A stretch of DNA of 64,000 nucleotides from Bacteroidetes bacterium 41-46 (GTDB lineage Bacteria > Bacteroidota > Bacteroidia > Bacteroidales > UBA932), in the NCBI GenBank assembly GCA_001897515.1, contig MKTA01000019.1, positions 37,726 through 101,725 of the forward strand, read 5' to 3'. Below are positions 1-64,000 of the stretch, piece after piece; positions within the stretch are counted from its first letter, which is position 1; the number at the start of each line of letters is the position of its first letter. The notes under the pieces were generated by a model. It saw only the letters and a program-made list of their open reading frames with translations. It was not told the DNA's origin and made no database searches. A program made the position numbers and the translations under genes.

Positions 1-1507
1 CTAATACCTCAACCTTTCTTATGCTCTCCTGTGCGAGTATCGCTGCAGGACCGCCTATACTTCCCAGATAGAACCCTCCATGCTTATGGCATGCATCTGT
101 AACCTGCTGGCTTCTGTTACCTTTGGCAATCATTATCATGCTTCCTCCGTTACTTTGGAATAGGTCAACATATGAGTCCATTCTACCTGCTGTAGTTGGA
201 CCAAAAGAGCCACTCGGAAGTCCCTTTGGAGTCTTAGCCGGACCCGCATAGTATATTGGATGGTCCTTCATATATTGAGGCATCCCCTCTCCTCTGTCAA
301 GTCTCTCTTTTAGTTTTGCGTGTGCAATATCTCTTCCCACGACAATAGTTCCTGAGAGCAGAAGAAATGTTGATACAGGATATTTTGAAAGTTCTCCAAG
401 AACATCGCTCATAGGTCTGTTAAGGTTAATCTTTACAGCCCCCTCCTGTGTTGCCTTTATATCTCTCATATTTTCGGGTACAAGTCTCAATGGGTTTGAG
501 TCAAGTGTCTCTAACCAGATACCCTCTTTGTTGATTTTTGCCTTAATGTTTCTGTCTGCACTGCAAGATACTCCCATTCCAACAGGACAGGAGGCTCCGT
601 GTCTGGGCAATCTTATAACTCTGATATCATGGGCATAATACTTTCCTCCAAACTGAGCACCCATGCCAAACGCCTGAGCAGCCTTAAGAAGTTTTGCCTC
701 CATTTCAAGATCTCTGAAGGCGTGTCCCTCTTCACCTCCTGTCTTGGGAAGTTCATCAAGATATTTTGCAGATGCCAGCTTTACTGTTTTCATACATGCC
801 TCTGCAGATGTTCCTCCTACAACAAATGCAATATGGTATGGAGGGCATGCTGCTGTTCCTAGAGTCTTGAGCTTCTCAATCAAAAATTTCTCAAGGGAGT
901 CAGGATTCAAAAGAGCCTTGGTCTCCTGGAAGAGGTAACTCTTATTGGCAGAGCCTCCCCCTTTTGCAACAAATAAAAATTTGTATTCGCCTCCCTCTGT
1001 TGCATATATATCTATCTGGGCCGGAAGATTATTGCCGGAATTCTTCTCATTGTACATATCCAGTGCAATTGTCTGAGAGTACCTCAGATTATCTTGGGTA
1101 TATGTATCAAAAACTCCATGTGAAAGTGCCTCCTCGTCACCTCCCCCTGTCCATACCCTCTGACCCTTCTTTGCCACAATAGTGGCTGTTCCTGTATCCT
1201 GACAGAATGGGAGCACACCTTTTGAGGAAATACCTGCATTCAGAAGCATGGTTAGCGCAACTGCTCTGTCATTAACGCTAGACTCCGGATCGCTCAATAT
1301 TTTTGCAACCTGTTCATTATGCTCAGGGCGAAGCATAAAGGCTATATCGTGCATGGCCTGTTTGGCCAGAATTCTAAGCCCCTCTTTCTCTACTTTCAGA
1401 ATCTCATTCCCTTCAAACTGAGCAGTTGACACATAGTCTTTTGTTAAAAGGTGGTACTGTGTCTTATCCTCACCAAGAGGAAACATTTCGTGAAATTTAA
1501 ATTCCAT
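1..1507 (-). CDS. fum: Class I fumarate hydratase (partial, runs off left edge)
   Basis: Not in the ORF track because the frame stays open to the window edge. Reading from ATG at 1507 gives [20 protein letters not shown] and about 502 residues without a stop; the family is usually near 540, so only a short C-terminal piece is missing. The iron-sulfur class I fumarase signatures are visible: FCQDTGTA near residue 103, [27 protein letters not shown], and [15 protein letters not shown] with further candidate cluster cysteines. It interconverts fumarate and malate in the cytoplasm with an oxygen-sensitive 4Fe-4S cluster, which fits an anaerobe using a reductive C4 branch. It lies 22 nt downstream of prfB on the same strand, probably the last gene of that run. 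It could also accept tartrate, as some family members do. Confidence 0.93.
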
Positions 1508-1529
1508 ATCTCTTTTTTTTAAAAAAACA

Positions 1530-2625
1530 TTAACTCTCTTTTCCCTGGCTTCCCATAAGGAAACTCCTCATAAACTCCATAATATCTCCATCCAGCACAG
1601 CCTGGGTATCTGATGTTTCATAACCTGTTCTGATATCTTTTACCATCTTGTAAGGGTGAAGAACATAACTTCTAATCTGTGATCCCCACTCAATTTTCAT
1701 TTTCTTTCCCTCAAGCTCTGCCTCCTTCTCCCTTCTCTTTCTCAATTCAAGCTCGTACAGGTGCGATTTTAAGATCCTTATTGCATTTTGCCTGTTGTCT
1801 AGCTGAGATCGGGTCTCGGTATTCTCCACTGTTATCCCAGTGGGAATATGCCTGACCCTAACCCCTGTCTCTACTTTGTTTACATTCTGACCACCTGCAC
1901 CACCGGATCTGAAGGTATCCCACTCAAGGTCTCCGGCATTTAACTCAATATTGATAGTGTCATCAACTGCCGGATAAACAAAAACAGAGGAGAATGTGGT
2001 CTGCCTCTTTCCCTGAGCGTTGAAGGGTGAAATTCTCACCAGTCGGTGGACTCCGTTCTCGGCCTTTAGGTATCCGTAAGCATAATCACCCTCAAATTCT
2101 ATTGTAACCGACTTAATTCCTGCCTCTTCTCCCTCTATAAGATCATATATATGAACCTTATATCCATTCCTCTCTCCCCACCTTACGTACATCCTCATAA
2201 GCATTGAGGACCAGTCATTGCTTTCAGTCCCTCCTGCCCCCGAATTTATCTTTAGAATTGCTCCCAGATTATCACCTTCGCTTCCCAGCATGCTTCTGAG
2301 TTCAAGAGCTTCAACCATTCTCTCCAGCTTTTTATACTGCTCTTCAACCTCTCCTTCAACAGATTCGTCATCTCTGGCAAAATCAAACAGGACAACGAGG
2401 TCTTGCAGGGATGAATCAATTTCAGTATATCCCCTGACCCAGTATTTTAAAGCCGATACGCTTTTGAGATATGTCTCCGCTTCAGATGGATTGTTCCAAA
2501 AATCTGCCGCCAGAGTACGCTCCTCCCTCACTTTCAACTCATCTCTTTTTGCAGAGATGTCAAAGAGACCTCCCCAACGCCTCTATGCGCTGCTGGATCT
2601 CTTTTATATAATCCAGATTTACCAT
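1530..2625 (-). CDS. prfB: Peptide chain release factor 2, made by programmed +1 frameshift
   Basis: RF2 ends translation at UGA and UAA. The track shows 335 residues from an internal TTG (2537), but the full gene starts at ATG 2625: [21 protein letters not shown], then TGA at 2562-2560. Slipping +1 at CTT TGA C (skipping T2562) continues as [16 protein letters not shown] and gives about 364 residues, the normal RF2 length. The site GGGAGG-TCT-CTT-TGA-C has the Shine-Dalgarno-like stimulator three bases before the slippery codon, as in the classic RF2 autoregulatory site. RF2 identity is confirmed by the SPF stop-codon-reading motif ([11 protein letters not shown]) and the GGQ catalytic motif ([15 protein letters not shown]). 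The gene lies 25 nt after recX and 22 nt before fumarase. Confidence 0.96.
2551..2575 (-). promoter_or_regulatory. prfB: prfB programmed +1 ribosomal frameshift site
   Basis: On the minus strand the site reads GGGGAGGTCTCTTTGACATC: internal SD-like GGGAGG, 3 nt spacer, slippery CTT, in-frame TGA, then C. Low RF2 slows termination at UGA and lets the ribosome shift to the +1 frame, so RF2 controls its own synthesis. The frame before the TGA and the frame after it are both good RF2 sequence. Confidence 0.94.
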
Positions 2626-2650
2626 TTTTAATAAAATTTGAGTGGCAAAG

Positions 2651-3106
2651 TTAACCAATTATTTCTTTTGCTACCCTGACAGACGAATCGTAATCAAATC
2701 CTCTTGCTATTGCAAATCTGACAAGTTTCGCCAGCCTCTTATCTCTGGCCTCCTCCATTTTCATTGACTTTGCCTTCAATGTCAGAAGTCTGTGCAGCCT
2801 GTCTCTCTCCTCATCTTTTGTAACCTCCTCAAGCGATGCATCAATTATCTCATCAGAAATACCCTTTGACCTTAGAGCATATCTTATCTTGACCCTGCCC
2901 CAGGAGGAGATTCTGCTCTTATCCCTTACAAATGCCGTGGCGTACCTCTCTTCATTCAGGAATCCCTCTTCAATAAGTCTCTTAAGTATAGCATCCTGTT
3001 CATCCTTGCCTATACCCATCCTCTCCATCCTGCCAATAATGTCAGAGGTGCACATCTCTTTAACAGAGCAGAGACGCATAAGTTTTACAATAGCGGCATT
3101 TTTCAA
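2651..3106 (-). CDS. recX: Regulatory protein RecX
   Basis: A 151-residue protein matching the three-helix-repeat RecX family, with the typical FLNEERYATAFVRDK and IRYALRSKGISDEIID segments. RecX caps RecA filaments and modulates recombination and repair; recA itself lies about 5 kb away, divergently transcribed at the far end of this gene run. The start is TTG at 3106, two bases after the stop of the upstream lipoprotein gene; the first in-frame ATG (3079) would remove the N-terminal helix that the family needs, so TTG is preferred. Translational coupling to the upstream gene is likely. Charged, helix-rich, cytoplasmic, no signal peptide. Confidence 0.88.
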   Translation of the reverse strand: MKNAAIVKLMRLCSVKEMCTSDIIGRMERMGIGKDEQDAILKRLIEEGFLNEERYATAFVRDKSRISSWGRVKIRYALRSKGISDEIIDASLEEVTKDEERDRLHRLLTLKAKSMKMEEARDKRLAKLVRFAIARGFDYDSSVRVAKEIIG

Positions 3107-3108
3107 TT

Positions 3109-4314
3109 CTATTTTTCTGCTATAAGTGAATCCACAAATCTGATAAACTCCTCAACGAATTTTGTGTAGTGAATCCCTGTTCCTGGTCCATTAAAGCCTG
3201 AGTGAATACGTCTTACGCTCCCTTTTTTATCTATATATACTGTCGTTGGGAATGCTTTAAAATTTTCAAGTTCCGGAAGAGCCTCCTTCAGACGAGAGGG
3301 GGTGTAACCGGTAATCAGCATCTCATAATTGATGCCGGCAGCCTCTACAAGCTTAAGAGCCTCAAGCTTTGCAGAATCAAACTCCTCAGCCCTTTCAAAT
3401 GCAAGTCCGACAACCTCCAGAGACTCTCCGTACCTGCTCTTCATTTCGCTTAAAAAACGACTCTCATCAAGGCAATTTGGACACCATGATCCGCTAATCT
3501 GAAGTATTGTAACCCTGTTTTTAAATCTATCGTCTTTGAGAGAGACTGCTTTTCCCTCTAGATTTGGGAAACTGAATCCAAAAGTTGTATATCCCTTTTT
3601 CATCCCAGTAACACTATATGCATCTGGCAGTTGCGCATCATCCCTTCTTAAAGCAAATCCTGATTCTAATGTACTGAAGCCAGAATAGAGTCTCACATTT
3701 GATAATGAATCTGCACTCTCTACCTTTGCTTTGAAAAGTCTTATAAATCCTCCATCAAAACAGGATAGCATAAGCTCTCCGTTGTTGTCAACTATCCCTT
3801 CAAAAAATCTGTAATCACCAGAAGGTGTAAGGAAAGAGCCAGTAACTCTTCCGTTGTTATCAGCAAACTCTCCAATGATCTCCCTCTCTCCCAGATTGAC
3901 AAGCCATCTCCCCTGCACTAATGATGCACTTGCAGATGCCTCTTCCATAAATCTCCTCTCAATGCCGGGCCACGCCTTAACCTCCATCCTATATGAGCTT
4001 CTGATAAACTCACCCTTTAGCATCTTTTTAGTCACCTCTAATGCAAACTTAGAGCTGAACAGAGGCATTGTAATGAACAGCGAGTCGCCTTTGCGTAGAA
4101 CATCCTTTACAGTGTATATGTTGTCACCGGTAAGAATTTCCACTATTGTATCCCCCTCGTTTACTGCTAAATTAAAGTTAAATGGAATTTCCGTTGAATC
4201 TGATGTATAGAGAGCTGCTCTCCATACCCCTGTTTGAAGCTCTTTTGTCCCTCTTCCACATGATATAAGCAGAAGAGTAGCTAAAATTGAGAAAAGAAAA
4301 ATTTGCTTTTTCAT
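3109..4314 (-). CDS. TlpA-like thioredoxin-fold lipoprotein
   Basis: A 401-residue exported lipoprotein. The N-terminus MKKQIFLFSILATLLLISCG ends in a lipobox with Cys19. Residues about 25-220 are a beta-rich region with no family I can name; in related Bacteroidetes proteins this position often holds a DUF4369-like domain. Residues about 240-395 are an AhpC/TSA-TlpA redoxin domain with the CxxC active site GSWCPNCLDE near residue 280 and the late AFPTTVYIDKKG motif containing the cis-proline. Likely role: thiol-disulfide exchange in the periplasm or outer-membrane leaflet. It lies 12 nt after the Ca2+ ATPase and 2 nt before recX, suggesting co-transcription without an obvious functional link. 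The exact substrate is unknown. Confidence 0.85.
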   Translation of the reverse strand: MKKQIFLFSILATLLLISCGRGTKELQTGVWRAALYTSDSTEIPFNFNLAVNEGDTIVEILTGDNIYTVKDVLRKGDSLFITMPLFSSKFALEVTKKMLKGEFIRSSYRMEVKAWPGIERRFMEEASASASLVQGRWLVNLGEREIIGEFADNNGRVTGSFLTPSGDYRFFEGIVDNNGELMLSCFDGGFIRLFKAKVESADSLSNVRLYSGFSTLESGFALRRDDAQLPDAYSVTGMKKGYTTFGFSFPNLEGKAVSLKDDRFKNRVTILQISGSWCPNCLDESRFLSEMKSRYGESLEVVGLAFERAEEFDSAKLEALKLVEAAGINYEMLITGYTPSRLKEALPELENFKAFPTTVYIDKKGSVRRIHSGFNGPGTGIHYTKFVEEFIRFVDSLIAEK

Positions 4315-4326
4315 AGTATAGGTTTT

Positions 4327-7149
4327 TTATTTGATCTGCCACAGGTGTCGTTTAATAACTCTTATTGCCTCACCAAACCACAATACAGATGAGGTTGCCG
4401 CTACAATTACCATCCAATGGGCAAATGATATGGGAACTGTTCTGAAGACATCTCCGCCAAACTGGACTATCAAAACCTGCCCGGCTACAATAATAAGCGA
4501 AACAAAGAGAAAGCCGGGGCTCTTCATCAATCCTCTGAAGGCTGACCCTCCGGAGTTGAAACTCTTAGCATTGAAAAGATTCCAGAACTGCAACATTACA
4601 AATATAGTAAAGAACATTGAGAGGTGGTATCTTGAAAGCGCATCCGCCCCCTCTCTCCAGGTAATCATCAGCCAAATAAGAGCAACAACAAAAAGAGATG
4701 AAGTTAAAATAATATTCATTCTCATTGCGGGTGTTATTATAAAACTTGAGGAGTTTCTTGGACTCTCTTTCATAACACTCTCTTCAGGGGGAAGGGAGGC
4801 TAATGCTCCGGCGGCAAAGGTGTCCATTATAAGATTCACCCAAAGCATCTGAGTAACAGTTAACGGAAGTTGATGCCCCAGCAAAGTTCCAAGCAATACA
4901 ATAACCATTGCGGTAAGGTTAATTGTAAGCTGAAAAATTATAAACCTCTGAATATTTCTGTATAATGATCTCCCCCACATAACCGCTGTAGCTATAGAAC
5001 TGAATGAGTCATCCAGAAGGGTTATATCGCTCGCCTCTTTAGCAACAGATGTGCCTGTCCCCATTGAGAGTCCTACATGGGCATGATTTAGCGCAGGGGC
5101 ATCGTTGGTACCGTCTCCTGTTACAGCCACGACCTCTCCTCTTTTCTGGAGAAGCTGAACCAATCTCTGCTTATCTGAGGGTCTCGCCCTGCACATAATT
5201 CTCATGTCAGCAACAGCATTGTATGCCTCTTCGTCACCCATCTCTGCAAACTCTCCTCCTGATAATACTTTACCCTCAGTACTCTCCTCCCTGCCAAGCA
5301 CCCCGATTTGCCTTCCTATTTCAACAGCCGTTGCTATAGTATCTCCTGTAACAATTTTTACAGCAATTCCCGCTCGGGCACATCTGGCTACTGCCTCTGG
5401 GACGTCTGCTCTGACAGGATCAGAAATGGCCACAGCACCTATGTATTCAAGTCCATCCGAAATTAACTCTTCAGGTGACCTTTTATCAGACATATCTACT
5501 TCAGTAGAGGCAAATGCCAGCGTTCTCATGGCCCGGCTCTGAAAGTGAGCCAATCTCTGACTTATATCCTCTGGAACAGATTTACATTTTGATGCAACAA
5601 TTTCAGGTGCCCCTTTCAGAAAAAGAACCCTCCTTCCTGTTGAGCGAAATTTCACCAGAGTGGCCATGAACTTCCTCTCTGTAGAGAAGGTTATCTGGCT
5701 CTCTGTTATTACCGACTCTCTTATCTTTAAATAATCCTCTCCCTTATCGTTCAGCCATAGGAGGAGAGCAGCCTCTGTCGGATTTCCAAGAGCTTTGGGC
5801 TTTGAAGGGTCTGTGGTGTCAAGGAATGCTGTAGAATTGACTGCCATACCCTCTGTAAAAAGTCTCTCCGATCCATAAATAATCGCCTCAGAAACTCTCA
5901 TCTGGTTCATGGTCAGCGTACCAGTTTTGTCAGTACAAATTACAGTCGTAGCCCCCATGGTTTCTGTGGCGTGCATCTTCCTCACAAGATTATTTGAAAG
6001 CAGCATTCTTCTCATACTCATTGCAAGAGAGAGTGTGACAGCCATAGGCAGGCCCTCTGGAACTGCAACAACAATAAGAGTTACTGCCACCATAAAATGG
6101 CCTAAAACTCTACCTGCAATCTCTATTGATACCAGAGCCTTGGAATTCAGCACATCAACTCCTAAGAGCTGAGCAATTACAGTGGGTATTATGAACAGAG
6201 CCAATCCCAGAAGCGACCAGTATAACCAGCTGCGCTCCCTCCTCTCTTTTTTAGAGCCATATCTAAGTATCGGCAGCCAAATCTTCCCAATTGCTGCTAT
6301 CAGTCCCGCTATTGCTGAGGTGAGCAGAGTGATCTGAGGAGCTGTGAGGGATGATGAGAACATCTCCTTCACATATAATATTGCAAATAACGAAAATGCC
6401 GTGATCAGACCTGCAAATCCAATAAAACCGGCCAGTGATTCCAACTGTTTGTTCAGTGGAGTCTGCTCCTCGCTCCTCTCGGCAGATTTTTCAGCTACTT
6501 TTCCAAACTCGGTATTATCACCTACTTCGGTAACTATAAATGTGCAGTGTCCCTCTACTACTGTTGTGCCTCTGTAAATCTTGTTTGAAGGGTATGTCGT
6601 CTCTTTTTCAATTAAAGCCGGGTCTGAACTCTTTGCTGTGACTGGCTCCCCTGTCAGGGTTGATTCGTTTACATATAATGAAACCGATTCATATAGCTCT
6701 CCGTCTGCGGGCACCTCTTCGCCTGTATCCAGAATAACAAAGTCTCCGCAAACTAGCTCGCTTTTTTGGACCTCTTTTACAGAGCCATCCCTCACAACTT
6801 TAACCGGAGTTTCATCATTAACTTTATTTAGAATGTCAAACTTTTTGTTTGCATCCATCTCAAACCAGAACCCCACCCCTGTCGCCAGAAATATAGCAAA
6901 GAAGATTCCTAAGGTCTCAATATATTCCCCGTGAACAAACGATATCCCAAATGAGAGGAATGCTGCAATTAGGAGTATTCTTATAATAGGATCCTCAAAC
7001 TTTTTAAGAAAAAGTTTCCATAAAGGCTCTCTTTTTGGTGGTGTAATTACATTACTGCCGAATCTATTCCGGCTCTCTGTCACCTCTCCAGTGCTTAAAC
7101 CACTGAAGCCAGTCTTCCCAAGGTTATCTTCAATATTTGACATATTCAT
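4327..7149 (-). CDS. P-type Ca2+-translocating ATPase (PMCA/SERCA-like)
   Basis: A 940-residue inner-membrane cation pump, full length for the family. Seen in order: N-terminal cation-ATPase domain, actuator domain with LTGEPV near residue 165, M4 helix with the calcium-type motif VPEGLP near 366, phosphorylation site DKTGTLTMNQ near 405, nucleotide-binding domain with KGAPE near 515, hinge TGDGTNDAP near 680, and six C-terminal membrane segments. PEGLP in M4 and the length favour P2-type calcium export over heavy-metal or K+ pumps; Mn2+ transport is a possible alternative. Start ATG 7149 is one base after the rlmN stop, so the two are probably co-transcribed. No autoinhibitory extension is seen. 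Confidence 0.92.
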   Translation of the reverse strand: MNMSNIEDNLGKTGFSGLSTGEVTESRNRFGSNVITPPKREPLWKLFLKKFEDPIIRILLIAAFLSFGISFVHGEYIETLGIFFAIFLATGVGFWFEMDANKKFDILNKVNDETPVKVVRDGSVKEVQKSELVCGDFVILDTGEEVPADGELYESVSLYVNESTLTGEPVTAKSSDPALIEKETTYPSNKIYRGTTVVEGHCTFIVTEVGDNTEFGKVAEKSAERSEEQTPLNKQLESLAGFIGFAGLITAFSLFAILYVKEMFSSSLTAPQITLLTSAIAGLIAAIGKIWLPILRYGSKKERRERSWLYWSLLGLALFIIPTVIAQLLGVDVLNSKALVSIEIAGRVLGHFMVAVTLIVVAVPEGLPMAVTLSLAMSMRRMLLSNNLVRKMHATETMGATTVICTDKTGTLTMNQMRVSEAIIYGSERLFTEGMAVNSTAFLDTTDPSKPKALGNPTEAALLLWLNDKGEDYLKIRESVITESQITFSTERKFMATLVKFRSTGRRVLFLKGAPEIVASKCKSVPEDISQRLAHFQSRAMRTLAFASTEVDMSDKRSPEELISDGLEYIGAVAISDPVRADVPEAVARCARAGIAVKIVTGDTIATAVEIGRQIGVLGREESTEGKVLSGGEFAEMGDEEAYNAVADMRIMCRARPSDKQRLVQLLQKRGEVVAVTGDGTNDAPALNHAHVGLSMGTGTSVAKEASDITLLDDSFSSIATAVMWGRSLYRNIQRFIIFQLTINLTAMVIVLLGTLLGHQLPLTVTQMLWVNLIMDTFAAGALASLPPEESVMKESPRNSSSFIITPAMRMNIILTSSLFVVALIWLMITWREGADALSRYHLSMFFTIFVMLQFWNLFNAKSFNSGGSAFRGLMKSPGFLFVSLIIVAGQVLIVQFGGDVFRTVPISFAHWMVIVAATSSVLWFGEAIRVIKRHLWQIK

Positions 7150-7150
7150 G

Positions 7151-8164
7151 TTAAACTTTTTGACCGCTCAACATACCACACGCAGCCATAATGTCCTCGC
7201 CTCTGGAGGCCCTTATTGTGGCCATAATCCCCGATTTGTTAAGTCTCTCCCTGAATTTTTCAATGACAGGCATAGGGGAAGTTCTAAGATTTGAGTCCGG
7301 AATCTCATGGAATCTGATCAGATTTACTCTGCACTCTAGACCTCTTAGCATCCTGGTCAATGCATCTGCATGACGCTTTGAGTCATTAACCCCATCAAAC
7401 ATTATGTACTCAAAACTAACCCTCCTCTGTCCTGAAAAGTCGTACTCCCTGATTAACTCCATTGTCTTGGTTATTGGCCAGGCCTTTTGCATTGGCATTA
7501 TCTCCAGCCTCTCCTGGTCAAATGGGTTGTGGAGAGATATAGCAAGATGGCATTTTGAATTATCAAGAAAACTCTTTAGTGCAGGAGTGACACCAATAGA
7601 GGAGAGGGTTATCCTTTTGGGGCTCCATCCGAAACCCCAGTCAGATGTGATTATATCTATAGCCTTTATAACCTGGTCATAGTTATCCAGAGGCTCACCC
7701 ATCCCCATGAAAACGGCGTTAGTAAGATCATCGCTCTCCTCAATATTGATAAATTGCGAAATTATTTCGCCGGCAGTCAGGTTTCCCCTGAATCCCATCC
7801 TTCCTGTCATACAGAAACGGCAAGCCATTTTGCATCCCGATTGTGAGGAGACACATATAGTCCTCCTCTCCTCTTCAGGTATCATAACACTCTCAACAGG
7901 GGTTCCGTTAACGGAGGGGAAAAGGTATTTTTTTGTGCCATCTGAAGAGAGATGTTTTTCAAGCGGGCTGAATCCGCCAACCTCATAACTCTCTGAAAGC
8001 AGGGTCCTGGTAACCTTTGAGAGATTAGTCATACTCTCAATGTCGGCTACCTTTTTTTTGTATAGCCATCCAACAATCTGATTCGCTGTAAAGGCAGGAA
8101 GAGCAAGCTCTTTCACAACCTCTTTAATCTCTGCGGGGGCCATCCCCAGAAGCCATTTTTTCAT
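7151..8164 (-). CDS. rlmN: 23S rRNA (A2503-C2)/tRNA methyltransferase RlmN
   Basis: A radical-SAM enzyme that methylates C2 of A2503 in 23S rRNA and A37 of some tRNAs. The 337 residues match the family length. The cluster motif CxxxCxxC is seen as [11 protein letters not shown] near residue 111, preceded by the family hallmark [17 protein letters not shown], the conserved ISLHNP segment and a C-terminal [15 protein letters not shown] containing the second catalytic Cys are all present; the latter Cys resolves the protein-RNA intermediate. It starts at ATG 8164 and diverges from recA across a 66 bp gap. It heads the minus-strand run leading to the Ca2+ ATPase, lipoprotein, recX, prfB and fumarase. 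Confidence 0.96.
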
Positions 8165-8198
8165 TTGGCAAATTTAGGTAAAATTGAAAATCATTTGC

Positions 8199-8206
8199 TA
8201 TTTTTG
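8199..8206 (+). promoter_or_regulatory. Possible Bacteroidetes -7 box upstream of recA
   Basis: TATTTTTG matches the Bacteroidetes -7 consensus TAnnTTTG and would start transcription about 17-20 bases before the recA ATG. A convincing TTTG -33 element at the usual 19-21 base spacing is not visible, and such AT-rich matches arise by chance. Confidence 0.3.
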
Positions 8207-8230
8207 TGGGAATTTAAAACTATAAACATT

Positions 8231-9265
8231 ATGGCTAAAGAGAGTGTTGAAGTAAAGAGTGGTGCGGAGATTTCACCTGAGAAGCTTAAGGCTTTGCAGG
8301 CAACTCTGGACAAGATTGAGAAGGATTACGGGAAGGGTACTGTTATGAAGATGGGAGATCAGCCAAAATGGGAGGTAAGCACTATTGCATCGGGCTCCAT
8401 ATCACTGGATTATGCCCTGGGAATTGGAGGATATCCAAGAGGCAGAGTGGTGGAAATCTATGGACCTGAATCAAGCGGAAAGACTACCCTTGCAATCCAT
8501 GCAGTTGCAGAGGCTCAGAAGAGCGGAGGAATTGCTGCAATTATAGATGCCGAACATGCATTTGACAGAACTTACGCAAAGAGGCTGGGTGTAAATGTGG
8601 ATACTCTGTTAATCTCCCAGCCGGACAACGGAGAGCAGGCACTTGAGATAGCTGACCACCTGATAAGGTCCGGTGCTATTGACATTATTGTAATAGACTC
8701 GGTAGCTGCTCTTACTCCTAAGGCAGAGATTGAGGGTGAGATGGGCGATTCCAAGATGGGCCTTCAGGCAAGGCTAATGAGTCAGGCTATGAGAAAACTC
8801 ACCGCAAACATCAGCAAAACAAACACTTGCTGCATTTTTATCAACCAGTTAAGGGATAAAATAGGAGTTATGTTTGGCAATCCTGAGACAACTACCGGTG
8901 GAAATGCCCTTAAATTCTATGCCTCAGTGAGGGTTGACGTCAGAAGAATTACTCAGCTTAAAGATGGCGAAGAGGCAACAGGAAACAGAGTAAGAGCAAA
9001 AATTGTCAAGAATAAGATGGCTCCTCCGTTTAAAAAGGCAGAGTTTGATATTGTCTTTGGAGAGGGAATTTCAAAAATCGGGGAGATTATTGACCTGGGG
9101 GTGGAATTTGAAATTATTAAAAAGAGCGGATCTTGGTTCAGCTATGGAGAGAGCAAGATAGGACAGGGCAGAGAGGCTGTAAAGCAGGTTCTGCTGGACA
9201 ATCCTGAGCTTATGACAGAGGTGGAGGAGAAGATCCGGGTTAAGCTAAAAGAGATTAAAGATTAA
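8231..9265 (+). CDS. recA: Recombinase RecA
   Basis: The strand-exchange ATPase and SOS coprotease. The track begins at TTG 8165, but homology starts at ATG 8231 ([18 protein letters not shown]), giving 344 residues, the usual RecA length; the extra 22 residues would be translated promoter region. Walker [10 protein letters not shown] lies near residue 77, followed by the conserved DAEHAFD, the DNA-binding loop region [28 protein letters not shown] and the C-terminal acidic tail [14 protein letters not shown]. It is cytoplasmic and acts on ssDNA. trpS follows after 3 nt, so the two share a transcript. No LexA-like operator could be recognised in the short upstream gap. Confidence 0.98.
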
Positions 9266-9268
9266 AAA

Positions 9269-10258
9269 ATGGAAATTGTACTTAGCGGCATCAGATCTAC
9301 AGGTCACCTGCATCTTGGAAACTACTTCGGAGCCCTCAGAAATTACATAAAGATGCAGGATGAATACAACTGCTATTTTTTCATTGCAGATCTTCATTCT
9401 CTTACAACTCATCCCCACCCGGATGATTTCCATTCAGGTGTTAAGACTATACTTGCAGAGTATCTGGCATCCGGCCTTGATCCGGAAAAATCAGCGATTT
9501 TTATACAGAGTGATGTCCCAGAAATTGTAGAACTGTATGTTCTTCTCAATATGATAGCCTACAAAGGGGAACTTGAGAGAACAGCCTCTTTCAAGGAGAA
9601 GGTTCGTAAAAACCCGGACAATGTAAATGCCGGCCTGCTGACATACCCTGTGCTCATGGCTGCTGATATATTGGTCCACAGAGCACACAAGGTTCCTGTA
9701 GGAAAAGATCAGGAACAGCATCTGGAGATAGCAAGACTTTTGGCAAGAAGGTTCAACAACCTATACGGTGTTGAAGTTTTTCCTGAACCCCAGGCCTTTA
9801 ATTTTGGGAGCGATCTCATTAAGGTTCCTGGGCTTGACGGAAGTGGTAAAATGGGTAAAAGCGAGGGCAACGGAATATATCTGTATGACGATGAAAAGAC
9901 TATCCACAAAAAGGTGATGAAGGCAGTAACCGATGCGGGTCCTACAGCTCCTGACAGTAAGATGCCTGAACCGGTTGAAAATCTCTTCACCCTCCTTAAA
10001 ATTGTCTCTGACAAAGAGACCGTTGATCACTTTACAAAGGCATACAACAGTTGTACAATTCGTTACGGTGACCTTAAAAAACAGCTTGCGGCAGACATAT
10101 GCAAACATACTCTGCCCATCAGGGAGAGAATAGACGATATCTCAAATGACTCGGACTATCTTGCAAAGGTTGTAAGAAAAGGCCGTGAAAAAGCAAGGGC
10201 AAGTGCTTCCGCTACATTGGCTGAAGTAAAGAGAGCTGTAGGCTTCAGAAGCTTCTGA
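9269..10258 (+). CDS. trpS: Tryptophanyl-tRNA synthetase
   Basis: A class I aminoacyl-tRNA synthetase charging tRNA-Trp. The 329 residues fit the short bacterial form. The HIGH-like signature is SGIRSTGHLHLGNYFGA near residues 6-22; the KMSKS-like loop is SGKMGKSEGNGIYL near residue 193. The conserved VPVGKDQEQHLE active-site helix is also present. It starts at ATG 9269, three bases after recA, and is followed by dnaG after 7 nt, so it sits in the middle of a housekeeping run of recA, trpS, dnaG and metG. Nothing abnormal is seen. Confidence 0.97.
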   Translation: MEIVLSGIRSTGHLHLGNYFGALRNYIKMQDEYNCYFFIADLHSLTTHPHPDDFHSGVKTILAEYLASGLDPEKSAIFIQSDVPEIVELYVLLNMIAYKGELERTASFKEKVRKNPDNVNAGLLTYPVLMAADILVHRAHKVPVGKDQEQHLEIARLLARRFNNLYGVEVFPEPQAFNFGSDLIKVPGLDGSGKMGKSEGNGIYLYDDEKTIHKKVMKAVTDAGPTAPDSKMPEPVENLFTLLKIVSDKETVDHFTKAYNSCTIRYGDLKKQLAADICKHTLPIRERIDDISNDSDYLAKVVRKGREKARASASATLAEVKRAVGFRSF

Positions 10259-10265
10259 CCTGAAA

Positions 10266-12224
10266 ATGATCAGTAAAACAACCATAACCAGAATTCTGGA
10301 CAGTGCCCAGATCGTAGATGTTATAAGTGACTTCGTTTCATTAAGGAGAAGGGGGGCAAACTACATAGCTTGCTGCCCTTTTCATAATGAAAAGACACCG
10401 TCATTCTCTGTCTCCCCATCTAAAGGCATTTATAAATGCTTTGGCTGCGGGAAGGCGGGCAATGCTGTCAATTTCATAATGGAGCATGAGCATCTGTCCT
10501 ATGTAGATGCTCTAAAATTTCTAGGCAGAAAGTTTGGAATAGAGGTTGAAGAGAGGGAGGAGAGCGAGGAGGAGGTACAACAGCGGCTTAAGAGCGAAAG
10601 CCTTCTGGTTGTGTCAGAATTTGCCAGAGACTTCTATGTCAATGCACTGTGGAACTCACAGAAAGGAAGATCAGTAGGTCTTAGCTACTTTAAAGAGAGG
10701 GGTTTCTCAGAGGAGACAATAAAAAAATTCCAGTTAGGTTGGGCCTCAGAGGGGAGAGATGGTTCAATGTCGGCAGCAGCTGTCAGAGCCGGATATAAAA
10801 AAGAGTATATTATCTCTTCAGGTCTTGGAGTTGAAAGAGAACAAACCGGGGAGCTGGCAGACAGATTCTATGAGAGGGCAATGTTCCCTATACACTCATT
10901 GACAGGCAGGGTAATAGCATTTGGAGGAAGAACCCTCAGAACAGATAAGAATATTGCCAAATATATAAATTCACCAGAAACGGAGATTTATAACAAAAGC
11001 CGAACCCTTTACGGACTTTTTTTTGCTAAAAGTGCAATTTCAAGGCTTCAGAAGTGCTATTTAGTAGAGGGTTATACTGATGTTATTTCAATGGTACAGG
11101 CTGGTATTGAGAATGTTGTTGCCTCCAGCGGAACATCACTAACATCTGAACAGGTCAGATTGATAAGAAGATTCTCTCCAAATGTTACTATTCTTTACGA
11201 TAGTGATCCGGCCGGTATTAAAGCATCACTTAGGGGAATTGACATGTTGCTTGAAGAGGGACTTCAGGTAAGGGTAGTGCTCTTTCCTGACGGGGAGGAT
11301 CCGGATTCATATGCAAAAAACAACTCTCCGGCGCAGTTGGTTGATTATCTTAACAGCTCTGAGAGAGATTTTATAGAGTTCAAAATTGAACTTCTCTCTG
11401 AGGAGGCCGAAAAGGATCCCATTAAGAGAAGGCAGCTTATCAATGAGGTGGTAACAAGCATATCTGTTATTCCGGATGCAATTACAAGAGCGGTTTATAT
11501 TGAGGAGTGCAGCATCAGGCTAAGATTTGACCAGAACCTGCTTGCAAGAGAGGTAAACAAGCTCAGGAAGGTCAGGCTTCCCCACGGCTCATATGGGAAG
11601 GAGAGTGAAACAAAGGAGACTCTTCCATTGGCTCAAATCCCTGATATTGACACCGGGGACAGATTACCGGTCTTCATTAAAAATATATACTACGAGCCGG
11701 CGGAAAGGGAGCTCCTCTACTATCTGTTGAAATTTGGAGAGTATCCGCTTTACGGATCAGAAGAGGGTGCTATCTCTCCTATCAAAGTGTCTCAGTTTAT
11801 TCTCAACGAACTTCAGACAGATGATCTGGAGTTTCAGAACCTACTGTATAAAAACATGTTTGAAGAGTATTACAAAGTAAAGGAGCTCTCACAGGAGGAT
11901 ATTCAAAGGCACTTTACAGGACATCCAGACCCGGATGTTGTTACCCTCACTACCTCTATACTTATACAGGAGCACAGCCTTAATATTAAACAATTTTTAC
12001 AATCACTAATTCCTGAAGAGAGGGTGCTTTCAATTGTTGTTCCCAAGGCAATTATGGTTTACAAAGCCAAGATAACCTCAATTGCATATCAGGAGATGTG
12101 GGACCTGCTAAAAAAGACTCCGGCAGACAACGAAGAGAGGCAGAAGGAGTTGATGAAGAATATGCAAACCCTCCTTACTGTGAGGAACGAACTCTCAAAG
12201 GAGCTTAACAGATTAACAATATAA
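10266..12224 (+). CDS. dnaG: DNA primase
   Basis: It makes RNA primers for lagging-strand synthesis. The 652 residues contain, in order: the CHC2 zinc-binding domain [12 protein letters not shown]...YKCFGCG (residues about 38-66), the RNA polymerase core with FGGRTL and [11 protein letters not shown] near 225-245, the TOPRIM domain with EGYTDVISM and [11 protein letters not shown] near 270-325, and a C-terminal helical domain (about 430-652) expected to contact the DnaB helicase. The helicase partner DnaB is also in this window at 60-61.6 kb on the other strand. The start is ATG 10266, 7 nt after trpS. Confidence 0.96.
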
Positions 12225-12237
12225 AAATAGATACAAA

Positions 12238-14298
12238 ATGGAAAAGTGCTACAAGAGACACCTGGTTACAGCAGCCCTCCCATATGCAAATGGAGCTGTA
12301 CATATCGGGCATCTGGCCGGCGTATATATTCCGGCAGATATTTATGTGCGCTACCTCAGAATGCGAGGAAGAGATGTAAGATTCATATGTGGCTCAGATG
12401 AGCATGGAGTCCCTATTACAATTAAGGCAAAACAGCAGAACTGCACTCCTCAGGAGGTAGTAGATAAATACCATCTTATTATCCAGGACTCTTTTGAGAG
12501 ACTGGGCATAAGCTTTGATATCTATTCGCGGACAAGCTCAGAAACCCATCATAAAACAGCATCTGAATTCTTCAGAAAATTATATGATGAGGGCAAGTTC
12601 ATTGAAAAGGAGAGTGAGCAGTATTATGATGAGGAGGCCAACCATTTTCTTGCAGACAGATACATTATGGGTACCTGTCCAAAGTGCAGCGCGGAGAATG
12701 CCTATGGGGACCAGTGTGAAAAATGCGGAAGCACACTCAGTCCTAACGAGCTAATCAATCCCCGCTCCACCCTGAGTGGAAGCACCCCTGTTCTAAAGAA
12801 GACTTCACATTGGTATCTTCCACTGGACCAATACGAGCCATGGTTAAAGGAGTGGATTTTAGAGCAGCACAAAGAGTGGAAAGCAAATGTATATGGTCAG
12901 TGTAAATCATGGCTTGACGGTGGTCTTCAGCCGAGAGCCGTGAGCAGAGATTTAGACTGGGGTGTGCCAGTTCCTGTAGAGGGAGCTGAAGGAAAGGTTT
13001 TGTATGTTTGGTTTGATGCTCCTATTGGTTATATATCCAATACAATAGAGCTGATGCCACAGGAGTGGGAGCATTGGTGGAAGAGCGAAGATACAAGATT
13101 ACTGCACTTTATAGGAAAAGATAACATTGTTTTCCATTGTATTGTATTCCCCTCAATGTTAAAGGCATATGGCGATGGATTTATTCTGCCTGAGAATGTA
13201 CCTGCTAACGAATTCCTTAATCTTGAAGGAAACAAAATATCTACATCAAGAAACTGGGCAGTGTGGTTACACGAGTATCTGGATGAATTTCCCGGTAAAG
13301 AGGACGTTCTCCGTTACGTACTTTGTGCGAATGCCCCGGAGACTAAAGACAACGATTTTACATGGAAAGATTTCCAGACCCGCAACAACAGCGAACTGGT
13401 TGCAATTTTCGGTAATTTTGTAAACAGGGCAGTTGTACTTACCCATAAATATTTTAACGGAGAGATTCCTTCTCATTTAAGTTGTGAGAAAATTGATGAA
13501 GACACACTCGCTCAAATACCTCAGATAAGAAAGAGCATTGAGGAGAGTTTAGAAAACTTCAAGTTTAGAGAGGCCTTGAAGGAGGCAATGAATTTAGCAA
13601 GACTTGGGAATAAGTACCTTGCAGATACTGAGCCATGGAAGCTTGCAAAGACAGATATGGAGAGGGTTGCGACAATTCTTAACATCTCCCTGCAGATTTG
13701 TGCAAATCTTGCCATAGCATTTGAACCATTCTTACCTCATACAGCCCAAAAACTCTCATATATGCTTAATATGAAAGGCAGAAACTGGGAAGATTTTGGC
13801 TCAGATTCAATCCTCCGTCCCGGACATAAAATTAACGATGCACGGCTGCTTTTTGAAAAAATTGAGGATGAATCTATTGAGCATCAGCTAGCAAAACTGG
13901 ATGCCTCTAGGCCAAAGGAGGAGGCTCCGGAAGAAACTGCTACAAGATTAGGCTCTCCTGTACCACTGAAAGATGAGTGCACTTATGACGAATTTATGAA
14001 GATGGACATCCGTACTGCAACTGTTCTTGAAGCTGAAAGGGTTCCTAAAACTGACAAACTTCTAAAACTTAATATTGATACAGGCATTGATAAAAGAACA
14101 ATCGTCTCTGGAATTGCAGAGTATTACTCACCAGAGGAGATGATCGGCAAACAGATATGCATTCTGGCAAACCTTGCTCCCAGAAAAATAAAGGGAATTG
14201 AGTCAAATGGAATGATTCTTATGGCCAAGGAGGAGAACGGAAAGATGAGAATAGTCACTCCTGAGGAGAGACTTGAAAATGGCAGCTGTATCAATTAG
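12238..14298 (+). CDS. metG: Methionyl-tRNA synthetase with C-terminal tRNA-binding domain
   Basis: It charges initiator and elongator tRNA-Met. The 686 residues show the HIGH signature [14 protein letters not shown] near residues 15-30, a zinc knuckle with two CxxC pairs ([18 protein letters not shown], about 146-166), the KMSKS counterpart [13 protein letters not shown] near 335, an anticodon-binding helical domain, and a C-terminal Trbp111/EMAP-like domain (about 580-686, [18 protein letters not shown]) that promotes dimerisation and tRNA binding. Acidic, Pro/Glu-rich residues (about 555-575) link the last two domains. The start is ATG 12238, 13 nt after dnaG; it ends 8 nt from the convergent sensor kinase gene. 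Confidence 0.97.
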
Positions 14299-14306
14299 TG
14301 ATTAGT

Positions 14307-16487
14307 TTATACTTGAGGGAGGGTAAGGTAGAATGTACTGCCCTCTCCGAGTTTAGATTTAACCCATATTTTACCACCCAGAAGTTCAGTAAAGAGTTTT
14401 GATATTGACAGACCTAGTCCTGTCCCTTCAAATTCGTTGCTTGTTGTTGTATGGACTTGTACAAACCGTCCAAATACAGCCTCCAGCTTCTCTTCCGGAA
14501 TTCCAATCCCGGTATCTTTAACATACAGGGTATAGCTGTCAACTCCTCTGGTGTACCCAATCTCAACATACCCCTCTTTTGTAAACTTCAAGGCATTTCC
14601 TATGAGATTTGTGAGAATCTGATTAAGTCTTATTTTGTCTGTTTTAACCACATATGGCTCCGGCGACTCCAGAGAAAGTCTTATCTCAATCTTTGAGGAG
14701 ACTGCATTGAAAAAGCCGTGAAGATCCTTCAGAAGAGTATTGAGGTCAAATTCCGTTTTAGTTATTACAACCTGTCCTGCCTCAATTCTTGAAATATCAA
14801 GCACATCATTTATTGTTGCCAAAAGTCTGTCTGCACTCTTTGATATTATTTCAAGATACTCTCTATGCTCAGGCTCCTTCACCTCCTCCAGAAGCAGATT
14901 TGCAAAGCCCATAATTCCATTCATAGGGGTCCTTATCTCGTGACTCATATTTGCAAGAAACGAACTTTTCAGTTTATCGCTCTCCTCCGCCCTCTGTTTT
15001 GCCTCTTTTAAACTCTCTATATTCTTTATTCTCTCAATGAATAGTCCGATATTGTTTGCAAATATCTCAAGCAGAGCCAGATCATCCTCTGTATATGCCT
15101 GAGCATTCTTGTAATCCTGCACAACTATTACCCCAATAACCTCTCTAAAATCCACATTAAAAAGAGGGGCACCCATCCAAATTGATGAATCTGTCCCGTA
15201 TGTAGAGAATATTAAACCGTCGCCTCTAAGCTCATCCTCAATCTTTGAGTTAATAATCCTCCCTTTTCCGCCTCTTCTAACATAGTCTGTCAGCGAACCA
15301 TGCAGATGCTCCCTCAGCCCCTCCTCCACCTCGTCCTCTTCGTCAACGTAGTACGGATAAGAATAGAGGTCGCTCTCCTTATCATACATTGCTATATAGA
15401 AGTTTTCTGCAGAGATAATTGAGCTGAGTTGTTTATGAACCTCAGCAAGAAATGAGGTTAAATCTGAATAAACAAGCGAACCTTTGGATATATTCAGAAT
15501 TGCTTCCTGAACCTCTCTCTTTTGAGCTGCTGATGTAAGGTCTCTGACGACACCTCCCACACCATATCTCCCGGACTCAAGTATTACAGGGAATTTTGTC
15601 GCCTCATAAAGTCGGTTTCCAAATCTCTCTTCAAGTTTAATAGTGGTATTCCTCTCTAAAACCTCGTTGTCAGATATAATTACATCGTCTAAATCTCCCT
15701 CTGTTAAAAGCTCTGAGTCTGTTTTACCAAGGACATCGTCTGATCTCCTTCCAAAGAACTTTAACAAAGCATCATTGACCTCAATGTATCTGAAGAATTC
15801 ATCTTTGATATACATCATATCTTTGCTGGCATTGAAAAAAGAGGTTTTTCTCTCCTCTGCCTCCTTGTACTTGCTTATGCTTTCAAACCTTTCAATGTTT
15901 GTAAGCATAATTATGCCTAAAAATATTGTAGCAAGCGGGTATGCAACTATTATGATTGGTCCTACATTTATGAATGTACTGAAACGAAGCTCCTCCGGAA
16001 GAAAAATCATATCTGCAATCAACAGTATATGGGTTGTAAGTCCCATCAAAAAGAGCTCTCTTATCCTGTTTTTCCTGTACCAGTTTTTTCTTAACGCACC
16101 CCATACTATTCCGGTGGCACCGGAGGTAAGTATGCTGGCAACACCCATTACAATACCATCCCCCGCCATATAAATTCTGTACAGAGCAGCGGTAGCCATT
16201 GCAATAATCGTAGGGATAGGACCTATTATGAGTCCCGATACCGAAAGAAGTATTGATCTTGAGTCAAAAACAAGACCTGGCTGAAATGTCCAGGGTGTAA
16301 GCATCAGTACTATTCCTATCAGGCCAACTACAACGCCAAGCGAAATCTCTCTGACCCCCTTGTAATTTGTTACAGGCTTTAATCCAAAGAGATAATGCAG
16401 CATTGACAATGCCAGCAGAATAGAAATGTTATGAATTATTCCCAGTATCATAGTTGTAACTAACAAATATAGTGAAATCAATGACAC
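14307..16487 (-). CDS. Membrane sensor histidine kinase: LytS-like 5TM, PAS, GAF, HisKA, HATPase
   Basis: A 726-residue sensor kinase. Residues about 5-200 form a hydrophobic multi-span region resembling the 5TM-5TMR_LYT sensor of LytS-type kinases. A PAS domain follows (about 216-315, FFNASKDMMYIKDEFFRYIEVND), then a GAF domain (about 330-490), then the HisKA H-box ANMSHEIRTPMNGIMGF near 514 and an ATPase domain with NQILTNLIGNALKF, DTGIGIPEEKLEAVF and GTGLGLSI. No receiver domain is fused and no response-regulator gene is adjacent. It begins 36 nt after the hydrogenase gene hydA, so it may be the last gene of that transcript and could sense redox state or a metabolite. The track start is GTG 16487; ATG 16451 is an alternative. 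Confidence 0.88.
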   Translation of the reverse strand: MSLISLYLLVTTMILGIIHNISILLALSMLHYLFGLKPVTNYKGVREISLGVVVGLIGIVLMLTPWTFQPGLVFDSRSILLSVSGLIIGPIPTIIAMATAALYRIYMAGDGIVMGVASILTSGATGIVWGALRKNWYRKNRIRELFLMGLTTHILLIADMIFLPEELRFSTFINVGPIIIVAYPLATIFLGIIMLTNIERFESISKYKEAEERKTSFFNASKDMMYIKDEFFRYIEVNDALLKFFGRRSDDVLGKTDSELLTEGDLDDVIISDNEVLERNTTIKLEERFGNRLYEATKFPVILESGRYGVGGVVRDLTSAAQKREVQEAILNISKGSLVYSDLTSFLAEVHKQLSSIISAENFYIAMYDKESDLYSYPYYVDEEDEVEEGLREHLHGSLTDYVRRGGKGRIINSKIEDELRGDGLIFSTYGTDSSIWMGAPLFNVDFREVIGVIVVQDYKNAQAYTEDDLALLEIFANNIGLFIERIKNIESLKEAKQRAEESDKLKSSFLANMSHEIRTPMNGIMGFANLLLEEVKEPEHREYLEIISKSADRLLATINDVLDISRIEAGQVVITKTEFDLNTLLKDLHGFFNAVSSKIEIRLSLESPEPYVVKTDKIRLNQILTNLIGNALKFTKEGYVEIGYTRGVDSYTLYVKDTGIGIPEEKLEAVFGRFVQVHTTTSNEFEGTGLGLSISKLFTELLGGKIWVKSKLGEGSTFYLTLPQV

Positions 16488-16522
16488 CGGGAATAATTAT
16501 TCTCCCTCTCAAATAAATTCTT

Positions 16523-18295
16523 TTAATAGACACCTCTCTCTGTGTATTCAGTATGGAGCAATTCATGGGAGAGATGCCCCAATGGCTCTTTTAGAAACTC
16601 ATTGTAGAGCTCCTTTATTGCCGGATTATCATGAGATTTTCTAACCGGTTTGAGAGAGTCCTCCCTATAAATAGAGTCGGCCCTCTTCTGTCTGATCTCC
16701 CATGTTGTTGGTATAGGCTGCCCTCCACCTCCAAGGCATCCGCCCGGACAAGTCATTACCTCAATAAAAGCATAGGGCGACTTCCCCCCCTCTATCTGAT
16801 CCAAAAGGTATCTTGCATTTTTCAAGGTGTGTGCTACAGCTACTTTCAGTTTAGTGCCATTTATATCCAGTTCGGCCTCTTTGATTCCCTCAAATCCTCT
16901 AACAACTTTAAGATTTAGGTCAGGAAGGGGCTTTCCGGCTACAACCTCATATGCTGTTCTGACAGCAGCCTCCATTACCCCGCCTGTTGCAGCAAAAATT
17001 GCTCCGGCACCTGTTGAGATTCCCAGAGGGTGGTCAAAGTCCTCTTCAGGGAGGTTCTTAAAATCTACCCCAGTCAGTTTGAACATCCTTGCAAGCTCTC
17101 TGGTGGTCAAAACATAGTCAACATCAAAGAATGATTCTCTCTCTGAAAGGTTCATCTTCTCTTTCCACCATTGATAAGCTGATTTCATCTCCGGCCTTTT
17201 GCATTCAAATTTCTTAGCTGTACAAGGCATTATTGATACAACTACCAGACGTCTGGGGTCAATACCCATCTTCTCAGCATAGTAGGTTTTTGCTACCGCT
17301 CCAAACATCTGCTGAGGAGATTTACATGTTGACAAATGCTCCAGCGATTTAGGATAAAAATGCTCAATAAATTTTATCCAGCCGGGCGAACAAGAGGTAA
17401 CCATAGGGAGTCTTCCGTTTGTAGTAAGACGTTTAATAAGCTCATGCCCCTCCTCCATAATGGTTAAATCCGCAGTAAACTGAGTGTCAAAGACACTGTC
17501 AAAGCCCAATTTTCTTAATGCAGCAACCATCTGTCCGGTAACCAACGCCCCCTCTTCCATTCCCATTGCCTCTCCAATGCCGACTCTAATAGCCGGAGCT
17601 GTCTGAACAATTACAACCTTCTCCTCATCGTATAGATCCTTAAGCAGAAGATTTGACTCATCCCTCTCAATAATAGCGGCTGTGGGGCAAACAAGTGCGC
17701 ACTGACCGCAGTTTGTGCAGGCTACATTTCCAAGTCCCTTGTCCTTGTATGTTGCAATCTTTGATTTTAATCCTCTGCCAGCAAAGTCAATCGCATAAAC
17801 AGTCTGAACATCTGAGCAGACAGCGACACACCTTCCGCAAAGAATACACTTGTTAGGATCCCTTATAAGTGAGGGTGAGGTGTCATCTTTTACAGCCTCG
17901 GGCTTTGTTCTTGCGAAAGGGGTCTCCTTTATTCCAAGTACAGAAGAGAGATCCTGTAGCTCGCAGTTCCCGTTTCTTTCACAAACCAGACAATCTTTTG
18001 GATGGTTTGCTAGTAAAAGCTCCAGGTTTGTTATCCTTGCCTGATTTATTGCAGGAGAGTGAGTTTTAATCTCCATTCCGTCTGCAATAGATGCGACACA
18101 ACTTCTTACAAGGCTTTTTGCACCCTTTACCTCAACAACACAAATACCACAGGAGGCATTTGACGAGACATCTTTAAGGTAGCAAAGCGATGGAATTCTT
18201 ATACCTAGCTCTTTGCAGCTCTCAAGGATTGTCTTTCCGGCCCCAACCTGCATCTTTTTACCATCAATGGTTACGTTTATAACTTTTTTTTCCAT
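16523..18295 (-). CDS. hydA: [FeFe]-hydrogenase catalytic subunit (first set, linked to HydB-GltD fusion)
   Basis: A 590-residue catalytic subunit producing or oxidising H2. Seen in order: N-terminal 2Fe-2S domain (residues 1-80), His-Cys3 4Fe-4S site HPKDCLVCERNGNC near 97-110, two 4Fe-4S motifs CILCGRCVAVC and CTNCGQCALVC (about 150-200), and H-cluster motifs TSCSPGW near 300, MPCTAKKFE near 355, and TCPGGCLGGGGQP near 512. A C-terminal small-subunit (SSF) domain follows (about 530-590). The first H-cluster motif is TSCSPGW, not TSCCPGW; the same variant occurs in the paralogue at 21994. It starts 3 nt after the fused HydB gene. The neighbouring GltD-like module suggests the glutamate-synthase-linked type rather than a simple NADH-bifurcating enzyme. 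Confidence 0.92.
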   Translation of the reverse strand: MEKKVINVTIDGKKMQVGAGKTILESCKELGIRIPSLCYLKDVSSNASCGICVVEVKGAKSLVRSCVASIADGMEIKTHSPAINQARITNLELLLANHPKDCLVCERNGNCELQDLSSVLGIKETPFARTKPEAVKDDTSPSLIRDPNKCILCGRCVAVCSDVQTVYAIDFAGRGLKSKIATYKDKGLGNVACTNCGQCALVCPTAAIIERDESNLLLKDLYDEEKVVIVQTAPAIRVGIGEAMGMEEGALVTGQMVAALRKLGFDSVFDTQFTADLTIMEEGHELIKRLTTNGRLPMVTSCSPGWIKFIEHFYPKSLEHLSTCKSPQQMFGAVAKTYYAEKMGIDPRRLVVVSIMPCTAKKFECKRPEMKSAYQWWKEKMNLSERESFFDVDYVLTTRELARMFKLTGVDFKNLPEEDFDHPLGISTGAGAIFAATGGVMEAAVRTAYEVVAGKPLPDLNLKVVRGFEGIKEAELDINGTKLKVAVAHTLKNARYLLDQIEGGKSPYAFIEVMTCPGGCLGGGGQPIPTTWEIRQKRADSIYREDSLKPVRKSHDNPAIKELYNEFLKEPLGHLSHELLHTEYTERGVY

Positions 18296-18298
18296 TGC

Positions 18299-21200
18299 TT
18301 ATTCCTCCTCTGTATTAACTGTTACCCTTACATCACATCTAAGGCACCTTGAAGCTTCGGCGTATGCCTGCTCCTTCGTGTAGCCCAGGTTGATCTCCTT
18401 GAAATTCCCAAGTCTCTCCTCAAGCGGACGCTTAATAGTGTAGTGTCTGTTTCCGCCCTCGGGTTTAAGAGGAACCTCATCGCTGTAATCAAAGCCTCTG
18501 AATAATTTGTGGAACCTTCGTTTATTCATAAGCTTCCAGTCAATAACCTCTGCAGCCTTCTTAGCAATCCCCATAGCCTCAGCGGCTGTAGCCGGACCTG
18601 TTACTGCGTCGCCAACGGCATAAATGCGAGGATGGTTGGTGGTGAAGGTAAAATGATCTGTATCTATATTCCCATTGCTGACAGTCTTAATACCGAAATC
18701 TTTGGCAAAAGAGGCATCAACTTCCTCTCCTACAGCCATAATAACAGTGTCGCAAGGCAAAATGAACGATTCACCTGTTGGAACAGGTTTGCGTCTGTTT
18801 GAGAGGTCAATCTCTCCGCAAGCCATTTTCATTAGTTCAATTCCGCGTACCTTGTCGTTCGTATCTGCCAGAATCTCCTTAGGAGTACTGAGGAACAAGA
18901 AGTTAACACCCTCAATTTCCGCCCCCTTAATTTCATCTTTATTAGCTGGCATATCGGGCTTCATTCTTCTGTAAACAACTGTAACTTCAGCTCCGTATCT
19001 CTGGGCTGTTCTGGCTGCATCAATGGCAACATTACCAGCTCCTACAACTACAACATGCTTGCCCATCTCAGGGATATTACCCTTTGCCACATCTTTCAGG
19101 AACTCCATTCCGGAAAGGACTCCCTCAAGTTCGCATCCGTTAATACCAAGGCTCATATCTTTATGGGCTCCTATTGCCAGTATTACAATGTTGTAGTCTC
19201 TTTCAAGATCATCCATCATAATATCTTTGCCAATCCTGGTATTGAATACGAAATTTACCCCAAGGTCCTTTATAAACTGTACCTCGTGGTCAAACACATC
19301 CAGCGGAAGTCTGTATTTTGGAATCCCCCATCTGAGAATGCCTCCTGCCTCTGACTCCGATTCAAATATGGTCACATCATGTCCCAGCCTAACCAGATAG
19401 AATGCTGCTGTCAGACCTGCAGGGCCTGATCCTACAATTGCAACCTTTTTATGGGTCTGAGGAAGCTTCTCCCTGATTAGTCTCTCATAAACATTTTTAG
19501 CCACCCCGTCTCTGTATGCAGTGTCCGAAATGTATCTGTGAATGTCTCCCTGAGAGACAGGCGCATCAATCGCCTCTCTTCTGCACTTCATCTGACAGTG
19601 GAAGTGACAAATTCTTCCAATTGAAGATGGAAGAGGATTATCCCTGAGGGTTGATTCAAAAGCGTCCTGAATCTTATCCTCTTTTAGCAGTTGCAAATAC
19701 CTTGGTATATTCATATGCATCGGACAGCTGTTTTCACACAGAGCTGAGAAGAGCTCCTGGCATACACCCGGCTCACACTTTTTCTCAATCATATGATGGT
19801 CATACTCATCTCTAAAATATCTTAGAGTAGTGAGCACAGGATTTGGAGCAGTCTGACCCAGACCGCAGAGAGCGGTTGACTTAATGACTTTGCCAAGATT
19901 TTCCAAAGCATGTATATCGGCCTCAGTAGCCTTACCCAGTGTGAATTTGTTGATTATTCTCAATGTCTGGGCAAGACCCTCTCTGCAAGGTGTGCACTTC
20001 CCGCATGACTCTCCGTTTGAAAATTCTGTAAAGTATCTGGCCACATCTACCATACAGTTGTCCTGATCCATTACAACCATTCCACCGGAGCCCATTATTG
20101 AGCCTAAGGAGCTTAAAGACTCATAATCAACAGGAGTATTTAAATAGTCAACAGGTATGCAACCTCCGGAGGGGCCTCCGGTCTGAACAGCCTTAACTCT
20201 CTTCTGAGTTCCGGTACCCTCTCCGATTTTGAATACTATAGTCTCAAGAGTGGAGCCAAGTGGCAACTCTATCAAACCGGTATTCTTCACCTTTCCTACA
20301 AGCGAGAATACCTTTGTACCCGCACTTTTGTCTGTGCCTGTAGCGGTAAACCACTCACCTCCCTTTGAAATAACAACCGGAATATTGCACCAGGTTTCAA
20401 CATTATTAATGTTAGTCGGCATACCATAAAGTCCCTTTTCTGCCGGATATGGCGGTCGTGGAGATGGTCTTCCGTATTTACCCTCAATACTGTGTATAAG
20501 AGCTGTCTCCTCTCCGCAGACAAATGCTCCTGCACCCTCAACAATATCAATATCAAAGCTAAAGCCAGAATTCATTATATTATCTCCAAGCAATCCATAG
20601 CTCTTTGCCTGCTCAATTGCCCCTTTTAGTCGTCTTACGGCTAACGGGTACTCTGCACGGATATAAACTACACCTTTAGAAGCGCCCATTGCAAAGGCCC
20701 CTATCGTCATACCCTCAAGCAGCATAAATGGATCGCTCTCAATTTCATTTCTATTCATGAAGGCTCCCGGATCCCCTTCATCTGCATTACAGATGATGTA
20801 TTTTTGAGGTGCCTCTCTCTTTGCCATCATCTCCCACTTAACCCCGGTAGGAAAACCGGCTCCCCCTCTTCCTCTAAGCTTAGAGTTCTTTACCTCTTCA
20901 ATTATACTGCTGGAACTCATCTCAAAAAGAGCCTTGTAAAGCGGCTGATAACCACCAACCGCTACGTACTCTTCAATATCATCCGGCACAATGAGGCCGC
21001 AATTTCTGAGTACGATTTTTTTCTGCCACTTAAAGAAGGGGATCTCATTCCAGAGAGGATAATCTGTTAGGCCTCTCCCAAACTCAAATTTTCCGGTAAT
21101 AAAGTCCCACTCCTCAACTCTGCAAAGAACATTTCTGTATGGCATTATCCCTTTTACAATACCTCCAATAATTGGAATAACGTCTATTTCAGATACATTG

Positions 21201-21463
21201 TGCATGATAATCAGAGGGAATCCCGGCATATATATATTTACCAGAGGCTCCTCTGAACAGAACCCAAAGCATCCGGTCTTTTTTAATATAATATCCAGCC
21301 CCCGTTCGCTGATAATTCTTTCAAAACTATCGTATAACAACTCTGCACCTCTGCCAATCCCACATGTGCCCATCCCCACTGCAATGTAGGGTTTGTCCGG
21401 GAGGACCTTCTTAGAAGCACTCTCCCTGAGTCTGTTCAACTCAACTAAGTCTGAGATTCTCAT
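18299..21463 (-). CDS. hydB: HydB/NuoF-like NADH subunit fused to a GltD/NfnB-like flavoprotein
   Basis: A 1054-residue fusion. Residues about 25-110 are a thioredoxin-like 2Fe-2S domain (MGTCGIGRGA...TGCFGFC). Residues about 155-555 are a NuoF-like FMN/NADH domain with RGRGGAGFPTGVKW, CNADEGDPGAF and the 4Fe-4S motif ESCGKCTPCREG near 484 plus a later Cys in ALCGLGQ. Where HydB normally carries two 4Fe-4S ferredoxin motifs, this protein continues into a GltD-type module: helical cysteine domain (CENSCPMHMNIPRYLQ...CHFHCQMKCRREA), FAD site VAIVGSGPAGL near 674, NAD(P)H site VVVVGAGNVAIDAA near 805 and IYAVGDAVTG near 948. It probably routes electrons between H2, NAD(H), ferredoxin and NADP(H). 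ATG 21463 follows a clear AAAGGAGG and overlaps hydC by 23 nt. Confidence 0.9.
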   Translation of the reverse strand: MRISDLVELNRLRESASKKVLPDKPYIAVGMGTCGIGRGAELLYDSFERIISERGLDIILKKTGCFGFCSEEPLVNIYMPGFPLIIMHNVSEIDVIPIIGGIVKGIMPYRNVLCRVEEWDFITGKFEFGRGLTDYPLWNEIPFFKWQKKIVLRNCGLIVPDDIEEYVAVGGYQPLYKALFEMSSSSIIEEVKNSKLRGRGGAGFPTGVKWEMMAKREAPQKYIICNADEGDPGAFMNRNEIESDPFMLLEGMTIGAFAMGASKGVVYIRAEYPLAVRRLKGAIEQAKSYGLLGDNIMNSGFSFDIDIVEGAGAFVCGEETALIHSIEGKYGRPSPRPPYPAEKGLYGMPTNINNVETWCNIPVVISKGGEWFTATGTDKSAGTKVFSLVGKVKNTGLIELPLGSTLETIVFKIGEGTGTQKRVKAVQTGGPSGGCIPVDYLNTPVDYESLSSLGSIMGSGGMVVMDQDNCMVDVARYFTEFSNGESCGKCTPCREGLAQTLRIINKFTLGKATEADIHALENLGKVIKSTALCGLGQTAPNPVLTTLRYFRDEYDHHMIEKKCEPGVCQELFSALCENSCPMHMNIPRYLQLLKEDKIQDAFESTLRDNPLPSSIGRICHFHCQMKCRREAIDAPVSQGDIHRYISDTAYRDGVAKNVYERLIREKLPQTHKKVAIVGSGPAGLTAAFYLVRLGHDVTIFESESEAGGILRWGIPKYRLPLDVFDHEVQFIKDLGVNFVFNTRIGKDIMMDDLERDYNIVILAIGAHKDMSLGINGCELEGVLSGMEFLKDVAKGNIPEMGKHVVVVGAGNVAIDAARTAQRYGAEVTVVYRRMKPDMPANKDEIKGAEIEGVNFLFLSTPKEILADTNDKVRGIELMKMACGEIDLSNRRKPVPTGESFILPCDTVIMAVGEEVDASFAKDFGIKTVSNGNIDTDHFTFTTNHPRIYAVGDAVTGPATAAEAMGIAKKAAEVIDWKLMNKRRFHKLFRGFDYSDEVPLKPEGGNRHYTIKRPLEERLGNFKEINLGYTKEQAYAEASRCLRCDVRVTVNTEEE

Positions 21464-21977
21464 CTTTGTTGTCCTCCTTTAAATTTTGCAATAATTTTTT
21501 AATCTGTTCCGATGTGACATTGCTGTATATCACACCATTGACAGCAACAACAGGGGCAAGGGCGCACTGCCCAAAGCAGGCCACCGTTTTTACGGTGATA
21601 AGCTTATCTTCTGTTGTAAATGAACTCTCTCCTGAATCAAAGGCCTCTTTGCAACCCGGCAGGAGAGAGAGATCATCTAGTAAAATTTTTGATCCTTTTG
21701 TGTGGCAGGCAGTTCCCCTGCACACAATTATAGAATTTTTCCCCTGAGGTTTCAGGTTGAAAAAAGAGTAAAAGGTTGCGACTCCATAGATTTGTGACAG
21801 CGGAACCTTAATGGATGAGGAGAGATACTCCATTGCGTCATCATCAAGAAACTTGTACTCACTTGCTTCCTGAATCTCTTCCATTACAGTAAGCAGTTCG
21901 CCCGGTTTCCCTTTGTGCCTGGAGATTATCTCGTCAATAACCGTCGTATTGACTCGACTTTCTTCGATAGCATTCAT
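21441..21977 (-). CDS. hydC: HydC/NuoE-like 2Fe-2S subunit (first set)
   Basis: A 178-residue NuoE-family subunit with an N-terminal helical bundle (residues 1-85) and a thioredoxin-like 2Fe-2S domain. All four cluster cysteines are seen: CRGTACHTKG near 95-100 and ACFGQCALAP near 137-141. In bifurcating hydrogenases this subunit passes electrons to the FMN-bearing HydB. It overlaps hydB by 23 nt and starts 16 nt after the hydA of the second set, so all six hydrogenase genes form one continuous minus-strand block. The C-terminal tail (KLLQNLKEDNKDENLRLS) lies in the overlap. Confidence 0.9.
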   Translation of the reverse strand: MNAIEESRVNTTVIDEIISRHKGKPGELLTVMEEIQEASEYKFLDDDAMEYLSSSIKVPLSQIYGVATFYSFFNLKPQGKNSIIVCRGTACHTKGSKILLDDLSLLPGCKEAFDSGESSFTTEDKLITVKTVACFGQCALAPVVAVNGVIYSNVTSEQIKKLLQNLKEDNKDENLRLS

Positions 21978-21993
21978 AGGCTAATCTTTTAAG

Positions 21994-23784
21994 TTAAAAA
22001 CTGGATCTTTTTATATATGTTGTGTGTAGAAGCTTATGTGACTTCTCTCCCAGGGGTTTCCCCAAAAAATCTTTATAGATTTTAATTATTTCAGGGTTTT
22101 GATGAGATTTTCTCAATGGCATACCGACATCCTCGGCATAAATAGCCAAAGCTCTCCTCTTTCTGATCTCCGGATTTGTCGGAATTGGCTGACCTCCTCC
22201 ACCAAGGCACCCGCCCGGACAAGCCATAAACTCTACAAAGTGGTAATCTGCATCACCTTTTTTAATTGTATCCATTACAATTTTAGCATTGGCAAGTCCG
22301 TGGGCGACGGCGCATTTTAACTGCACCCCCTCCAGGAAAGACCACTCTTTAAGCGGATTATCAATTTTTATTGAAGCCTCTTTCAGCCCCTCCATTCCCC
22401 TGACAGGAGTTATATTCAGATTCTTAAATGGCACCTCTCTACCTGTAACCAGCTCATAGGCTGTTCTTAAAGCAGCCTCCATTACGCCACCTGTTGCGCC
22501 AAATATTACTCCGGCTCCTGTTGACTCTCCCATGAGCCGGTCAAAATGCATATCGGGCAATCTTAAAAAGTCTATTCCCGCCTGTTTTATCATTATTGCC
22601 AACTCTCTTGTTGTAAGAACATAGTCAACATCTCTGAACCCGCTATCTCTCATTTCAGGACGGGCAGCCTCAAATTTCTTGGCAGTGCAAGGCATTATCG
22701 ATACCGATACAATTTTTGAGGGATCAATCTTCTTCGCCTTTGCATAATATGTTTTAACAAGTGCCCCGAACATTTGCTGGGGAGATTTGCAGGATGAGAG
22801 GTGATTCAGGAAATCTGGGTAGAGATGTTCAATGAATTTTATCCATCCAGGCGAACATGATGTGGCCATTGGAAGTTTAACATCCCCTCTCTTCTCAACT
22901 ATGACCTCCTTTAGCCTTCTAAGTAACTCGCTCCCCTCCTCCATTATGGTGAGGTCTGCAGTAAAATCAGTATCCATAACTGCGTGGAAGCCCAGTCTTT
23001 TGAGAGCTGAGACCATTTTGCCCGTTACCCGCTCTCCGGGGTCAAACCCAAGCTCTTCACCAAGGCCAACCCTTACTGCCGGTGCAGTTTGTACAATTAC
23101 AAACTTCTCTTTGTCTGCAAGTGCACTCCATACATCTTCTATATAGTTCCTTTCAGTAAGCGCACCTGTTGGGCAATGGTTCACACACTGTCCACAGTTT
23201 GTGCACACGACATCGTTCATTGACTTCTCAAAGAATGTAGTAATCTGTGCATGCTCTCCCTTATAGGACATTGTAAGGGCATTTACGCTTTGTAGTTCGG
23301 CACAGGTTCTAACGCATCTCTGGCAACGTATGCATTTGCTGTCATCTTTGATAATAGAGGGCGAGAAGTTATCAATCGTATAATTTCTGAAAGGCACCAG
23401 ATCCAGGAAGTCCTGGGTCATAATTTTATAGTCAGAGGCCAGTTTTTGAAGCTCGCAGTTACCGTTTCTGTAGCAACTTGTACAGTCAGCATTATGTTCC
23501 GAGAGCAGAAGCTCAATTATATGCTTTCTTGCATTCCTCACCTTAAGAGTGTTTGTGAGCACCTCCATGCCATCTTCGCAAGGAGTGGCGCATGCTGCAG
23601 CAAGCCTCTTCTGACCAGCTATCTCAATTACGCAAACGCGGCAGTTTCCGGCTACGCAGAGATCTTTATGGTAGCAAAGTGTTGGGATTATAACTCCCGA
23701 TTGGTTTGCCGCATCCAGTATAGAAGTCCCCGGGGAGACCTCTTTGGTCTCACCGTTAATTGTGATCTTGATTCTCTTTTCCAT
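21994..23784 (-). CDS. hydA: [FeFe]-hydrogenase catalytic subunit (second set)
   Basis: A 596-residue paralogue of the hydA at 16523, with the same domain order: 2Fe-2S domain (1-80), HNADCTSCYRNGNC His-Cys3 site, 4Fe-4S motifs CIRCQRCVRTC and CTNCGQCVNHC, H-cluster motifs TSCSPGW, MPCTAKKFE and ACPGGCLGGGGQP, and a C-terminal small-subunit domain ending KLLHTTYIKRSSF. Every recognisable metal-binding motif is intact, so it is probably active, not a sensory or degenerate copy. It lies 17 nt after its own hydB and 16 nt before the hydC of the first set. With HydB and HydC it matches trimeric NADH- and ferredoxin-dependent (group A3-like) enzymes. Confidence 0.92.
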   Translation of the reverse strand: MEKRIKITINGETKEVSPGTSILDAANQSGVIIPTLCYHKDLCVAGNCRVCVIEIAGQKRLAAACATPCEDGMEVLTNTLKVRNARKHIIELLLSEHNADCTSCYRNGNCELQKLASDYKIMTQDFLDLVPFRNYTIDNFSPSIIKDDSKCIRCQRCVRTCAELQSVNALTMSYKGEHAQITTFFEKSMNDVVCTNCGQCVNHCPTGALTERNYIEDVWSALADKEKFVIVQTAPAVRVGLGEELGFDPGERVTGKMVSALKRLGFHAVMDTDFTADLTIMEEGSELLRRLKEVIVEKRGDVKLPMATSCSPGWIKFIEHLYPDFLNHLSSCKSPQQMFGALVKTYYAKAKKIDPSKIVSVSIMPCTAKKFEAARPEMRDSGFRDVDYVLTTRELAIMIKQAGIDFLRLPDMHFDRLMGESTGAGVIFGATGGVMEAALRTAYELVTGREVPFKNLNITPVRGMEGLKEASIKIDNPLKEWSFLEGVQLKCAVAHGLANAKIVMDTIKKGDADYHFVEFMACPGGCLGGGGQPIPTNPEIRKRRALAIYAEDVGMPLRKSHQNPEIIKIYKDFLGKPLGEKSHKLLHTTYIKRSSF

Positions 23785-23801
23785 CTTTTAATGCTTTGAG
23801 A

Positions 23802-24986
23802 TCAGTATATCATCTCCTCTCTGAAGTTCTCAACTATTGATGAGAAGGAGTTGGCAACGGACTGGCCAAGTCCGCATTTAGCAGTATAGGTCATAGTCTC
23901 GGCAAGCTTAAGCAGCTTGTCCAGATACGCCGCATTTTTCTCTCCGCGCTTCACAGCCTTAATTCCCTTAAGTAACTGCTGGCATCCAACCCGGCATGGG
24001 GTGCACTGCCCGCAAGACTCCTCTGCAAAGAAGTTAAGATAGTTATCAAGTACATTGTACATTGATCTGGAGCTGTTGAAAAGCATCATAGAACCCCCGG
24101 TGGGAAGGGATATCCCCACAAGTCTGCCCTGGAATCCAATTGTTGTCTCAGGAAACCTCTTTCTTGGCACAAGGAAGCCCGATGCTCCGCCCACCTGTAC
24201 AGCCTTTGTGTCATCGTCCCCAAACTCCTCAACAAAATCCACAAGGCTCATACCCAGTTCAAGCTCGTAAATACCGGGCTTTGGGGTATCTCCGGATACT
24301 GAAAAGAGTTTTGTACCTCGTGAGAACTGAACACCCAAATCATAAAACCTTTTGGAGCCGTATTTAAAGATTGTGTAGGTGTGAGCGAGAGTCTCCACAT
24401 TGTTTATAACTGTCGGCTTATTCATGTACCCGCTAGACGACGGGAAAGGAGGCTTATTTCTAGGCTCTCCTCTCTTCCCCTCCATGGACTCAAAAAGGGC
24501 GGTCTCCTCTCCGCAAATGTAGGCTCCTGAGCCCATAAAAATTGATATTGAAAAATCAAAGCCAATTTTTCTGCAGTAACGTTCAAATTCATCTATTGCA
24601 CTCTGCAAATTATCCTTTAAGAAAAAATACTCTCCTCTTAAATAGATAAATCCTTTTTTGGCTCCAATAACGTATGCGCAGACAGCAATAGCAGTAAGAA
24701 CCTTAAACGGAACCCTTGATAAGATCTCCCTGTCTTTGAAAGTTCCCGGTTCTCCCTCGTCTGCGTTACAGATCACAAATTTCTCATCTGCCTTTATCTC
24801 AGATGATATTTTCCACTTCAGGCCGGTTGGAAATCCGGCTCCTCCGCGCCCCTTCAACTCAGAACTTATAAGCTCATTTATAAGCTCATTAGCCGTTCTG
24901 TTAAGGTTCTTCTTTAATACATCTTCCCAGTCGTTGTCACTTTTGAAGATGAAGTCAGCTCTTTTAAGTAGATGAGACGTTGACAT
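23802..24986 (-). CDS. hydB: HydB/NuoF-like FMN/NADH subunit (second set, minimal form)
   Basis: A NuoF-like subunit of about 394 residues: RGGAGFPTGLKW and CNADEGEPGTF for FMN/NADH, GAYICGEETAL, and a 4Fe-4S site ESCGQCTPCRVG plus the later Cys in KCGLGQSVAN. It lacks both the N-terminal thioredoxin-like 2Fe-2S domain and the C-terminal ferredoxin motifs found in many HydB proteins, so the electron path to ferredoxin must use other subunits. The track starts at ATG 25004; ATG 24986 is preferred because GGGGGAGGG sits at good spacing and the resulting 23 nt overlap with hydC exactly equals that of the first set. It ends 17 nt before hydA. Confidence 0.88.
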   Translation of the reverse strand: MSTSHLLKRADFIFKSDNDWEDVLKKNLNRTANELINELISSELKGRGGAGFPTGLKWKISSEIKADEKFVICNADEGEPGTFKDREILSRVPFKVLTAIAVCAYVIGAKKGFIYLRGEYFFLKDNLQSAIDEFERYCRKIGFDFSISIFMGSGAYICGEETALFESMEGKRGEPRNKPPFPSSSGYMNKPTVINNVETLAHTYTIFKYGSKRFYDLGVQFSRGTKLFSVSGDTPKPGIYELELGMSLVDFVEEFGDDDTKAVQVGGASGFLVPRKRFPETTIGFQGRLVGISLPTGGSMMLFNSSRSMYNVLDNYLNFFAEESCGQCTPCRVGCQQLLKGIKAVKRGEKNAAYLDKLLKLAETMTYTAKCGLGQSVANSFSSIVENFREEMIY

Positions 24987-25467
24987 TTTTTGTCCCTCCC
25001 CCATTACTGTTTATGTAACTGGTGAGAATATCCCGAACCTTTTCGGGAGTCAATTCAGTGTACACTTCATTGTTGATAAGCATTGCCGGAGCCTTGTGGC
25101 AGAATCCAAGGCAATTTGTCTGAAGCAATGAGAAGTTCCCGTCCGGAGTTGTCTCCCCAACCTTTATCTTCAGCATCTCCTGAATAGCAAGAAGGATCTG
25201 ATTTTCACCCTTCATAGAGCAGGTTATGGTTTTACAAAGCCGGATAATGTATTTGCCCATCTTCTTGTATTCAAGAAATGAATAGAATGTTGCAGTCCCG
25301 TAAACCTCTGCAGCGGGCAAATCAAGTTCTCGTGCAATCTGGGTCATTGAGTACTCAGAGAGATATTTTTCCTGTTCTACGACTCCCTGTAATATTGGCA
25401 ACAGACTGCTCCTTTCGCGTCCATGCCTTTCGGCCAGGCGCCTGATTAAATCACTTATTGGTTCCAT
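24964..25467 (-). CDS. hydC: HydC/NuoE-like 2Fe-2S subunit (second set)
   Basis: A 167-residue NuoE-family subunit and the first gene of the six-gene hydrogenase block. The N-terminal helices are followed by the thioredoxin-like 2Fe-2S domain with all four cysteines: CKTITCSMKG near 88-93 and NCLGFCHKAP near 129-133. It is clearly paralogous to the hydC at 21441 but diverged. A 258 bp gap upstream, shared with the divergent gene at 25726, should hold the promoter. Start ATG 25467 has no strong Shine-Dalgarno sequence, as is usual for first genes in this phylum. Confidence 0.9.
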   Translation of the reverse strand: MEPISDLIRRLAERHGRERSSLLPILQGVVEQEKYLSEYSMTQIARELDLPAAEVYGTATFYSFLEYKKMGKYIIRLCKTITCSMKGENQILLAIQEMLKIKVGETTPDGNFSLLQTNCLGFCHKAPAMLINNEVYTELTPEKVRDILTSYINSNGGGTKNVNVSST

Positions 25468-25725
25468 TCCTCTGGTTTTGAATGTTTAAACTTGAGACGG
25501 AGACACAAATAACAAAAGGGCAAGTAAATTTATAAAAAATTAACAAAACATTAACTATCAATTACAATTATATATCAAACAAAGGGGCCTTCAGTTACAA
25601 AGTGTAATTAAAAAGTTTATTTTATTAATCAAAAGAGAAAGATCTATTATTTAAAAATATTCTATAGGGTATCTGCAGGGTTGTTCGTCTTGATGTCAGA
25701 AGGGACAAACTAAAAAACAAAAAAG
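25468..25725. promoter_or_regulatory. Divergent intergenic region between hydrogenase block and exported-protein gene
   Basis: 258 AT-rich bases that should carry promoters for both the hydrogenase block (minus) and the gene at 25726 (plus). I found no full TTTG-N19-21-TAnnTTTG promoter on either strand and no Rex-like TTGTGA palindrome. A small palindrome TTACAAAGTGTAA (25595-25607) is the only symmetric element noticed and could be chance. Confidence 0.4.
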
Positions 25726-26991
25726 ATGAAAACAATAATCAGACAAATGGCGGGACTGGCGATTGCCATTTTGATGCTTGCTCAGCAAAATATCGGCTGG
25801 GCTCAGTCAGAGAGAGACTACTATACAATAAGCGGTGTTGTAAAAGAGAAACTATCTCAAAAGAAGCTTGAGTATGCTGTAGTAGCACTTAAGGGTTCAA
25901 AAGTTGGAACCATTGCAAACGCAAATGGAGAATTTTCTATAAAGGTAAAGGGGAATAGCGGAGCAAAAGCTGTTGTATTCTCACACCTGGGATACTCTAA
26001 TTACGAACTGCCTATTGACGGTAAAGATATGAGTGATGTTGTCATCTACCTGGAGCAGAAATCCAGTCAGCTTGATCCGGTTACAATTCTTGGAATGGAT
26101 GGGAAGGGGCTGGTTGAGCTCGCAATGGAGAGGGTAGAGAGAAATTATCCATCTTCAAAAAACGCACTATCAGGATTCTACAGAGAGACCGTTAAGAAGA
26201 GAAGAAGCTATATCAATGTTTCGGAAGCGGTTGTGGACATTTACAAAACTCCATATATGGAGGGTGTTGAGAGAGATGCCGTGCAAGTTTACAAAGGTCG
26301 CAAGCTTGTTAGTCCGGATCCAAAGGACACACTAATGGTTAAGCTTCTTGGAGGGCCAAACCTCTCAATATACCTTGATGTCGTTAAGAACCCTGATCTT
26401 ATTCTCAGCAGAGAGAACCTTGATCTGTACAGCTTCAGAATTGAGGAATCAGTAACAATTGGAGAGAGACCTCACTATGTGGTGAGCTTCCAGCCACAGG
26501 TTATCATGCCATACGCTCTCTACAGTGGTAAACTATTTATTGACAAAGGAAACTATACATTCTCAAGAGCTGAGTTCAAACTCAGTATGTCCGACAGGAA
26601 TAAAGCCACACAAGCCATTCTAAAGAGAAAGCCTTTTGGGATGCACTTTAAACCTGAAGAGGTATCATTCCTGGTAACATACAGACAAGAGGGCAATATG
26701 GCGCTGCTTCACTACATCAGAAGCGAGATTAACTTCAAGTGTGACTGGAAAAAGAGACTATTCTCAACAAGTTACTCAATTGTCTCTGAAACTGTTGTTA
26801 CAGACAGCAACTTTGATGACGCCAAGAGAATACCACTAAGAGTTGCTTTCAAAGACAATCAATCCCTTTCAGATAAAGTATCAAACTTTGTAGATAAGGA
26901 TTTTTGGGAGGATTACAATATAATTGAGCCTGAGGAGTCACTTGAGAACGCAGTTGAAAAACTGAGAAAGGCAATAAATTCAAGAAAATAA
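25726..26991 (+). CDS. Exported carboxypeptidase-regulatory-like domain protein, no receptor barrel
   Basis: A 421-residue secreted protein. A signal peptide (MKTIIRQMAGLAIAILMLAQQNIGWAQ) precedes a CarboxypepD_reg-like beta-sandwich (residues about 33-112, YYTISGVVKEKLSQKKLEYA). The rest (about 120-421) is a mostly beta region beginning with SGFYRETVKKRRSYINVSEA and ending FWEDYNIIEPEESLENAVEKL. It has no TonB-dependent plug or barrel. The C-terminal region is clearly related to that of the gene at 28432, which follows the sigma/FecR pair. Start ATG 25726 follows an A-rich leader. Likely periplasmic or outer-membrane associated; the function is not known. Confidence 0.8.
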   Translation: MKTIIRQMAGLAIAILMLAQQNIGWAQSERDYYTISGVVKEKLSQKKLEYAVVALKGSKVGTIANANGEFSIKVKGNSGAKAVVFSHLGYSNYELPIDGKDMSDVVIYLEQKSSQLDPVTILGMDGKGLVELAMERVERNYPSSKNALSGFYRETVKKRRSYINVSEAVVDIYKTPYMEGVERDAVQVYKGRKLVSPDPKDTLMVKLLGGPNLSIYLDVVKNPDLILSRENLDLYSFRIEESVTIGERPHYVVSFQPQVIMPYALYSGKLFIDKGNYTFSRAEFKLSMSDRNKATQAILKRKPFGMHFKPEEVSFLVTYRQEGNMALLHYIRSEINFKCDWKKRLFSTSYSIVSETVVTDSNFDDAKRIPLRVAFKDNQSLSDKVSNFVDKDFWEDYNIIEPEESLENAVEKLRKAINSRK

Positions 26992-27005
26992 TTGTTCATT
27001 TTTAG

Positions 27006-27013
27006 TAAATTTG
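27006..27013 (+). promoter_or_regulatory. Possible -7 box upstream of the ECF sigma gene
   Basis: TAAATTTG matches TAnnTTTG, 24 bases before the sigma-factor ATG. No TTTG -33 element at proper spacing is seen. It may equally be served by read-through from the gene at 25726, which ends 45 bases upstream. Confidence 0.3.
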
Positions 27014-27036
27014 GAGGTTAATTTTAAAATCCAAAC

Positions 27037-27579
27037 ATGATTAGCGATCTGCTACTGTTAATCAGAACAAGGGAGGGGGATGTAAAAAGTTTTGAAATTC
27101 TTTTCAAGAGCTATTATCTCCCCCTTTTAAACTATTCAGCAACAATTACAGGCAGACGAGAGATTTCAGAGGAGATAGTACAGGAATTGTTCTACAATTT
27201 ATGGCGTGAGAGGGAGCGGCTAAGCATAACAAAAAGTATTAAGAGCTATCTTTACAATTCAATTCGCAACAGATCCATTGATTACTGCAGAAGAAGAAAA
27301 TTTGAGGAGAATTCATCAGATATACTGGAGAATATTAGTTCAGGCACATCATGGGAGAGCCCCCAGGAGAGGGCTGAGGCCGGAGAGATGGAGAGAATTA
27401 TTAATCGCATACTTGCAAGGATGCCTGCTAGAAGAAGAGATATCTTCATGATGAACAGGGAGGGGAACAAAAAGTACGAAGAGATTGCCGCCATCCTCTC
27501 CTTATCAGTAAAAACAGTAGAGGCGGAGATGGCGAAAGCCCTAAAGGTGTTAAGAAAAGAGACAGGATACAGACGATGA
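27037..27579 (+). CDS. ECF RNA polymerase sigma factor (FecI-like)
   Basis: A 180-residue group IV sigma factor. Region 2 is residues about 10-80 (FEILFKSYYLPLLNYSATIT, EEIVQELFYNLW, YLYNSIRNRSIDYCRRRK); region 4 is about 120-175 (RMPARRRDIFMMNREGNKKYEEIAAILSLSVKTVEAEMAKAL) with a clear helix-turn-helix. This is the Bacteroidetes sigma-70 expansion type that works with FecR-type anti-sigma factors. Its stop overlaps the start of the FecR gene by 4 bases (ATGA), indicating translational coupling. Likely targets are the neighbouring exported proteins at 25726 and 28432 and its own operon. Confidence 0.93.
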   Translation: MISDLLLLIRTREGDVKSFEILFKSYYLPLLNYSATITGRREISEEIVQELFYNLWRERERLSITKSIKSYLYNSIRNRSIDYCRRRKFEENSSDILENISSGTSWESPQERAEAGEMERIINRILARMPARRRDIFMMNREGNKKYEEIAAILSLSVKTVEAEMAKALKVLRKETGYRR

Positions 27580-28421
27580 AAAGAGAATTATCAAACGAGG
27601 AGAGGTTAATGACCGACAAAGCCTGGGGTAGGCTTAAAGAGAGGCTAGAGAGAGATGGTCTTCTGGAGGAGCCTGTTACCAGACAAAACCACAGGACAGC
27701 ATATGCCTTAGCAATAGCTGCAATGTTTATACTAATGGTAACAGCCGGTCTGCTGTTTACCGGCCAGAAAGAGGAGCCCATTGACACACTAACAGCCCGA
27801 CTGTTCAACGACACACCAGGCACTACCTATGTTTCAAAACTGGATGACGGATCTGTAATATATCTTTCAGAGAACACAACTGTCAAACATTCAGACCTTG
27901 TCTCGGAACCTACCAGAGAGATTACTCTTGAAGGAGAGGCATTTTTTGATATTCGCAGAGATGCGTCAAAACCATTTGTTATTAACGCCGGAGACTCAAA
28001 AATAGAGGTTCTCGGGACCTCTTTTGAAGTTGCCTGCAAATCCGGGGAGACAGTTCTCTCGGTTAAGACAGGCCTGGTTAGAATAACACAGATAAGCACC
28101 GGTAAAGCCATGTTGGTTAAAGAGGGGGAGAGAGCAATTGCAGATGCAGGAGGAATAAAGATTCAATCTCTGGGAGAGTATGAGGGATTTAAGAAATATA
28201 AATCAAAAATGCACTTCAAGGATGAATCACTGGGCAATATCTCAGAAATCATAAACCGAAACTTCACAGAAACAGAGATAATTCTTGACCCCGCTATTTC
28301 TGGCAGAGAGTTAACGGCCACCTTCTCTGAAGATAATCCTGAAGCTATGGTAAGGTTAATCTGCAGCGCACTTAACTTAAATTATACTATTGAGGGCAGA
28401 GTTATAAAAATAGGTACATAA
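27576..28421 (+). CDS. FecR-family anti-sigma factor
   Basis: A 281-residue inner-membrane anti-sigma factor. Residues 1-42 are cytoplasmic and should bind the sigma factor, one membrane helix lies at about 43-65 (AYALAIAAMFILMVTAGLLF), the periplasmic FecR domain is about 85-185 (YVSKLDDGSVIYLSENTTVKH, FDIRRDASKPFVINAGDSKIEVLGTSF), and a C-terminal DUF4974-like domain covers about 205-281 (MHFKDESLGNISEIINRNF). In Fec-type systems the periplasmic part reads the signalling state of an outer-membrane protein through its STN domain; here the STN protein is encoded 10 nt downstream but has no barrel. The start overlaps the sigma gene stop (ATGA). Confidence 0.93.
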   Translation: MKRELSNEERLMTDKAWGRLKERLERDGLLEEPVTRQNHRTAYALAIAAMFILMVTAGLLFTGQKEEPIDTLTARLFNDTPGTTYVSKLDDGSVIYLSENTTVKHSDLVSEPTREITLEGEAFFDIRRDASKPFVINAGDSKIEVLGTSFEVACKSGETVLSVKTGLVRITQISTGKAMLVKEGERAIADAGGIKIQSLGEYEGFKKYKSKMHFKDESLGNISEIINRNFTETEIILDPAISGRELTATFSEDNPEAMVRLICSALNLNYTIEGRVIKIGT

Positions 28422-28431
28422 AGCTCTCCTG

Positions 28432-29949
28432 ATGAAAAAACAGTTGACAAGATTAGTAATGCTCACAGCTATTTCATTATTTGCTGCGAGCATATCTTTT
28501 GCTCAATCTGGCATAGATGGTGAAAAATTCAGAACAAGGCAGATAAGAGGGAGCACATACGATCTGCTAAACAGCATCTCAACAAAAACCGGCCTCATGT
28601 TTATCTATGACAGCAAGTTGATTGACAACAAAAGGAGGTCAAAACTTGACGCGGGAGAGTACACAATAGAGGAGGCGGTAAAGAGTATTACCGGCAACAG
28701 CCAATTGAAAATCAAAAGAGATGGCAACCACATACTGGTTTTCAAAGAGATGGCTCCGGAAAAAAGACCAGAGGATATACTATACAATGGAGAACGCTTC
28801 ATACAGATAGAGGGCAGGGTCACCGACAGGCACAGCGGAGAGCCCATAATGTTCGTTACGGTCAACCCCGAGGGGTGTTCAATAGGAACAGTTACAAACC
28901 AGGAGGGCCAATTCAGACTTACTATTCCAGACTCCCTTTCAGAAAGAGCGATATCATTCTCATCAATGGGATACGAAAAGAGAAAAATCTCTGCAAGTTT
29001 ACTGACACAAGGAGGCGCCACAATTGAGATGATGCAGAGTGTGATACCTCTTCAGGAGGTCATAATTAAGGTTATTGACCCGGCTACAGTGCTGTCTGAG
29101 GCGCTTAGGAGAAGAGGTGCAAACTATAGCCCATCACCAATTAATATTACAGGATTCTTCCGAGAGGGCACCGAGTTCAAGGGAAATCTCAGTCTAAGTG
29201 AAGCGGTTATAAAAATATATAAAACAGGCTTCTCCCCAACACTTACTACCGATCAGGTGAAATTGCTTAAAATGAGGAAAATTACCAACATGGAGGGCCG
29301 GGACACCATAGTAGCCAAACTTAGATCCTCACTTAATGCAGTCCTGTTGCTTGACATAATGAAACACCCGCCGGATTTTCTGGAGAGAGTAGGGATGAAC
29401 TATTACAATTTCACACATACTGGTGTAACAGAAATTGATGAGAGAAGAGTCTATATATTTTCATTTGTACAGAGAGATGAGATAGTTGAGGCACTCTTCA
29501 AAGGAGATCTGTATATTGATGCAGAGAACAGTGCCCTGGTAAAGGCAGTATTTGAGGTCAATCCAAATCATATCAGAAAATTTTCAGACAATCTGATAGT
29601 AAAGAGAAGCAAAACTCACGAAGTCATCCCCGTTAAAGCCTCTTATGAAGTCTCCTACAAACAATTCAGAGGCTACTACCACATAAGCCATGTAAGAGGA
29701 GACCTAAACTTCAAGATCAGAAAAAAGGGGCGCCTCTTCACATCTCCCCTCCACCTCTGGTTTGAGATGGCAAATTGCAGAACCGATACTGAAAATGTGG
29801 AGCGCTTCCTTTCAGATGAAAGACTCTCCACAAGAGACATTTTCTCAGATGTCCAGTTCACATATGACCCCAACTTCTGGGAGCACTTTAATATAATAAT
29901 TCCGGAAAAAAAGATTGAAGAGATTATCAGGGAGTATAATTTCCGTTAA
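28432..29949 (+). CDS. STN plus carboxypeptidase-regulatory domain protein lacking a TonB receptor barrel
   Basis: A 505-residue exported protein. The signal peptide MKKQLTRLVMLTAISLFAASISFAQ is followed by an STN (secretin/TonB short N-terminal) domain (about 45-110, STYDLLNSISTKTGLMFIYD), a CarboxypepD_reg-like domain (about 125-205, IQIEGRVTDRHSGEPIMF), and a C-terminal region (about 225-505) homologous to the protein at 25726, including TGFFREGTEFKG and FWEHFNIIIPEKKI. A SusC/FecA-type receptor would be about 1000 residues with a plug and 22-strand barrel; neither is present. As the third gene of the sigma/FecR operon it probably signals to FecR through its STN domain. Confidence 0.85.
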   Translation: MKKQLTRLVMLTAISLFAASISFAQSGIDGEKFRTRQIRGSTYDLLNSISTKTGLMFIYDSKLIDNKRRSKLDAGEYTIEEAVKSITGNSQLKIKRDGNHILVFKEMAPEKRPEDILYNGERFIQIEGRVTDRHSGEPIMFVTVNPEGCSIGTVTNQEGQFRLTIPDSLSERAISFSSMGYEKRKISASLLTQGGATIEMMQSVIPLQEVIIKVIDPATVLSEALRRRGANYSPSPINITGFFREGTEFKGNLSLSEAVIKIYKTGFSPTLTTDQVKLLKMRKITNMEGRDTIVAKLRSSLNAVLLLDIMKHPPDFLERVGMNYYNFTHTGVTEIDERRVYIFSFVQRDEIVEALFKGDLYIDAENSALVKAVFEVNPNHIRKFSDNLIVKRSKTHEVIPVKASYEVSYKQFRGYYHISHVRGDLNFKIRKKGRLFTSPLHLWFEMANCRTDTENVERFLSDERLSTRDIFSDVQFTYDPNFWEHFNIIIPEKKIEEIIREYNFR

Positions 29950-29960
29950 CAATTATTTTA

Positions 29961-30782
29961 TTACGGCGTTTTCAACCCGGTAAAATTATCTTTGAGAATT
30001 ATATATATGGCAGCAGCGTCATCTGAAGAGACCCGACCGGCCCATCTGACAAAGAATGCCAGCATTGATTTTTCAATATCCGTAAGGTTTATCAGGTTTT
30101 TATTATTTTTCACTAACAGCACTCTGCATAATGCACAAAAGGGGTAGGCAAATGCCGGGAAATAGCTGTGACTGTCCGGATGTTCATAATAGTAACCGGT
30201 TAGTGAAACTATACTTCTTGATAACCTGTCCAGCTGCTCAACGCTCATTTTTGGAGTAAAAAACTCAGTGCTTAGAAGTAGTTCAAGATAATTTCTGTCC
30301 ATAAAAGAGTTGACATTACCAATCTCACCTTTAAACAACATAGTCTTTGCCTCCATAACATCAGGCTTCAGATTTTCATATAGCTTAAGCAATGCCCCCG
30401 CACCATATTTTCTTTTAGCAAGTTCAGTCAGCCCGTTATAATTCTCAATAACATAGAGTATCCCGTCATAAGGTGAAGTTTGCGGAGTGTCCCAGACAAT
30501 ATAGTCCCATCTTAACGGGTAATACATACAGGTATGTGAGAGCCCCTCAGTTGTTAATTTGGACATAGCCTCATCCGGAATCTGAAATGTATCAATCCTT
30601 TGCTGATAGTTTTCAAACCTGTCCCAGTAATTTGGTTCCTCACAAAATCCATAATTATATACATATCCTGTGAATTTCCCGTCAACGACATCCCTATCCA
30701 GCGATTCGCCCTCGGCCAGAGGCTTTTCGCAAGAAAATAGTAGCACTATTACGGCAGAAAGAACAGCTATAAATTTTTTCAT
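29961..30782 (-). CDS. Lipoprotein of unknown function
   Basis: I do not recognise a family. The gene encodes 273 residues from ATG 30782 (the track uses TTG 30785), with a lipoprotein signal MKKFIAVLSAVIVLLFSC ending in a Cys. The mature part is largely helical after about residue 100, with charged stretches such as LTELAKRKYGAGALLKLYENLKPDVMEAKTM, an aromatic-rich early part (GYVYNYGFCEEPNYWDRFENYQQ) and no catalytic motif. It converges on the STN gene 11 bases away and is separately transcribed. Location is probably the periplasmic face of the outer membrane. Confidence 0.7.
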   Translation of the reverse strand: MKKFIAVLSAVIVLLFSCEKPLAEGESLDRDVVDGKFTGYVYNYGFCEEPNYWDRFENYQQRIDTFQIPDEAMSKLTTEGLSHTCMYYPLRWDYIVWDTPQTSPYDGILYVIENYNGLTELAKRKYGAGALLKLYENLKPDVMEAKTMLFKGEIGNVNSFMDRNYLELLLSTEFFTPKMSVEQLDRLSRSIVSLTGYYYEHPDSHSYFPAFAYPFCALCRVLLVKNNKNLINLTDIEKSMLAFFVRWAGRVSSDDAAAIYIILKDNFTGLKTP

Positions 30783-31030
30783 CAATTGAATATTAACAAC
30801 GTAAAGTTAACAATTATAATTATCCACACTTTTTATTAAAAGATATGTTGCTGAATGTCAAGCAGAGTAATGAAACTCGTGCTTTATAAATTAAAATTAA
30901 AATATTTCTCTAAATTTTTGGTTAACAAATAGTTGGAAATTGAGAAAAATGTAATAACTTTATTTTATAAATGTATTAATAGTTATTTCGTAAACACTAT
31001 TATAAAGACACTTCTTAACAATTAAGCTAT

Positions 31031-31435
31031 ATGAAAAAAATATTTATTTTATTAGTCGCTATTATAACTCTTATGAGTTGCAGCAAAGAAGACCAACAGG
31101 GGACAACTCTTGAATTAAAGATTACAAAACAACCTGTATTTACACAAAGTACATCTGTTGTTTCATCTTCTTTTACCGGTACAATTATTGGATTACAACA
31201 ACCTGTAACTGTAATTATTGAGTGGTTTGTTGAATCACCCTTTCAGGAAAACCCGATGCATGTTTCAACACAACTCGTTACATTTAACGAAGGAACTTCA
31301 GTAGCAAAAGAAACAGTAAATCCTGTTAAAGATCCTTATAATTCAAATCCCACTTATTACTGGGTTAGATTTAGTTGGTCTGATAGCAATGGAATTCAAT
31401 ACGTTGTAAGCGAAAAAGTATATTGTAAAAAATAA
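31031..31435 (+). CDS. Small AT-rich lipoprotein of unknown function
   Basis: A 134-residue protein from ATG 31031 with lipoprotein signal MKKIFILLVAIITLMSC. The mature part is a single beta-rich domain (ELKITKQPVFTQSTS, TVIIEWFVESPF, YYWVRFSWSDSNGIQYVVSEKVYC), resembling an Ig-like fold by pattern only. No family is recognised. By eye it is more AT-rich than the metabolic genes around it, and it sits between a 245-base AT-rich gap and the repeat cluster at 31.6-32.1 kb beside tRNA-Asn, which suggests an accessory gene. A terminator follows the stop. Confidence 0.68.
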   Translation: MKKIFILLVAIITLMSCSKEDQQGTTLELKITKQPVFTQSTSVVSSSFTGTIIGLQQPVTVIIEWFVESPFQENPMHVSTQLVTFNEGTSVAKETVNPVKDPYNSNPTYYWVRFSWSDSNGIQYVVSEKVYCKK

Positions 31436-31466
31436 CGCTCTTACTATAAAACTGACTAAATATAAA

Positions 31467-31501
31467 AACACTTGACCTAACTCTCGGCAGGTGTTTTTTT
31501 G
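31467..31501 (+). terminator. Intrinsic terminator of the small lipoprotein gene
   Basis: AACACTTG (31467-31474) pairs with CAGGTGTT (31488-31495) through 8 pairs including one G-T, with a 13 nt loop, and runs into seven T residues (31494-31500). It lies 31 bases after the lipoprotein stop. Confidence 0.75.
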
Positions 31502-31675
31502 TGTTTAAAATCTCAAGTGAACTAAGAGTCTTTGACTAGAATTTTCTCCATGAATTTTCATCTTTCCGAGTATTATTCTGCATCCTTTTCATTGTGTGAA
31601 CAGCAATTCATACAGATTTGAGTGGTGCTTCGCCATGTTATGCCATTCGGCAGTCGATTTGTTCCGGCCTGAGCA

Positions 31676-31877
31676 CAGGCGTGGGTGGGACGAACCTCTA
31701 TCACCATCATAAAGAGTTAGTTGCAAAATATACTTTTTTGCTTTTGTAAAATCTATGTTTTGCAATACGCAGCCAATCAGCCCCACAGAGGTTCGTCCCA
31801 CCCAAACCCGCAACCACCTGAACCTGCTTTTAGGCCAAAGGCCGTAGAAGCGAGGCGCTAAGGTTTTTTTGCGCAGC
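31676..31877 (+). repeat. Dispersed intergenic repeat, copy 1
   Basis: A core of about 138 bases runs from CAGGCGTGGGTGGGACGAAC to TCCCACCCAAACCCGCAAC and is bounded by a perfect 17 bp inverted repeat (GGGTGGGACGAACCTCT at 31683-31699 against 31787-31803). Homology to copy 2 continues through GGCCAAAGGCCGTA (31833-31846) to TTTGCGCAGC (31868-31877). Copy 2 lies at 51689-51872 in the opposite orientation and matches end to end, with a diverged AT-rich centre of nearly equal length (GAGTTAGTTG vs GAGTTAATTG). No open frame of quality is inside. Confidence 0.8.
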
Positions 31878-31904
31878 GTACTCCAGTACGTGAGCACAAA
31901 AAAA
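31864..31904. repeat. T-tract/A-tract hairpin repeat, copy a
   Basis: T7-GCGCAGCGTACTCCAGTACGTGAGCAC-A7. The GTACT/AGTAC arms and the T/A tracts can fold into a long imperfect hairpin that would look like a terminator on either strand. Copy b at 32017-32059 differs at only a few bases, and the flanks (GAGGCGCTAAGG vs CAAGGCGGCAAAG; GACCGCAAGC vs GACTGCAGCC) are also related, so the repeat unit is about 68 bases. Confidence 0.75.
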
Positions 31905-31979
31905 GACCGCAAGCAAAAAAAGATGCATTATGTATGCAATTCGTATGCAAATCTTCCGCACCTAATAATTAACCATTCT

Positions 31980-32100
31980 AAAATTGATTAAAGACTGCAG
32001 ATGCAAGGCGGCAAAGTTTTTTTTTGCGCAGCGTACTCTAGTACGTGAGCATAAAAAAAGACTGCAGCCAACGAAGCAGATGCAGTCTTTAATCAATTTT
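31980..32100. repeat. Nested palindromic element beside tRNA-Asn
   Basis: A perfect 20 bp inverted repeat, AAAATTGATTAAAGACTGCA (31980-31999) and its complement (32081-32100), encloses 81 bases. Inside lies hairpin repeat copy b (32017-32059, T9-GCGCAGCGTACTCTAGTACGTGAGCAT-A7). A third copy of the 8-mer AGACTGCA sits at 32059-32066, so the outer right arm can pair either with the far left arm or with this inner copy. Confidence 0.8.
32053..32090 (-). terminator. Intrinsic terminator of tRNA-Asn
   Basis: On the minus strand, 13 bases after the tRNA 3' end, AAAGACTGCA (32090-32081) pairs perfectly with TGCAGTCTTT (32066-32057) across a 14 nt loop and runs into a T7 tract. This stem reuses the right arm of the larger palindrome. 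Confidence 0.78.
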
Positions 32101-32103
32101 AAG

Positions 32104-32177
32104 CTCCTCGTCTAGGACTTGAACCTAGGACCCCCTGATTAACAGTCAGGTGCTCTAACCGACTGAGCTAACGAGGA
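32104..32177 (-). tRNA. tRNA-Asn (anticodon GTT)
   Basis: The minus strand reads TCCTCGTTAGCTCAGTCGGTTAGAGC..., with a 7 bp acceptor stem TCCTCGT/ACGAGGA, D-arm AGCTC...GAGC, anticodon loop CTGTTAA with GTT, T-arm GGTTCAAGTCC and discriminator G. The CCA end is not encoded. It is a single 74 nt tRNA gene, followed at once by the palindromic element that supplies its terminator. Confidence 0.97.
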
Positions 32178-32251
32178 ATTTTATTCGCGTTTTGGGAGTG
32201 CAAATGTAAGTGGAATTTTATAAAAGTCCAAATCTTTATGTCAATTTTTTA

Positions 32252-32259
32252 TAACTTTG
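32252..32259 (+). promoter_or_regulatory. Possible -7 box for the HU-like gene
   Basis: TAACTTTG matches TAnnTTTG exactly and lies 19 bases before the ATG, giving a short leader. The -33 region is AT-rich but has no clean TTTG at 19-21 base spacing. Confidence 0.4.
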
Positions 32260-32278
32260 CCTTTATATATTAGGCAAT

Positions 32279-32971
32279 ATGGATATACAGATGATTTCAG
32301 AGTTGCTCGTTGAGCTCATAATGGACAATGACAGGGTCTCCCTGCCCGGAATGGGCAGCTTTATTGCAGAGCCGGCTCCATCTGTATTTTCAGACAAGGC
32401 TACGGTTATACACCCTCCTTTTAGAAGAGTGATATTCAGAAGCAAAGAGACTTGGAACGATGGTTTACTTGAGGCAAAATATTCACAGCGCACAGGGGTG
32501 AAAGAGGATAGAGCAAGAGCATATGTTGCTCAATTCATCGCATCTCTTAGTTCAGAACTGGAGCTTAAGAAAAGGGTAGATTTCCCCGGGTTTGGTTATA
32601 TGAGAATAAACGAAAGAGGGACTAACTCATTCATTATTGATAAAGAGTTGTTTATCAGCAAAGACTCCTATGGTCTGGAGCCTATAACCATAAAACTGCT
32701 TGAAAAACCGGGAACAGTAGAGAGCCTTAAAACAAGAAGGTTAAAGATTTATTCAGATGAGGATGTAATTAAAAGCCTCTCGTCAGAGAAGAGAGGCTTC
32801 AACCTTAAGTTCAAAATTCCAAAAAAGGCAATTAAATGGGCCCTTTTTGCTACAGGTCTGGCAACAATTGTAATCTTGATTGTGATGTTTGGAGACCAGC
32901 TCAAACCTGTTTGGGAGTATCTTCTTTACAGTAAAGAGGAGAGAGAGATACTCAAAAGCATAGTGAAGTAG
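32279..32971 (+). CDS. HU-like (CCDC81-type) protein with C-terminal membrane anchor
   Basis: A 230-residue protein. Residues about 1-60 (ISELLVELIMDNDRVSLPGMGSFIAE) and 65-130 (SQRTGVKEDRARAYVAQFIASLSSELELKKRVDFPGFGYMRI) look like the paired HU-like domains known in Bacteroidetes SPOR-domain proteins (CCDC81-type prokaryotic HU). A basic linker follows, then one membrane helix at about 186-206 (WALFATGLATIVILIVMFGD) and a short charged tail. No SPOR domain is present. The topology would keep the HU-like part in the cytoplasm, so it might tether DNA or a partner to the membrane; this is inference. ATG 32279 follows an AT-rich leader after the tRNA. Confidence 0.75.
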   Translation: MDIQMISELLVELIMDNDRVSLPGMGSFIAEPAPSVFSDKATVIHPPFRRVIFRSKETWNDGLLEAKYSQRTGVKEDRARAYVAQFIASLSSELELKKRVDFPGFGYMRINERGTNSFIIDKELFISKDSYGLEPITIKLLEKPGTVESLKTRRLKIYSDEDVIKSLSSEKRGFNLKFKIPKKAIKWALFATGLATIVILIVMFGDQLKPVWEYLLYSKEEREILKSIVK

Positions 32972-32983
32972 GATATATCTTAT

Positions 32984-34081
32984 TTACCCTACCATCCTTT
33001 TTCTGAATTGGCCAGGAGTTGTTCCGGTCTCTTTTCTAAAGGCACGCAGTAGTGAATTCACAGAGGCAAAGCCTGATTCCTCAGCTATATACTCAAGTAT
33101 ATGATTTTCATCAGAGAGAAGAAGCTTTTTTGCATATTCAACTCTGTAGTGATTAACGAAATCTGTGAAAGTTGTATTGTAAACTACATTTACAACAGAT
33201 GAAACATAGGAACGGTTTGTCCCAAGCTCCATTGAGACATCTGTAATCCTAAGGTCTCTTCTGCGGAATATCTCCTTCTCTCTGAAAAGAACCAGAAGCT
33301 CTCCCTTTATTTTATCTCTTGTCTTTTCCTGAATCCCTTTTGAACATTCATTTTGCTCCTCTCTGCCTTCTGGCTTAGCCTCATGTGACTCTTCATTAAA
33401 ATCCAATACTGAAAACCTTTGTATATACCCTGTGTGGCCTATATAAAATAGCATTAATGAAAATGCAAAAGATGGCATCATTAACAGCAATGAAGATTCC
33501 GAAAAGTAGTCCCTCCCTATTATTCCCGCTGAAACAGAGAGCAAGCCGGTAAAAAAAAGAAGAAAAAGCATCCTGTTGAGCCAATCCAGCTCTCTCCCCT
33601 CAGTTGAAGAATAGTACTCATTTATTCTCTTATGATAGTTTCTTATAAGCCTGCAGCCATAAACTACAACAAGGGGAACCTGCACGACAAAAATTAGTCT
33701 TACAATTTTTCCTGCAATATCAACAAGTCCCTGAGCAAAGAGATGAGCCAGTATAACCAAAAGAGATCCAATCAGAGTGGGAATAAATATATTTAAATTT
33801 TTCAGAGATAACAGAGGCTCCTTAGCGAGAGATTGTATATAGAGATAGAACAGAGGATATACAGAAAGCATCGCAATTGAATAGAGAGAATCAATTACCG
33901 AGTAAATCCGGGAATAACCATAAAAATAGACCGAATGGGAAAAATATAATATGGTAGAGACCCCCATAAAGATCAGAATCAACTTCTGAGGCAATTTACT
34001 GCGCTTTAAATCCGCCGCCATAACAGCCGTCCAGAAGAGGCATACAAAAAAGGGCAGCAGGGTTACAATATCTCTAAACAT
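32984..34081 (-). CDS. AraC-family regulator with membrane-embedded N-terminus
   Basis: 365 residues. The N-terminal 230 residues hold about seven hydrophobic helices (IVTLLPFFVCLFWTAVMA, LILIFMGVSTILYFSHSVYF and others). A charged linker of about 25 residues (EESHEAKPEGREEQNECSKG) precedes a C-terminal AraC DNA-binding domain (about 255-365) with DVSMELGTNRSYVSSVVNV and EYIAEESGFASVNSLLRAFRKETGTTPGQFRKR, the two helix-turn-helix motifs. This is a Bacteroidetes one-component membrane-bound regulator; the signal is unknown. It converges on the HU-like gene and diverges from the MATE gene, which could be a target. A perfect hairpin lies 52 bases upstream of its start. Confidence 0.87.
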   Translation of the reverse strand: MFRDIVTLLPFFVCLFWTAVMAADLKRSKLPQKLILIFMGVSTILYFSHSVYFYGYSRIYSVIDSLYSIAMLSVYPLFYLYIQSLAKEPLLSLKNLNIFIPTLIGSLLVILAHLFAQGLVDIAGKIVRLIFVVQVPLVVVYGCRLIRNYHKRINEYYSSTEGRELDWLNRMLFLLFFTGLLSVSAGIIGRDYFSESSLLLMMPSFAFSLMLFYIGHTGYIQRFSVLDFNEESHEAKPEGREEQNECSKGIQEKTRDKIKGELLVLFREKEIFRRRDLRITDVSMELGTNRSYVSSVVNVVYNTTFTDFVNHYRVEYAKKLLLSDENHILEYIAEESGFASVNSLLRAFRKETGTTPGQFRKRMVG

Positions 34082-34132
34082 AGGGCTATCTTTGTCCTTC
34101 CAAATATAAAAAATAAAACGGTAAAAAAGAAT

Positions 34133-34179
34133 GATGGCAGGTACAGAAAACTAACCCCCAATTTTCCATACCTGCCATC
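34133..34179 (-). promoter_or_regulatory. Perfect 11 bp hairpin upstream of the AraC-type regulator gene
   Basis: GATGGCAGGTA (34133-34143) and its exact complement (34169-34179) enclose 25 nt. On the minus strand the stem is followed by ATTCTTTTTTACC, giving a terminator-like shape about 50 bases before the AraC-type gene start. It could be an attenuator, or the terminator of a small minus-strand transcript. Confidence 0.55.
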
Positions 34180-34305
34180 GCAGTGACTTTTGCAACCACT
34201 TTTGTAATACAAATATAAAAATATTTTTAAACATTTATAATAAATTTATCTTTTTTTGCAGTAATCTGTGACCTTTTTTTAACATTTCGTTACTATTAAT
34301 AAGTT

Positions 34306-35622
34306 TTGACAAAAAACCGATATTTAGAAAACCTTAAGATTGCAGCACCAGTGATTCTGTCACTGGCCGGTCAGTCTGTTGTACAGATTGCAGACAGCAT
34401 TATGGTGGGCCGGACAGGGGCTACCCCACTGGCAGCAGTCTCATTTGCCGGAGCTATAATAACAAATGTCATGGTAATAGGGCTTGGACTGACTATTGGA
34501 CTAACTCCAATAGCTGGGATGCACTGGGCCAGAAGTGAATTTAAAAGGGTATCAGGTTATTTTCAAAACTCCCTCTCTGTGAACCTCATTTTTTCACTGC
34601 TCCTGGTTATGCTTCTTTTTGCCATTGCCCCGCTTATGCCTCACCTGGGGCAGCCTACAGAGGTGACATCCATTGTTTCAGGATACTATATGATGGTGTC
34701 TGTGTCACTTATACCTATGATGATCTTCCTTACCGGCAAACAGTTCCTTGAGGGGATAGGCAATACTCACTTATCAATGTATATTACTCTGTTTGCAAAT
34801 GCTCTAAACATTTTGCTAAACTATCTTCTGATTTATGGTAAAGGAGGGTTTCCTGAAATGGGAATTGACGGTGCAGGACTTGCAACACTGATATCAAGGC
34901 TTATAATGCCGATTTCTCTTTTTGCGGCCATAAACAGAAAGGACACATATATGCGGTTCATCAGGATGTTCAGTAAAGAGAACTTTTCGCTTAGGGAGCA
35001 TCTCCATCTGATAAGGATAGGTCTTCCAATTTCAGGGCAAATGGTAATAGAGTTCTTCTCACTTAGCGCAATTACATTTATGATGGGTTGGTTGGGCACC
35101 AAATCTCTAGCAGCCAATCAGATTGTACAGACAATGATAAATTTCACCTTTATGATTGCAAACGGAGTTGCAGCAGCCTCCACTATTCTGGTCAGCCATT
35201 CAACCGGAACAGGAGATATGAATGGTGCCAAAAGAAGAGGCTTCGCCGGTATAAGGCTCTCTGTCGCAGTTATGGGAGTGGCCTCCCTTACCTTTTTACT
35301 TTTTGGACGGGAGATATCATCATTATTTACTACAGATCCGGAGGTTGTTACTATAGCAGTAAAAATATTCTATGTTGTTGTCTTTTTTGAAATCTTTGAC
35401 GGGCTTCAGGTAACCGCTCTTGGTGCATTGCGAGGGCTGGCAGACACTGGCAAACCAATGTTCATCGCAATATTTTCATACCTCTTCATTTCTGTTCCGG
35501 TGGCCTATTTTGCCGGTTTTATCCTTAATTTTGGAGAGATGGGACTTATGTCTGGTTTTGCGTTCGGATTACTAGTTGCCGCAATACTTTTCATAAGAAG
35601 ATTCTCGCTCCTCACAAAATAA
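34306..35622 (+). CDS. MATE family efflux transporter
   Basis: A 438-residue inner-membrane antiporter exporting drugs or metabolites with Na+ or H+. About 12 hydrophobic helices are seen in two halves, starting LKIAAPVILSLAGQSVVQIADSIMVGR and the second-half repeat LIRIGLPISGQMVIEFFSLSAITFMMGWLG; family residues GVAAASTILVSH and ALGALRGLADT are present. The start codon is TTG at 34306 (LTKNRYLENLKIA), since no ATG lies close enough to keep the first helix. It is divergent from the AraC-type gene. The serine hydrolase gene follows 17 bases after its stop. The substrate cannot be inferred. Confidence 0.92.
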   Translation: MTKNRYLENLKIAAPVILSLAGQSVVQIADSIMVGRTGATPLAAVSFAGAIITNVMVIGLGLTIGLTPIAGMHWARSEFKRVSGYFQNSLSVNLIFSLLLVMLLFAIAPLMPHLGQPTEVTSIVSGYYMMVSVSLIPMMIFLTGKQFLEGIGNTHLSMYITLFANALNILLNYLLIYGKGGFPEMGIDGAGLATLISRLIMPISLFAAINRKDTYMRFIRMFSKENFSLREHLHLIRIGLPISGQMVIEFFSLSAITFMMGWLGTKSLAANQIVQTMINFTFMIANGVAAASTILVSHSTGTGDMNGAKRRGFAGIRLSVAVMGVASLTFLLFGREISSLFTTDPEVVTIAVKIFYVVVFFEIFDGLQVTALGALRGLADTGKPMFIAIFSYLFISVPVAYFAGFILNFGEMGLMSGFAFGLLVAAILFIRRFSLLTK

Positions 35623-35639
35623 TTCATTATTTTTGGAGT

Positions 35640-36950
35640 ATGAAAAAGGCATCCCGTAAAGGCAGCAGGCTAAGGCTCTTTATTTTTGCATCTGCTGCAG
35701 TAATTATCTTAACCGTATCACTTGGAATTAACAGCATCCGAAACTCCAAAGAAGAGATTGATGAGCCTCAGGAGCTATCTCTCAATTTACTCATAACCAA
35801 CGAGCTTAACGATCTGGAAGAGACTAGAAAACTAGACAGTCAGATAGAACGCTTTATGAGAGAGTGGCAGCTTAAAGGTGCCTCGCTTGCGGTGATGAAG
35901 GATGAGAAACTGATTTACTCAAAAGGGTATGGGTGGGCAGATGAGGAGATGGGAGTTAGAATGGAGCCGAGCCACATTCTAAGGATTGCATCCCTGTCAA
36001 AACTTATAACTGCTGCAGGGATCATGAAACTAGCTGAGGATTCTATCATTTCTCTTGACAGTAGAATATTTGGTAAAGGTGGCCTTCTACCATTCCCGGC
36101 AGACGAGGATATTTCAGACCCCAGGGTAAGAAGGATAACCATTGAACATCTGCTCAGGCACAGAGGAGGCTTTACTCTCAGAGCCGGCGACCCTATGTTC
36201 AGTACGAAGCTCATGTCTTCAAGATTAAAAATTGACAGCGTACCCTGTAATGACCAGATAATTGAGTATTGTGCCTCTCGCAGACTTGGATTTGACCCGG
36301 GAAACGGAACCCGATATTCAAATCTTGGATATGTTATATTATCAAGAGTTATTGAGGAGGTTACAGGAATGAGCTATGAAGATTACATAAAAAATGAGAT
36401 CCTTAAGCCGGCAGGTATTGTTGATATGCATATAGCAAACAACTATTATGAAGAGAGATATCCTAATGAAGTCAGATATTACGAACCATCTAACGAGCCA
36501 CTAGTTGAGTCTTATAATGGAAGCGGGCAAATGGCACAAAGGTGCTATGGCGGCAATAACATAAAGGCTTTGCAAGGCGCCGGAGCCTGGGTTGGCTCCC
36601 CATCTGAAATTCTGCTCTTTGTGGCTTCAATAGATGGAAAAAGTGGTGTCGCTGATATTCTTTCAAATGAGAGCATTAGAATCATGACCTCAAGCACCTC
36701 TCAAACTCTTCCTATAGGCTGGGCCAAAGCAACGTCATCGGGGGAATGGTCCAGAACCGGAACACTCTCCGGTTCTAGTGCACTTCTTAAGTATCAGAAA
36801 AACGGAATCTCCTGGATACTTGTAACCAATACAAGTTCATGGAAAGGGGCTACATTTCCCAGACAGATAGACAGACTCATAAAAAATGGTCTCAACAGAG
36901 TATCTGAGTGGCCAGAGAGAGATCTGTTTGAACTTAGAATTCTACAGTAA
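35640..36950 (+). CDS. Serine hydrolase, class C beta-lactamase/penicillin-binding-protein family
   Basis: 436 residues with an N-terminal basic segment and one membrane helix (RLRLFIFASAAVIILTVSLGI, about 11-31), so it is an anchored or secreted periplasmic enzyme. The catalytic SxxK is ASLSKLITAAG near residue 121, the YxN counterpart is RYSNLGYVILS near 223, and a third-motif candidate is SRTGTLSGSSA near 378. These are the AmpC/EstB/D-aminopeptidase fold motifs; the real substrate may be a peptidoglycan peptide, ester or D-peptide rather than a beta-lactam. It follows the MATE gene by 17 nt and its 3' end overlaps the convergent TonB receptor gene by 17 nt. Confidence 0.88.
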   Translation: MKKASRKGSRLRLFIFASAAVIILTVSLGINSIRNSKEEIDEPQELSLNLLITNELNDLEETRKLDSQIERFMREWQLKGASLAVMKDEKLIYSKGYGWADEEMGVRMEPSHILRIASLSKLITAAGIMKLAEDSIISLDSRIFGKGGLLPFPADEDISDPRVRRITIEHLLRHRGGFTLRAGDPMFSTKLMSSRLKIDSVPCNDQIIEYCASRRLGFDPGNGTRYSNLGYVILSRVIEEVTGMSYEDYIKNEILKPAGIVDMHIANNYYEERYPNEVRYYEPSNEPLVESYNGSGQMAQRCYGGNNIKALQGAGAWVGSPSEILLFVASIDGKSGVADILSNESIRIMTSSTSQTLPIGWAKATSSGEWSRTGTLSGSSALLKYQKNGISWILVTNTSSWKGATFPRQIDRLIKNGLNRVSEWPERDLFELRILQ

Positions 36951-39324
36951 TACCTATTGATGGAAGAATAGTACCTTCTGTAAGAGCAATTCTCTTCATC
37001 TCATACCTCTGCTCACCTCTTGGTGCATCAGGATTAACTATACGTCCTGTACTTACCAATACATCCCCTGTCTTATAGTCAAAATTGGTTACATTCTGGA
37101 CATCAAGATAAAGTTTAAGAGCAAACTTTTTGAAAAAGAACTCCTTGTCAACCCTAACATCCAACTGATTGAATATACCAAGATACTGAGAGTTATATAG
37201 TGAATAATCAGGATAGGCTCTCCCCGATGCATCCCACGCCACTACTAGTGAAGATTTATCTTCATCAAGAGGGGTGTATGGAGTACCTCCGGAATATCTG
37301 TATTTTACACCAACATAGAAGTCAAGAGGCAACTTGTAGCCGGCAGAGAGAGTCAATAGCCTTTTGTTATTCCATGTTCTTGCAATCCAGCTGTCATCCA
37401 CTCCTCTGTACTGACTTTTAAAGAGAGTAAGAGAGCCAAGAAGATTTAACCTGTCTGCCAAAAACCATCTGGCAGAGAACTCAACTCCATAAGATCTGCT
37501 CTTTAAGGTTGATGTTATCTCTTCGTTTCCGGAGACACCATAATTAACACCTTTTCCCTCAACAGGAATCTCATCCCTTACAGACCACATACCATTGAAA
37601 TTACTTCTGTAGAATAGCTCAGCTGCAAGCTGCACCCCATTACTGTTCCTGTAGTCTAGACCGGTAGTAATCTGATCAGATCCAATATACTTAAGGTCTT
37701 TGTTGACAAGCTCGCCCTGTGAATCTCTAAAACCTAATGCAGTAAATGGAGGAAGCTGATAGTACCTTCCTGCACCCGCATTAAGATAAAGGTCCGGGAA
37801 GATCTCGTATGACAACGAAAGTCTTGGGGAGAACTGTTTGAAAATATTTGCCATCTCATTTGAATATGAGTTCCCGTCAAATCTAACACCAAGATTTGCA
37901 GTAAATCTCCTATCAGGGGATGTATAGTTTGCATTAGCAAATGCGGAGTATTTAAGGAAACTTAAGTTGCTGTTGTAATCTATGGTTACAGGATTTTGCA
38001 GAAATATTTTCTGATATGTATTGTTTGAGTATAGCGGCACCTCTATTCCAACACCTGATATAACTCTGAAATCCCCAAACCTAACAAGATTCTCTGCTCT
38101 GAATTTAGTCTCCTGCTCAACAGATCTGTATTTCAAAGAGAGGTTATCCTCAGAGGATTCATCGTTATTTGCATATTTAGTATTTCTGTTATTAAGATAA
38201 CTCTGGCTGAGGAACAGGCTTAGATTATTAGCCCCGTAATAGTATCTGTAAACCAGACCTGTAGTAAACACTTCCTGTTGTATTACAGGAAGATATGCCA
38301 GTATATACTCATTTGACTCCTTCCCGCCGGTATCTTTATTGAGAGTCATATCATCAATTCCTCCCAATGCGAGGAATGTTAGTTCATGTTTATTATTAAA
38401 ACGTGTTTTAAGTTTAACCTGCATATCTGTGAATGTGGGAAGAAATGGCAGATTAATTGCTTTAAAAAGAAACTGAAGATATGATATCCTGGCCGAGACA
38501 AGATAATTTGTCCTCTTTGTCAAGTGACCATTTGAGCTAAAGCCCGCTTCTGAAGCACCTACAGTAAATTTGTAAGTATTGTTGAGCGGATCACCATCCT
38601 TTAGCTTAAAGTCCAGTACCGAGCTTATTGCCCCACCTCTTGCCACAGGAAAGGAGCCACCATAAAAATCAACTTCTCGGATGAACTCTGCGTCAATGAT
38701 ACCTACAGGCCCTCCCGAGGAGCCCTGTGTGCTGAAGTGATTGATTGAGGGAACCTCAATTCCGTCAAGAAAATATTTATTTTCTGCAGGTCCGCCCCCT
38801 CTGACAAGAATATCATTTCTAAATCCTCCTCCGGCAACATTCCCTACTCCCGGAAGAGAAGCTACGACCCTGGATATATCTCTGTTTGCTCCCGGGTTTC
38901 TTTCAATTTCCTGAATACCGATAGTCCTTTGAGAAAGAGGTGTCTCAGGTATTCTTCTAAATGGATTAGCCTTAGGCTTTACAGTAGCCGCAGCAAGCAA
39001 AACACTCTCCTCCTCAAGTTCAATATTTAGAAAAGACCCCTTTATAGAGAGCATCATCTCTTCTGTAATAAACTGATTGTATCCGAGCAAATCCACTCTC
39101 AGCCTGTATGCTCCCGGAGGCAAATTATCAATGGTAAACCTACCCAAAGAGTCTGTTATTGAGTATTTGCTACCCTGAAAAACAGAGACAGTTGCAAAAG
39201 AGACCGGCTCCCTTGTAAGCTTATCAATTACCACACCTCTTATTGAATAATCAAGAGCAAATATTTGGCTATATGATAACAGAGAAAATAAAACAGCTAA
39301 ATAAACAAGTCTTTTCATTTTCAT
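36934..39324 (-). CDS. TonB-dependent outer-membrane receptor with carboxypeptidase-like N-terminus
   Basis: About 796 residues from ATG 39324 (the track starts upstream at 39357, outside the signal peptide). The signal peptide MKMKRLVYLAVLFSLLSYSQIFA is followed by a CarboxypepD_reg domain (YSIRGVVIDKLTREPVSFAT), a plug domain (about 120-230, ISRVVASLPGVGNVAGGGFRNDILVRGGG) and a beta-barrel ending in a terminal aromatic residue (GITVEF), as outer-membrane proteins do. No SusD partner and no STN domain are present, so it is not a SusC-type polysaccharide importer regulated by the sigma pair. Substrate unknown; it could import a siderophore, vitamin or peptide. Confidence 0.9.
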   Translation of the reverse strand: MKMKRLVYLAVLFSLLSYSQIFALDYSIRGVVIDKLTREPVSFATVSVFQGSKYSITDSLGRFTIDNLPPGAYRLRVDLLGYNQFITEEMMLSIKGSFLNIELEEESVLLAAATVKPKANPFRRIPETPLSQRTIGIQEIERNPGANRDISRVVASLPGVGNVAGGGFRNDILVRGGGPAENKYFLDGIEVPSINHFSTQGSSGGPVGIIDAEFIREVDFYGGSFPVARGGAISSVLDFKLKDGDPLNNTYKFTVGASEAGFSSNGHLTKRTNYLVSARISYLQFLFKAINLPFLPTFTDMQVKLKTRFNNKHELTFLALGGIDDMTLNKDTGGKESNEYILAYLPVIQQEVFTTGLVYRYYYGANNLSLFLSQSYLNNRNTKYANNDESSEDNLSLKYRSVEQETKFRAENLVRFGDFRVISGVGIEVPLYSNNTYQKIFLQNPVTIDYNSNLSFLKYSAFANANYTSPDRRFTANLGVRFDGNSYSNEMANIFKQFSPRLSLSYEIFPDLYLNAGAGRYYQLPPFTALGFRDSQGELVNKDLKYIGSDQITTGLDYRNSNGVQLAAELFYRSNFNGMWSVRDEIPVEGKGVNYGVSGNEEITSTLKSRSYGVEFSARWFLADRLNLLGSLTLFKSQYRGVDDSWIARTWNNKRLLTLSAGYKLPLDFYVGVKYRYSGGTPYTPLDEDKSSLVVAWDASGRAYPDYSLYNSQYLGIFNQLDVRVDKEFFFKKFALKLYLDVQNVTNFDYKTGDVLVSTGRIVNPDAPRGEQRYEMKRIALTEGTILPSIGITVEF

Positions 39325-39440
39325 TATTTTATCTAAATAAATTTTACAGAGAAACAATTGCCAGTCAAAAATGTTTACTCTTTCATCTCACATATAAACC
39401 CTTTCAACCATATTTTTACGCCTTTAATTACATTTGAATA

Positions 39441-39448
39441 TATTTTTG
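39441..39448 (+). promoter_or_regulatory. Possible -7 box for the secreted peptidase gene
   Basis: TATTTTTG fits TAnnTTTG and lies 28 bases before the ATG in the divergent 152-base gap. There is no clean -33 element. Confidence 0.3.
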
Positions 39449-39476
39449 CAAATTCATAATTTTAAATTAAAACATA

Positions 39477-40778
39477 ATGAACTGTAAATATTTGGTATTA
39501 TTAAGCGCAACTCTCCTTTTGTATAGCATTGGCAGGGCACAGGGACCTGAATTAGATTTTTTTTATAGTAGCAGTACAGAGATCCCATGGTCTGACTCAT
39601 ATATCAAATTTAAAAGTGGCAGCAAGATGAGATTTGGATTTTTCCCGCTAGCTTCTGCTAAAAGCGCACCTTTTGGGACAGATGGTTACAATAAAGACGT
39701 CAACATAGATAAGGCCCTTATCTTTCTTCCCTCAGTTAATCACAGAGAGGGTTTCTATGGAGAAGACCTGGAGATAAAGGACCGTTTTATATTATATTGT
39801 CCGGATTTTGAAAAAATAGCAGGCAACAATTCGAATTTAAACGATAATATTAATACTTTAATAGCTGAAGGGGTTGCCGGGATTGCTCTCTTTTCAGATG
39901 AAGAGGAGAGTCCGATAATAGATCTTGAGGGAATAAAGTTCCATAACAGTGAGATTCCTATTATTGCAATTAGCAGATCAACAGCCCACAAGCTACTTAA
40001 TGCTGGAGGATATTATCTTGAATCTGTTTACAACAATTTAAAATTGGGAAAACTACCAACATTGAAAGATCCTATCTATAATATTTCAATTTCATTTACA
40101 GGAAAATTCTGTGATCTTCAGACTGAACACTGCACAATCAGATTTAACAAAGAGAGACTTGACAGTTTATCAGTTATAGCAATTTCAAATAATAATGAGC
40201 GAGCCTTAAGTTTTCTCTATAACCTTTTTTCAGAATTAAATCCATTAAAGGAGAGGCAGCTAATAACCTATTTCTCTGACTATGATGAAAAATTGTTCTA
40301 CACAAATCACTGGGGTAAAGGTTTAGCAGCAGGAAAGGCCGGCATTTTTTCAATATATGATAATACATCAGATGACTATGCATTGGCCGTACACGAGCTT
40401 ACTCATATTATGTTTAACACAAACTGGGGAAGACAAACCTCTTTTCTAAATGAAGGAATTGCAATGTATGCTGAGTCTGTTTCAGTTAATTCAAGTGAGA
40501 GTAACAGAATAACCAGGAATTTTTTAGAAAGAGGATTACTGCTGCCTCTTGAAAAGCTAACAAAACTCCAGATAGGTGCTGACAAAGATTTTACACAAAT
40601 GGGATATGCAGCATCTGGTTCCTTTGTTGATTTTTTAATAAATCGCTATGGACTTAAAAACTTCCATAAACTATGGATGTCCGGAGAGCAATGGAAAACA
40701 ATATATGGCAAAGAGTTAGCCACCCTTGAAAAAGAGTGGCACAATTTTATTTTTGAAAAAACTGATTTACTGAAATAA
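39477..40778 (+). CDS. Secreted gluzincin-like zinc metallopeptidase with PA-like domain
   Basis: 433 residues with signal peptide MNCKYLVLLSATLLLYSIGRAQ. Residues about 75-200 resemble a protease-associated (PA) insert (TLIAEGVAGIALFSDEEES, IPIIAISRSTAHKLLNAGGYY). The catalytic part has HELTH near residue 305 followed by NEGIAMYAES about 20 residues later, the HExxH...E arrangement of gluzincins (peptidase MA clan). The C-terminal helices (MGYAASGSFVDFLINRYG) match the region after the active site in M1-like enzymes. It is more AT-rich by eye than its neighbours. It is divergent from the TonB receptor and its end overlaps the TolC gene by 12 nt. Substrate unknown. Confidence 0.8.
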   Translation: MNCKYLVLLSATLLLYSIGRAQGPELDFFYSSSTEIPWSDSYIKFKSGSKMRFGFFPLASAKSAPFGTDGYNKDVNIDKALIFLPSVNHREGFYGEDLEIKDRFILYCPDFEKIAGNNSNLNDNINTLIAEGVAGIALFSDEEESPIIDLEGIKFHNSEIPIIAISRSTAHKLLNAGGYYLESVYNNLKLGKLPTLKDPIYNISISFTGKFCDLQTEHCTIRFNKERLDSLSVIAISNNNERALSFLYNLFSELNPLKERQLITYFSDYDEKLFYTNHWGKGLAAGKAGIFSIYDNTSDDYALAVHELTHIMFNTNWGRQTSFLNEGIAMYAESVSVNSSESNRITRNFLERGLLLPLEKLTKLQIGADKDFTQMGYAASGSFVDFLINRYGLKNFHKLWMSGEQWKTIYGKELATLEKEWHNFIFEKTDLLK

Positions 40779-42086
40779 CTCGCCAGCCATCAGGTGAAGA
40801 GTAATTTCAGAAATTTTTGCCTGATAAATAGCGTTCAGTCTTCTGTCTGAAGTATTGAGATATGATAACTGAATATCCCTGAACTCAATTCCTGACAAAG
40901 AGCCAAGTCTGTATCTCTCTCTGGCAGCCTCCAGATTAAGGAGTGCCGCCGCTTTGCTCTCCTCTTCAAACTCAATCATCCTTAAGTGGTTCTGATAAAT
41001 ATTATACAATTGCTGTATTTCGCTCAGCAACTCCTGCCTTGCACTCTCAAAAGATAATCTTGCATTCTCCTGTAGAATTTTGGCGTTCTTAACTCTTCTG
41101 TTTATCTCATTTCCCGAGAAAACAGGAACAGATAAGGAAAAACCCCAGTTTAATCCGTTAGACTCGTTATACCTTGACGGATAGTATCCGTTTTGATTTA
41201 AATTGTAGTTGTAGCCGGCAGAAAAATCTAAGCTTGGGTATCTTGAGGCTTGAGCAATTTTTGTATCTAGCCTGGCAACCTCCTCCCCAGCCTGAAGAGC
41301 CAGAAGGGATGTATTGAACTCCTCTGCATTATTAATAAGGTGTTTAACATCAAGCTGAGGTTCCGGAATAATTGTATCTTTTATTGAATACTTTGAGTCT
41401 AGTGGAATATTCATAAGCCTGAACAGCTCAATGTATGCATTTTTCAGATTCTCTGTTGCAAGTAACAATGATGAAGAGTCACTGTTAAGATAAATTTTAG
41501 CCTGCATCTGTTCAAGACCGGATCCACTGCCGATATTGTACTTTACCAGTGCCTGCTCATACCTCTCTCTGGAGATTGAAACAACTTCATTGAGAAGATT
41601 GAGCCTGTTCTGCATGCTGATAATGTTATAGTACTGTGCAGAGATCCTCATCACAAGGTTCTCAGCAACTGATTTAAAGTTGTACTCCCCCTGCCTGAGT
41701 AACTCCTGTTGCTTCTCTCTTGTTGCAAACATAGAAAAACCATCGAATAGCCGCCAGTTAAGATTTGCTCCGTTTATAACAGAGTTTCCAGATGAAGTAC
41801 TTCTGACTCTCTCTCCGGTTTCATCTATATTTCTCTGAACACTATTGTTTGAAGATTGTCTGGAGCTTACGGAAAATGTCGGCAGAAAGGGGGCCAGAGT
41901 AACATTATTTCTTGTTATTTCAAGATTATTCCCGGAAATAATAATTGAATAGTTTGACTCCAGAGCCCGAGCAATACACCCCTCAAGTGTTAGCGATTCC
42001 GTAATATTGCTGCTTTGTGCCTGAAGAGTATTTACGGTACAAAAAAGCGTAACTGACAGTATGTATGTTTTAAGTTTAATTCTCAT
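40767..42086 (-). CDS. TolC-family outer-membrane efflux protein
   Basis: 439 residues with signal peptide MRIKLKTYILSVTLFCTVNTLQAQ. The mature protein shows two outer-membrane-efflux repeats with long helices (LLNEVVSISRERYEQALVKYNIGSGSG; LNLEAARERYRLGSLSGIEFRDIQLSYLN). It forms the trimeric outer-membrane channel for the RND pump encoded just upstream, whose stop overlaps its start by 11 nt. It is the last gene of the adaptor, pump, channel operon. Confidence 0.92.
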   Translation of the reverse strand: MRIKLKTYILSVTLFCTVNTLQAQSSNITESLTLEGCIARALESNYSIIISGNNLEITRNNVTLAPFLPTFSVSSRQSSNNSVQRNIDETGERVRSTSSGNSVINGANLNWRLFDGFSMFATREKQQELLRQGEYNFKSVAENLVMRISAQYYNIISMQNRLNLLNEVVSISRERYEQALVKYNIGSGSGLEQMQAKIYLNSDSSSLLLATENLKNAYIELFRLMNIPLDSKYSIKDTIIPEPQLDVKHLINNAEEFNTSLLALQAGEEVARLDTKIAQASRYPSLDFSAGYNYNLNQNGYYPSRYNESNGLNWGFSLSVPVFSGNEINRRVKNAKILQENARLSFESARQELLSEIQQLYNIYQNHLRMIEFEEESKAAALLNLEAARERYRLGSLSGIEFRDIQLSYLNTSDRRLNAIYQAKISEITLHLMAGELFQ

Positions 42087-45000
42087 TGCTCTTAATATTT
42101 GTTGATGAAGAGATATATGAATACATGGCCGGGATGATATAGAGGGTAAACAGAGTTGAAAATATCAAACCTCCGGCAACTGCAACACCCATAGATATTC
42201 GGCTCTCTGCTCCAGCTCCGGTGGCAAATACCATTGGAAGGATACCCAGTATGGTAGAGAGACTTGTCATAAGAATAGGTCTGAACCTTGATGCTGCCGA
42301 ATCTTTTATGGCAGCAAATTTATCAAGTCCTGCCAGTTTTCTCTGATTTGCAAACTCTACCATTAGTATTCCGTTCTTAGAAACAAGACCTATCAGCATT
42401 ATTAATCCTATCTGACTGAAGATATTCATTGTTTGCCCGTATAGTTTCAAAGAGAGCAGGGCACCAAAGAGGGCTAAAGGTACAGTGAACATAATTATCA
42501 GAGGGTCTCTGAAGCTCTCAAACTGAGCTGACAGTACAAGATAGATCAACACAAGAGCCAGAAGAAAAGCAAACAGAAGACTTGATGTACTCTCCACAAA
42601 ATCCTTGGACTGACCGGAGAGTGTTGTTGTAAAGTTATCCGGGTTAAGAACCCTTTCCGCAATTATATCCATCTCTTCAATTCCCTGTCCCAGAGTGTAT
42701 CCCTTTGCCAGAGCTGCAGAAACTGTAGCGGAGACAAATCTGTTGTAGCGATACAACTGAGGAGGCATACTACTCTCCTCCATAGTTATAAGATTGTCCA
42801 GCTGAATTAGCTCTCCGGCATCGTTTCTGACATATATATTGGCAAGATCCACCGGCTTGTTCCTCATACTTTGGTCTATCTGGCTCATTATCTGATACTG
42901 CTTTCCATTCCTTATAAAGTAACCAATCCTCTGTTCGCTCATTGAGAGCTGAAGTGTCTGGGCTATATTCTGAATGGAGACCCCCATCAATGATGCCTTG
43001 TCTCTGTCAATATTGATACTTAGCTCTGGTTTGGTAAATTTCAGGTTAATATCAGAATTTGAGAAAACTTCGCTTTGGGCAACCTCTGACATAAAAAGCG
43101 GAATAATGTTTTTCAGTGAATCCAGATTCTTAGCCTGAATCACATACTGTACAGGCATACCTCCTCTTCTTCCACCAAAAGTCTGCTGTTGATTTACAAA
43201 GCTTCTTGCTCCGGTTAGTCTTGCCACCTTTGGCGAGAGCTCATCTGCAATCTCCTGCTGACTTCTCTCTCTTGACAGTGGATCCACCAGTGAAATAGAG
43301 AAGTTTGAGCGGTTTCTTCCCCCCATACCCACCATCTGTAGTATATTTTCAGCCTCAGGGACTTCGTTTCTTACAACATTATAAAGTTCGTCTGTGTAGT
43401 TGAGCATATAATCAAATGTAGCACCCTCCTGGGCTGTGCTTGAAACATTTATCATAGAACGATCCTCAAGGGGAGCCATTTCAGAAGGTATGGTTGACCA
43501 GAAATATCCGATAACTCCGAATGCAGCTACCAAAAACAGGATTGCCATCCACCTTCTTCTCATAAATTTTTCCAGTGATGATGTATATATGGAGTTAAGG
43601 CGTACAAAAAATGGCTCACTCCATCTGTAGAACCTGTTCTCCTTAGAATCCATTTTAAGTAGCTTACTGGATATCATAGGAGTAAATGTCAATGCCACAA
43701 AACTAGAGATCATAACTGCGCCGGCAATTACAATTGAGAACTCCCTGAAGAGTCTGCCTGTTACCCCTTGCAAAAAGACAATGGGAAAGAATACCGCAAC
43801 CAGTGTAACTGTAGTGGCAATAACGGCAAAAAATATCTCTTTGGAACCCTGGATTGCTGCCTCTTTAGGAGGAACACCCCTCTCAATCTTGGTATAAATG
43901 TTCTCCATCACCACGATTGCATCATCCACAACAAGTCCTATTGAGAGAACAATAGCGAGAAGTGTCAGTATATTTATTGAGAATCCGGCAATATACATTA
44001 TGAAAAAAGCACCAATAACCGATATTGGAATTGCGATTATTGGAATAAGCGTCGTTCTCCAGTTCCTTAAAAAGAGGAAAATAATAAGGATTACAAGGAG
44101 AAAGGCCTGAAGAATCGTTAACTGTACCTCGCTGATTGAGTCACGAATAAAGATAGTGTTATCAAATCCTACACCCACCTCAATATCATCCGGTATCGTC
44201 CTCTTCAACTCCTCAACAACTCTTTTGGCCTCGTCAACTATGTTTATATAGTTTGCACCCGGCTGCGGAACAAGAACACATGAGACCATTGGGACTCCAT
44301 TTCTCTTTAGAATTGATCTTGTATTTTCAGCATCCACCTCAGCTGAGCCGATATCAGAGAAACGAACAATTCTCTCACCGCTTCTGGCTATAATCAGGTT
44401 GTTAAAATCCTCAATTGTTCTTAGTCTGCCGAGAGTTCTTACAGTAAGCTCCATTGTTGAGCCCTCAACCATTCCGGATGGAAGCTCAACATTCTCTCTG
44501 GAAACAGCCTGTCTCACATCCAGAGGGGTTATTTTATATGCTGCCAGAAGTATAGGGTCCATCCTCATCCTCACTGAATACCTCTTTGATCCCCAAACGC
44601 CAACTGAGCTCACTCCGCTTATAGTCTGGAGTCTCTCCTTAAAGTTAACCTCGGCATACTCACTAAGGTCAATGATATCCCTTGACTCACTCTGAAGTGT
44701 AATCGTAAATATTGGCTGAGCATCTGCATCTGATTTCTCAACCACAGGTGGGTCAACATCCTGAGGAAGCCTCCTCATCGCTCCTGAAACTTTGTCTCTC
44801 ACGTCATTAGCAGCGGTCTCAAGATCCACCTCCAAATTAAACTCTATGTTAATTGAGCTTGAACCATCTCTGCTGGTGCTTGAGATTGCCCTGATTCCCG
44901 GAATACCGTTAACAGCAGCCTCAAGAGGTTCAGTAATCTGAGTCTCTATCACATCTGCGTTTGCACCCGGAAAGGAGCACCTGACAGAGATTACAGGATT

Positions 45001-45123
45001 ATCAACACTTGGATAATCTCTGACACCAAGCGAAGTATATCCTATCACCCCAAAAATAACTATCAGGAGGCTCATTACGGTGGCAAGCACCGGTCTCTTT
45101 ATTGTAGTAGTACTTATACTCAT
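42076..45123 (-). CDS. RND efflux pump, hydrophobe/amphiphile (AcrB-like) family
   Basis: A 1015-residue inner-membrane proton-driven pump, normal length. The N-terminus TTIKRPVLATVMSLLIVIFGVIGY is the first helix; the proton-relay Asp pair is in TM4 (LSIGLVVDDAIVVMENIYTKI), and the family block RGVPPKEAAIQGSKEI follows. Large periplasmic loops and the second half (LIGLVSKNGILMVEFANQRKL, ILPMVFATGAGAESRISMG) are intact. It probably exports drugs, bile salts or other amphiphiles. It starts 2 nt after the adaptor gene and overlaps the TolC gene by 11 nt. Confidence 0.95.
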   Translation of the reverse strand: MSISTTTIKRPVLATVMSLLIVIFGVIGYTSLGVRDYPSVDNPVISVRCSFPGANADVIETQITEPLEAAVNGIPGIRAISSTSRDGSSSINIEFNLEVDLETAANDVRDKVSGAMRRLPQDVDPPVVEKSDADAQPIFTITLQSESRDIIDLSEYAEVNFKERLQTISGVSSVGVWGSKRYSVRMRMDPILLAAYKITPLDVRQAVSRENVELPSGMVEGSTMELTVRTLGRLRTIEDFNNLIIARSGERIVRFSDIGSAEVDAENTRSILKRNGVPMVSCVLVPQPGANYINIVDEAKRVVEELKRTIPDDIEVGVGFDNTIFIRDSISEVQLTILQAFLLVILIIFLFLRNWRTTLIPIIAIPISVIGAFFIMYIAGFSINILTLLAIVLSIGLVVDDAIVVMENIYTKIERGVPPKEAAIQGSKEIFFAVIATTVTLVAVFFPIVFLQGVTGRLFREFSIVIAGAVMISSFVALTFTPMISSKLLKMDSKENRFYRWSEPFFVRLNSIYTSSLEKFMRRRWMAILFLVAAFGVIGYFWSTIPSEMAPLEDRSMINVSSTAQEGATFDYMLNYTDELYNVVRNEVPEAENILQMVGMGGRNRSNFSISLVDPLSRERSQQEIADELSPKVARLTGARSFVNQQQTFGGRRGGMPVQYVIQAKNLDSLKNIIPLFMSEVAQSEVFSNSDINLKFTKPELSINIDRDKASLMGVSIQNIAQTLQLSMSEQRIGYFIRNGKQYQIMSQIDQSMRNKPVDLANIYVRNDAGELIQLDNLITMEESSMPPQLYRYNRFVSATVSAALAKGYTLGQGIEEMDIIAERVLNPDNFTTTLSGQSKDFVESTSSLLFAFLLALVLIYLVLSAQFESFRDPLIIMFTVPLALFGALLSLKLYGQTMNIFSQIGLIMLIGLVSKNGILMVEFANQRKLAGLDKFAAIKDSAASRFRPILMTSLSTILGILPMVFATGAGAESRISMGVAVAGGLIFSTLFTLYIIPAMYSYISSSTNIKSNEN

Positions 45124-45125
45124 CT

Positions 45126-46226
45126 TCAGTTCATTATTGATTGAGGTGAAACCTGAATTCCCGGGCGAAGCTGCATCAGACCCGTAGTAATAACCGTATC
45201 GCCCCTTTGCAGACCGCCTAATATTTCAAGCATGTCCGCAGTCCTTGTTCCCGACTGAACCTGAACAAGCTCGGCCTTGCCCCCTCTGAGCACCCATACT
45301 GAGCGCCCCTTTACATCGGGCACAACCGCCTGATTTGGAACATATATATTATTTGCCCCTTCTGATGTTGAGAAAGAGACCTTTGCAGACATCCCAGGCT
45401 TGAGCCTCATCCCGCTGTTTATATATCTGGCTCTTAGCATAAGAGTTCTAGTTTTTATATCAACCTGTGGATCTATAGCATATACACTAGCTCTGAAAAC
45501 ACTGCTTGTCCCCTCAACGGTGAAGGTAACCGATGATCCGCTCTTAATGTCATTAATATACTTCTCAGGTATTGCAAACTCAAGCTTGAGATTCGCAACA
45601 TCTACAAGAGTTGAGATTTTTGTATTTGGCTGAAGAAACGCACCAAGGCTTACATCACGAAAACCTACCACTCCGTCAAAAGGGGCTCTGACCTTCATCT
45701 TCTCGATCCTGATTTTTAGCTGCTCAATATCCTGTTTAAGCACATTGAACTCTGTAAGAACCTTGTCGTAATCTTCCCGGCTTACAGCATCCCTCTCAAG
45801 CAATATCTTCTGACGCTCCAGTCTCTGCTCTATCAGCTTATACTGATACTCAGCCCTCACAAGCTGAGCTACAAGTTCGTCGTCATTCAGTCTGACCAAA
45901 ATATCACCCCTCTTCACCAACTCCCCCTCTCTGAAATTTATCTCAGTAACCCTTCCCGAAAGTTCGCTTACAACATCAACCCTCTCATTAGGAGTAAGTG
46001 TGCCTATAGCCAATCTACCCTCATCCGCAGTCATATACTCCGCTATAAAGACCGATACAGGCAGAACCCTTCCGGATCCCCCGCCTCTGTTGCCCTGTGG
46101 AGTCTGTGTGGAAGCTCCACCCTCGTTGATTACAGGTTTGTTGAAAATCTTGTTGTAGCCTATCAGAGATAGGGCAAGAACTGCCGGAATGGCTGCGTAA
46201 AGAGTGTACTTCTGTCTCTGTTTCAT
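45126..46226 (-). CDS. RND efflux periplasmic adaptor (membrane fusion protein)
   Basis: 366 residues from ATG 46226 (the track uses TTG 46229). An N-terminal anchor helix (YTLYAAIPAVLALSLIGYN) precedes lipoyl-like halves (VVSELSGRVTEINFREGELVKRGDILVRLND and MKVRAPFDGVVGFRDVSLGAFL), an alpha-hairpin between them (about 115-170), a beta-barrel domain and a membrane-proximal domain (LGGLQRGDTVITTGLMQLRPG). It links the RND pump to the TolC channel in the periplasm. It is the first gene of the operon, and a perfect palindrome abuts its start codon, suggesting repressor control. No regulator gene is adjacent. Confidence 0.93.
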   Translation of the reverse strand: MKQRQKYTLYAAIPAVLALSLIGYNKIFNKPVINEGGASTQTPQGNRGGGSGRVLPVSVFIAEYMTADEGRLAIGTLTPNERVDVVSELSGRVTEINFREGELVKRGDILVRLNDDELVAQLVRAEYQYKLIEQRLERQKILLERDAVSREDYDKVLTEFNVLKQDIEQLKIRIEKMKVRAPFDGVVGFRDVSLGAFLQPNTKISTLVDVANLKLEFAIPEKYINDIKSGSSVTFTVEGTSSVFRASVYAIDPQVDIKTRTLMLRARYINSGMRLKPGMSAKVSFSTSEGANNIYVPNQAVVPDVKGRSVWVLRGGKAELVQVQSGTRTADMLEILGGLQRGDTVITTGLMQLRPGIQVSPQSIMN

Positions 46227-46250
46227 CAAAGTAAAATTTATTTTACTTTG
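46227..46250. promoter_or_regulatory. Palindrome at the start of the RND efflux operon (candidate operator)
   Basis: CAAAGTAAAAT-TT-ATTTTACTTTG is an 11 bp perfect inverted repeat with a 2-base centre, ending one base before the adaptor ATG. Its position, near the start of transcription or in the leader, and its size fit a TetR- or MarR-type operator; it also lies about 50 bases upstream of the divergent trmH-like gene. Confidence 0.6.
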
Positions 46251-46286
46251 ACCATTGAGGCGGCAAAAAGTTTAAAATGCTATGAG

Positions 46287-46294
46287 TATATTTG
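46287..46294 (+). promoter_or_regulatory. Possible -7 box for the TrmH-like gene
   Basis: TATATTTG matches TAnnTTTG and ends 6 bases before the ATG at 46301, which would make the message nearly leaderless. The -33 region lacks TTTG at normal spacing. Confidence 0.33.
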
Positions 46295-46300
46295 CAGTAA

Positions 46301-46852
46301 ATGACAAAAAGATTCAGAAAACTTCTAAACAGTGAGTTGGGCAGAGCCTCCGGAGAGGAGTTCTCCCGCTTGAGCAAAATGGCTGTAACTCTGGTACTTG
46401 ACAATATCAGAAGTCAGCATAATATTGGAGCTGCCTTCAGAAGTGCCGACGCCTTTGTTGCAGAGAGAATTTTTCTGTGCGGGATATGTGCAACTCCTCC
46501 GTCGGCAGAGATTCATAAATCTGCACTTGGTTCAGAGAATACAATCCCATGGGAATATTGTGAGGAGACAACCGATGCTGTTAACAGGCTCAGGAGCGAG
46601 GGATATGAAATTATATCCGTAGAGCAGACTGAAAATTCAACAATGCTGAACAGTATAGAACTTTGCAAAGAGAGAAGATATGCACTGGTCTTTGGTAACG
46701 AGGTTAAAGGGGTCAATCAGGAGGTGATTGATCTGAGCGACTCTGTTCTGGAGATACCACAGCACGGAACAAAACATTCAATAAATGTATCTGTCAGTAT
46801 TGGTGTTGTACTATGGGAGTTTTCCAAAATCATCGGGAGGAATCAGAAATGA
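46301..46852 (+). CDS. SpoU/TrmH-family RNA 2'-O-methyltransferase
   Basis: 183 residues, a knotted SPOUT methyltransferase acting on tRNA or rRNA with SAM. Motif 1 is VLDNIRSQHNIGAAFRSADAF (residues 30-50), motif 2 is ALVFGNEVKGV near 127, and motif 3 is IPQHGTKHSINVSVSIGVVLWE near 151. The short length, without an N-terminal substrate-recognition domain, resembles the tRNA-modifying TrmH/TrmL members more than rRNA RlmB. Its stop overlaps the moaA start (ATGA), so it is co-translated with the molybdenum cofactor genes, though no functional tie is known. Confidence 0.88.
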   Translation: MTKRFRKLLNSELGRASGEEFSRLSKMAVTLVLDNIRSQHNIGAAFRSADAFVAERIFLCGICATPPSAEIHKSALGSENTIPWEYCEETTDAVNRLRSEGYEIISVEQTENSTMLNSIELCKERRYALVFGNEVKGVNQEVIDLSDSVLEIPQHGTKHSINVSVSIGVVLWEFSKIIGRNQK

Positions 46853-47688
46853 TGTGCGACCCGCTAAAAAGAGCAATAACATACCTTAGAATATCCGTTA
46901 CAGACAGATGCAACCTAAGGTGCACATACTGTATGCCTCCTGAAGGGGTGCCACTTGTTGACCATAGTGAGATTCTGACATTTGATGAGATTGAGGAGTT
47001 TACAAGAGTTGCTGTCTTAAAAGGGGTCAATAAAGTAAGAATTACAGGCGGAGAACCGCTTGTACGGAGAGGAATAACTGAACTTGTCCGCAGATTGGCC
47101 TCAATTAAAGGAGTAACAGATCTCTCTATGACCACTAACGGACAGCTGCTCTCTCAGTTAGCCGGGGAGCTGGCAGAGGCAGGCCTGATGAGAATTAATA
47201 TAAGTCTTGATACAACAGACCCCGACAAATACAGGGAGATTACCAGAGGAGGAGATATCAACAGGGTATTTGAGGGGATAGAGGCGGCAAAAAGCGCAGG
47301 ACTGATCCCGATTAAACTGAACTGTGTGGTTAAGAGCGACAGAAAAGAGCCGGATGCAGAGAGTGTTAAGAGGTATGTAGAGGAAAAGAACCAAGGCAAT
47401 GAGTCCGTAGATGAGGGGAGTAGATGGATAGAGGTTAGATATATAAAGATGATGGATCTCCATACAGGCTCTTTTGGGATAGTTGACGGCGGAGATGGCG
47501 GAGACTGCCCAAGGTGTAACAGAATCAGGCTTACAGCCAACGGGTTGGTAAAGCCCTGTCTCTTCAATGACCTTGGTTATAGCGTGAGAGAATACGGCTT
47601 CGCCAAGGCTCTTGATTTGGCAATTATGAACAAGCCGGAAAAAGGCTCCCATAATGATACAGGCAAATTCTATAACATAGGGGGATAA
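46849..47688 (+). CDS. moaA: GTP 3',8-cyclase MoaA, shortened form
   Basis: The first enzyme of molybdenum cofactor synthesis, a radical-SAM protein. The track starts at 46813 inside trmH; ATG 46849 (MMCDPLKRAITYLRIS) is chosen because it follows GGGAGG and matches the family N-terminus. The N-terminal cluster motif is CNLRCTYCMPP, and the C-terminal cluster has CPRCNRIRLTANGLVKPC (two thirds of the usual spacing pattern visible, three Cys). The protein ends in the functional GG tail (KFYNIGG). It is about 280 residues against the usual 320-340: the segment between the TIM-barrel end (WIEVRYIKMMDL) and the second cluster is about 40-50 residues shorter than usual. Either a compact lineage form or an internal deletion. 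Confidence 0.88.
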   Translation: MMCDPLKRAITYLRISVTDRCNLRCTYCMPPEGVPLVDHSEILTFDEIEEFTRVAVLKGVNKVRITGGEPLVRRGITELVRRLASIKGVTDLSMTTNGQLLSQLAGELAEAGLMRINISLDTTDPDKYREITRGGDINRVFEGIEAAKSAGLIPIKLNCVVKSDRKEPDAESVKRYVEEKNQGNESVDEGSRWIEVRYIKMMDLHTGSFGIVDGGDGGDCPRCNRIRLTANGLVKPCLFNDLGYSVREYGFAKALDLAIMNKPEKGSHNDTGKFYNIGG

Positions 47689-47717
47689 TAAATCAAACAA
47701 AGGCGGATAATAAATCA
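47683..47717 (+). repeat. 22-base tandem duplication between moaA and moaC
   Basis: GGATAATAAATCA occurs at 47683-47695 and again at 47705-47717, period 22. The first copy contains the moaA stop; the second leads into the moaC Shine-Dalgarno sequence AGGAGG. It looks like a recent small duplication. Confidence 0.7.
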
Positions 47718-47728
47718 GGAGGATGATT

Positions 47729-48211
47729 ATGTCAGACAATAAGAGTTCAAAAACCGAAAAGAGGCTTACCCATACAGATGAGAGGGGGAGGGCAAATATG
47801 GTGGATGTAGGGAATAAACCAATATCGGCAAGAATAGCAACAGCAAGGGGAAGGATATTACTCTCTTCTGAAACCATATCCCTCATCAGGGAGAATGGTC
47901 TGAAAAAGGGAGACCTGCTGACAGTGGCCCAGATTGCCGGAATTATGGCCGCAAAAAAGACCTGTGAGTTGATACCACTCTGCCATCAGCTAAATCTTAG
48001 TAAGGCCGATGTTAAAATCACCGTACAGGATGACGGGGTGACTGCCGAGGGGTTCGCCTCCTGCAATGGCAATACCGGAGTAGAGATGGAGGCACTGACT
48101 GCTGTATCGGTAGCGCTGCTTACCGTTTACGATATGTGCAAGGCAGTGGATAAAAATATGGTAATTACTAACATTGAACTCCTCTCAAAGAGCAAAGAGG
48201 AGATTAAATAG
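47729..48211 (+). CDS. moaC: Cyclic pyranopterin monophosphate synthase MoaC
   Basis: 160 residues, the second enzyme of molybdenum cofactor synthesis, acting on the product of MoaA. Family blocks are THTDERGRANMVDVGNKPIS, AGIMAAKKTCELIPLCHQLNL (with the catalytic-region CHQL), VTAEGFASCNGNTGVEMEALTAVSVALLTVYDMCKAVDK. The track starts at ATG 47723, but AGGAGG (47717-47722) directly abuts that codon; ATG 47729 has the proper 6-base spacing and is preferred. moaC follows moaA by 40 nt and precedes the MOSC-MogA gene by 15 nt. Confidence 0.93.
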   Translation: MSDNKSSKTEKRLTHTDERGRANMVDVGNKPISARIATARGRILLSSETISLIRENGLKKGDLLTVAQIAGIMAAKKTCELIPLCHQLNLSKADVKITVQDDGVTAEGFASCNGNTGVEMEALTAVSVALLTVYDMCKAVDKNMVITNIELLSKSKEEIK

Positions 48212-48226
48212 AAAAGAGAGCCAAAA

Positions 48227-49156
48227 ATGGAACTTGAGATAATTTCAGTAAATATATCAGAGAAAAAGGGGGAGATCAAACTTCCCGTTGAAACTATCAA
48301 ACTTACCCCGGAGGGAATCCCGGGAGATGCCCACGCCGGCAAGTGGCACAGACAGGTGAGTCTGCTTGGAAAAGAGAGCTTTGAAAAGTTTTCTGCCATA
48401 ACCGGCAGGGAGTTCAAATGGGGAGAGTTTGCCGAGAATATTACTACCAAAGGGATGGTTCTTAACGAGATGATGCCCGGAGACCAGCTTATGAACGACA
48501 CAATCCAGATGGAGGTTACCCAGATAGGAAAAAAGTGCCACGGCGATGGGTGTGCAATATTTCGTGACACCGGAGCCTGCATAATGCCTAAAGAGGGGAT
48601 TTTCGCAAGGGTTCTTAAGGGTGGCGAGATGAGGGTCGGGGACAAACTCACCTACAAAAAGAAGATATGGAGCGCAGGAGTCATCACACTCAGCGACAGA
48701 GCATACGAAGGTGAATACAAAGACCTCAGCGGCCCTCTTGCAGAGGAGCTAATAGGCAAATGGTTTTGTGAAACTAAACGGAGCATTTCATGCGACTACA
48801 AATTACTGCCGGATAATCCTCAAATGCTTGAAACCGAAATCAGGAGAATGGTTTCAGAGGGACACGAGATAATTATCACCACCGGCGGGACAGGAATCGG
48901 CCCGAGAGACTTTACTCCTGATGTTGTTAAGCCACTACTGGACAAGGAGATTCCCGGAATTATGGACTACATAAGGTTAAAATATGGGGCAGAAAAACCA
49001 AACGCCCTTCTTAGCAGAAGCATTGCGGGCGTATCCGGCAAATCACTCATATTTGTTTTGCCCGGCAGCGTTAAGGCTGTAAAAGAGTATATGTCCGAGA
49101 TTCTGCCCATGCTCAACCACCTCTTTGCGATGATGAGCGGGATTGATTCGCACTAG
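48227..49156 (+). CDS. MOSC domain fused to MogA/MoaB-type molybdopterin adenylyltransferase
   Basis: 309 residues in two parts. Residues about 1-140 are a MOSC domain (GIPGDAHAGKWHRQVSLL, GEFAENITTKG, IGKKCHGDGCAIFRDTGACIMPKEGIFARV) with conserved cysteines that may carry sulfur or bind the cofactor. Residues about 148-309 are a MogA/MoaB-like domain (AGVITLSDRAYEGEYKDLSGP, IIITTGGTGIGPRDFTPD, ALLSRSIAGVSGKSLIFVLPGS), which adenylates molybdopterin. The fusion couples cofactor activation with a sulfur-handling domain, and is the last gene of the moa operon. Its stop lies in a hairpin shared with the convergent NapH-like gene. moaD, moaE and moeA are not in the window. Confidence 0.9.
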   Translation: MELEIISVNISEKKGEIKLPVETIKLTPEGIPGDAHAGKWHRQVSLLGKESFEKFSAITGREFKWGEFAENITTKGMVLNEMMPGDQLMNDTIQMEVTQIGKKCHGDGCAIFRDTGACIMPKEGIFARVLKGGEMRVGDKLTYKKKIWSAGVITLSDRAYEGEYKDLSGPLAEELIGKWFCETKRSISCDYKLLPDNPQMLETEIRRMVSEGHEIIITTGGTGIGPRDFTPDVVKPLLDKEIPGIMDYIRLKYGAEKPNALLSRSIAGVSGKSLIFVLPGSVKAVKEYMSEILPMLNHLFAMMSGIDSH

Positions 49157-49181
49157 TTTTCTATCCCAGGGGTAGAAAACT
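49155..49181. terminator. Bidirectional terminator hairpin between convergent genes
   Basis: AGTTTTCTA (49155-49163) pairs exactly with TAGAAAACT (49173-49181), with CCC/GGG pairing possible inside the loop. The arms contain the stop codons of both convergent genes (TAG on each strand). Each arm gives a short T-run on its strand. Confidence 0.55.
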
Positions 49182-50223
49182 ACACACGAGCAATGGCAAG
49201 GAACAGAGCGTGAAGTATGATTGTTACCGCAATCCACAGCCTCTCGGCACTCTCTCCCCTCATCCCAAAGAATCTGTACTCAAGAGCATTATGAGGACAA
49301 GCTGTAAGGCAGTCACCACAATAGGTACAACCATTACCAATAACAAGCTTTCCTTGAGAATCCCTGTTCATAGCAGCATAGTTGCAGGCAGGAATACACT
49401 TCATACAAGATGTGCACTCGCTCCTCTTTACGTCAAACCTGAAAGGAGAGAGATATTTCATAAAATTCACAACCGTCCCCACCGGACACCACACTGTACA
49501 GTGAGCCATAATCCCCCACCTCATAGAAATCAACAGAATAATCAACAGACCAATAGCGAAGAAGAGTATCGCCCAAAGTGCTGCAGTGTCCTGAAAGAGG
49601 CTTATGACACCATCGCCGGTTCCCCTCATAAGCCGAAGTACTAGTGCCACCGCCACAACAGCCATCAGCACCCCAACCCTAAGTATCGGTTTCCATCTCC
49701 ACATCCAATCCCTGAACACCCTTCTTTTAGAACCATTTCCGGCTCTCTTTCGCTTTGCCCCCACCCTTGCCGCAGCAGAGTCAAGTGCCCCAAAATAACA
49801 CAAATGGCTGCACCAGGCAGGACCAGCAAGCAGAATGGCAGAGAAAAAGAGAATCGGCATAAACCAGGAGCTGAACCGATATACAGGCCCGGCAACAATC
49901 ACCGCCGGAATTGGGAGATGCAGCTTTCCCGTCAACAGAAATAATGAATCACCAAAAATACCCAGCGCAAGCTGACCATAGAAAAAGAGGGTAAATAACA
50001 TCCACGACCTGTTCCTCCAAACACTTCTGCTCTCCCTTGGCAGCATATATCGGGCTAACAAAAATGAATACCCCGATACCATCACAATCTGCACCCATCC
50101 TCCACCCGCAAATAACCTCTCACCCATCAACAGTGCCCTCTCCGGCATCACCTGCACAGGCACCATCAATAGAGCAACAATTGCTGCAACAATAGTTGGA
50201 AAAATAAGTTGACGGGTATTCAT
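49180..50223 (-). CDS. NapH/CcoG-like membrane ferredoxin protein
   Basis: 347 residues with about six membrane helices and a cytoplasmic ferredoxin domain. Conserved cysteine signatures of the NapH/NosR/CcoG group are seen between helices: AWCSHLCYFGALD near residue 143 and HCTVWCPVGTVVNF near 248. Two 4Fe-4S motifs follow, CTSCMKCIPACN and CTYCGDCLTACP (about 275-315), and a last hydrophobic helix ends the protein. Such proteins move electrons between the quinone pool or ferredoxin and a periplasmic or membrane acceptor. Its neighbourhood of molybdenum genes (moa, modBC) suggests service to a molybdo- or tungsto-enzyme not in the window; that is inference. Confidence 0.82.
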   Translation of the reverse strand: MNTRQLIFPTIVAAIVALLMVPVQVMPERALLMGERLFAGGGWVQIVMVSGYSFLLARYMLPRESRSVWRNRSWMLFTLFFYGQLALGIFGDSLFLLTGKLHLPIPAVIVAGPVYRFSSWFMPILFFSAILLAGPAWCSHLCYFGALDSAAARVGAKRKRAGNGSKRRVFRDWMWRWKPILRVGVLMAVVAVALVLRLMRGTGDGVISLFQDTAALWAILFFAIGLLIILLISMRWGIMAHCTVWCPVGTVVNFMKYLSPFRFDVKRSECTSCMKCIPACNYAAMNRDSQGKLVIGNGCTYCGDCLTACPHNALEYRFFGMRGESAERLWIAVTIILHALFLAIARV

Positions 50224-50261
50224 AGTGCAAAGATAAGTAATGGGGTCGATGATATTATTTA

Positions 50262-51203
50262 CTAATTTTTAATCATGAATAATTTGTTCTTATAATCCAA
50301 AATAATTACACAATCAAGGAATAATCCATTCCCGGCCAAACCCCATATATTTAATGGCTTAAAAACATCTCTCTCCCAAAGTCCATCTTTATCATAGTAG
50401 ACTTTTGATTTTCCTAATTTATATACTCCAAGTTCAACCGATTTGTTCACATTAAGTCCGTAAAATGTTATCTGCTGACCCCACCATAAAGGACCGCTCA
50501 ATGAATCAATAATTAACGGGCCGGCTATCTCCAAGGCCCTGCTTTTTGAGCTTGCCAATGCAAAAGGGCTGGATCCGGTATCAAACAGCAACTTATGCAC
50601 AACTCCGTTAATCTTAAACGGGAGTATGATCATTCCGTTATTAATTTCAAATGTAACCCCTGAAAGGCTTTTAAATTCTGCTGGTAATTGTTCTGCTACG
50701 GCAAACCTGGCAGTTTTGTAATCGATGATCAGGATTTTATCTTTGAACAAATCGGGAGCAATGGTTCCAATATGTTTTGCTGTCCTTGAATGAAGTGAAT
50801 CCCGGGGGATAGTATCACCAAAGCCTGATCGCAGCCAAACATCAAATAAAAAATTGCTACTACCCATCTTAAGATTAATCCCATTGAATATTACATTCTG
50901 ATATGTTTCATAAGATCCCAGTTTCTTTGCAAAAGAGGGGTATGCAGCAATGTATGGTTTAACAGAGTTTCCATAAAACTGTGTATCTGTAGTACCCAGA
51001 TCAAGCTGCATCGTAAAATTTTCAGGCAAATCATCAATCTTAACCGGGACGTACATATATGCCTTCTCAACAAATTTGCCTGAAATGGTATCACTCTGCC
51101 ATATGAAGGGAATCCATTTCAAAGAATTTTCCTCAGACAAGACATCAATACTATTTGCAAATATTAGAATCAAAAATGCCAATACAGCTACCCTCTTTTG
51201 CAT
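50262..51203 (-). CDS. Secreted retropepsin/aspartyl-protease-like protein
   Basis: 313 residues with signal peptide MQKRVAVLAFLILIFANSIDVLSEE. Two halves each carry a pepsin-like Asp motif: MQLDLGTTDTQFYG near residue 66 (DLGT, not the canonical D[TS]G) and KLLFDTGSSPFALAS near 207 (DTGS, canonical). The end GLAGNGLFLDCVIILDYKNKLFMI matches the strand after the second motif in bacterial aspartyl-protease-like proteins. With one motif altered, activity is uncertain; it may be a binding protein. Its start overlaps the 3' part of the Rhs-like remnant by 53 nt, and the region is AT-rich. Confidence 0.7.
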   Translation of the reverse strand: MQKRVAVLAFLILIFANSIDVLSEENSLKWIPFIWQSDTISGKFVEKAYMYVPVKIDDLPENFTMQLDLGTTDTQFYGNSVKPYIAAYPSFAKKLGSYETYQNVIFNGINLKMGSSNFLFDVWLRSGFGDTIPRDSLHSRTAKHIGTIAPDLFKDKILIIDYKTARFAVAEQLPAEFKSLSGVTFEINNGMIILPFKINGVVHKLLFDTGSSPFALASSKSRALEIAGPLIIDSLSGPLWWGQQITFYGLNVNKSVELGVYKLGKSKVYYDKDGLWERDVFKPLNIWGLAGNGLFLDCVIILDYKNKLFMIKN

Positions 51204-51534
51204 AATCTCTTATTTTTTTATTATCGGTTTCGCTATTCTTTGCACGCGAAACTAATCCTCCCATAGTCCCAAGGTTCATTAAGTCTAGTGCAGAACTAGG
51301 CACTATAACCATGTAGCTCTGTTCGCCGCCTCCGTTGTGTCTCCATTTTACGGCACTGATATTGCCAGAGTACTGGGCTGTCGCTCCGCTCACATTTGGA
51401 GCATTGTACTGTAGCTCCATAGCGAAAGGCTTTGTACCCAACGAGGATGGGTTGTTGATCATCCGAAGACGGTTCTGTATGTCATATGTAAATGCTGTGC
51501 TAACGATACTCTTAGTAATACTCTCAAAGTTCAA
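51151..51534 (-). pseudogene. Remnant of an Rhs-repeat-like (YD-repeat) surface protein
   Basis: A fragment of about 135 codons with no proper start. The segment FTYDIQNRLRMINNPSSLGTK then LQYNAPNVSGATAQYSGNISAVKWRHNGG resembles the YD-repeat core of Bacteroidetes Rhs-like proteins (pattern Y..RG.L..IN.P...G...F.M.L.YN.....YNGNIS...W). Such proteins are usually over 1000 residues. After GGGEQSY the frame loses similarity, while another frame gives GYSA then a stop, consistent with a frameshift. An in-frame stop lies at 51567-51565. It borders dispersed repeat copy 2, so this looks like a decayed accessory locus. Confidence 0.6.
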
Positions 51535-51688
51535 TGTTAAGGGTGAATAATAATGTAGATTATCTCAGAAAAACGAGTATCAAGTGACCTTGATGATAAA
51601 CAGCCGAAAGCCGGAGAGCGTGGTCTTAACAATTAGTAATGAGCAAATATAATAATTATATATTAAATGCAAAATATTCTGATAAGTT

Positions 51689-51872
51689 GCTGCGCAAACT
51701 ATACGGACTTTGGCCGGATATCTTGCTTCAGACGTTGCGGGTTTGGGTGGGATGAACCTCCACGAGGTTGATTGACAGGTTATTCTAAAACACAATTCTT
51801 ACATTGTCAATAAATTACGATTTACAATTAACTCATAATAAAGATGATGGAGGCTCGTCCCACCCACGCCTG
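51689..51872 (-). repeat. Dispersed intergenic repeat, copy 2 (inverted relative to copy 1)
   Basis: Read on the minus strand: CAGGCGTGGGTGGGACGAGC... through ...CATCCCACCCAAACCCGCAAC, then GGCCAAAGTCCGTA (51715-51702) and GTTTGCGCAGC (51699-51689). The inverted-repeat arms (51745-51761 and 51849-51865) differ at two of 17 bases. The spacing of every block matches copy 1 at 31676-31877 within a few bases. Confidence 0.78.
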
Positions 51873-51882
51873 TTTTTTCGTC

Positions 51883-52001
51883 CTCTTTATTCGCTGTGGC
51901 GGAGGCTCAATCGTTTATAGGTTATCTTGTATGTATTACTCCATCCTTTCCACAAAGAAGTCCGCAAAACTGAAGGAGTCTCCGCCACAGCGAACAAAGA
52001 G
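51883..52001. repeat. Large 26 bp inverted repeat upstream of modB
   Basis: CTCTTTATTCGCTGTGGCGGAGGCTC (51883-51908) pairs with the complement at 51976-52001 with two mismatches, enclosing 67 bases. It sits 30 bases before the chosen modB ATG and directly follows dispersed repeat copy 2. It could be a regulatory leader hairpin or another mobile palindrome. Confidence 0.72.
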
Positions 52002-52031
52002 CTAAATCAATTATTTCCTATCTTTGCTCCT

Positions 52032-52811
52032 ATGCACCACAACCGCAACATCACTCATTTCGCCTTTATGCTTCTTGGAGCAGTGGCGTTGCTGTTCATT
52101 TTTGCGCCGCTTGCGGGGATGTTTCTATCGGTAAAAGCACCGGGGCTCTTTGAGACAATAAGGGATCCGGAGGTGAGCCGAAGTATCGTGCTGACGCTGG
52201 GTGTATCTGCTACTGCGACATTTATTTCGTCGGTTTTTGCCATTCCGCTGGCCTATATTCTTGCCAGAAAAAAATTCCCTCTGAAAGGAGTTGTTGAGGC
52301 CATCATTGATCTCCCGATTGTAATTCCACATTCAGCTGCCGGAATTGCACTCCTTGGGGTTATCTCCAGGGATAGTCTGCTGGGTTCTGCAGCTGATTCA
52401 ATAGGGCTTAATCTGGTGGGCTCCCCCATAGCTATTGGGATGGCGATGGCGTTTGTAAGTCTTCCGTTTCTTATAAACTCAGCAAGGGATGGATTTGCGG
52501 CAGTTCCGGAAAGGCTGGAGCAGGCTGCGGAGACACTTGGCGCATCAAAGTTTACTACATTTTACAAAATATCCCTGCCTCTTGCCGGACGGTCAGTTGT
52601 CTCAGGACTTATGCTGATGTTTGCACGCGGAATGAGCGAGTTTGGGGCAATAGTGATAGTAGCGTACCACCCGATGACCACACCGGTCTTGATATTTGAC
52701 AGATTCAACTCATTCGGTATAAACTATGCGAGGCCTGTGGCGGTGATATTTGTCACCGTTACCCTTATCCTGTTTACACTACTGAGAATATACCAGAAGA
52801 GAAGATGGTAA
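52032..52811 (+). CDS. Molybdate/tungstate-type ABC transporter permease
   Basis: About 259 residues from ATG 52032 (MHHNRNITHFAFMLLGAVALL). The track start at 51927 would add 35 residues translated from the inverted repeat and is rejected. Six membrane helices are seen, with the EAA loop AAETLGASKFTTFYKISLPLAG near residue 167 that docks the ATPase. The family pattern (RSIVLTLGVSATATFISSVFAIPLAYILAR, GMSEFGAIVIVAYHPMTTPVLIFDRF) is that of ModB/WtpB/TupB oxyanion permeases. The adjacent ATPase gene and the nearby moa genes support molybdate or tungstate. No substrate-binding protein gene is next to it. Its stop overlaps the modC start by 7 nt. Confidence 0.87.
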   Translation: MHHNRNITHFAFMLLGAVALLFIFAPLAGMFLSVKAPGLFETIRDPEVSRSIVLTLGVSATATFISSVFAIPLAYILARKKFPLKGVVEAIIDLPIVIPHSAAGIALLGVISRDSLLGSAADSIGLNLVGSPIAIGMAMAFVSLPFLINSARDGFAAVPERLEQAAETLGASKFTTFYKISLPLAGRSVVSGLMLMFARGMSEFGAIVIVAYHPMTTPVLIFDRFNSFGINYARPVAVIFVTVTLILFTLLRIYQKRRW

Positions 52812-53440
52812 AACTGGAAAACATAACATACAAAGCAGGACAATTTACCCTTGGCCCCATAAATCTGGAGCTGCCAAAGGGGAGCTATACAGCCCTGCTG
52901 GGTCCTTCGGGCTCAGGGAAATCTGTAATGCTTGAACTGATTGCCGGACTAAGATTCCCTGACTTGGGCAAAATATTTATTGACGGGATAGATATGACCA
53001 ACACCCCTGCCAGAAAGAGGCCGGTGGGTATGCTCTTCCAGGATTACGCCCTCTTCCCCCATATGACAGTTGAAGAGAACATCGGCTTTCCCCTCTCCAT
53101 TTCCGGTGCCGACAAAGCTGCCGTGGCAAAGGAGACCGGGAGGATTGCCTCCCTTTTCAAAATTGAGGGATTGCTTAAGAGAGCGATAAAAGATTTATCA
53201 GGAGGTGAAAAGCAGAGGTGTGCACTTGCCCGTGCCATGGCGCATCAGCCATCCGTTTTACTGCTTGACGAGCCACTTTCCGCACTGGATGAGGAGCTTA
53301 GAGAGGAGGCGGTAAAGACATTGGCAATTCTCAAAAAAGAGGGCCAGACCGTTCTCCATGTCACCCACAACAGGGGCGAAACAGATGGTCTGGCGAGTTT
53401 TTCACTTCTCATAAGAAATGGCAAAATTTCAACGCCGTGA
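52805..53440 (+). CDS. Molybdate/tungstate-type ABC transporter ATPase
   Basis: 211 residues, the cytoplasmic ATPase partner of the permease. Walker A GPSGSGKS near residue 34, Q-loop MLFQDYALFPHMTVEEN near 77, signature LSGGEKQRCALARAMA near 129, Walker B VLLLDEPLSALDEELR near 151 and the switch His in LHVTHNR near 180. It lacks the C-terminal molybdate-sensing (TOBE/MOP) domain that many ModC proteins have, so it is the short form. The start overlaps modB by 7 nt. The last codons and stop lie inside the left arm of a perfect 27 bp hairpin. Confidence 0.9.
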   Translation: MVKLENITYKAGQFTLGPINLELPKGSYTALLGPSGSGKSVMLELIAGLRFPDLGKIFIDGIDMTNTPARKRPVGMLFQDYALFPHMTVEENIGFPLSISGADKAAVAKETGRIASLFKIEGLLKRAIKDLSGGEKQRCALARAMAHQPSVLLLDEPLSALDEELREEAVKTLAILKKEGQTVLHVTHNRGETDGLASFSLLIRNGKISTP

Positions 53441-53484
53441 TTTGTGGTACAAGTAGTTACCACAAATCACGGCGTTGAAATTTT
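53423..53484. terminator. Perfect 27 bp inverted repeat joining the ends of modC and the TPR gene
   Basis: AAAATTTCAACGCCGTGATTTGTGGTA (53423-53449) and its exact complement (53458-53484) are separated by 8 bases (CAAGTAGT). The left arm contains the last modC codons and stop; the right arm touches the stop of the convergent TPR gene. Followed by T-rich sequence on each strand, it should act as a bidirectional terminator. Confidence 0.8.
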
Positions 53485-53759
53485 TACGGATTCATCAGAT
53501 CAGTGTTCTGAAAACTCAGAATCTCATATATTGATTCAATTGCATGAGCTGCAGGTCCCTCAGGATTAAGGAACTTCGCCTTGTTAAGGGCATTGATAGC
53601 ATCTCCCCAAAGTTGTTGCCTTCTTAGAAGACTTCCGAGCAGATACCACGCCTCAGCATTCTCAGGTTCTCTCTCCAGCAGAGCTCTGAGCTCTACATTT
53701 GCCGCATCTGAGTCACCGGCTCTGAGTAATTGATCTATTTCAAGTAAGGTTTTAGCCAT
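53484..53759 (-). CDS. Small TPR-repeat protein
   Basis: 91 residues containing about two tetratricopeptide repeats (LLRAGDSDAANVELRALLEREPENAEAWYLLGSLLRRQQLWGDAINALNKAKFLNPEG). No signal peptide or enzymatic motif; probably a cytoplasmic protein-interaction module. It begins 18 nt after rnfA and is the last gene of the Rnf operon, so it may help assemble or regulate the complex, but nothing in the sequence proves it. Its stop lies at the foot of the 27 bp hairpin. Confidence 0.78.
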   Translation of the reverse strand: MAKTLLEIDQLLRAGDSDAANVELRALLEREPENAEAWYLLGSLLRRQQLWGDAINALNKAKFLNPEGPAAHAIESIYEILSFQNTDLMNP

Positions 53760-53777
53760 AATTCAATTTTTTAATTA

Positions 53778-54377
53778 CTAAACAAGTCCTGCAAAACCCA
53801 TAAAAGAGAGTGCCAGAATTCCCGCAGTAATCAGGGCTATAGGCATCCCTTTGAAAGGTTTTGGGACATTGGCAAGCTCCAGTTGCTCCCTTAGCCCGGC
53901 AAAAAGGATCATCGCCAGACCAAAGCCCAATGCATTCGCAATTGCAAAAACAACAGACTCTGCCAAATTCAGCATTTGGGGATCGCCTCCAAACGCAAAC
54001 TCTTTTGAAACTACAATAATTGCGACTCCAAGCACCGCACAGTTTGTGGTAATCAGAGGCAGAAATATACCCAGGGCCTGGTATAAAGAGGGGCTCACCT
54101 TCTTCAATATTATCTCTACCATCTGTACAAGAGCAGCTATCACAAGGATAAATGCGACAGTCTGCATAAACTCTATTCCCAGTGGAATAAGCACATAGTT
54201 CTGCAATAAATAGGTCACTAAAGTAGCAACAGACATCACAAAGGTTACGGCTCCGGCCATTCCGGCCGCTGTACTTACCTTGTTGGAGACTCCCAGGAAG
54301 GGGCAAACACCAAGAAACTGGGATAGCAGAATATTATTTACAAATACCGCCGATATAATTATCAAAATATACTCCAT
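53778..54377 (-). CDS. rnfA: Rnf complex subunit RnfA
   Basis: 199 residues, an integral inner-membrane subunit with six helices ([29 protein letters not shown] start, [35 protein letters not shown]). The conserved membrane cysteines that hold an Fe-S cluster between RnfA and RnfE are seen in LGVCPFLG and TTNCAVLG. The Rnf complex oxidises reduced ferredoxin with NAD+ and pumps Na+ or H+. It follows rnfE by 8 nt. Confidence 0.95.
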
Positions 54378-54385
54378 AACCCCTA

Positions 54386-54973
54386 CTATTTAATTTTTGT
54401 CTTAAGTTTGTTGAAAAGCACCAGCAGGTATCCAAGGGCAATAAATGCACCCGGTGCAAGAACAAATACAAGTATTCCGTCTCCTTCAATAAATTTCACC
54501 CCAAATGCTGAGGCGCTACCCAGCAGCTCTCTGACCAGACCCAAAACAGTAAGAGCAGCAGTAAAGCCAAGTCCTATTCCTACTCCGTCCATAAATGAGT
54601 CACTTATTGAATTCTTGGATGCAAATGCCTCTGCCCTTCCAAGAACAATGCAGTTTACAACAATAAGCGGTATAAAGAGTCCAAGAGTTTCATACAATCC
54701 TGGTGTGTAGGCCTGCATAACAAACTGCAGTATAGTTACAAATGAAGCTATAACCACTATATAAGACGGGATTCTCACCTTGGCAGGAACAAAACCAGCA
54801 ATAGCAGAAATTACAACATTTGAGAGCATGAGCACGAAGGTTGTCGCCAAACCCATCCCCAAACCATTAATTGCAGAAGTGGTTGTACCAAGTGTCGGAC
54901 ACATCCCTAAAAGGAGCACAAATACAGGGTTCTCCTTTAAAATACCTTTTGTCAAGATATTAAGTTTACTCAT
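54386..54973 (-). CDS. rnfE: Rnf complex subunit RnfE
   Basis: 195 residues from ATG 54973 ([26 protein letters not shown]). The track starts at 55045 inside rnfG; ATG 54973 is preferred because AAGGAGG precedes it at good spacing and the family starts there. It is a six-helix membrane subunit paralogous to RnfA, with the cluster cysteines in LLGMCPTLG and [17 protein letters not shown]. It overlaps the rnfG end by 8 nt. Confidence 0.95.
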
Positions 54974-55568
54974 CTTGAACCTCCTTTTTAATATTCTCTT
55001 CATTGCAAAGTTTGTATACCTCCCAGGCAGCCTCAACAGCTTCACAAAAAGCTCTTGATGTTATTGTAGAGGCGGTAATTGCGTCAACATCACCACCATC
55101 TTTCTTTACAAGCAGTTTGAAGTCCTCCGGGTTCTTCCCCTGGAACTGAACACTGAAGTCGCTCTTTCCCTCAACCATTTTATCACCAAGCCCCGGTGTC
55201 TCTGCATGAGAGAGTACAGCTGTATTATTAATAGTCCCGTCAGAATTAAAGCCGACCATAAGAACTATTCTCCCTCCAAAGCCTCCTGTTGTAAAGCTCT
55301 CAATTGCATACCCCACCAGCTCATCCCCCATCCTGGCCGGATAAACTGTATAGCTCTTTCCCCCCATCTCTTTAGCGAATTTCTCTGAGGAGGGATTATT
55401 GTCAAATTCGGCCACAACCTTAGATATTGCTGCATTGATTTTCGCAACCTTAGCCATATCAATCGGGCTCTTTGTGAGTGCATATACCCCGCCTAAAAGT
55501 GCTGAAGAAACCAGCGTTATTGAGGCCAGGGTTATAACCATATTCTTTAGAGTTGACTCTCTAGCCAT
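54966..55568 (-). CDS. rnfG: Rnf complex subunit RnfG (covalent FMN protein)
   Basis: 200 residues with one N-terminal membrane helix (MVITLASITLVSSALLGGVYALT) and a periplasmic FMN-binding domain. The flavin is attached to a threonine in the motif DAITASTITSRAF near residue 173, the S/T-containing version of SGATxT. ATG 55568 follows AAAGGAGG. It overlaps the rnfD end by 8 nt and the rnfE start by 8 nt, so the genes are translationally coupled. Confidence 0.94.
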   Translation of the reverse strand: MARESTLKNMVITLASITLVSSALLGGVYALTKSPIDMAKVAKINAAISKVVAEFDNNPSSEKFAKEMGGKSYTVYPARMGDELVGYAIESFTTGGFGGRIVLMVGFNSDGTINNTAVLSHAETPGLGDKMVEGKSDFSVQFQGKNPEDFKLLVKKDGGDVDAITASTITSRAFCEAVEAAWEVYKLCNEENIKKEVQDE

Positions 55569-56562
55569 GCTTCACCTCCTTTCCAAACTTTGCCGGCTTC
55601 ATATACATATTAATCAGTGGCACTGTTGCATTCATAATGAGAATAGCAAAAGAGATTCCCTCCGGATAGGCTCCCCAGTACCTGATGAGCATAGTAATTA
55701 CACCTATTCCTATTCCATACAGCACCATCCCCTTTTTACTCATAGGTGAGGTAACATAGTCTGTGGCCATGAAAATTGAGCCTATCAAAATACCACCTGT
55801 CAGGACATTGAACAGAGGGTCTGCATAACTTTCCGGGTTTATAAGCCAGAAAACACCTGAGAAGACCAGCACAGTGCCAATTATAGCTACAGGTATATGC
55901 GGTCTTATCACCCTTCTTATCAGGAGATAGATAAAACCAAGTATAAGAGCCAATGCCGATACCTCTCCCACAGAGCCCCCTATTTTTGAAAAGAGCATCT
56001 GGGAGTAAGAGAAGTTGTTTGCATCAAAAATCTGATCCATTGTAAGGCCCCGTGCCAACCCCTCCTTAACAATGGAGAGCGCAGTTGCACCGGAGCCGGC
56101 ATCAATACCCTCCCTGAACCATGAAGTAGGGATGGAGTAATCTGTCATTATAACCGGAAATGAGACAAGCAGAAATACACGACCGACAAGTGCGGGATTG
56201 AACAGGTTCTGCCCCACCCCTCCAAAGGTCATTTTTGCTATCCCGATAGCGACAACAGAGCCTATGAACATTATCCACCATGGTGAATTTGGCGGCAGGT
56301 TGAGCGATAGCAACAACCCAGTCAGAGCCGCAGAATAATCGTTTACAGTGATTTTGGATTTTACTATGTACTTCTGAATTACATACTCAACCGCTACCGC
56401 TGTCGCCACCCCCACAAGGGCAAGCTTAACGGCAGAGAATCCAAAGTAATATACCGATACCAGCAGAGAAGGAGCCAGTGCTATTATCACATCCCTCATC
56501 AGGCTTTTGGTACTCTCCTTGCCGTGAAGATGCGGTGCCGGTGAAACAATCAGTTTTTTCAT
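55561..56562 (-). CDS. rnfD: Rnf complex subunit RnfD
   Basis: 333 residues with about nine membrane helices, related to NqrB. The start LIVSPAPHLHGKESTKSLMRDVIIALAP is the family N-terminus. The covalent flavin site is expected in GSIFMATDYVTSPMSKKG near residue 265. GVGQNLFNPALVGRVFLL and the hydrophobic segments match throughout. It lies 16 nt after rnfC and overlaps rnfG by 8 nt. Confidence 0.95.
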   Translation of the reverse strand: MKKLIVSPAPHLHGKESTKSLMRDVIIALAPSLLVSVYYFGFSAVKLALVGVATAVAVEYVIQKYIVKSKITVNDYSAALTGLLLSLNLPPNSPWWIMFIGSVVAIGIAKMTFGGVGQNLFNPALVGRVFLLVSFPVIMTDYSIPTSWFREGIDAGSGATALSIVKEGLARGLTMDQIFDANNFSYSQMLFSKIGGSVGEVSALALILGFIYLLIRRVIRPHIPVAIIGTVLVFSGVFWLINPESYADPLFNVLTGGILIGSIFMATDYVTSPMSKKGMVLYGIGIGVITMLIRYWGAYPEGISFAILIMNATVPLINMYMKPAKFGKEVKHG

Positions 56563-56578
56563 ATCTGGTTATTAGATT

Positions 56579-57916
56579 TTACTTTTTTGGTCTGCTTCTT
56601 ATTATTTTCAGAACCTTGGCCTTTGAGAGCCTTATTGTGTCAAGAAGAGGTATGTCTGACGGACATACATAGAGACAGCTTCCGCACTCAATGCAGTCAT
56701 GTACCATATTGGCCTCAAGATCCTCCACTCTGTTTGCCCTGGAGAGTCTGTTAAGAAGATATGGCTCCAGCCCCATTGGGCAGGCATCAACACATTTTGC
56801 ACACCTTATACAGTTCGCCTCTTCGCCTCTCTTTGTCTCCTCAAGAGTTAGCAAAAGCAAAGCCGATGTGCTTTTTACCGATGCAGCCTCTATCCTTGAG
56901 ACCGCCTTACCCATCATAGGGCCTCCGCTTACAAGCTTCTCTGCATCTTTAGGAAAACCACCCACAGCAAAGATCATGGACTCAAATGTAGTACCAACCC
57001 TCATCCTGAAGTTTCTCTGCTCAGGCATACACTTACCGGTTACCGTCACTACTCCTTCAAAAAGGGGTTTGTTTTTTTGAACTGCCTCATAAACAGCCAA
57101 AGCTGTTCCCACATTCTGAACAACAACACCCACATCAATAGGGAGCCCCATTGATGGTACCTGCCTTCCGACAATAGCATCTATAAGTTGTTTCTCACCC
57201 CCCTGCGGGTATCTCTTTTTCAGAGATACAATTTTTATTTCAGGATAGCCTTTAGAGGCTATCTCCTTCATCCTTTTAATGGCTTTGGGTTTATTCTCCT
57301 CAATCCCTATGTACGACTTTTTAACCCCTAAAGCCAGCATCATCAGCTTTACCCCTATAAGTATCTCCTCTGTGTTTTCCAGCATTATTCTGTAATCAGA
57401 GGTTAAATAGGGCTCACACTCCGCCCCGTTAACAAGGAGATAATCTGCCTTTTTACCGGGAGGCGGAGATAATTTAATATGGGTTGGAAATGCAGCCCCC
57501 CCAAGTCCGACAATACCACACTCTGCAATCTTGTCAATAATCTCCTTGGGAGAATGGACTATTTTCCTGTTAATTTCTGAAGATCTGTCAATACTCTCCT
57601 CCCACTCATCTCCCTCAACATTGATTACTATGTGTTGCACCAGATTACCTGACAGGTCCGGCAACATCTCAATTGAATTCACTGTCCCTGAAACGGAGGA
57701 GTGGACATTTGCGGATATAAAGCCGTTTGCTTTTGCAATAAGCTGGCCCGTTTTAACCTTGTCACCTTTTGCCACAACAGGTTCTGCCGGGGCTCCCAGA
57801 TGTTGCGACATTGAGATATACGCCCTCTCCATTACGGGGAAGTTCTCAATTGCCGCATTAATTGATATTTTATTGTCATGCGGATGGATACCGCCTATGC
57901 TGAATGTTTTGCTCAT
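56579..57916 (-). CDS. rnfC: Rnf complex subunit RnfC (NADH-binding)
   Basis: 445 residues, the peripheral subunit carrying FMN, NADH site and two 4Fe-4S clusters. Seen in order: N-terminal barrel-sandwich (IHPHDNKISINAAIENFPV), NuoF-like NADH/FMN domain with GIVGLGGAAFPTHIKL near residue 136 and NGAECEPYLTSDYR, SLBB-like part, and cluster motifs CIRCAKCVDACPMGL and CIECGSCLYVCPSDI near 365-410. It is 9 nt after rnfB and 16 nt before rnfD. Confidence 0.96.
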   Translation of the reverse strand: MSKTFSIGGIHPHDNKISINAAIENFPVMERAYISMSQHLGAPAEPVVAKGDKVKTGQLIAKANGFISANVHSSVSGTVNSIEMLPDLSGNLVQHIVINVEGDEWEESIDRSSEINRKIVHSPKEIIDKIAECGIVGLGGAAFPTHIKLSPPPGKKADYLLVNGAECEPYLTSDYRIMLENTEEILIGVKLMMLALGVKKSYIGIEENKPKAIKRMKEIASKGYPEIKIVSLKKRYPQGGEKQLIDAIVGRQVPSMGLPIDVGVVVQNVGTALAVYEAVQKNKPLFEGVVTVTGKCMPEQRNFRMRVGTTFESMIFAVGGFPKDAEKLVSGGPMMGKAVSRIEAASVKSTSALLLLTLEETKRGEEANCIRCAKCVDACPMGLEPYLLNRLSRANRVEDLEANMVHDCIECGSCLYVCPSDIPLLDTIRLSKAKVLKIIRSRPKK

Positions 57917-57925
57917 ACCATGGAA

Positions 57926-58786
57926 TTATTGCTGTTCAACCTCTGCAACCGCTTTTTTTGGAACCCTTACAGGGAAGTTAACCTCCCAAATAGCGTTTGT
58001 AGGACACTCCACAACGCACTTTCTGCACAACTTGCATTTGTTGTAGTCTATATAGGCAAGATTTGATGATATTGTAATTGCATCATAGGCACAAACCTTC
58101 TGGCATTTTGTACACCCGATGCAGGCAACCGCACAGGCCTTTCTCGCCACTCCGCCCTTATCTTTGTTTATACACGACACAAAAATCCGTTTCCCTTTAG
58201 GTCCCTTATTCCTCAATTCTATGATCATCTTTGGACAGGCCTTAACACAAGCTCCACAGGCAGTACACTTCTCTTCGTCCACCTCCGGGAGTCCTGTTCT
58301 GGGATTCATCTTTATCGCATCAAAATCGCAGGACAATTCGCAATCCCCCTGACCTAGACATCCATACCTGCAATCTGTATCCCCGGCATATAGCGAGGCC
58401 ATTACAGCACAAGAGGTGTATCCGTCATAATTATTAGATTTCGGTCTGCTGTCACAGTTTCCGTTGCACCTGACAACAGCCACCTGAGGAACCTTCTCCT
58501 CTACACTCCTTCCCAGATATTCGGCGACCTTTTTCATAACATCATTTCCGCCTACCGGGCAGAAGAGACCATCCATGGTTTCGGCTTTAACGCAACCCTC
58601 TGCAAATGCCCTGCATCCTGTAAATCCGCATCCTCCGCAATTTGCTCCGGGAAGAATTGTCTCTACATCGTCAATTCTGGGGTCCTCAACCACCTTGAAT
58701 TTTTGGGCTGTGAAGTATAGAATCAGAGCCAGAACAAGCCCGAGAACGGTAAGGCTTGCTATGGTAAAGATAATTATAGCAGTCAT
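57926..58786 (-). CDS. rnfB: Rnf complex subunit RnfB (ferredoxin-type electron entry)
   Basis: 286 residues with one N-terminal membrane helix (IIIFTIASLTVLGLVLALILYFTA). A 4Fe-4S domain with GANCGGCGFTGCRAFAEG (about 48-70) follows, then several ferredoxin motifs: CLGQGDCELSCDFDAI, CTACGACVKACP, CIGCTKCQKVCAYDAI and CKLCRKCVVECPTNAI. It accepts electrons from reduced ferredoxin. The first rnf gene; gene order B-C-D-G-E-A with rseC upstream is the arrangement usual in Bacteroidetes. Confidence 0.96.
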   Translation of the reverse strand: MTAIIIFTIASLTVLGLVLALILYFTAQKFKVVEDPRIDDVETILPGANCGGCGFTGCRAFAEGCVKAETMDGLFCPVGGNDVMKKVAEYLGRSVEEKVPQVAVVRCNGNCDSRPKSNNYDGYTSCAVMASLYAGDTDCRYGCLGQGDCELSCDFDAIKMNPRTGLPEVDEEKCTACGACVKACPKMIIELRNKGPKGKRIFVSCINKDKGGVARKACAVACIGCTKCQKVCAYDAITISSNLAYIDYNKCKLCRKCVVECPTNAIWEVNFPVRVPKKAVAEVEQQ

Positions 58787-58790
58787 ATAT

Positions 58791-59216
58791 TTAGTTCAGT
58801 TTCTCTATTGTAAAAATATACTCTTTGCGGAACCTGTCCCTGAAGAGATAAACCACTGTATAGTAGATAGCAAGCCCCCCAAGAATAGCAAGACCTGTTA
58901 AGAGGTCACCCGCCCCGACAGAAGACAAAGATAGCAATATTGCCACCAGAATCAACAAAGGAATCAGGTATGAAATATAGAGAGCCTTGTGTCCCAGGCT
59001 CTTTTTCAGCAAAACATTTACCTTTTCACCCGGAGAGAAGTTTGAGTACCCGGAATTGGCAACCTCTACAACTTTAGTTTCCACTTCGCCCAAAGAACAT
59101 GCTCCTTTAGCTGCACAAGATCCGCATGCAGAACTGCTAAGGATTTCAACTGTAATAAATTCAGTATTTATATCAACTATTACACCTTCATGATCTATAT
59201 GTTCATCTCTTTTCAT
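58791..59216 (-). CDS. SoxR-reducing system protein RseC family
   Basis: 141 residues from ATG 59216 (the track uses GTG 59219). A cysteine-rich N-terminal part (residues about 10-60, EILSSSACGSCAAKGACSLGEVE, four Cys close together) precedes two membrane helices (LGHKALYISYLIPLLILVAILLSL and LLTGLAILGGLAIYYTVVYLF). RseC proteins accompany rnf operons and are thought to affect maturation or redox control of the complex. It is 4 nt before rnfB and begins at the stop of the DUF3108 gene. Confidence 0.88.
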   Translation of the reverse strand: MKRDEHIDHEGVIVDINTEFITVEILSSSACGSCAAKGACSLGEVETKVVEVANSGYSNFSPGEKVNVLLKKSLGHKALYISYLIPLLILVAILLSLSSVGAGDLLTGLAILGGLAIYYTVVYLFRDRFRKEYIFTIEKLN

Positions 59217-59218
59217 CA

Positions 59219-60055
59219 CTATTTTATCTTGCTTATCATTGGGTATTTAAGATTTTCCGCACTCTTCAGAGTGCCAAAAAGCCTTCCTATTATTATCTCA
59301 ACCTCAAAACCCAGAGGTATTTTGTTCTCGTCATCAGAGATCCATATAATCATCTCTTTGTCTCCTCTGAATACAGTGCCGGCAATAAGCTTTACAGCAA
59401 ATTTTGCGGTTCTGAAGGTACCCATCCCATGAATTCGCTTCTCCTCCCTGCCCAGGTACCTGAATGATATGTCAAATATATCATCGTCAATCACAAATGA
59501 GACAGGATACAGTTTGCCGGGGGAGTCACTGCTGAAGTCAATTGTTCTTGCATAGTAGAACATTGTAACAATGTCATAGGTACAAGGGCTTCCTGTAAGC
59601 AATGTATCCTTCTGAGGGTCATCATACCTTTGCGTTATTGAACGTATTCTGTTATCAGGAAAAAATGTGAAATTATTTCTCATCCTGTACTTCCCCTCCT
59701 GAACATTTCTGTGGAAATAGAATGGCCTTAAATTTTTTGTATAAAATTTTGATTCGTAATAGTCTCTCACTTTGAAGAAGAGATCATAGAATTTATGGGT
59801 TTTGCCCTCCACTATTGCGTGAAAATGCTCCCCGGCTGCCTCCGAATTACTGAATCTGAGGCGGGCACTTCCTTCAGCCACATCAGAAATTACTCCTCCC
59901 CAATTATAAGATAGTGAGTATTTTAAAACCTCCCCGTCCTTATATGGAAGGTCCGCCGCAGTTCCCACCCTTGCAGGTGGACAATCAGCTCTCTGAGCAA
60001 ACGCAGAGGAGAGTGACAGCACAAGAGAGATTGATATAATAAAAGCTCTTATCAT
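59219..60055 (-). CDS. DUF3108-domain exported protein
   Basis: 278 residues from ATG 60055 (MIRAFIISISLVLSLSSAFAQ, a signal peptide). The track start at 60184 lies inside dnaB and is rejected. The mature part (about 25-270) is a beta-rich DUF3108-like domain: LPYKDGEVLKYSLSYNWGG, DYYESKFYTKNLRPFYFHRNVQEG, TYDIVTMFYYARTIDF, IWISDDENKIPLGFEVEIIIG. The family is periplasmic with unknown role, perhaps in envelope or polysaccharide handling. It ends at the rseC start and lies 10 nt after dnaB. Confidence 0.82.
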   Translation of the reverse strand: MIRAFIISISLVLSLSSAFAQRADCPPARVGTAADLPYKDGEVLKYSLSYNWGGVISDVAEGSARLRFSNSEAAGEHFHAIVEGKTHKFYDLFFKVRDYYESKFYTKNLRPFYFHRNVQEGKYRMRNNFTFFPDNRIRSITQRYDDPQKDTLLTGSPCTYDIVTMFYYARTIDFSSDSPGKLYPVSFVIDDDIFDISFRYLGREEKRIHGMGTFRTAKFAVKLIAGTVFRGDKEMIIWISDDENKIPLGFEVEIIIGRLFGTLKSAENLKYPMISKIK

Positions 60056-60065
60056 AGAGACCTTT

Positions 60066-61559
60066 TTATGAGTCAAAGTCAGGATTCGGAGTAAATTCCA
60101 CGCTGGTATTGAGCTTTGATCCATACGTGTGAACAGTTCCTGCCTGATGCTCTCTGGACAAATCAGGATCGGTAATATCAACAAATCTAACCTCTGAATT
60201 TCTGAATCTCATCTGAACATCACATACAGCACCGTTACGGTGTTTTGCAATAATGATATCAGTTATTCCTACCATCGCCGGGTCCTCAGTCAATCCATAA
60301 TAGTCCTGTCTGTGGATAAATATTACAATATCCGCATCCTGTTCAATTGCACCTGACTCTCTAAGGTCGCTCAACTGAGGACGTTTGTTCCCCCCTCTTG
60401 TCTCAACGGCACGACTCAGCTGCGAGAGTGCGATTACCGGCACATTAAGCTCTTTGGCAATAGCCTTTAGTGACCTTGATATTGCCGATACCTCCTGCTC
60501 TCTCATCCCCCTTAACTCAGGAGGGCCGCTCATCAACTGAAGGTAGTCAATTATAATAGCTTTGACTCCTGCATTCATTACAAGCCTTCTTGCTTTTGAC
60601 CTGAACTCATATATTGAGAGTGAAGGTGTGTCGTCAATATAAAGTGGTGCCTTGATAAGTTGTGCAAGTCTTGTGTTAATCTGCGTCCACTCATAATCCT
60701 CAAGCTTCTTTCCACCCTTTATTTTGTCTGAAGGAAGACCAGTTTCGCTTATCATAAGCCTTTTAACAAGCTGTAATGCAGACATCTCCAGCGAGAAAAA
60801 TGCAACAGGAATCTGGTGCTCAACAGCCATATTTCTTGCCATGGTGAGAACAAAAGCAGTCTTACCCATTGAAGGCCTTGCTGCCAGAATTACAAGATCA
60901 GACGGCTGCCATCCCAGGGTTACTCTGTCAAGAGAGGTGTATCCAGATCGGACACCGGAGAGTCCGTCAGATCTCAACTGATTATTATGTAGTTCATCTA
61001 TAGCCTCTTCAATTACTGACTTAACCGGTCTTGTCTCCCTTTTTATATTTCTGTCTGAAAGCGTAAAGATCTTCTGCTGGGTTGTATCCAGCAAATCGTC
61101 AACCGGAATGTTGTCGTCAAAAGAGTCTCTCTGAACCTCGTAAGATATTGATATTAGCTCCCTCTGAATGTATTTCTGAAGAAGAAGCTTGGAGTGGTAC
61201 TCAAGGTGCGCTGCAGAGCTGATTCTCATGCTCAGCTGAGTAAGGAAAGAGTTACCACCTACAATCTCCAGATCTCCGTTTCTTTTAAGCTCATCTGAAA
61301 CCGTAAGCAAATCAACAGGATAGTGCTTATCTGAGAGAGATTTGATAGCATTGAAAATCTTCCTGTGAGCATCTTTGTAAAAACACTCGGCAGTAATAAT
61401 CTCCATTGTCTCAGGAACCATGTTGGGTTCAAGCATAAGTGCACCGAGAACCGCCTCCTCAATATCCAGTGCCTGAGGGGGTCGTTTTCCCATGTCAAGT
61501 CCTATTGAGTCAAGATTCTTCTCCTGTGCCTGTTTTGTTTTGCTATAGTTCTTTGCCAT
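60066..61559 (-). CDS. dnaB: Replicative DNA helicase DnaB
   Basis: 497 residues from ATG 61559 (MAKNYSKTKQAQEKNLD; the track uses a TTG at 61568). The N-terminal helical domain (about 30-130, PPQALDIEEAVLGALMLEPN) binds primase; the RecA-like motor follows with Walker A ARPSMGKTAFVLTMARN near 230, Walker B IIIDYLQLMSG near 336, and the arginine-finger region SQLSRAVETRGGNKRPQLSDLRESGAIEQDAD near 380-410. It unwinds DNA at the fork. No intein interrupts the motor domain. The start overlaps no neighbour; the aminotransferase stop is 5 nt away. Confidence 0.96.
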   Translation of the reverse strand: MAKNYSKTKQAQEKNLDSIGLDMGKRPPQALDIEEAVLGALMLEPNMVPETMEIITAECFYKDAHRKIFNAIKSLSDKHYPVDLLTVSDELKRNGDLEIVGGNSFLTQLSMRISSAAHLEYHSKLLLQKYIQRELISISYEVQRDSFDDNIPVDDLLDTTQQKIFTLSDRNIKRETRPVKSVIEEAIDELHNNQLRSDGLSGVRSGYTSLDRVTLGWQPSDLVILAARPSMGKTAFVLTMARNMAVEHQIPVAFFSLEMSALQLVKRLMISETGLPSDKIKGGKKLEDYEWTQINTRLAQLIKAPLYIDDTPSLSIYEFRSKARRLVMNAGVKAIIIDYLQLMSGPPELRGMREQEVSAISRSLKAIAKELNVPVIALSQLSRAVETRGGNKRPQLSDLRESGAIEQDADIVIFIHRQDYYGLTEDPAMVGITDIIIAKHRNGAVCDVQMRFRNSEVRFVDITDPDLSREHQAGTVHTYGSKLNTSVEFTPNPDFDS

Positions 61560-61564
61560 AATTA

Positions 61565-62764
61565 TCAAAGTCTGTCCAATGCGCCGATTATCAATCCGGC
61601 TGAATACTCTATCTCTTCATCTGTAATGGAGAGCGGAGGCGCAATTCTGAATGAATTTTCATCAAAAAGGAACCAGTCGCTCATCACTCCTGCCTCTGTC
61701 AGCAAGGGCAGCACTCTCTCTGCATAATCCCTAGAACCAAGATCAACAGCCAGGAGCAGACCGGCCTGCCTTATCTCCTTTACTGCCGGGTGCCTGCCTA
61801 TCATTTTACAATATATCTGCCCCTTTCTCTCTGCATCATCTATCCAGTTCTCTCTTAGCAGAATTTTCAGCGAAGCGAGTGCTGCAGCGCAAGATACCGG
61901 ATGCCCGCCGAATGTTGTAATATGTCCCAATACAGGATTATGCTGCCAAAGGCTCATCAATTCTGACGATGCAGCAAAGGCACCAAGTGGCATGCCTCCC
62001 CCCAACGCCTTTGCTAAGGTAATAATATCCGGTACAACATTCCATCTCTGAGCCGCAAAAAGTTTTCCACAACGCCCAAAACCGGTCTGTATTTCATCAA
62101 ATATCAAAACCGTACCGGTCTCATTACATCGCCTCCTTACAGCTTCAAGATAGCCGGATTCCGGAATCCTGACCCCCCCCTCGCCCTGTACAGGCTCAAC
62201 TATAAAGGCAGCTGTCCTCTCTGTAATAAGTGAGAGATCCTCAAATGAATTGAATCTTATATGTCTGATATCTGGTAAAAGTGGCCTGAATGAGCTTTTA
62301 AAAACCTCTGAGCCCATTAGGCTCAGTGCCCCGTGCGTGCTGCCGTGATAGCTGTTTATACAGCTGATGATCTCTGTCCTGCCGGTTTTCCTTTTAGCCA
62401 GCTTAACAGCTGCCTCATTAGCTTCACTCCCGGAGTTAACATAGTAAACAACGTCCAGGTTACGGGGAAGCTGAGAGGATAGAAGTGTCGCGTGATCCAC
62501 CTGCGGTTGCTGGATTATCTCTCCATAGACCATAAGGTGCATATGCCTTGATGCCTGCTCACACACAGCAGATACCACCTCAGGGTTTGAGTGACCGACA
62601 TTTGATACAGAAACACCGGAGACAAGATCTATAAATCTCCTGCCGTCAGGGGAGTAAATAAATACCCCCTCCGCCCTCTGAATTTCTATTCCCAGAGGTG
62701 AGGGGGAAGTTTGTCCTACGAATTTAAAGAAGTTCTCCCCTAACCTATAGGGTTTGCGGAACAT
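61565..62764 (-). CDS. Class III PLP-dependent aminotransferase (ornithine/acetylornithine-like)
   Basis: 399 residues. The PLP signatures are present: YVNSGSEANEAAVKLAKRKTGR near 110, YHGSTHGALSLMGS near 140, FDEIQTGFGRCGKLFA near 225, and the catalytic lysine in DIITLAKALGGGMPLGAFA near 255. FGGHPVSCAAALASL near 287 is the next conserved block. The overall pattern is that of the acetylornithine/ornithine/4-aminobutyrate aminotransferase group; the exact substrate cannot be told. No arginine or proline genes are adjacent. The start overlaps the zinc-ribbon gene stop by 1 nt. Confidence 0.87.
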   Translation of the reverse strand: MFRKPYRLGENFFKFVGQTSPSPLGIEIQRAEGVFIYSPDGRRFIDLVSGVSVSNVGHSNPEVVSAVCEQASRHMHLMVYGEIIQQPQVDHATLLSSQLPRNLDVVYYVNSGSEANEAAVKLAKRKTGRTEIISCINSYHGSTHGALSLMGSEVFKSSFRPLLPDIRHIRFNSFEDLSLITERTAAFIVEPVQGEGGVRIPESGYLEAVRRRCNETGTVLIFDEIQTGFGRCGKLFAAQRWNVVPDIITLAKALGGGMPLGAFAASSELMSLWQHNPVLGHITTFGGHPVSCAAALASLKILLRENWIDDAERKGQIYCKMIGRHPAVKEIRQAGLLLAVDLGSRDYAERVLPLLTEAGVMSDWFLFDENSFRIAPPLSITDEEIEYSAGLIIGALDRL

Positions 62765-63588
62765 TACTCTTTACCGGATTCCGGCTTTTCAACCTTAACA
62801 AGTATCCTGCCGCAGTATTCGCAAACAATAATCTTTTTGTTCTGAGCAATATCCATTTGTCTCTGAGGCGGAATCTTGTTGAAACAGCCAGAGCATGCGT
62901 CTCTGTCAACAGTTACAACAGCTAGTCCGTTGCGTGCGTTTGAGCGAACTTTTTTATAGGCTGCCAACATTCTGGCATCAATCTGAGATTGAATCTCCTC
63001 AGAAATTTTCAAAAGCTGATCCTCCTTTTTTGCATTCTCAGCAATAATTGAATCAAGTTCTCCCTTTTTTGCCTCCAGATCTTTTTGCCTCTCCTCAAGA
63101 ACAACTACTGCATTAGCAAGTGCTGTCTTTTTCTCTCCAAGAAGAAATGTATTCTCCTTTATCCTCTTCTCTGCAAGCTCAACTTCAAGGCCCTGAAACT
63201 CTATCTCTTTTGTTAAGGAGTCATACTCTCTGTTGTTTTTGACATTATTCTGCTGAGCAGTGTATTTCTCAATAAGACCCTTTGCATTTTCAAGATCCAT
63301 TTTCTTCTGATAAACAACTCTCTCAATATCCTTCATCTCAGCCTGAAGGTTTTCAACTCTTGTTTTCAACCCCTCAATATCATCTTCAAGATCCTTTACC
63401 TCCTGAGGCAACTCACCTCTAAGCAGATGTATATTGTCTATCTCGCTGTCTGCCTTCTGAAGTTCATACAAAAGCTTAAGCTTTGTCTCCATTGTGAGAT
63501 CGCCCTCACTGCTAATGCTCTTCTGAAGTGAAACAAATGTTCCTCCATCCAGCGGAGTCTCTATAATCGGTTTCTGTTTTGTTGCCAT
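62764..63588 (-). CDS. Coiled-coil protein with C4 zinc-ribbon domain
   Basis: 274 residues. A long heptad-rich coiled coil spans residues about 35-200 (LLYELQKADSEIDNIHLLRGELPQEVKDLEDDIEGL...). A C-terminal zinc ribbon (about 228-262) has CSGCFNKIPPQRQMD and CEYCGRILV, the four zinc-binding cysteines. This matches the Bacteroidetes zf-RING_7/CT398-like family, which sits next to nif3 in many genomes; its function is unclear. It has no signal peptide and is probably cytoplasmic. It starts at ATG 63588, 7 nt after nif3, and overlaps the aminotransferase start by 1 nt. Confidence 0.88.
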   Translation of the reverse strand: MATKQKPIIETPLDGGTFVSLQKSISSEGDLTMETKLKLLYELQKADSEIDNIHLLRGELPQEVKDLEDDIEGLKTRVENLQAEMKDIERVVYQKKMDLENAKGLIEKYTAQQNNVKNNREYDSLTKEIEFQGLEVELAEKRIKENTFLLGEKKTALANAVVVLEERQKDLEAKKGELDSIIAENAKKEDQLLKISEEIQSQIDARMLAAYKKVRSNARNGLAVVTVDRDACSGCFNKIPPQRQMDIAQNKKIIVCEYCGRILVKVEKPESGKE

Positions 63589-63595
63589 AACCCTC

Positions 63596-64000
63596 TTAAT
63601 GATAGTATATTAAATTATTATTGTTGTCAGAAATGCGAACTTCAAAGTTAGATATTTTTTTTGAGAGTATATCTTTTAATAATATCAGCACCTCGTTCTC
63701 ACTCTCAAAATGCCCAATATCCATAACCATAAAGCCATTCTCACATAAAAATCTGTGGTATGAGAGATCTCCCGTGATAAGAACCTGAGCCCCTGACGAG
63801 AGTGCCTTATCAATAAGAGATCCTCCGCTTCCCCCGCACAGCGCAACCCTCTCAATCTCTCCGTGAATTGGTTTTGAATGTTTAATTACATTTAGGTCAA
63901 ACCTTCTCTTTATATAGTCAAGCAGCTCTGAAGCCAGCATTTTTTCTGGCAGATTACCCAATACTCCAAGCCCGATATTCTCATCCTCTGTATCCAGAAT
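63596..64000 (-). CDS. Nif3-like dinuclear metal-centre protein (partial, runs off right edge)
   Basis: Only the C-terminal part is here, about 135 residues; the frame is open to the window edge (ILDTEDENIGLGVLGNLPEKM...), so the track's internal start at 63961 is not the real one. The Nif3/YbgI signatures are NIGLGVLGNLPEKM, VALCGGSGGSLIDKALSSGAQVLITGDLSYHRF (metal-ligand GD..YH) and VMDIGHFESE (metal-ligand H and E). The family forms ring-shaped hexamers with two metals and is of uncertain enzymatic role. It is the first gene seen of the run leading to dnaB and the Rnf genes. Confidence 0.9.
   Translation of the reverse strand: MLDTEDENIGLGVLGNLPEKMLASELLDYIKRRFDLNVIKHSKPIHGEIERVALCGGSGGSLIDKALSSGAQVLITGDLSYHRFLCENGFMVMDIGHFESENEVLILLKDILSKKISNFEVRISDNNNNLIYYH

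Follow-up and report, generated by a model that had tools for sequence, protein, structure and literature searches.

As a rule, FecI/FecR systems are taken to switch the uptake of nutrients or metals. A locus in a 64,000-nucleotide stretch of the Bacteroidetes bacterium 41-46 genome (the whole of the DNA analyzed here, hereafter “the window”) raises the question of what such a system could be listening to when the STN protein encoded beside it has no barrel. The original prediction was that the locus is a signaling module detached from transport, perhaps sensing the state of the envelope. In the present analysis, we find it rather probable that the locus is an autoregulated operon encoding a complete periplasm-to-promoter switch with a lipid or lipoprotein sensor, working in an RseB-RseA-like manner. 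The parts of FecI/FecR signaling have been kept where an STN-bearing receptor was not found, and the sensing end is now predicted to have a lipid-carrier fold.

The module occupies window positions 25726-29949 and consists of four genes, all on the forward strand and all where they had been placed before: P1, an ECF sigma factor, FecR and the STN protein (hereafter, “the sensor”), separated by 45, -4 and 10 bp. The product of the first gene, P1 (25726-26991, 421 aa), has a signal peptide, a CarbopepD_reg_2 domain (CPD; 25828-26085, residues 35-120) and a C-terminal LolA-like domain defined by model and profile (26098-26988, residues 125-421), with no STN domain. The sigma factor (27037-27579) belongs to the Bacteroidetes family TIGR02985 (1.6e-45). 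It is followed by the FecR anti-sigma/sigma regulator (27576-28421; PF04773, 6.1e-15; FecR_C, 6.2e-6), which has about 42 cytoplasmic residues, a transmembrane segment near residues 43-62, a FecR domain at 88-169 and FecR_C at 211-279. The sensor (28432-29949, 505 aa) carries a signal peptide, an STN domain (28597-28746, residues 56-105; PF07660, 3.3e-9), a CPD (28807-29067, residues 126-212) and its own C-terminal LolA-like domain (29071-29946, residues 214-505).

That the STN protein and its paralogue share a CPD and a C-terminal region, as had been claimed, is borne out by the domain matches and by an alignment spanning both parts (26% identity over 386 aa, E = 4e-45). The motifs FYRE and FWE..NII.PE lie inside this shared region, and within the families their key residues vary hardly or not at all. 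A domain profile search returned no Plug or TonB_dep_Rec match in either protein. We take both proteins to be soluble in the periplasm because neither signal peptide holds a cysteine; a LolB-type lipobox cysteine is absent, the only cysteine of P1 being at residue 339 and those of the sensor at 149 and 449. The earlier description of two flanking sensors holds, with a refinement: both proteins are barrel-less, but P1 has no STN domain, which leaves the sensor as the sole candidate partner of FecR within the pair.

AlphaFold models from family alignments (mean pLDDT 89.6 for the sensor and 91.4 for P1) agree with the predicted lack of a barrel. The C-terminal regions are modeled with high confidence as short antiparallel sheets and helices and not as a membrane barrel, with some ten antiparallel strands, none longer than 17 residues, interspersed with helices, and a further helix at the C-terminus. 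The best PDB matches were DUF1329, putative lipoprotein-sorting domains, the LolA superfamily, and LolA3 and LolB of P. gingivalis, with microsomal triglyceride transfer protein and lipovitellin as further top fold matches. These Foldseek matches are locally confident (E about 1e-6 to 1e-5, probability 1.00) and superpose poorly on the lipid-carrier targets (TM to target 0.34-0.41, rmsd over 10 Å); because the superpositions are loose, “LolA-like” is used here as a statement of fold class. Porins and autotransporter barrels appeared only with E values from about 0.005 upward and at low probability. When profiles were compared by hhalign, the C-terminal domain scored 72-73% against PF17131 LolA_like (29% for the sensors alone) and under 1% against four unrelated profiles (sigma, FecR, CPD and STN). 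The classic LolA profile PF03548 gave no domain match and 3% in hhalign, and a PDB sequence search with the C-terminal profile returned no relative. Among the other domains, the sensor STN model resembles the FecA signaling domain (1zzv), and the CPD models resemble the SusC N-terminal extension (NTE; 9hfj) and transthyretin-like domains, that of P1 also matching 5aq0.

The C-terminal domain is thus predicted to be of the lipid-binding half-barrel fold class and not a porin, and the suggestion that this shared family could be the real ligand-binding part gains from the match to lipid carriers, which would make it a putative binding domain. Because of the same match, the proposal that the module senses envelope state becomes more specific. 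The sensor could instead read protein, its CPD and half-barrel binding either outer-membrane proteins that are unfolded or the N-terminal extensions of SusC-type proteins, and so report failing outer-membrane assembly. We consider this unlikely: the likeness of the CPD to the SusC NTE domain speaks for it, as does the existence of periplasmic stress systems that respond to unfolded outer-membrane proteins, but the matched fold class is that of lipid and lipoprotein carriers, and comparison of the relatives' loci revealed no constant outer-membrane assembly neighbor traveling with the module.

What the sigma factor controls can be approached from the DNA upstream of P1, where a sequence of ECF promoter type, TAGGGTA-N15-GTCTTG, lies on the forward strand at 25665-25692, 61 bp before the start codon. 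The consensus before P1 is TAGGGTA-N15-RTCTTA, which probably represents the -35 and -10 elements of the module's own sigma factor. We scored the region upstream of P1 in 74 modules against TAGGGTA-N14-17-GTCTTA (maximum 13). A score of at least 11 was reached in 67 of the 74, a count that is descriptive because the consensus was first derived from a subset of these modules, and a score of at least 12 in 52. For the same reason the paralogues are the fair control: the 21 stand-alone ones scored at most 10, as did the four sigma genes of a second lineage (described below). Among 370 simple shuffles, none reached 12 and nine reached 11. The earlier reading had overlooked that P1 lies behind this promoter and is the chief apparent target of the sigma factor.

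In its own genome and in eleven named genomes, pattern hits did not exceed those of a reversed-pattern control. The good intergenic match in each searched genome was the module itself, and no second strong intergenic target was found with the strict consensus. Since the upstream motif is conserved and a second strong hit is lacking, the operon itself is most likely what the sigma factor chiefly controls, and P1, as its first gene, would be the main output. It is quite unlikely, in our view, that the sigma factor instead heads a broad envelope-stress regulon through degenerate promoters, with P1 as a minor member. The strictness of the consensus used in the search leaves room for such a regulon, and the -10 element GTCTTA looks common to other sigma factors (TAGGGGTTTTT...GTCTTA, upstream of porin-like genes in Parabacteroides); against it stand the eleven named genomes, with their match at the module and total hits no higher than the control.

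A transport partner might be encoded elsewhere, and this can be asked of the genome as a whole. In the 2.47 Mb assembly a single FecR domain and a single STN domain were found, both of them belonging to the module, so that a hidden STN-bearing transporter partner was not found, although at 93% completeness a further STN could lie outside the assembly. Across 20 other genomes of the genus, the numbers of FecR and STN domains rise and fall roughly together, ranging from 1 to 35, and most of the additional STN domains lie in frames of about 1,000-1,200 aa, the size expected of receptors. The genome G199 (76% complete) likewise has one FecR and one STN. The barrel-less pair is what remains in this species and in G199, where the transport-linked pairs are absent. 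A transport reading with a hidden receptor was accordingly rejected for this genome. The genome also encodes one M50 (RseP-type) protease.

The order P1-sigma-FecR-STN is conserved far beyond chance. Around orthologues in the genus and two further genera (20 loci), the order is kept and the flanks vary, with the full FecR frame not called at one locus, L050. Searching genome contigs with a single protein as query gave no match, and an alignment of the C-terminal domain found relatives in Parabacteroides, Dysgonomonas, Bacteroides nordii, Phocaeicola faecalis, Paludibacter, Lentimicrobiaceae and other Bacteroidales. At 88 places where STN is joined to the C-terminal domain (some genomes are counted twice), exactly P1, sigma and FecR lie upstream in 76, spread over many Bacteroidales families; the 12 exceptions are four of the second lineage, three contig ends, L050 and four apparent gene-finder accidents. 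In an order-wide sample judged by frame lengths and not domains, a short protein lies 2.9-4.8 kb upstream in 38 of the 56 genomes that have a long (STN-size) protein. The co-occurrence check of a barrel-less sigma-FecR-STN arrangement thus came out in favor of the original prediction, and the proposed detachment from transport is supported as well. Receptors are almost never adjacent: only one genome (counted twice; L078) has a plug protein no more than two genes away from the STN gene, and among ten long neighbors tested as receptors, nine were unrelated and the tenth was this plug protein.

The sensors themselves fall into two sets. In a quick tree of 117 C-terminal domains, the 41 sampled sensors of the module cluster as one group (SH-aLRT 99). 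A further four proteins with STN, CPD and C-terminal domain, each behind a different sigma-FecR pair, fall within the stand-alone paralogues from the same family of genomes, and the sigma and FecR proteins of the two sets are also distant from one another. A common origin of both sets was rejected on this tree (p-AU 8e-9). STN has therefore been joined to the C-terminal domain beside FecR on two or more occasions, and this repetition speaks for a functional link between sensor and FecR. That this is an ordinary FecI/FecR system with its TonB-dependent receptor elsewhere, the STN protein either acting as a decoy or descending from a receptor whose barrel was lost, is very improbable: its FecR, sigma and STN families are indeed the transport-signaling ones, many genus members hold extra FecR-STN sets with receptor-size frames and a plug protein adjoins the module in one relative, but the genome yielded no second STN domain, the barrel-less form is a supported group that keeps its operon across families (which disfavors barrel decay) and a second barrel-less set arose independently.

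The switch that we favor combines two precedents. In one, binding of the STN domain of PupB (its signaling domain) stabilizes the periplasmic domain of PupR, which is otherwise degraded (PMC9249621); in the other, the MucB/RseB half-barrel releases the anti-sigma factor once it has bound lipid A (PMC7400510). By analogy, the sensor STN domain would dock on FecR, a single-pass protein, at its periplasmic portion and would hold it, and hence the sigma factor, in an off state. The LolA-like half-barrel would capture an acylated ligand misplaced in the periplasm, whether a lipoprotein, LPS or another lipid, and ligand binding would loosen STN from FecR. The freed FecR might then be exposed to periplasmic and RseP-type proteolysis, releasing the sigma factor to transcribe from TAGGGTA-N15-RTCTTA, so that P1, sigma, FecR and sensor would rise together. 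With a CPD and a LolA-like domain and no STN, P1 probably binds or passes on the same ligand, quenching the signal. Because the STN domain sits on a free periplasmic protein of lipid-carrier fold, the cell is probably sensing misplaced lipids or lipoproteins, and not food.

The likeness to known systems is in each case partial. As in the FecI/FecR/FecA systems (E. coli fec, PupB/PupR, FpvA/FpvR), there is a FecI-like ECF sigma factor, a FecR with a cytoplasmic N-terminus, one transmembrane segment, and FecR and FecR_C domains, and a partner STN of the FecA signaling-domain fold. In those systems, however, STN is part of a TonB-dependent receptor, whereas here it belongs to a soluble CPD and LolA-fold protein, and the module starts with an STN-less paralogue, has its own shared promoter motif and contains no receptor gene. 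As the receptor was looked for and not found, we do not place the module with the receptor-linked systems. The proposed logic resembles that of RseB/MucB, RseA/MucA and RpoE/AlgU, in which a soluble half-barrel controls the anti-sigma factor, the resemblance being predicted at the level of fold class only. No module protein matched the RseB/MucB or RseA families (Pfam and NCBIfam, E 0.1), so we do not class the module as RseB; FecR takes the place of RseA, contact would be made through STN, and an RseP step is assumed. LolA, LolB, LolA3 and the PF17131 proteins of Bacteroidota share the C-terminal fold class and a periplasmic signal peptide, but in the module this domain is joined to CPD and STN and linked to a sigma factor, with neither a PF03548 match nor a lipobox. 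The Dma/Das systems of Bacteroides are also envelope ECF sigma systems of Bacteroidota with strong regulation of their own operon (PMC13088901). Each Dma anti-sigma factor, in contrast, is one protein that combines a tether with a beta-barrel at its C-terminus (PMC13088901), with no FecR, STN or LolA-fold sensor; the module separates FecR from a soluble sensor, and a single protein running from the cytoplasm to an outer-membrane barrel was not found in it.

The constituent families are known, and single-gene annotations surely exist. The wiring of FecI/FecR to an STN-LolA-fold sensor appears to be undescribed: in keeping with the expectation that the arrangement is not a standard one, we found no account of it among the open-licence papers that were searched. 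Bacteroidota carry many surface lipoproteins. Parts of their lipoprotein transport are only now being described (PMC11885536, PMC13103446). We tentatively propose, at somewhat under even odds, a widespread Bacteroidota envelope-stress pathway in which FecR hears a soluble lipid or lipoprotein sensor through STN, with at least two assemblies and the STN-less twin as its chief output. If true, this would be an equivalent of sigmaE-RseB built of transport-signaling parts, and it would offer a named operon together with a promoter reporter, and pose a ligand question, for work in culturable species, Parabacteroides gordonii or Dysgonomonas hofstadii for example. It is also a warning that transport should not be the default annotation for FecR/STN pairs.

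Reading a function from the neighbors of the module was dropped, as the flanks differ between relatives. Flavobacteriaceae and Marinilabiliaceae, which are among the best matches, have the short protein only in stand-alone form. MgsA, MnmE and PIG-L neighbors go with the stand-alone paralogues and not with the module.

Divergent from the module, the window carries NADH-dehydrogenase-type and iron-only-hydrogenase subunit-like genes (18299-25467, minus strand, read by eye), with the small and flavin subunits present as two sets. Among the loci compared, this hydrogenase-like neighbour is present again in several, not all, members of the genus.

Contig C21 of genome G008 (loci L072 and L073) holds a module that has apparently decayed: the P1-like gene is whole, FecR is reduced to a fragment, and the STN protein, which contains numerous stops or frameshifts, lies ~26 kb from the rest. 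At locus L110, two P1 genes stand in tandem upstream of sigma, an arrangement that the spacing in genomes G210, G319 and G405 resembles. In relatives from other genera of the same family, we observe a second sigma-FecR-STN-CPD-CTD operon, assembled independently, which has neither P1 nor the TAGGGT promoter motif (L060, L062, L063 and L065); an acyl-ACP thioesterase gene adjoins it in L060 and L063.

In L076, a domain scan of the genes beside a stand-alone CPD + CTD paralogue shows an AAA ATPase of the MgsA type together with a PIG-L/glucosamine isomerase. Neighbours of matching size suggest the same arrangement around the stand-alone paralogues in L058 (genome G000, contig C32, near 101260), L077, L061, L064 and L071. 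A 314 aa paralogue without a CPD Pfam match (L059:6804-7748; G000:C30 near 86914) has a YicC-like gene on one side and a gene for a DPP IV-type peptidase on the other.

A related motif, TAGGGGTTTTT-N-GTCTTA, occurs in Parabacteroides (L224, L237, L238, L242 and L244) upstream of signal-peptide ORFs, three of which are mutually similar and porin-like; it is perhaps the site of a different ECF sigma factor. The string TAGGGTTTTTGCNTTTTTTGAGATTTTG has the appearance of a dispersed repeat, with three copies in G000 outside long ORFs (C18:274231, C22:40371 and C22:46438), one of them at the end of its contig.
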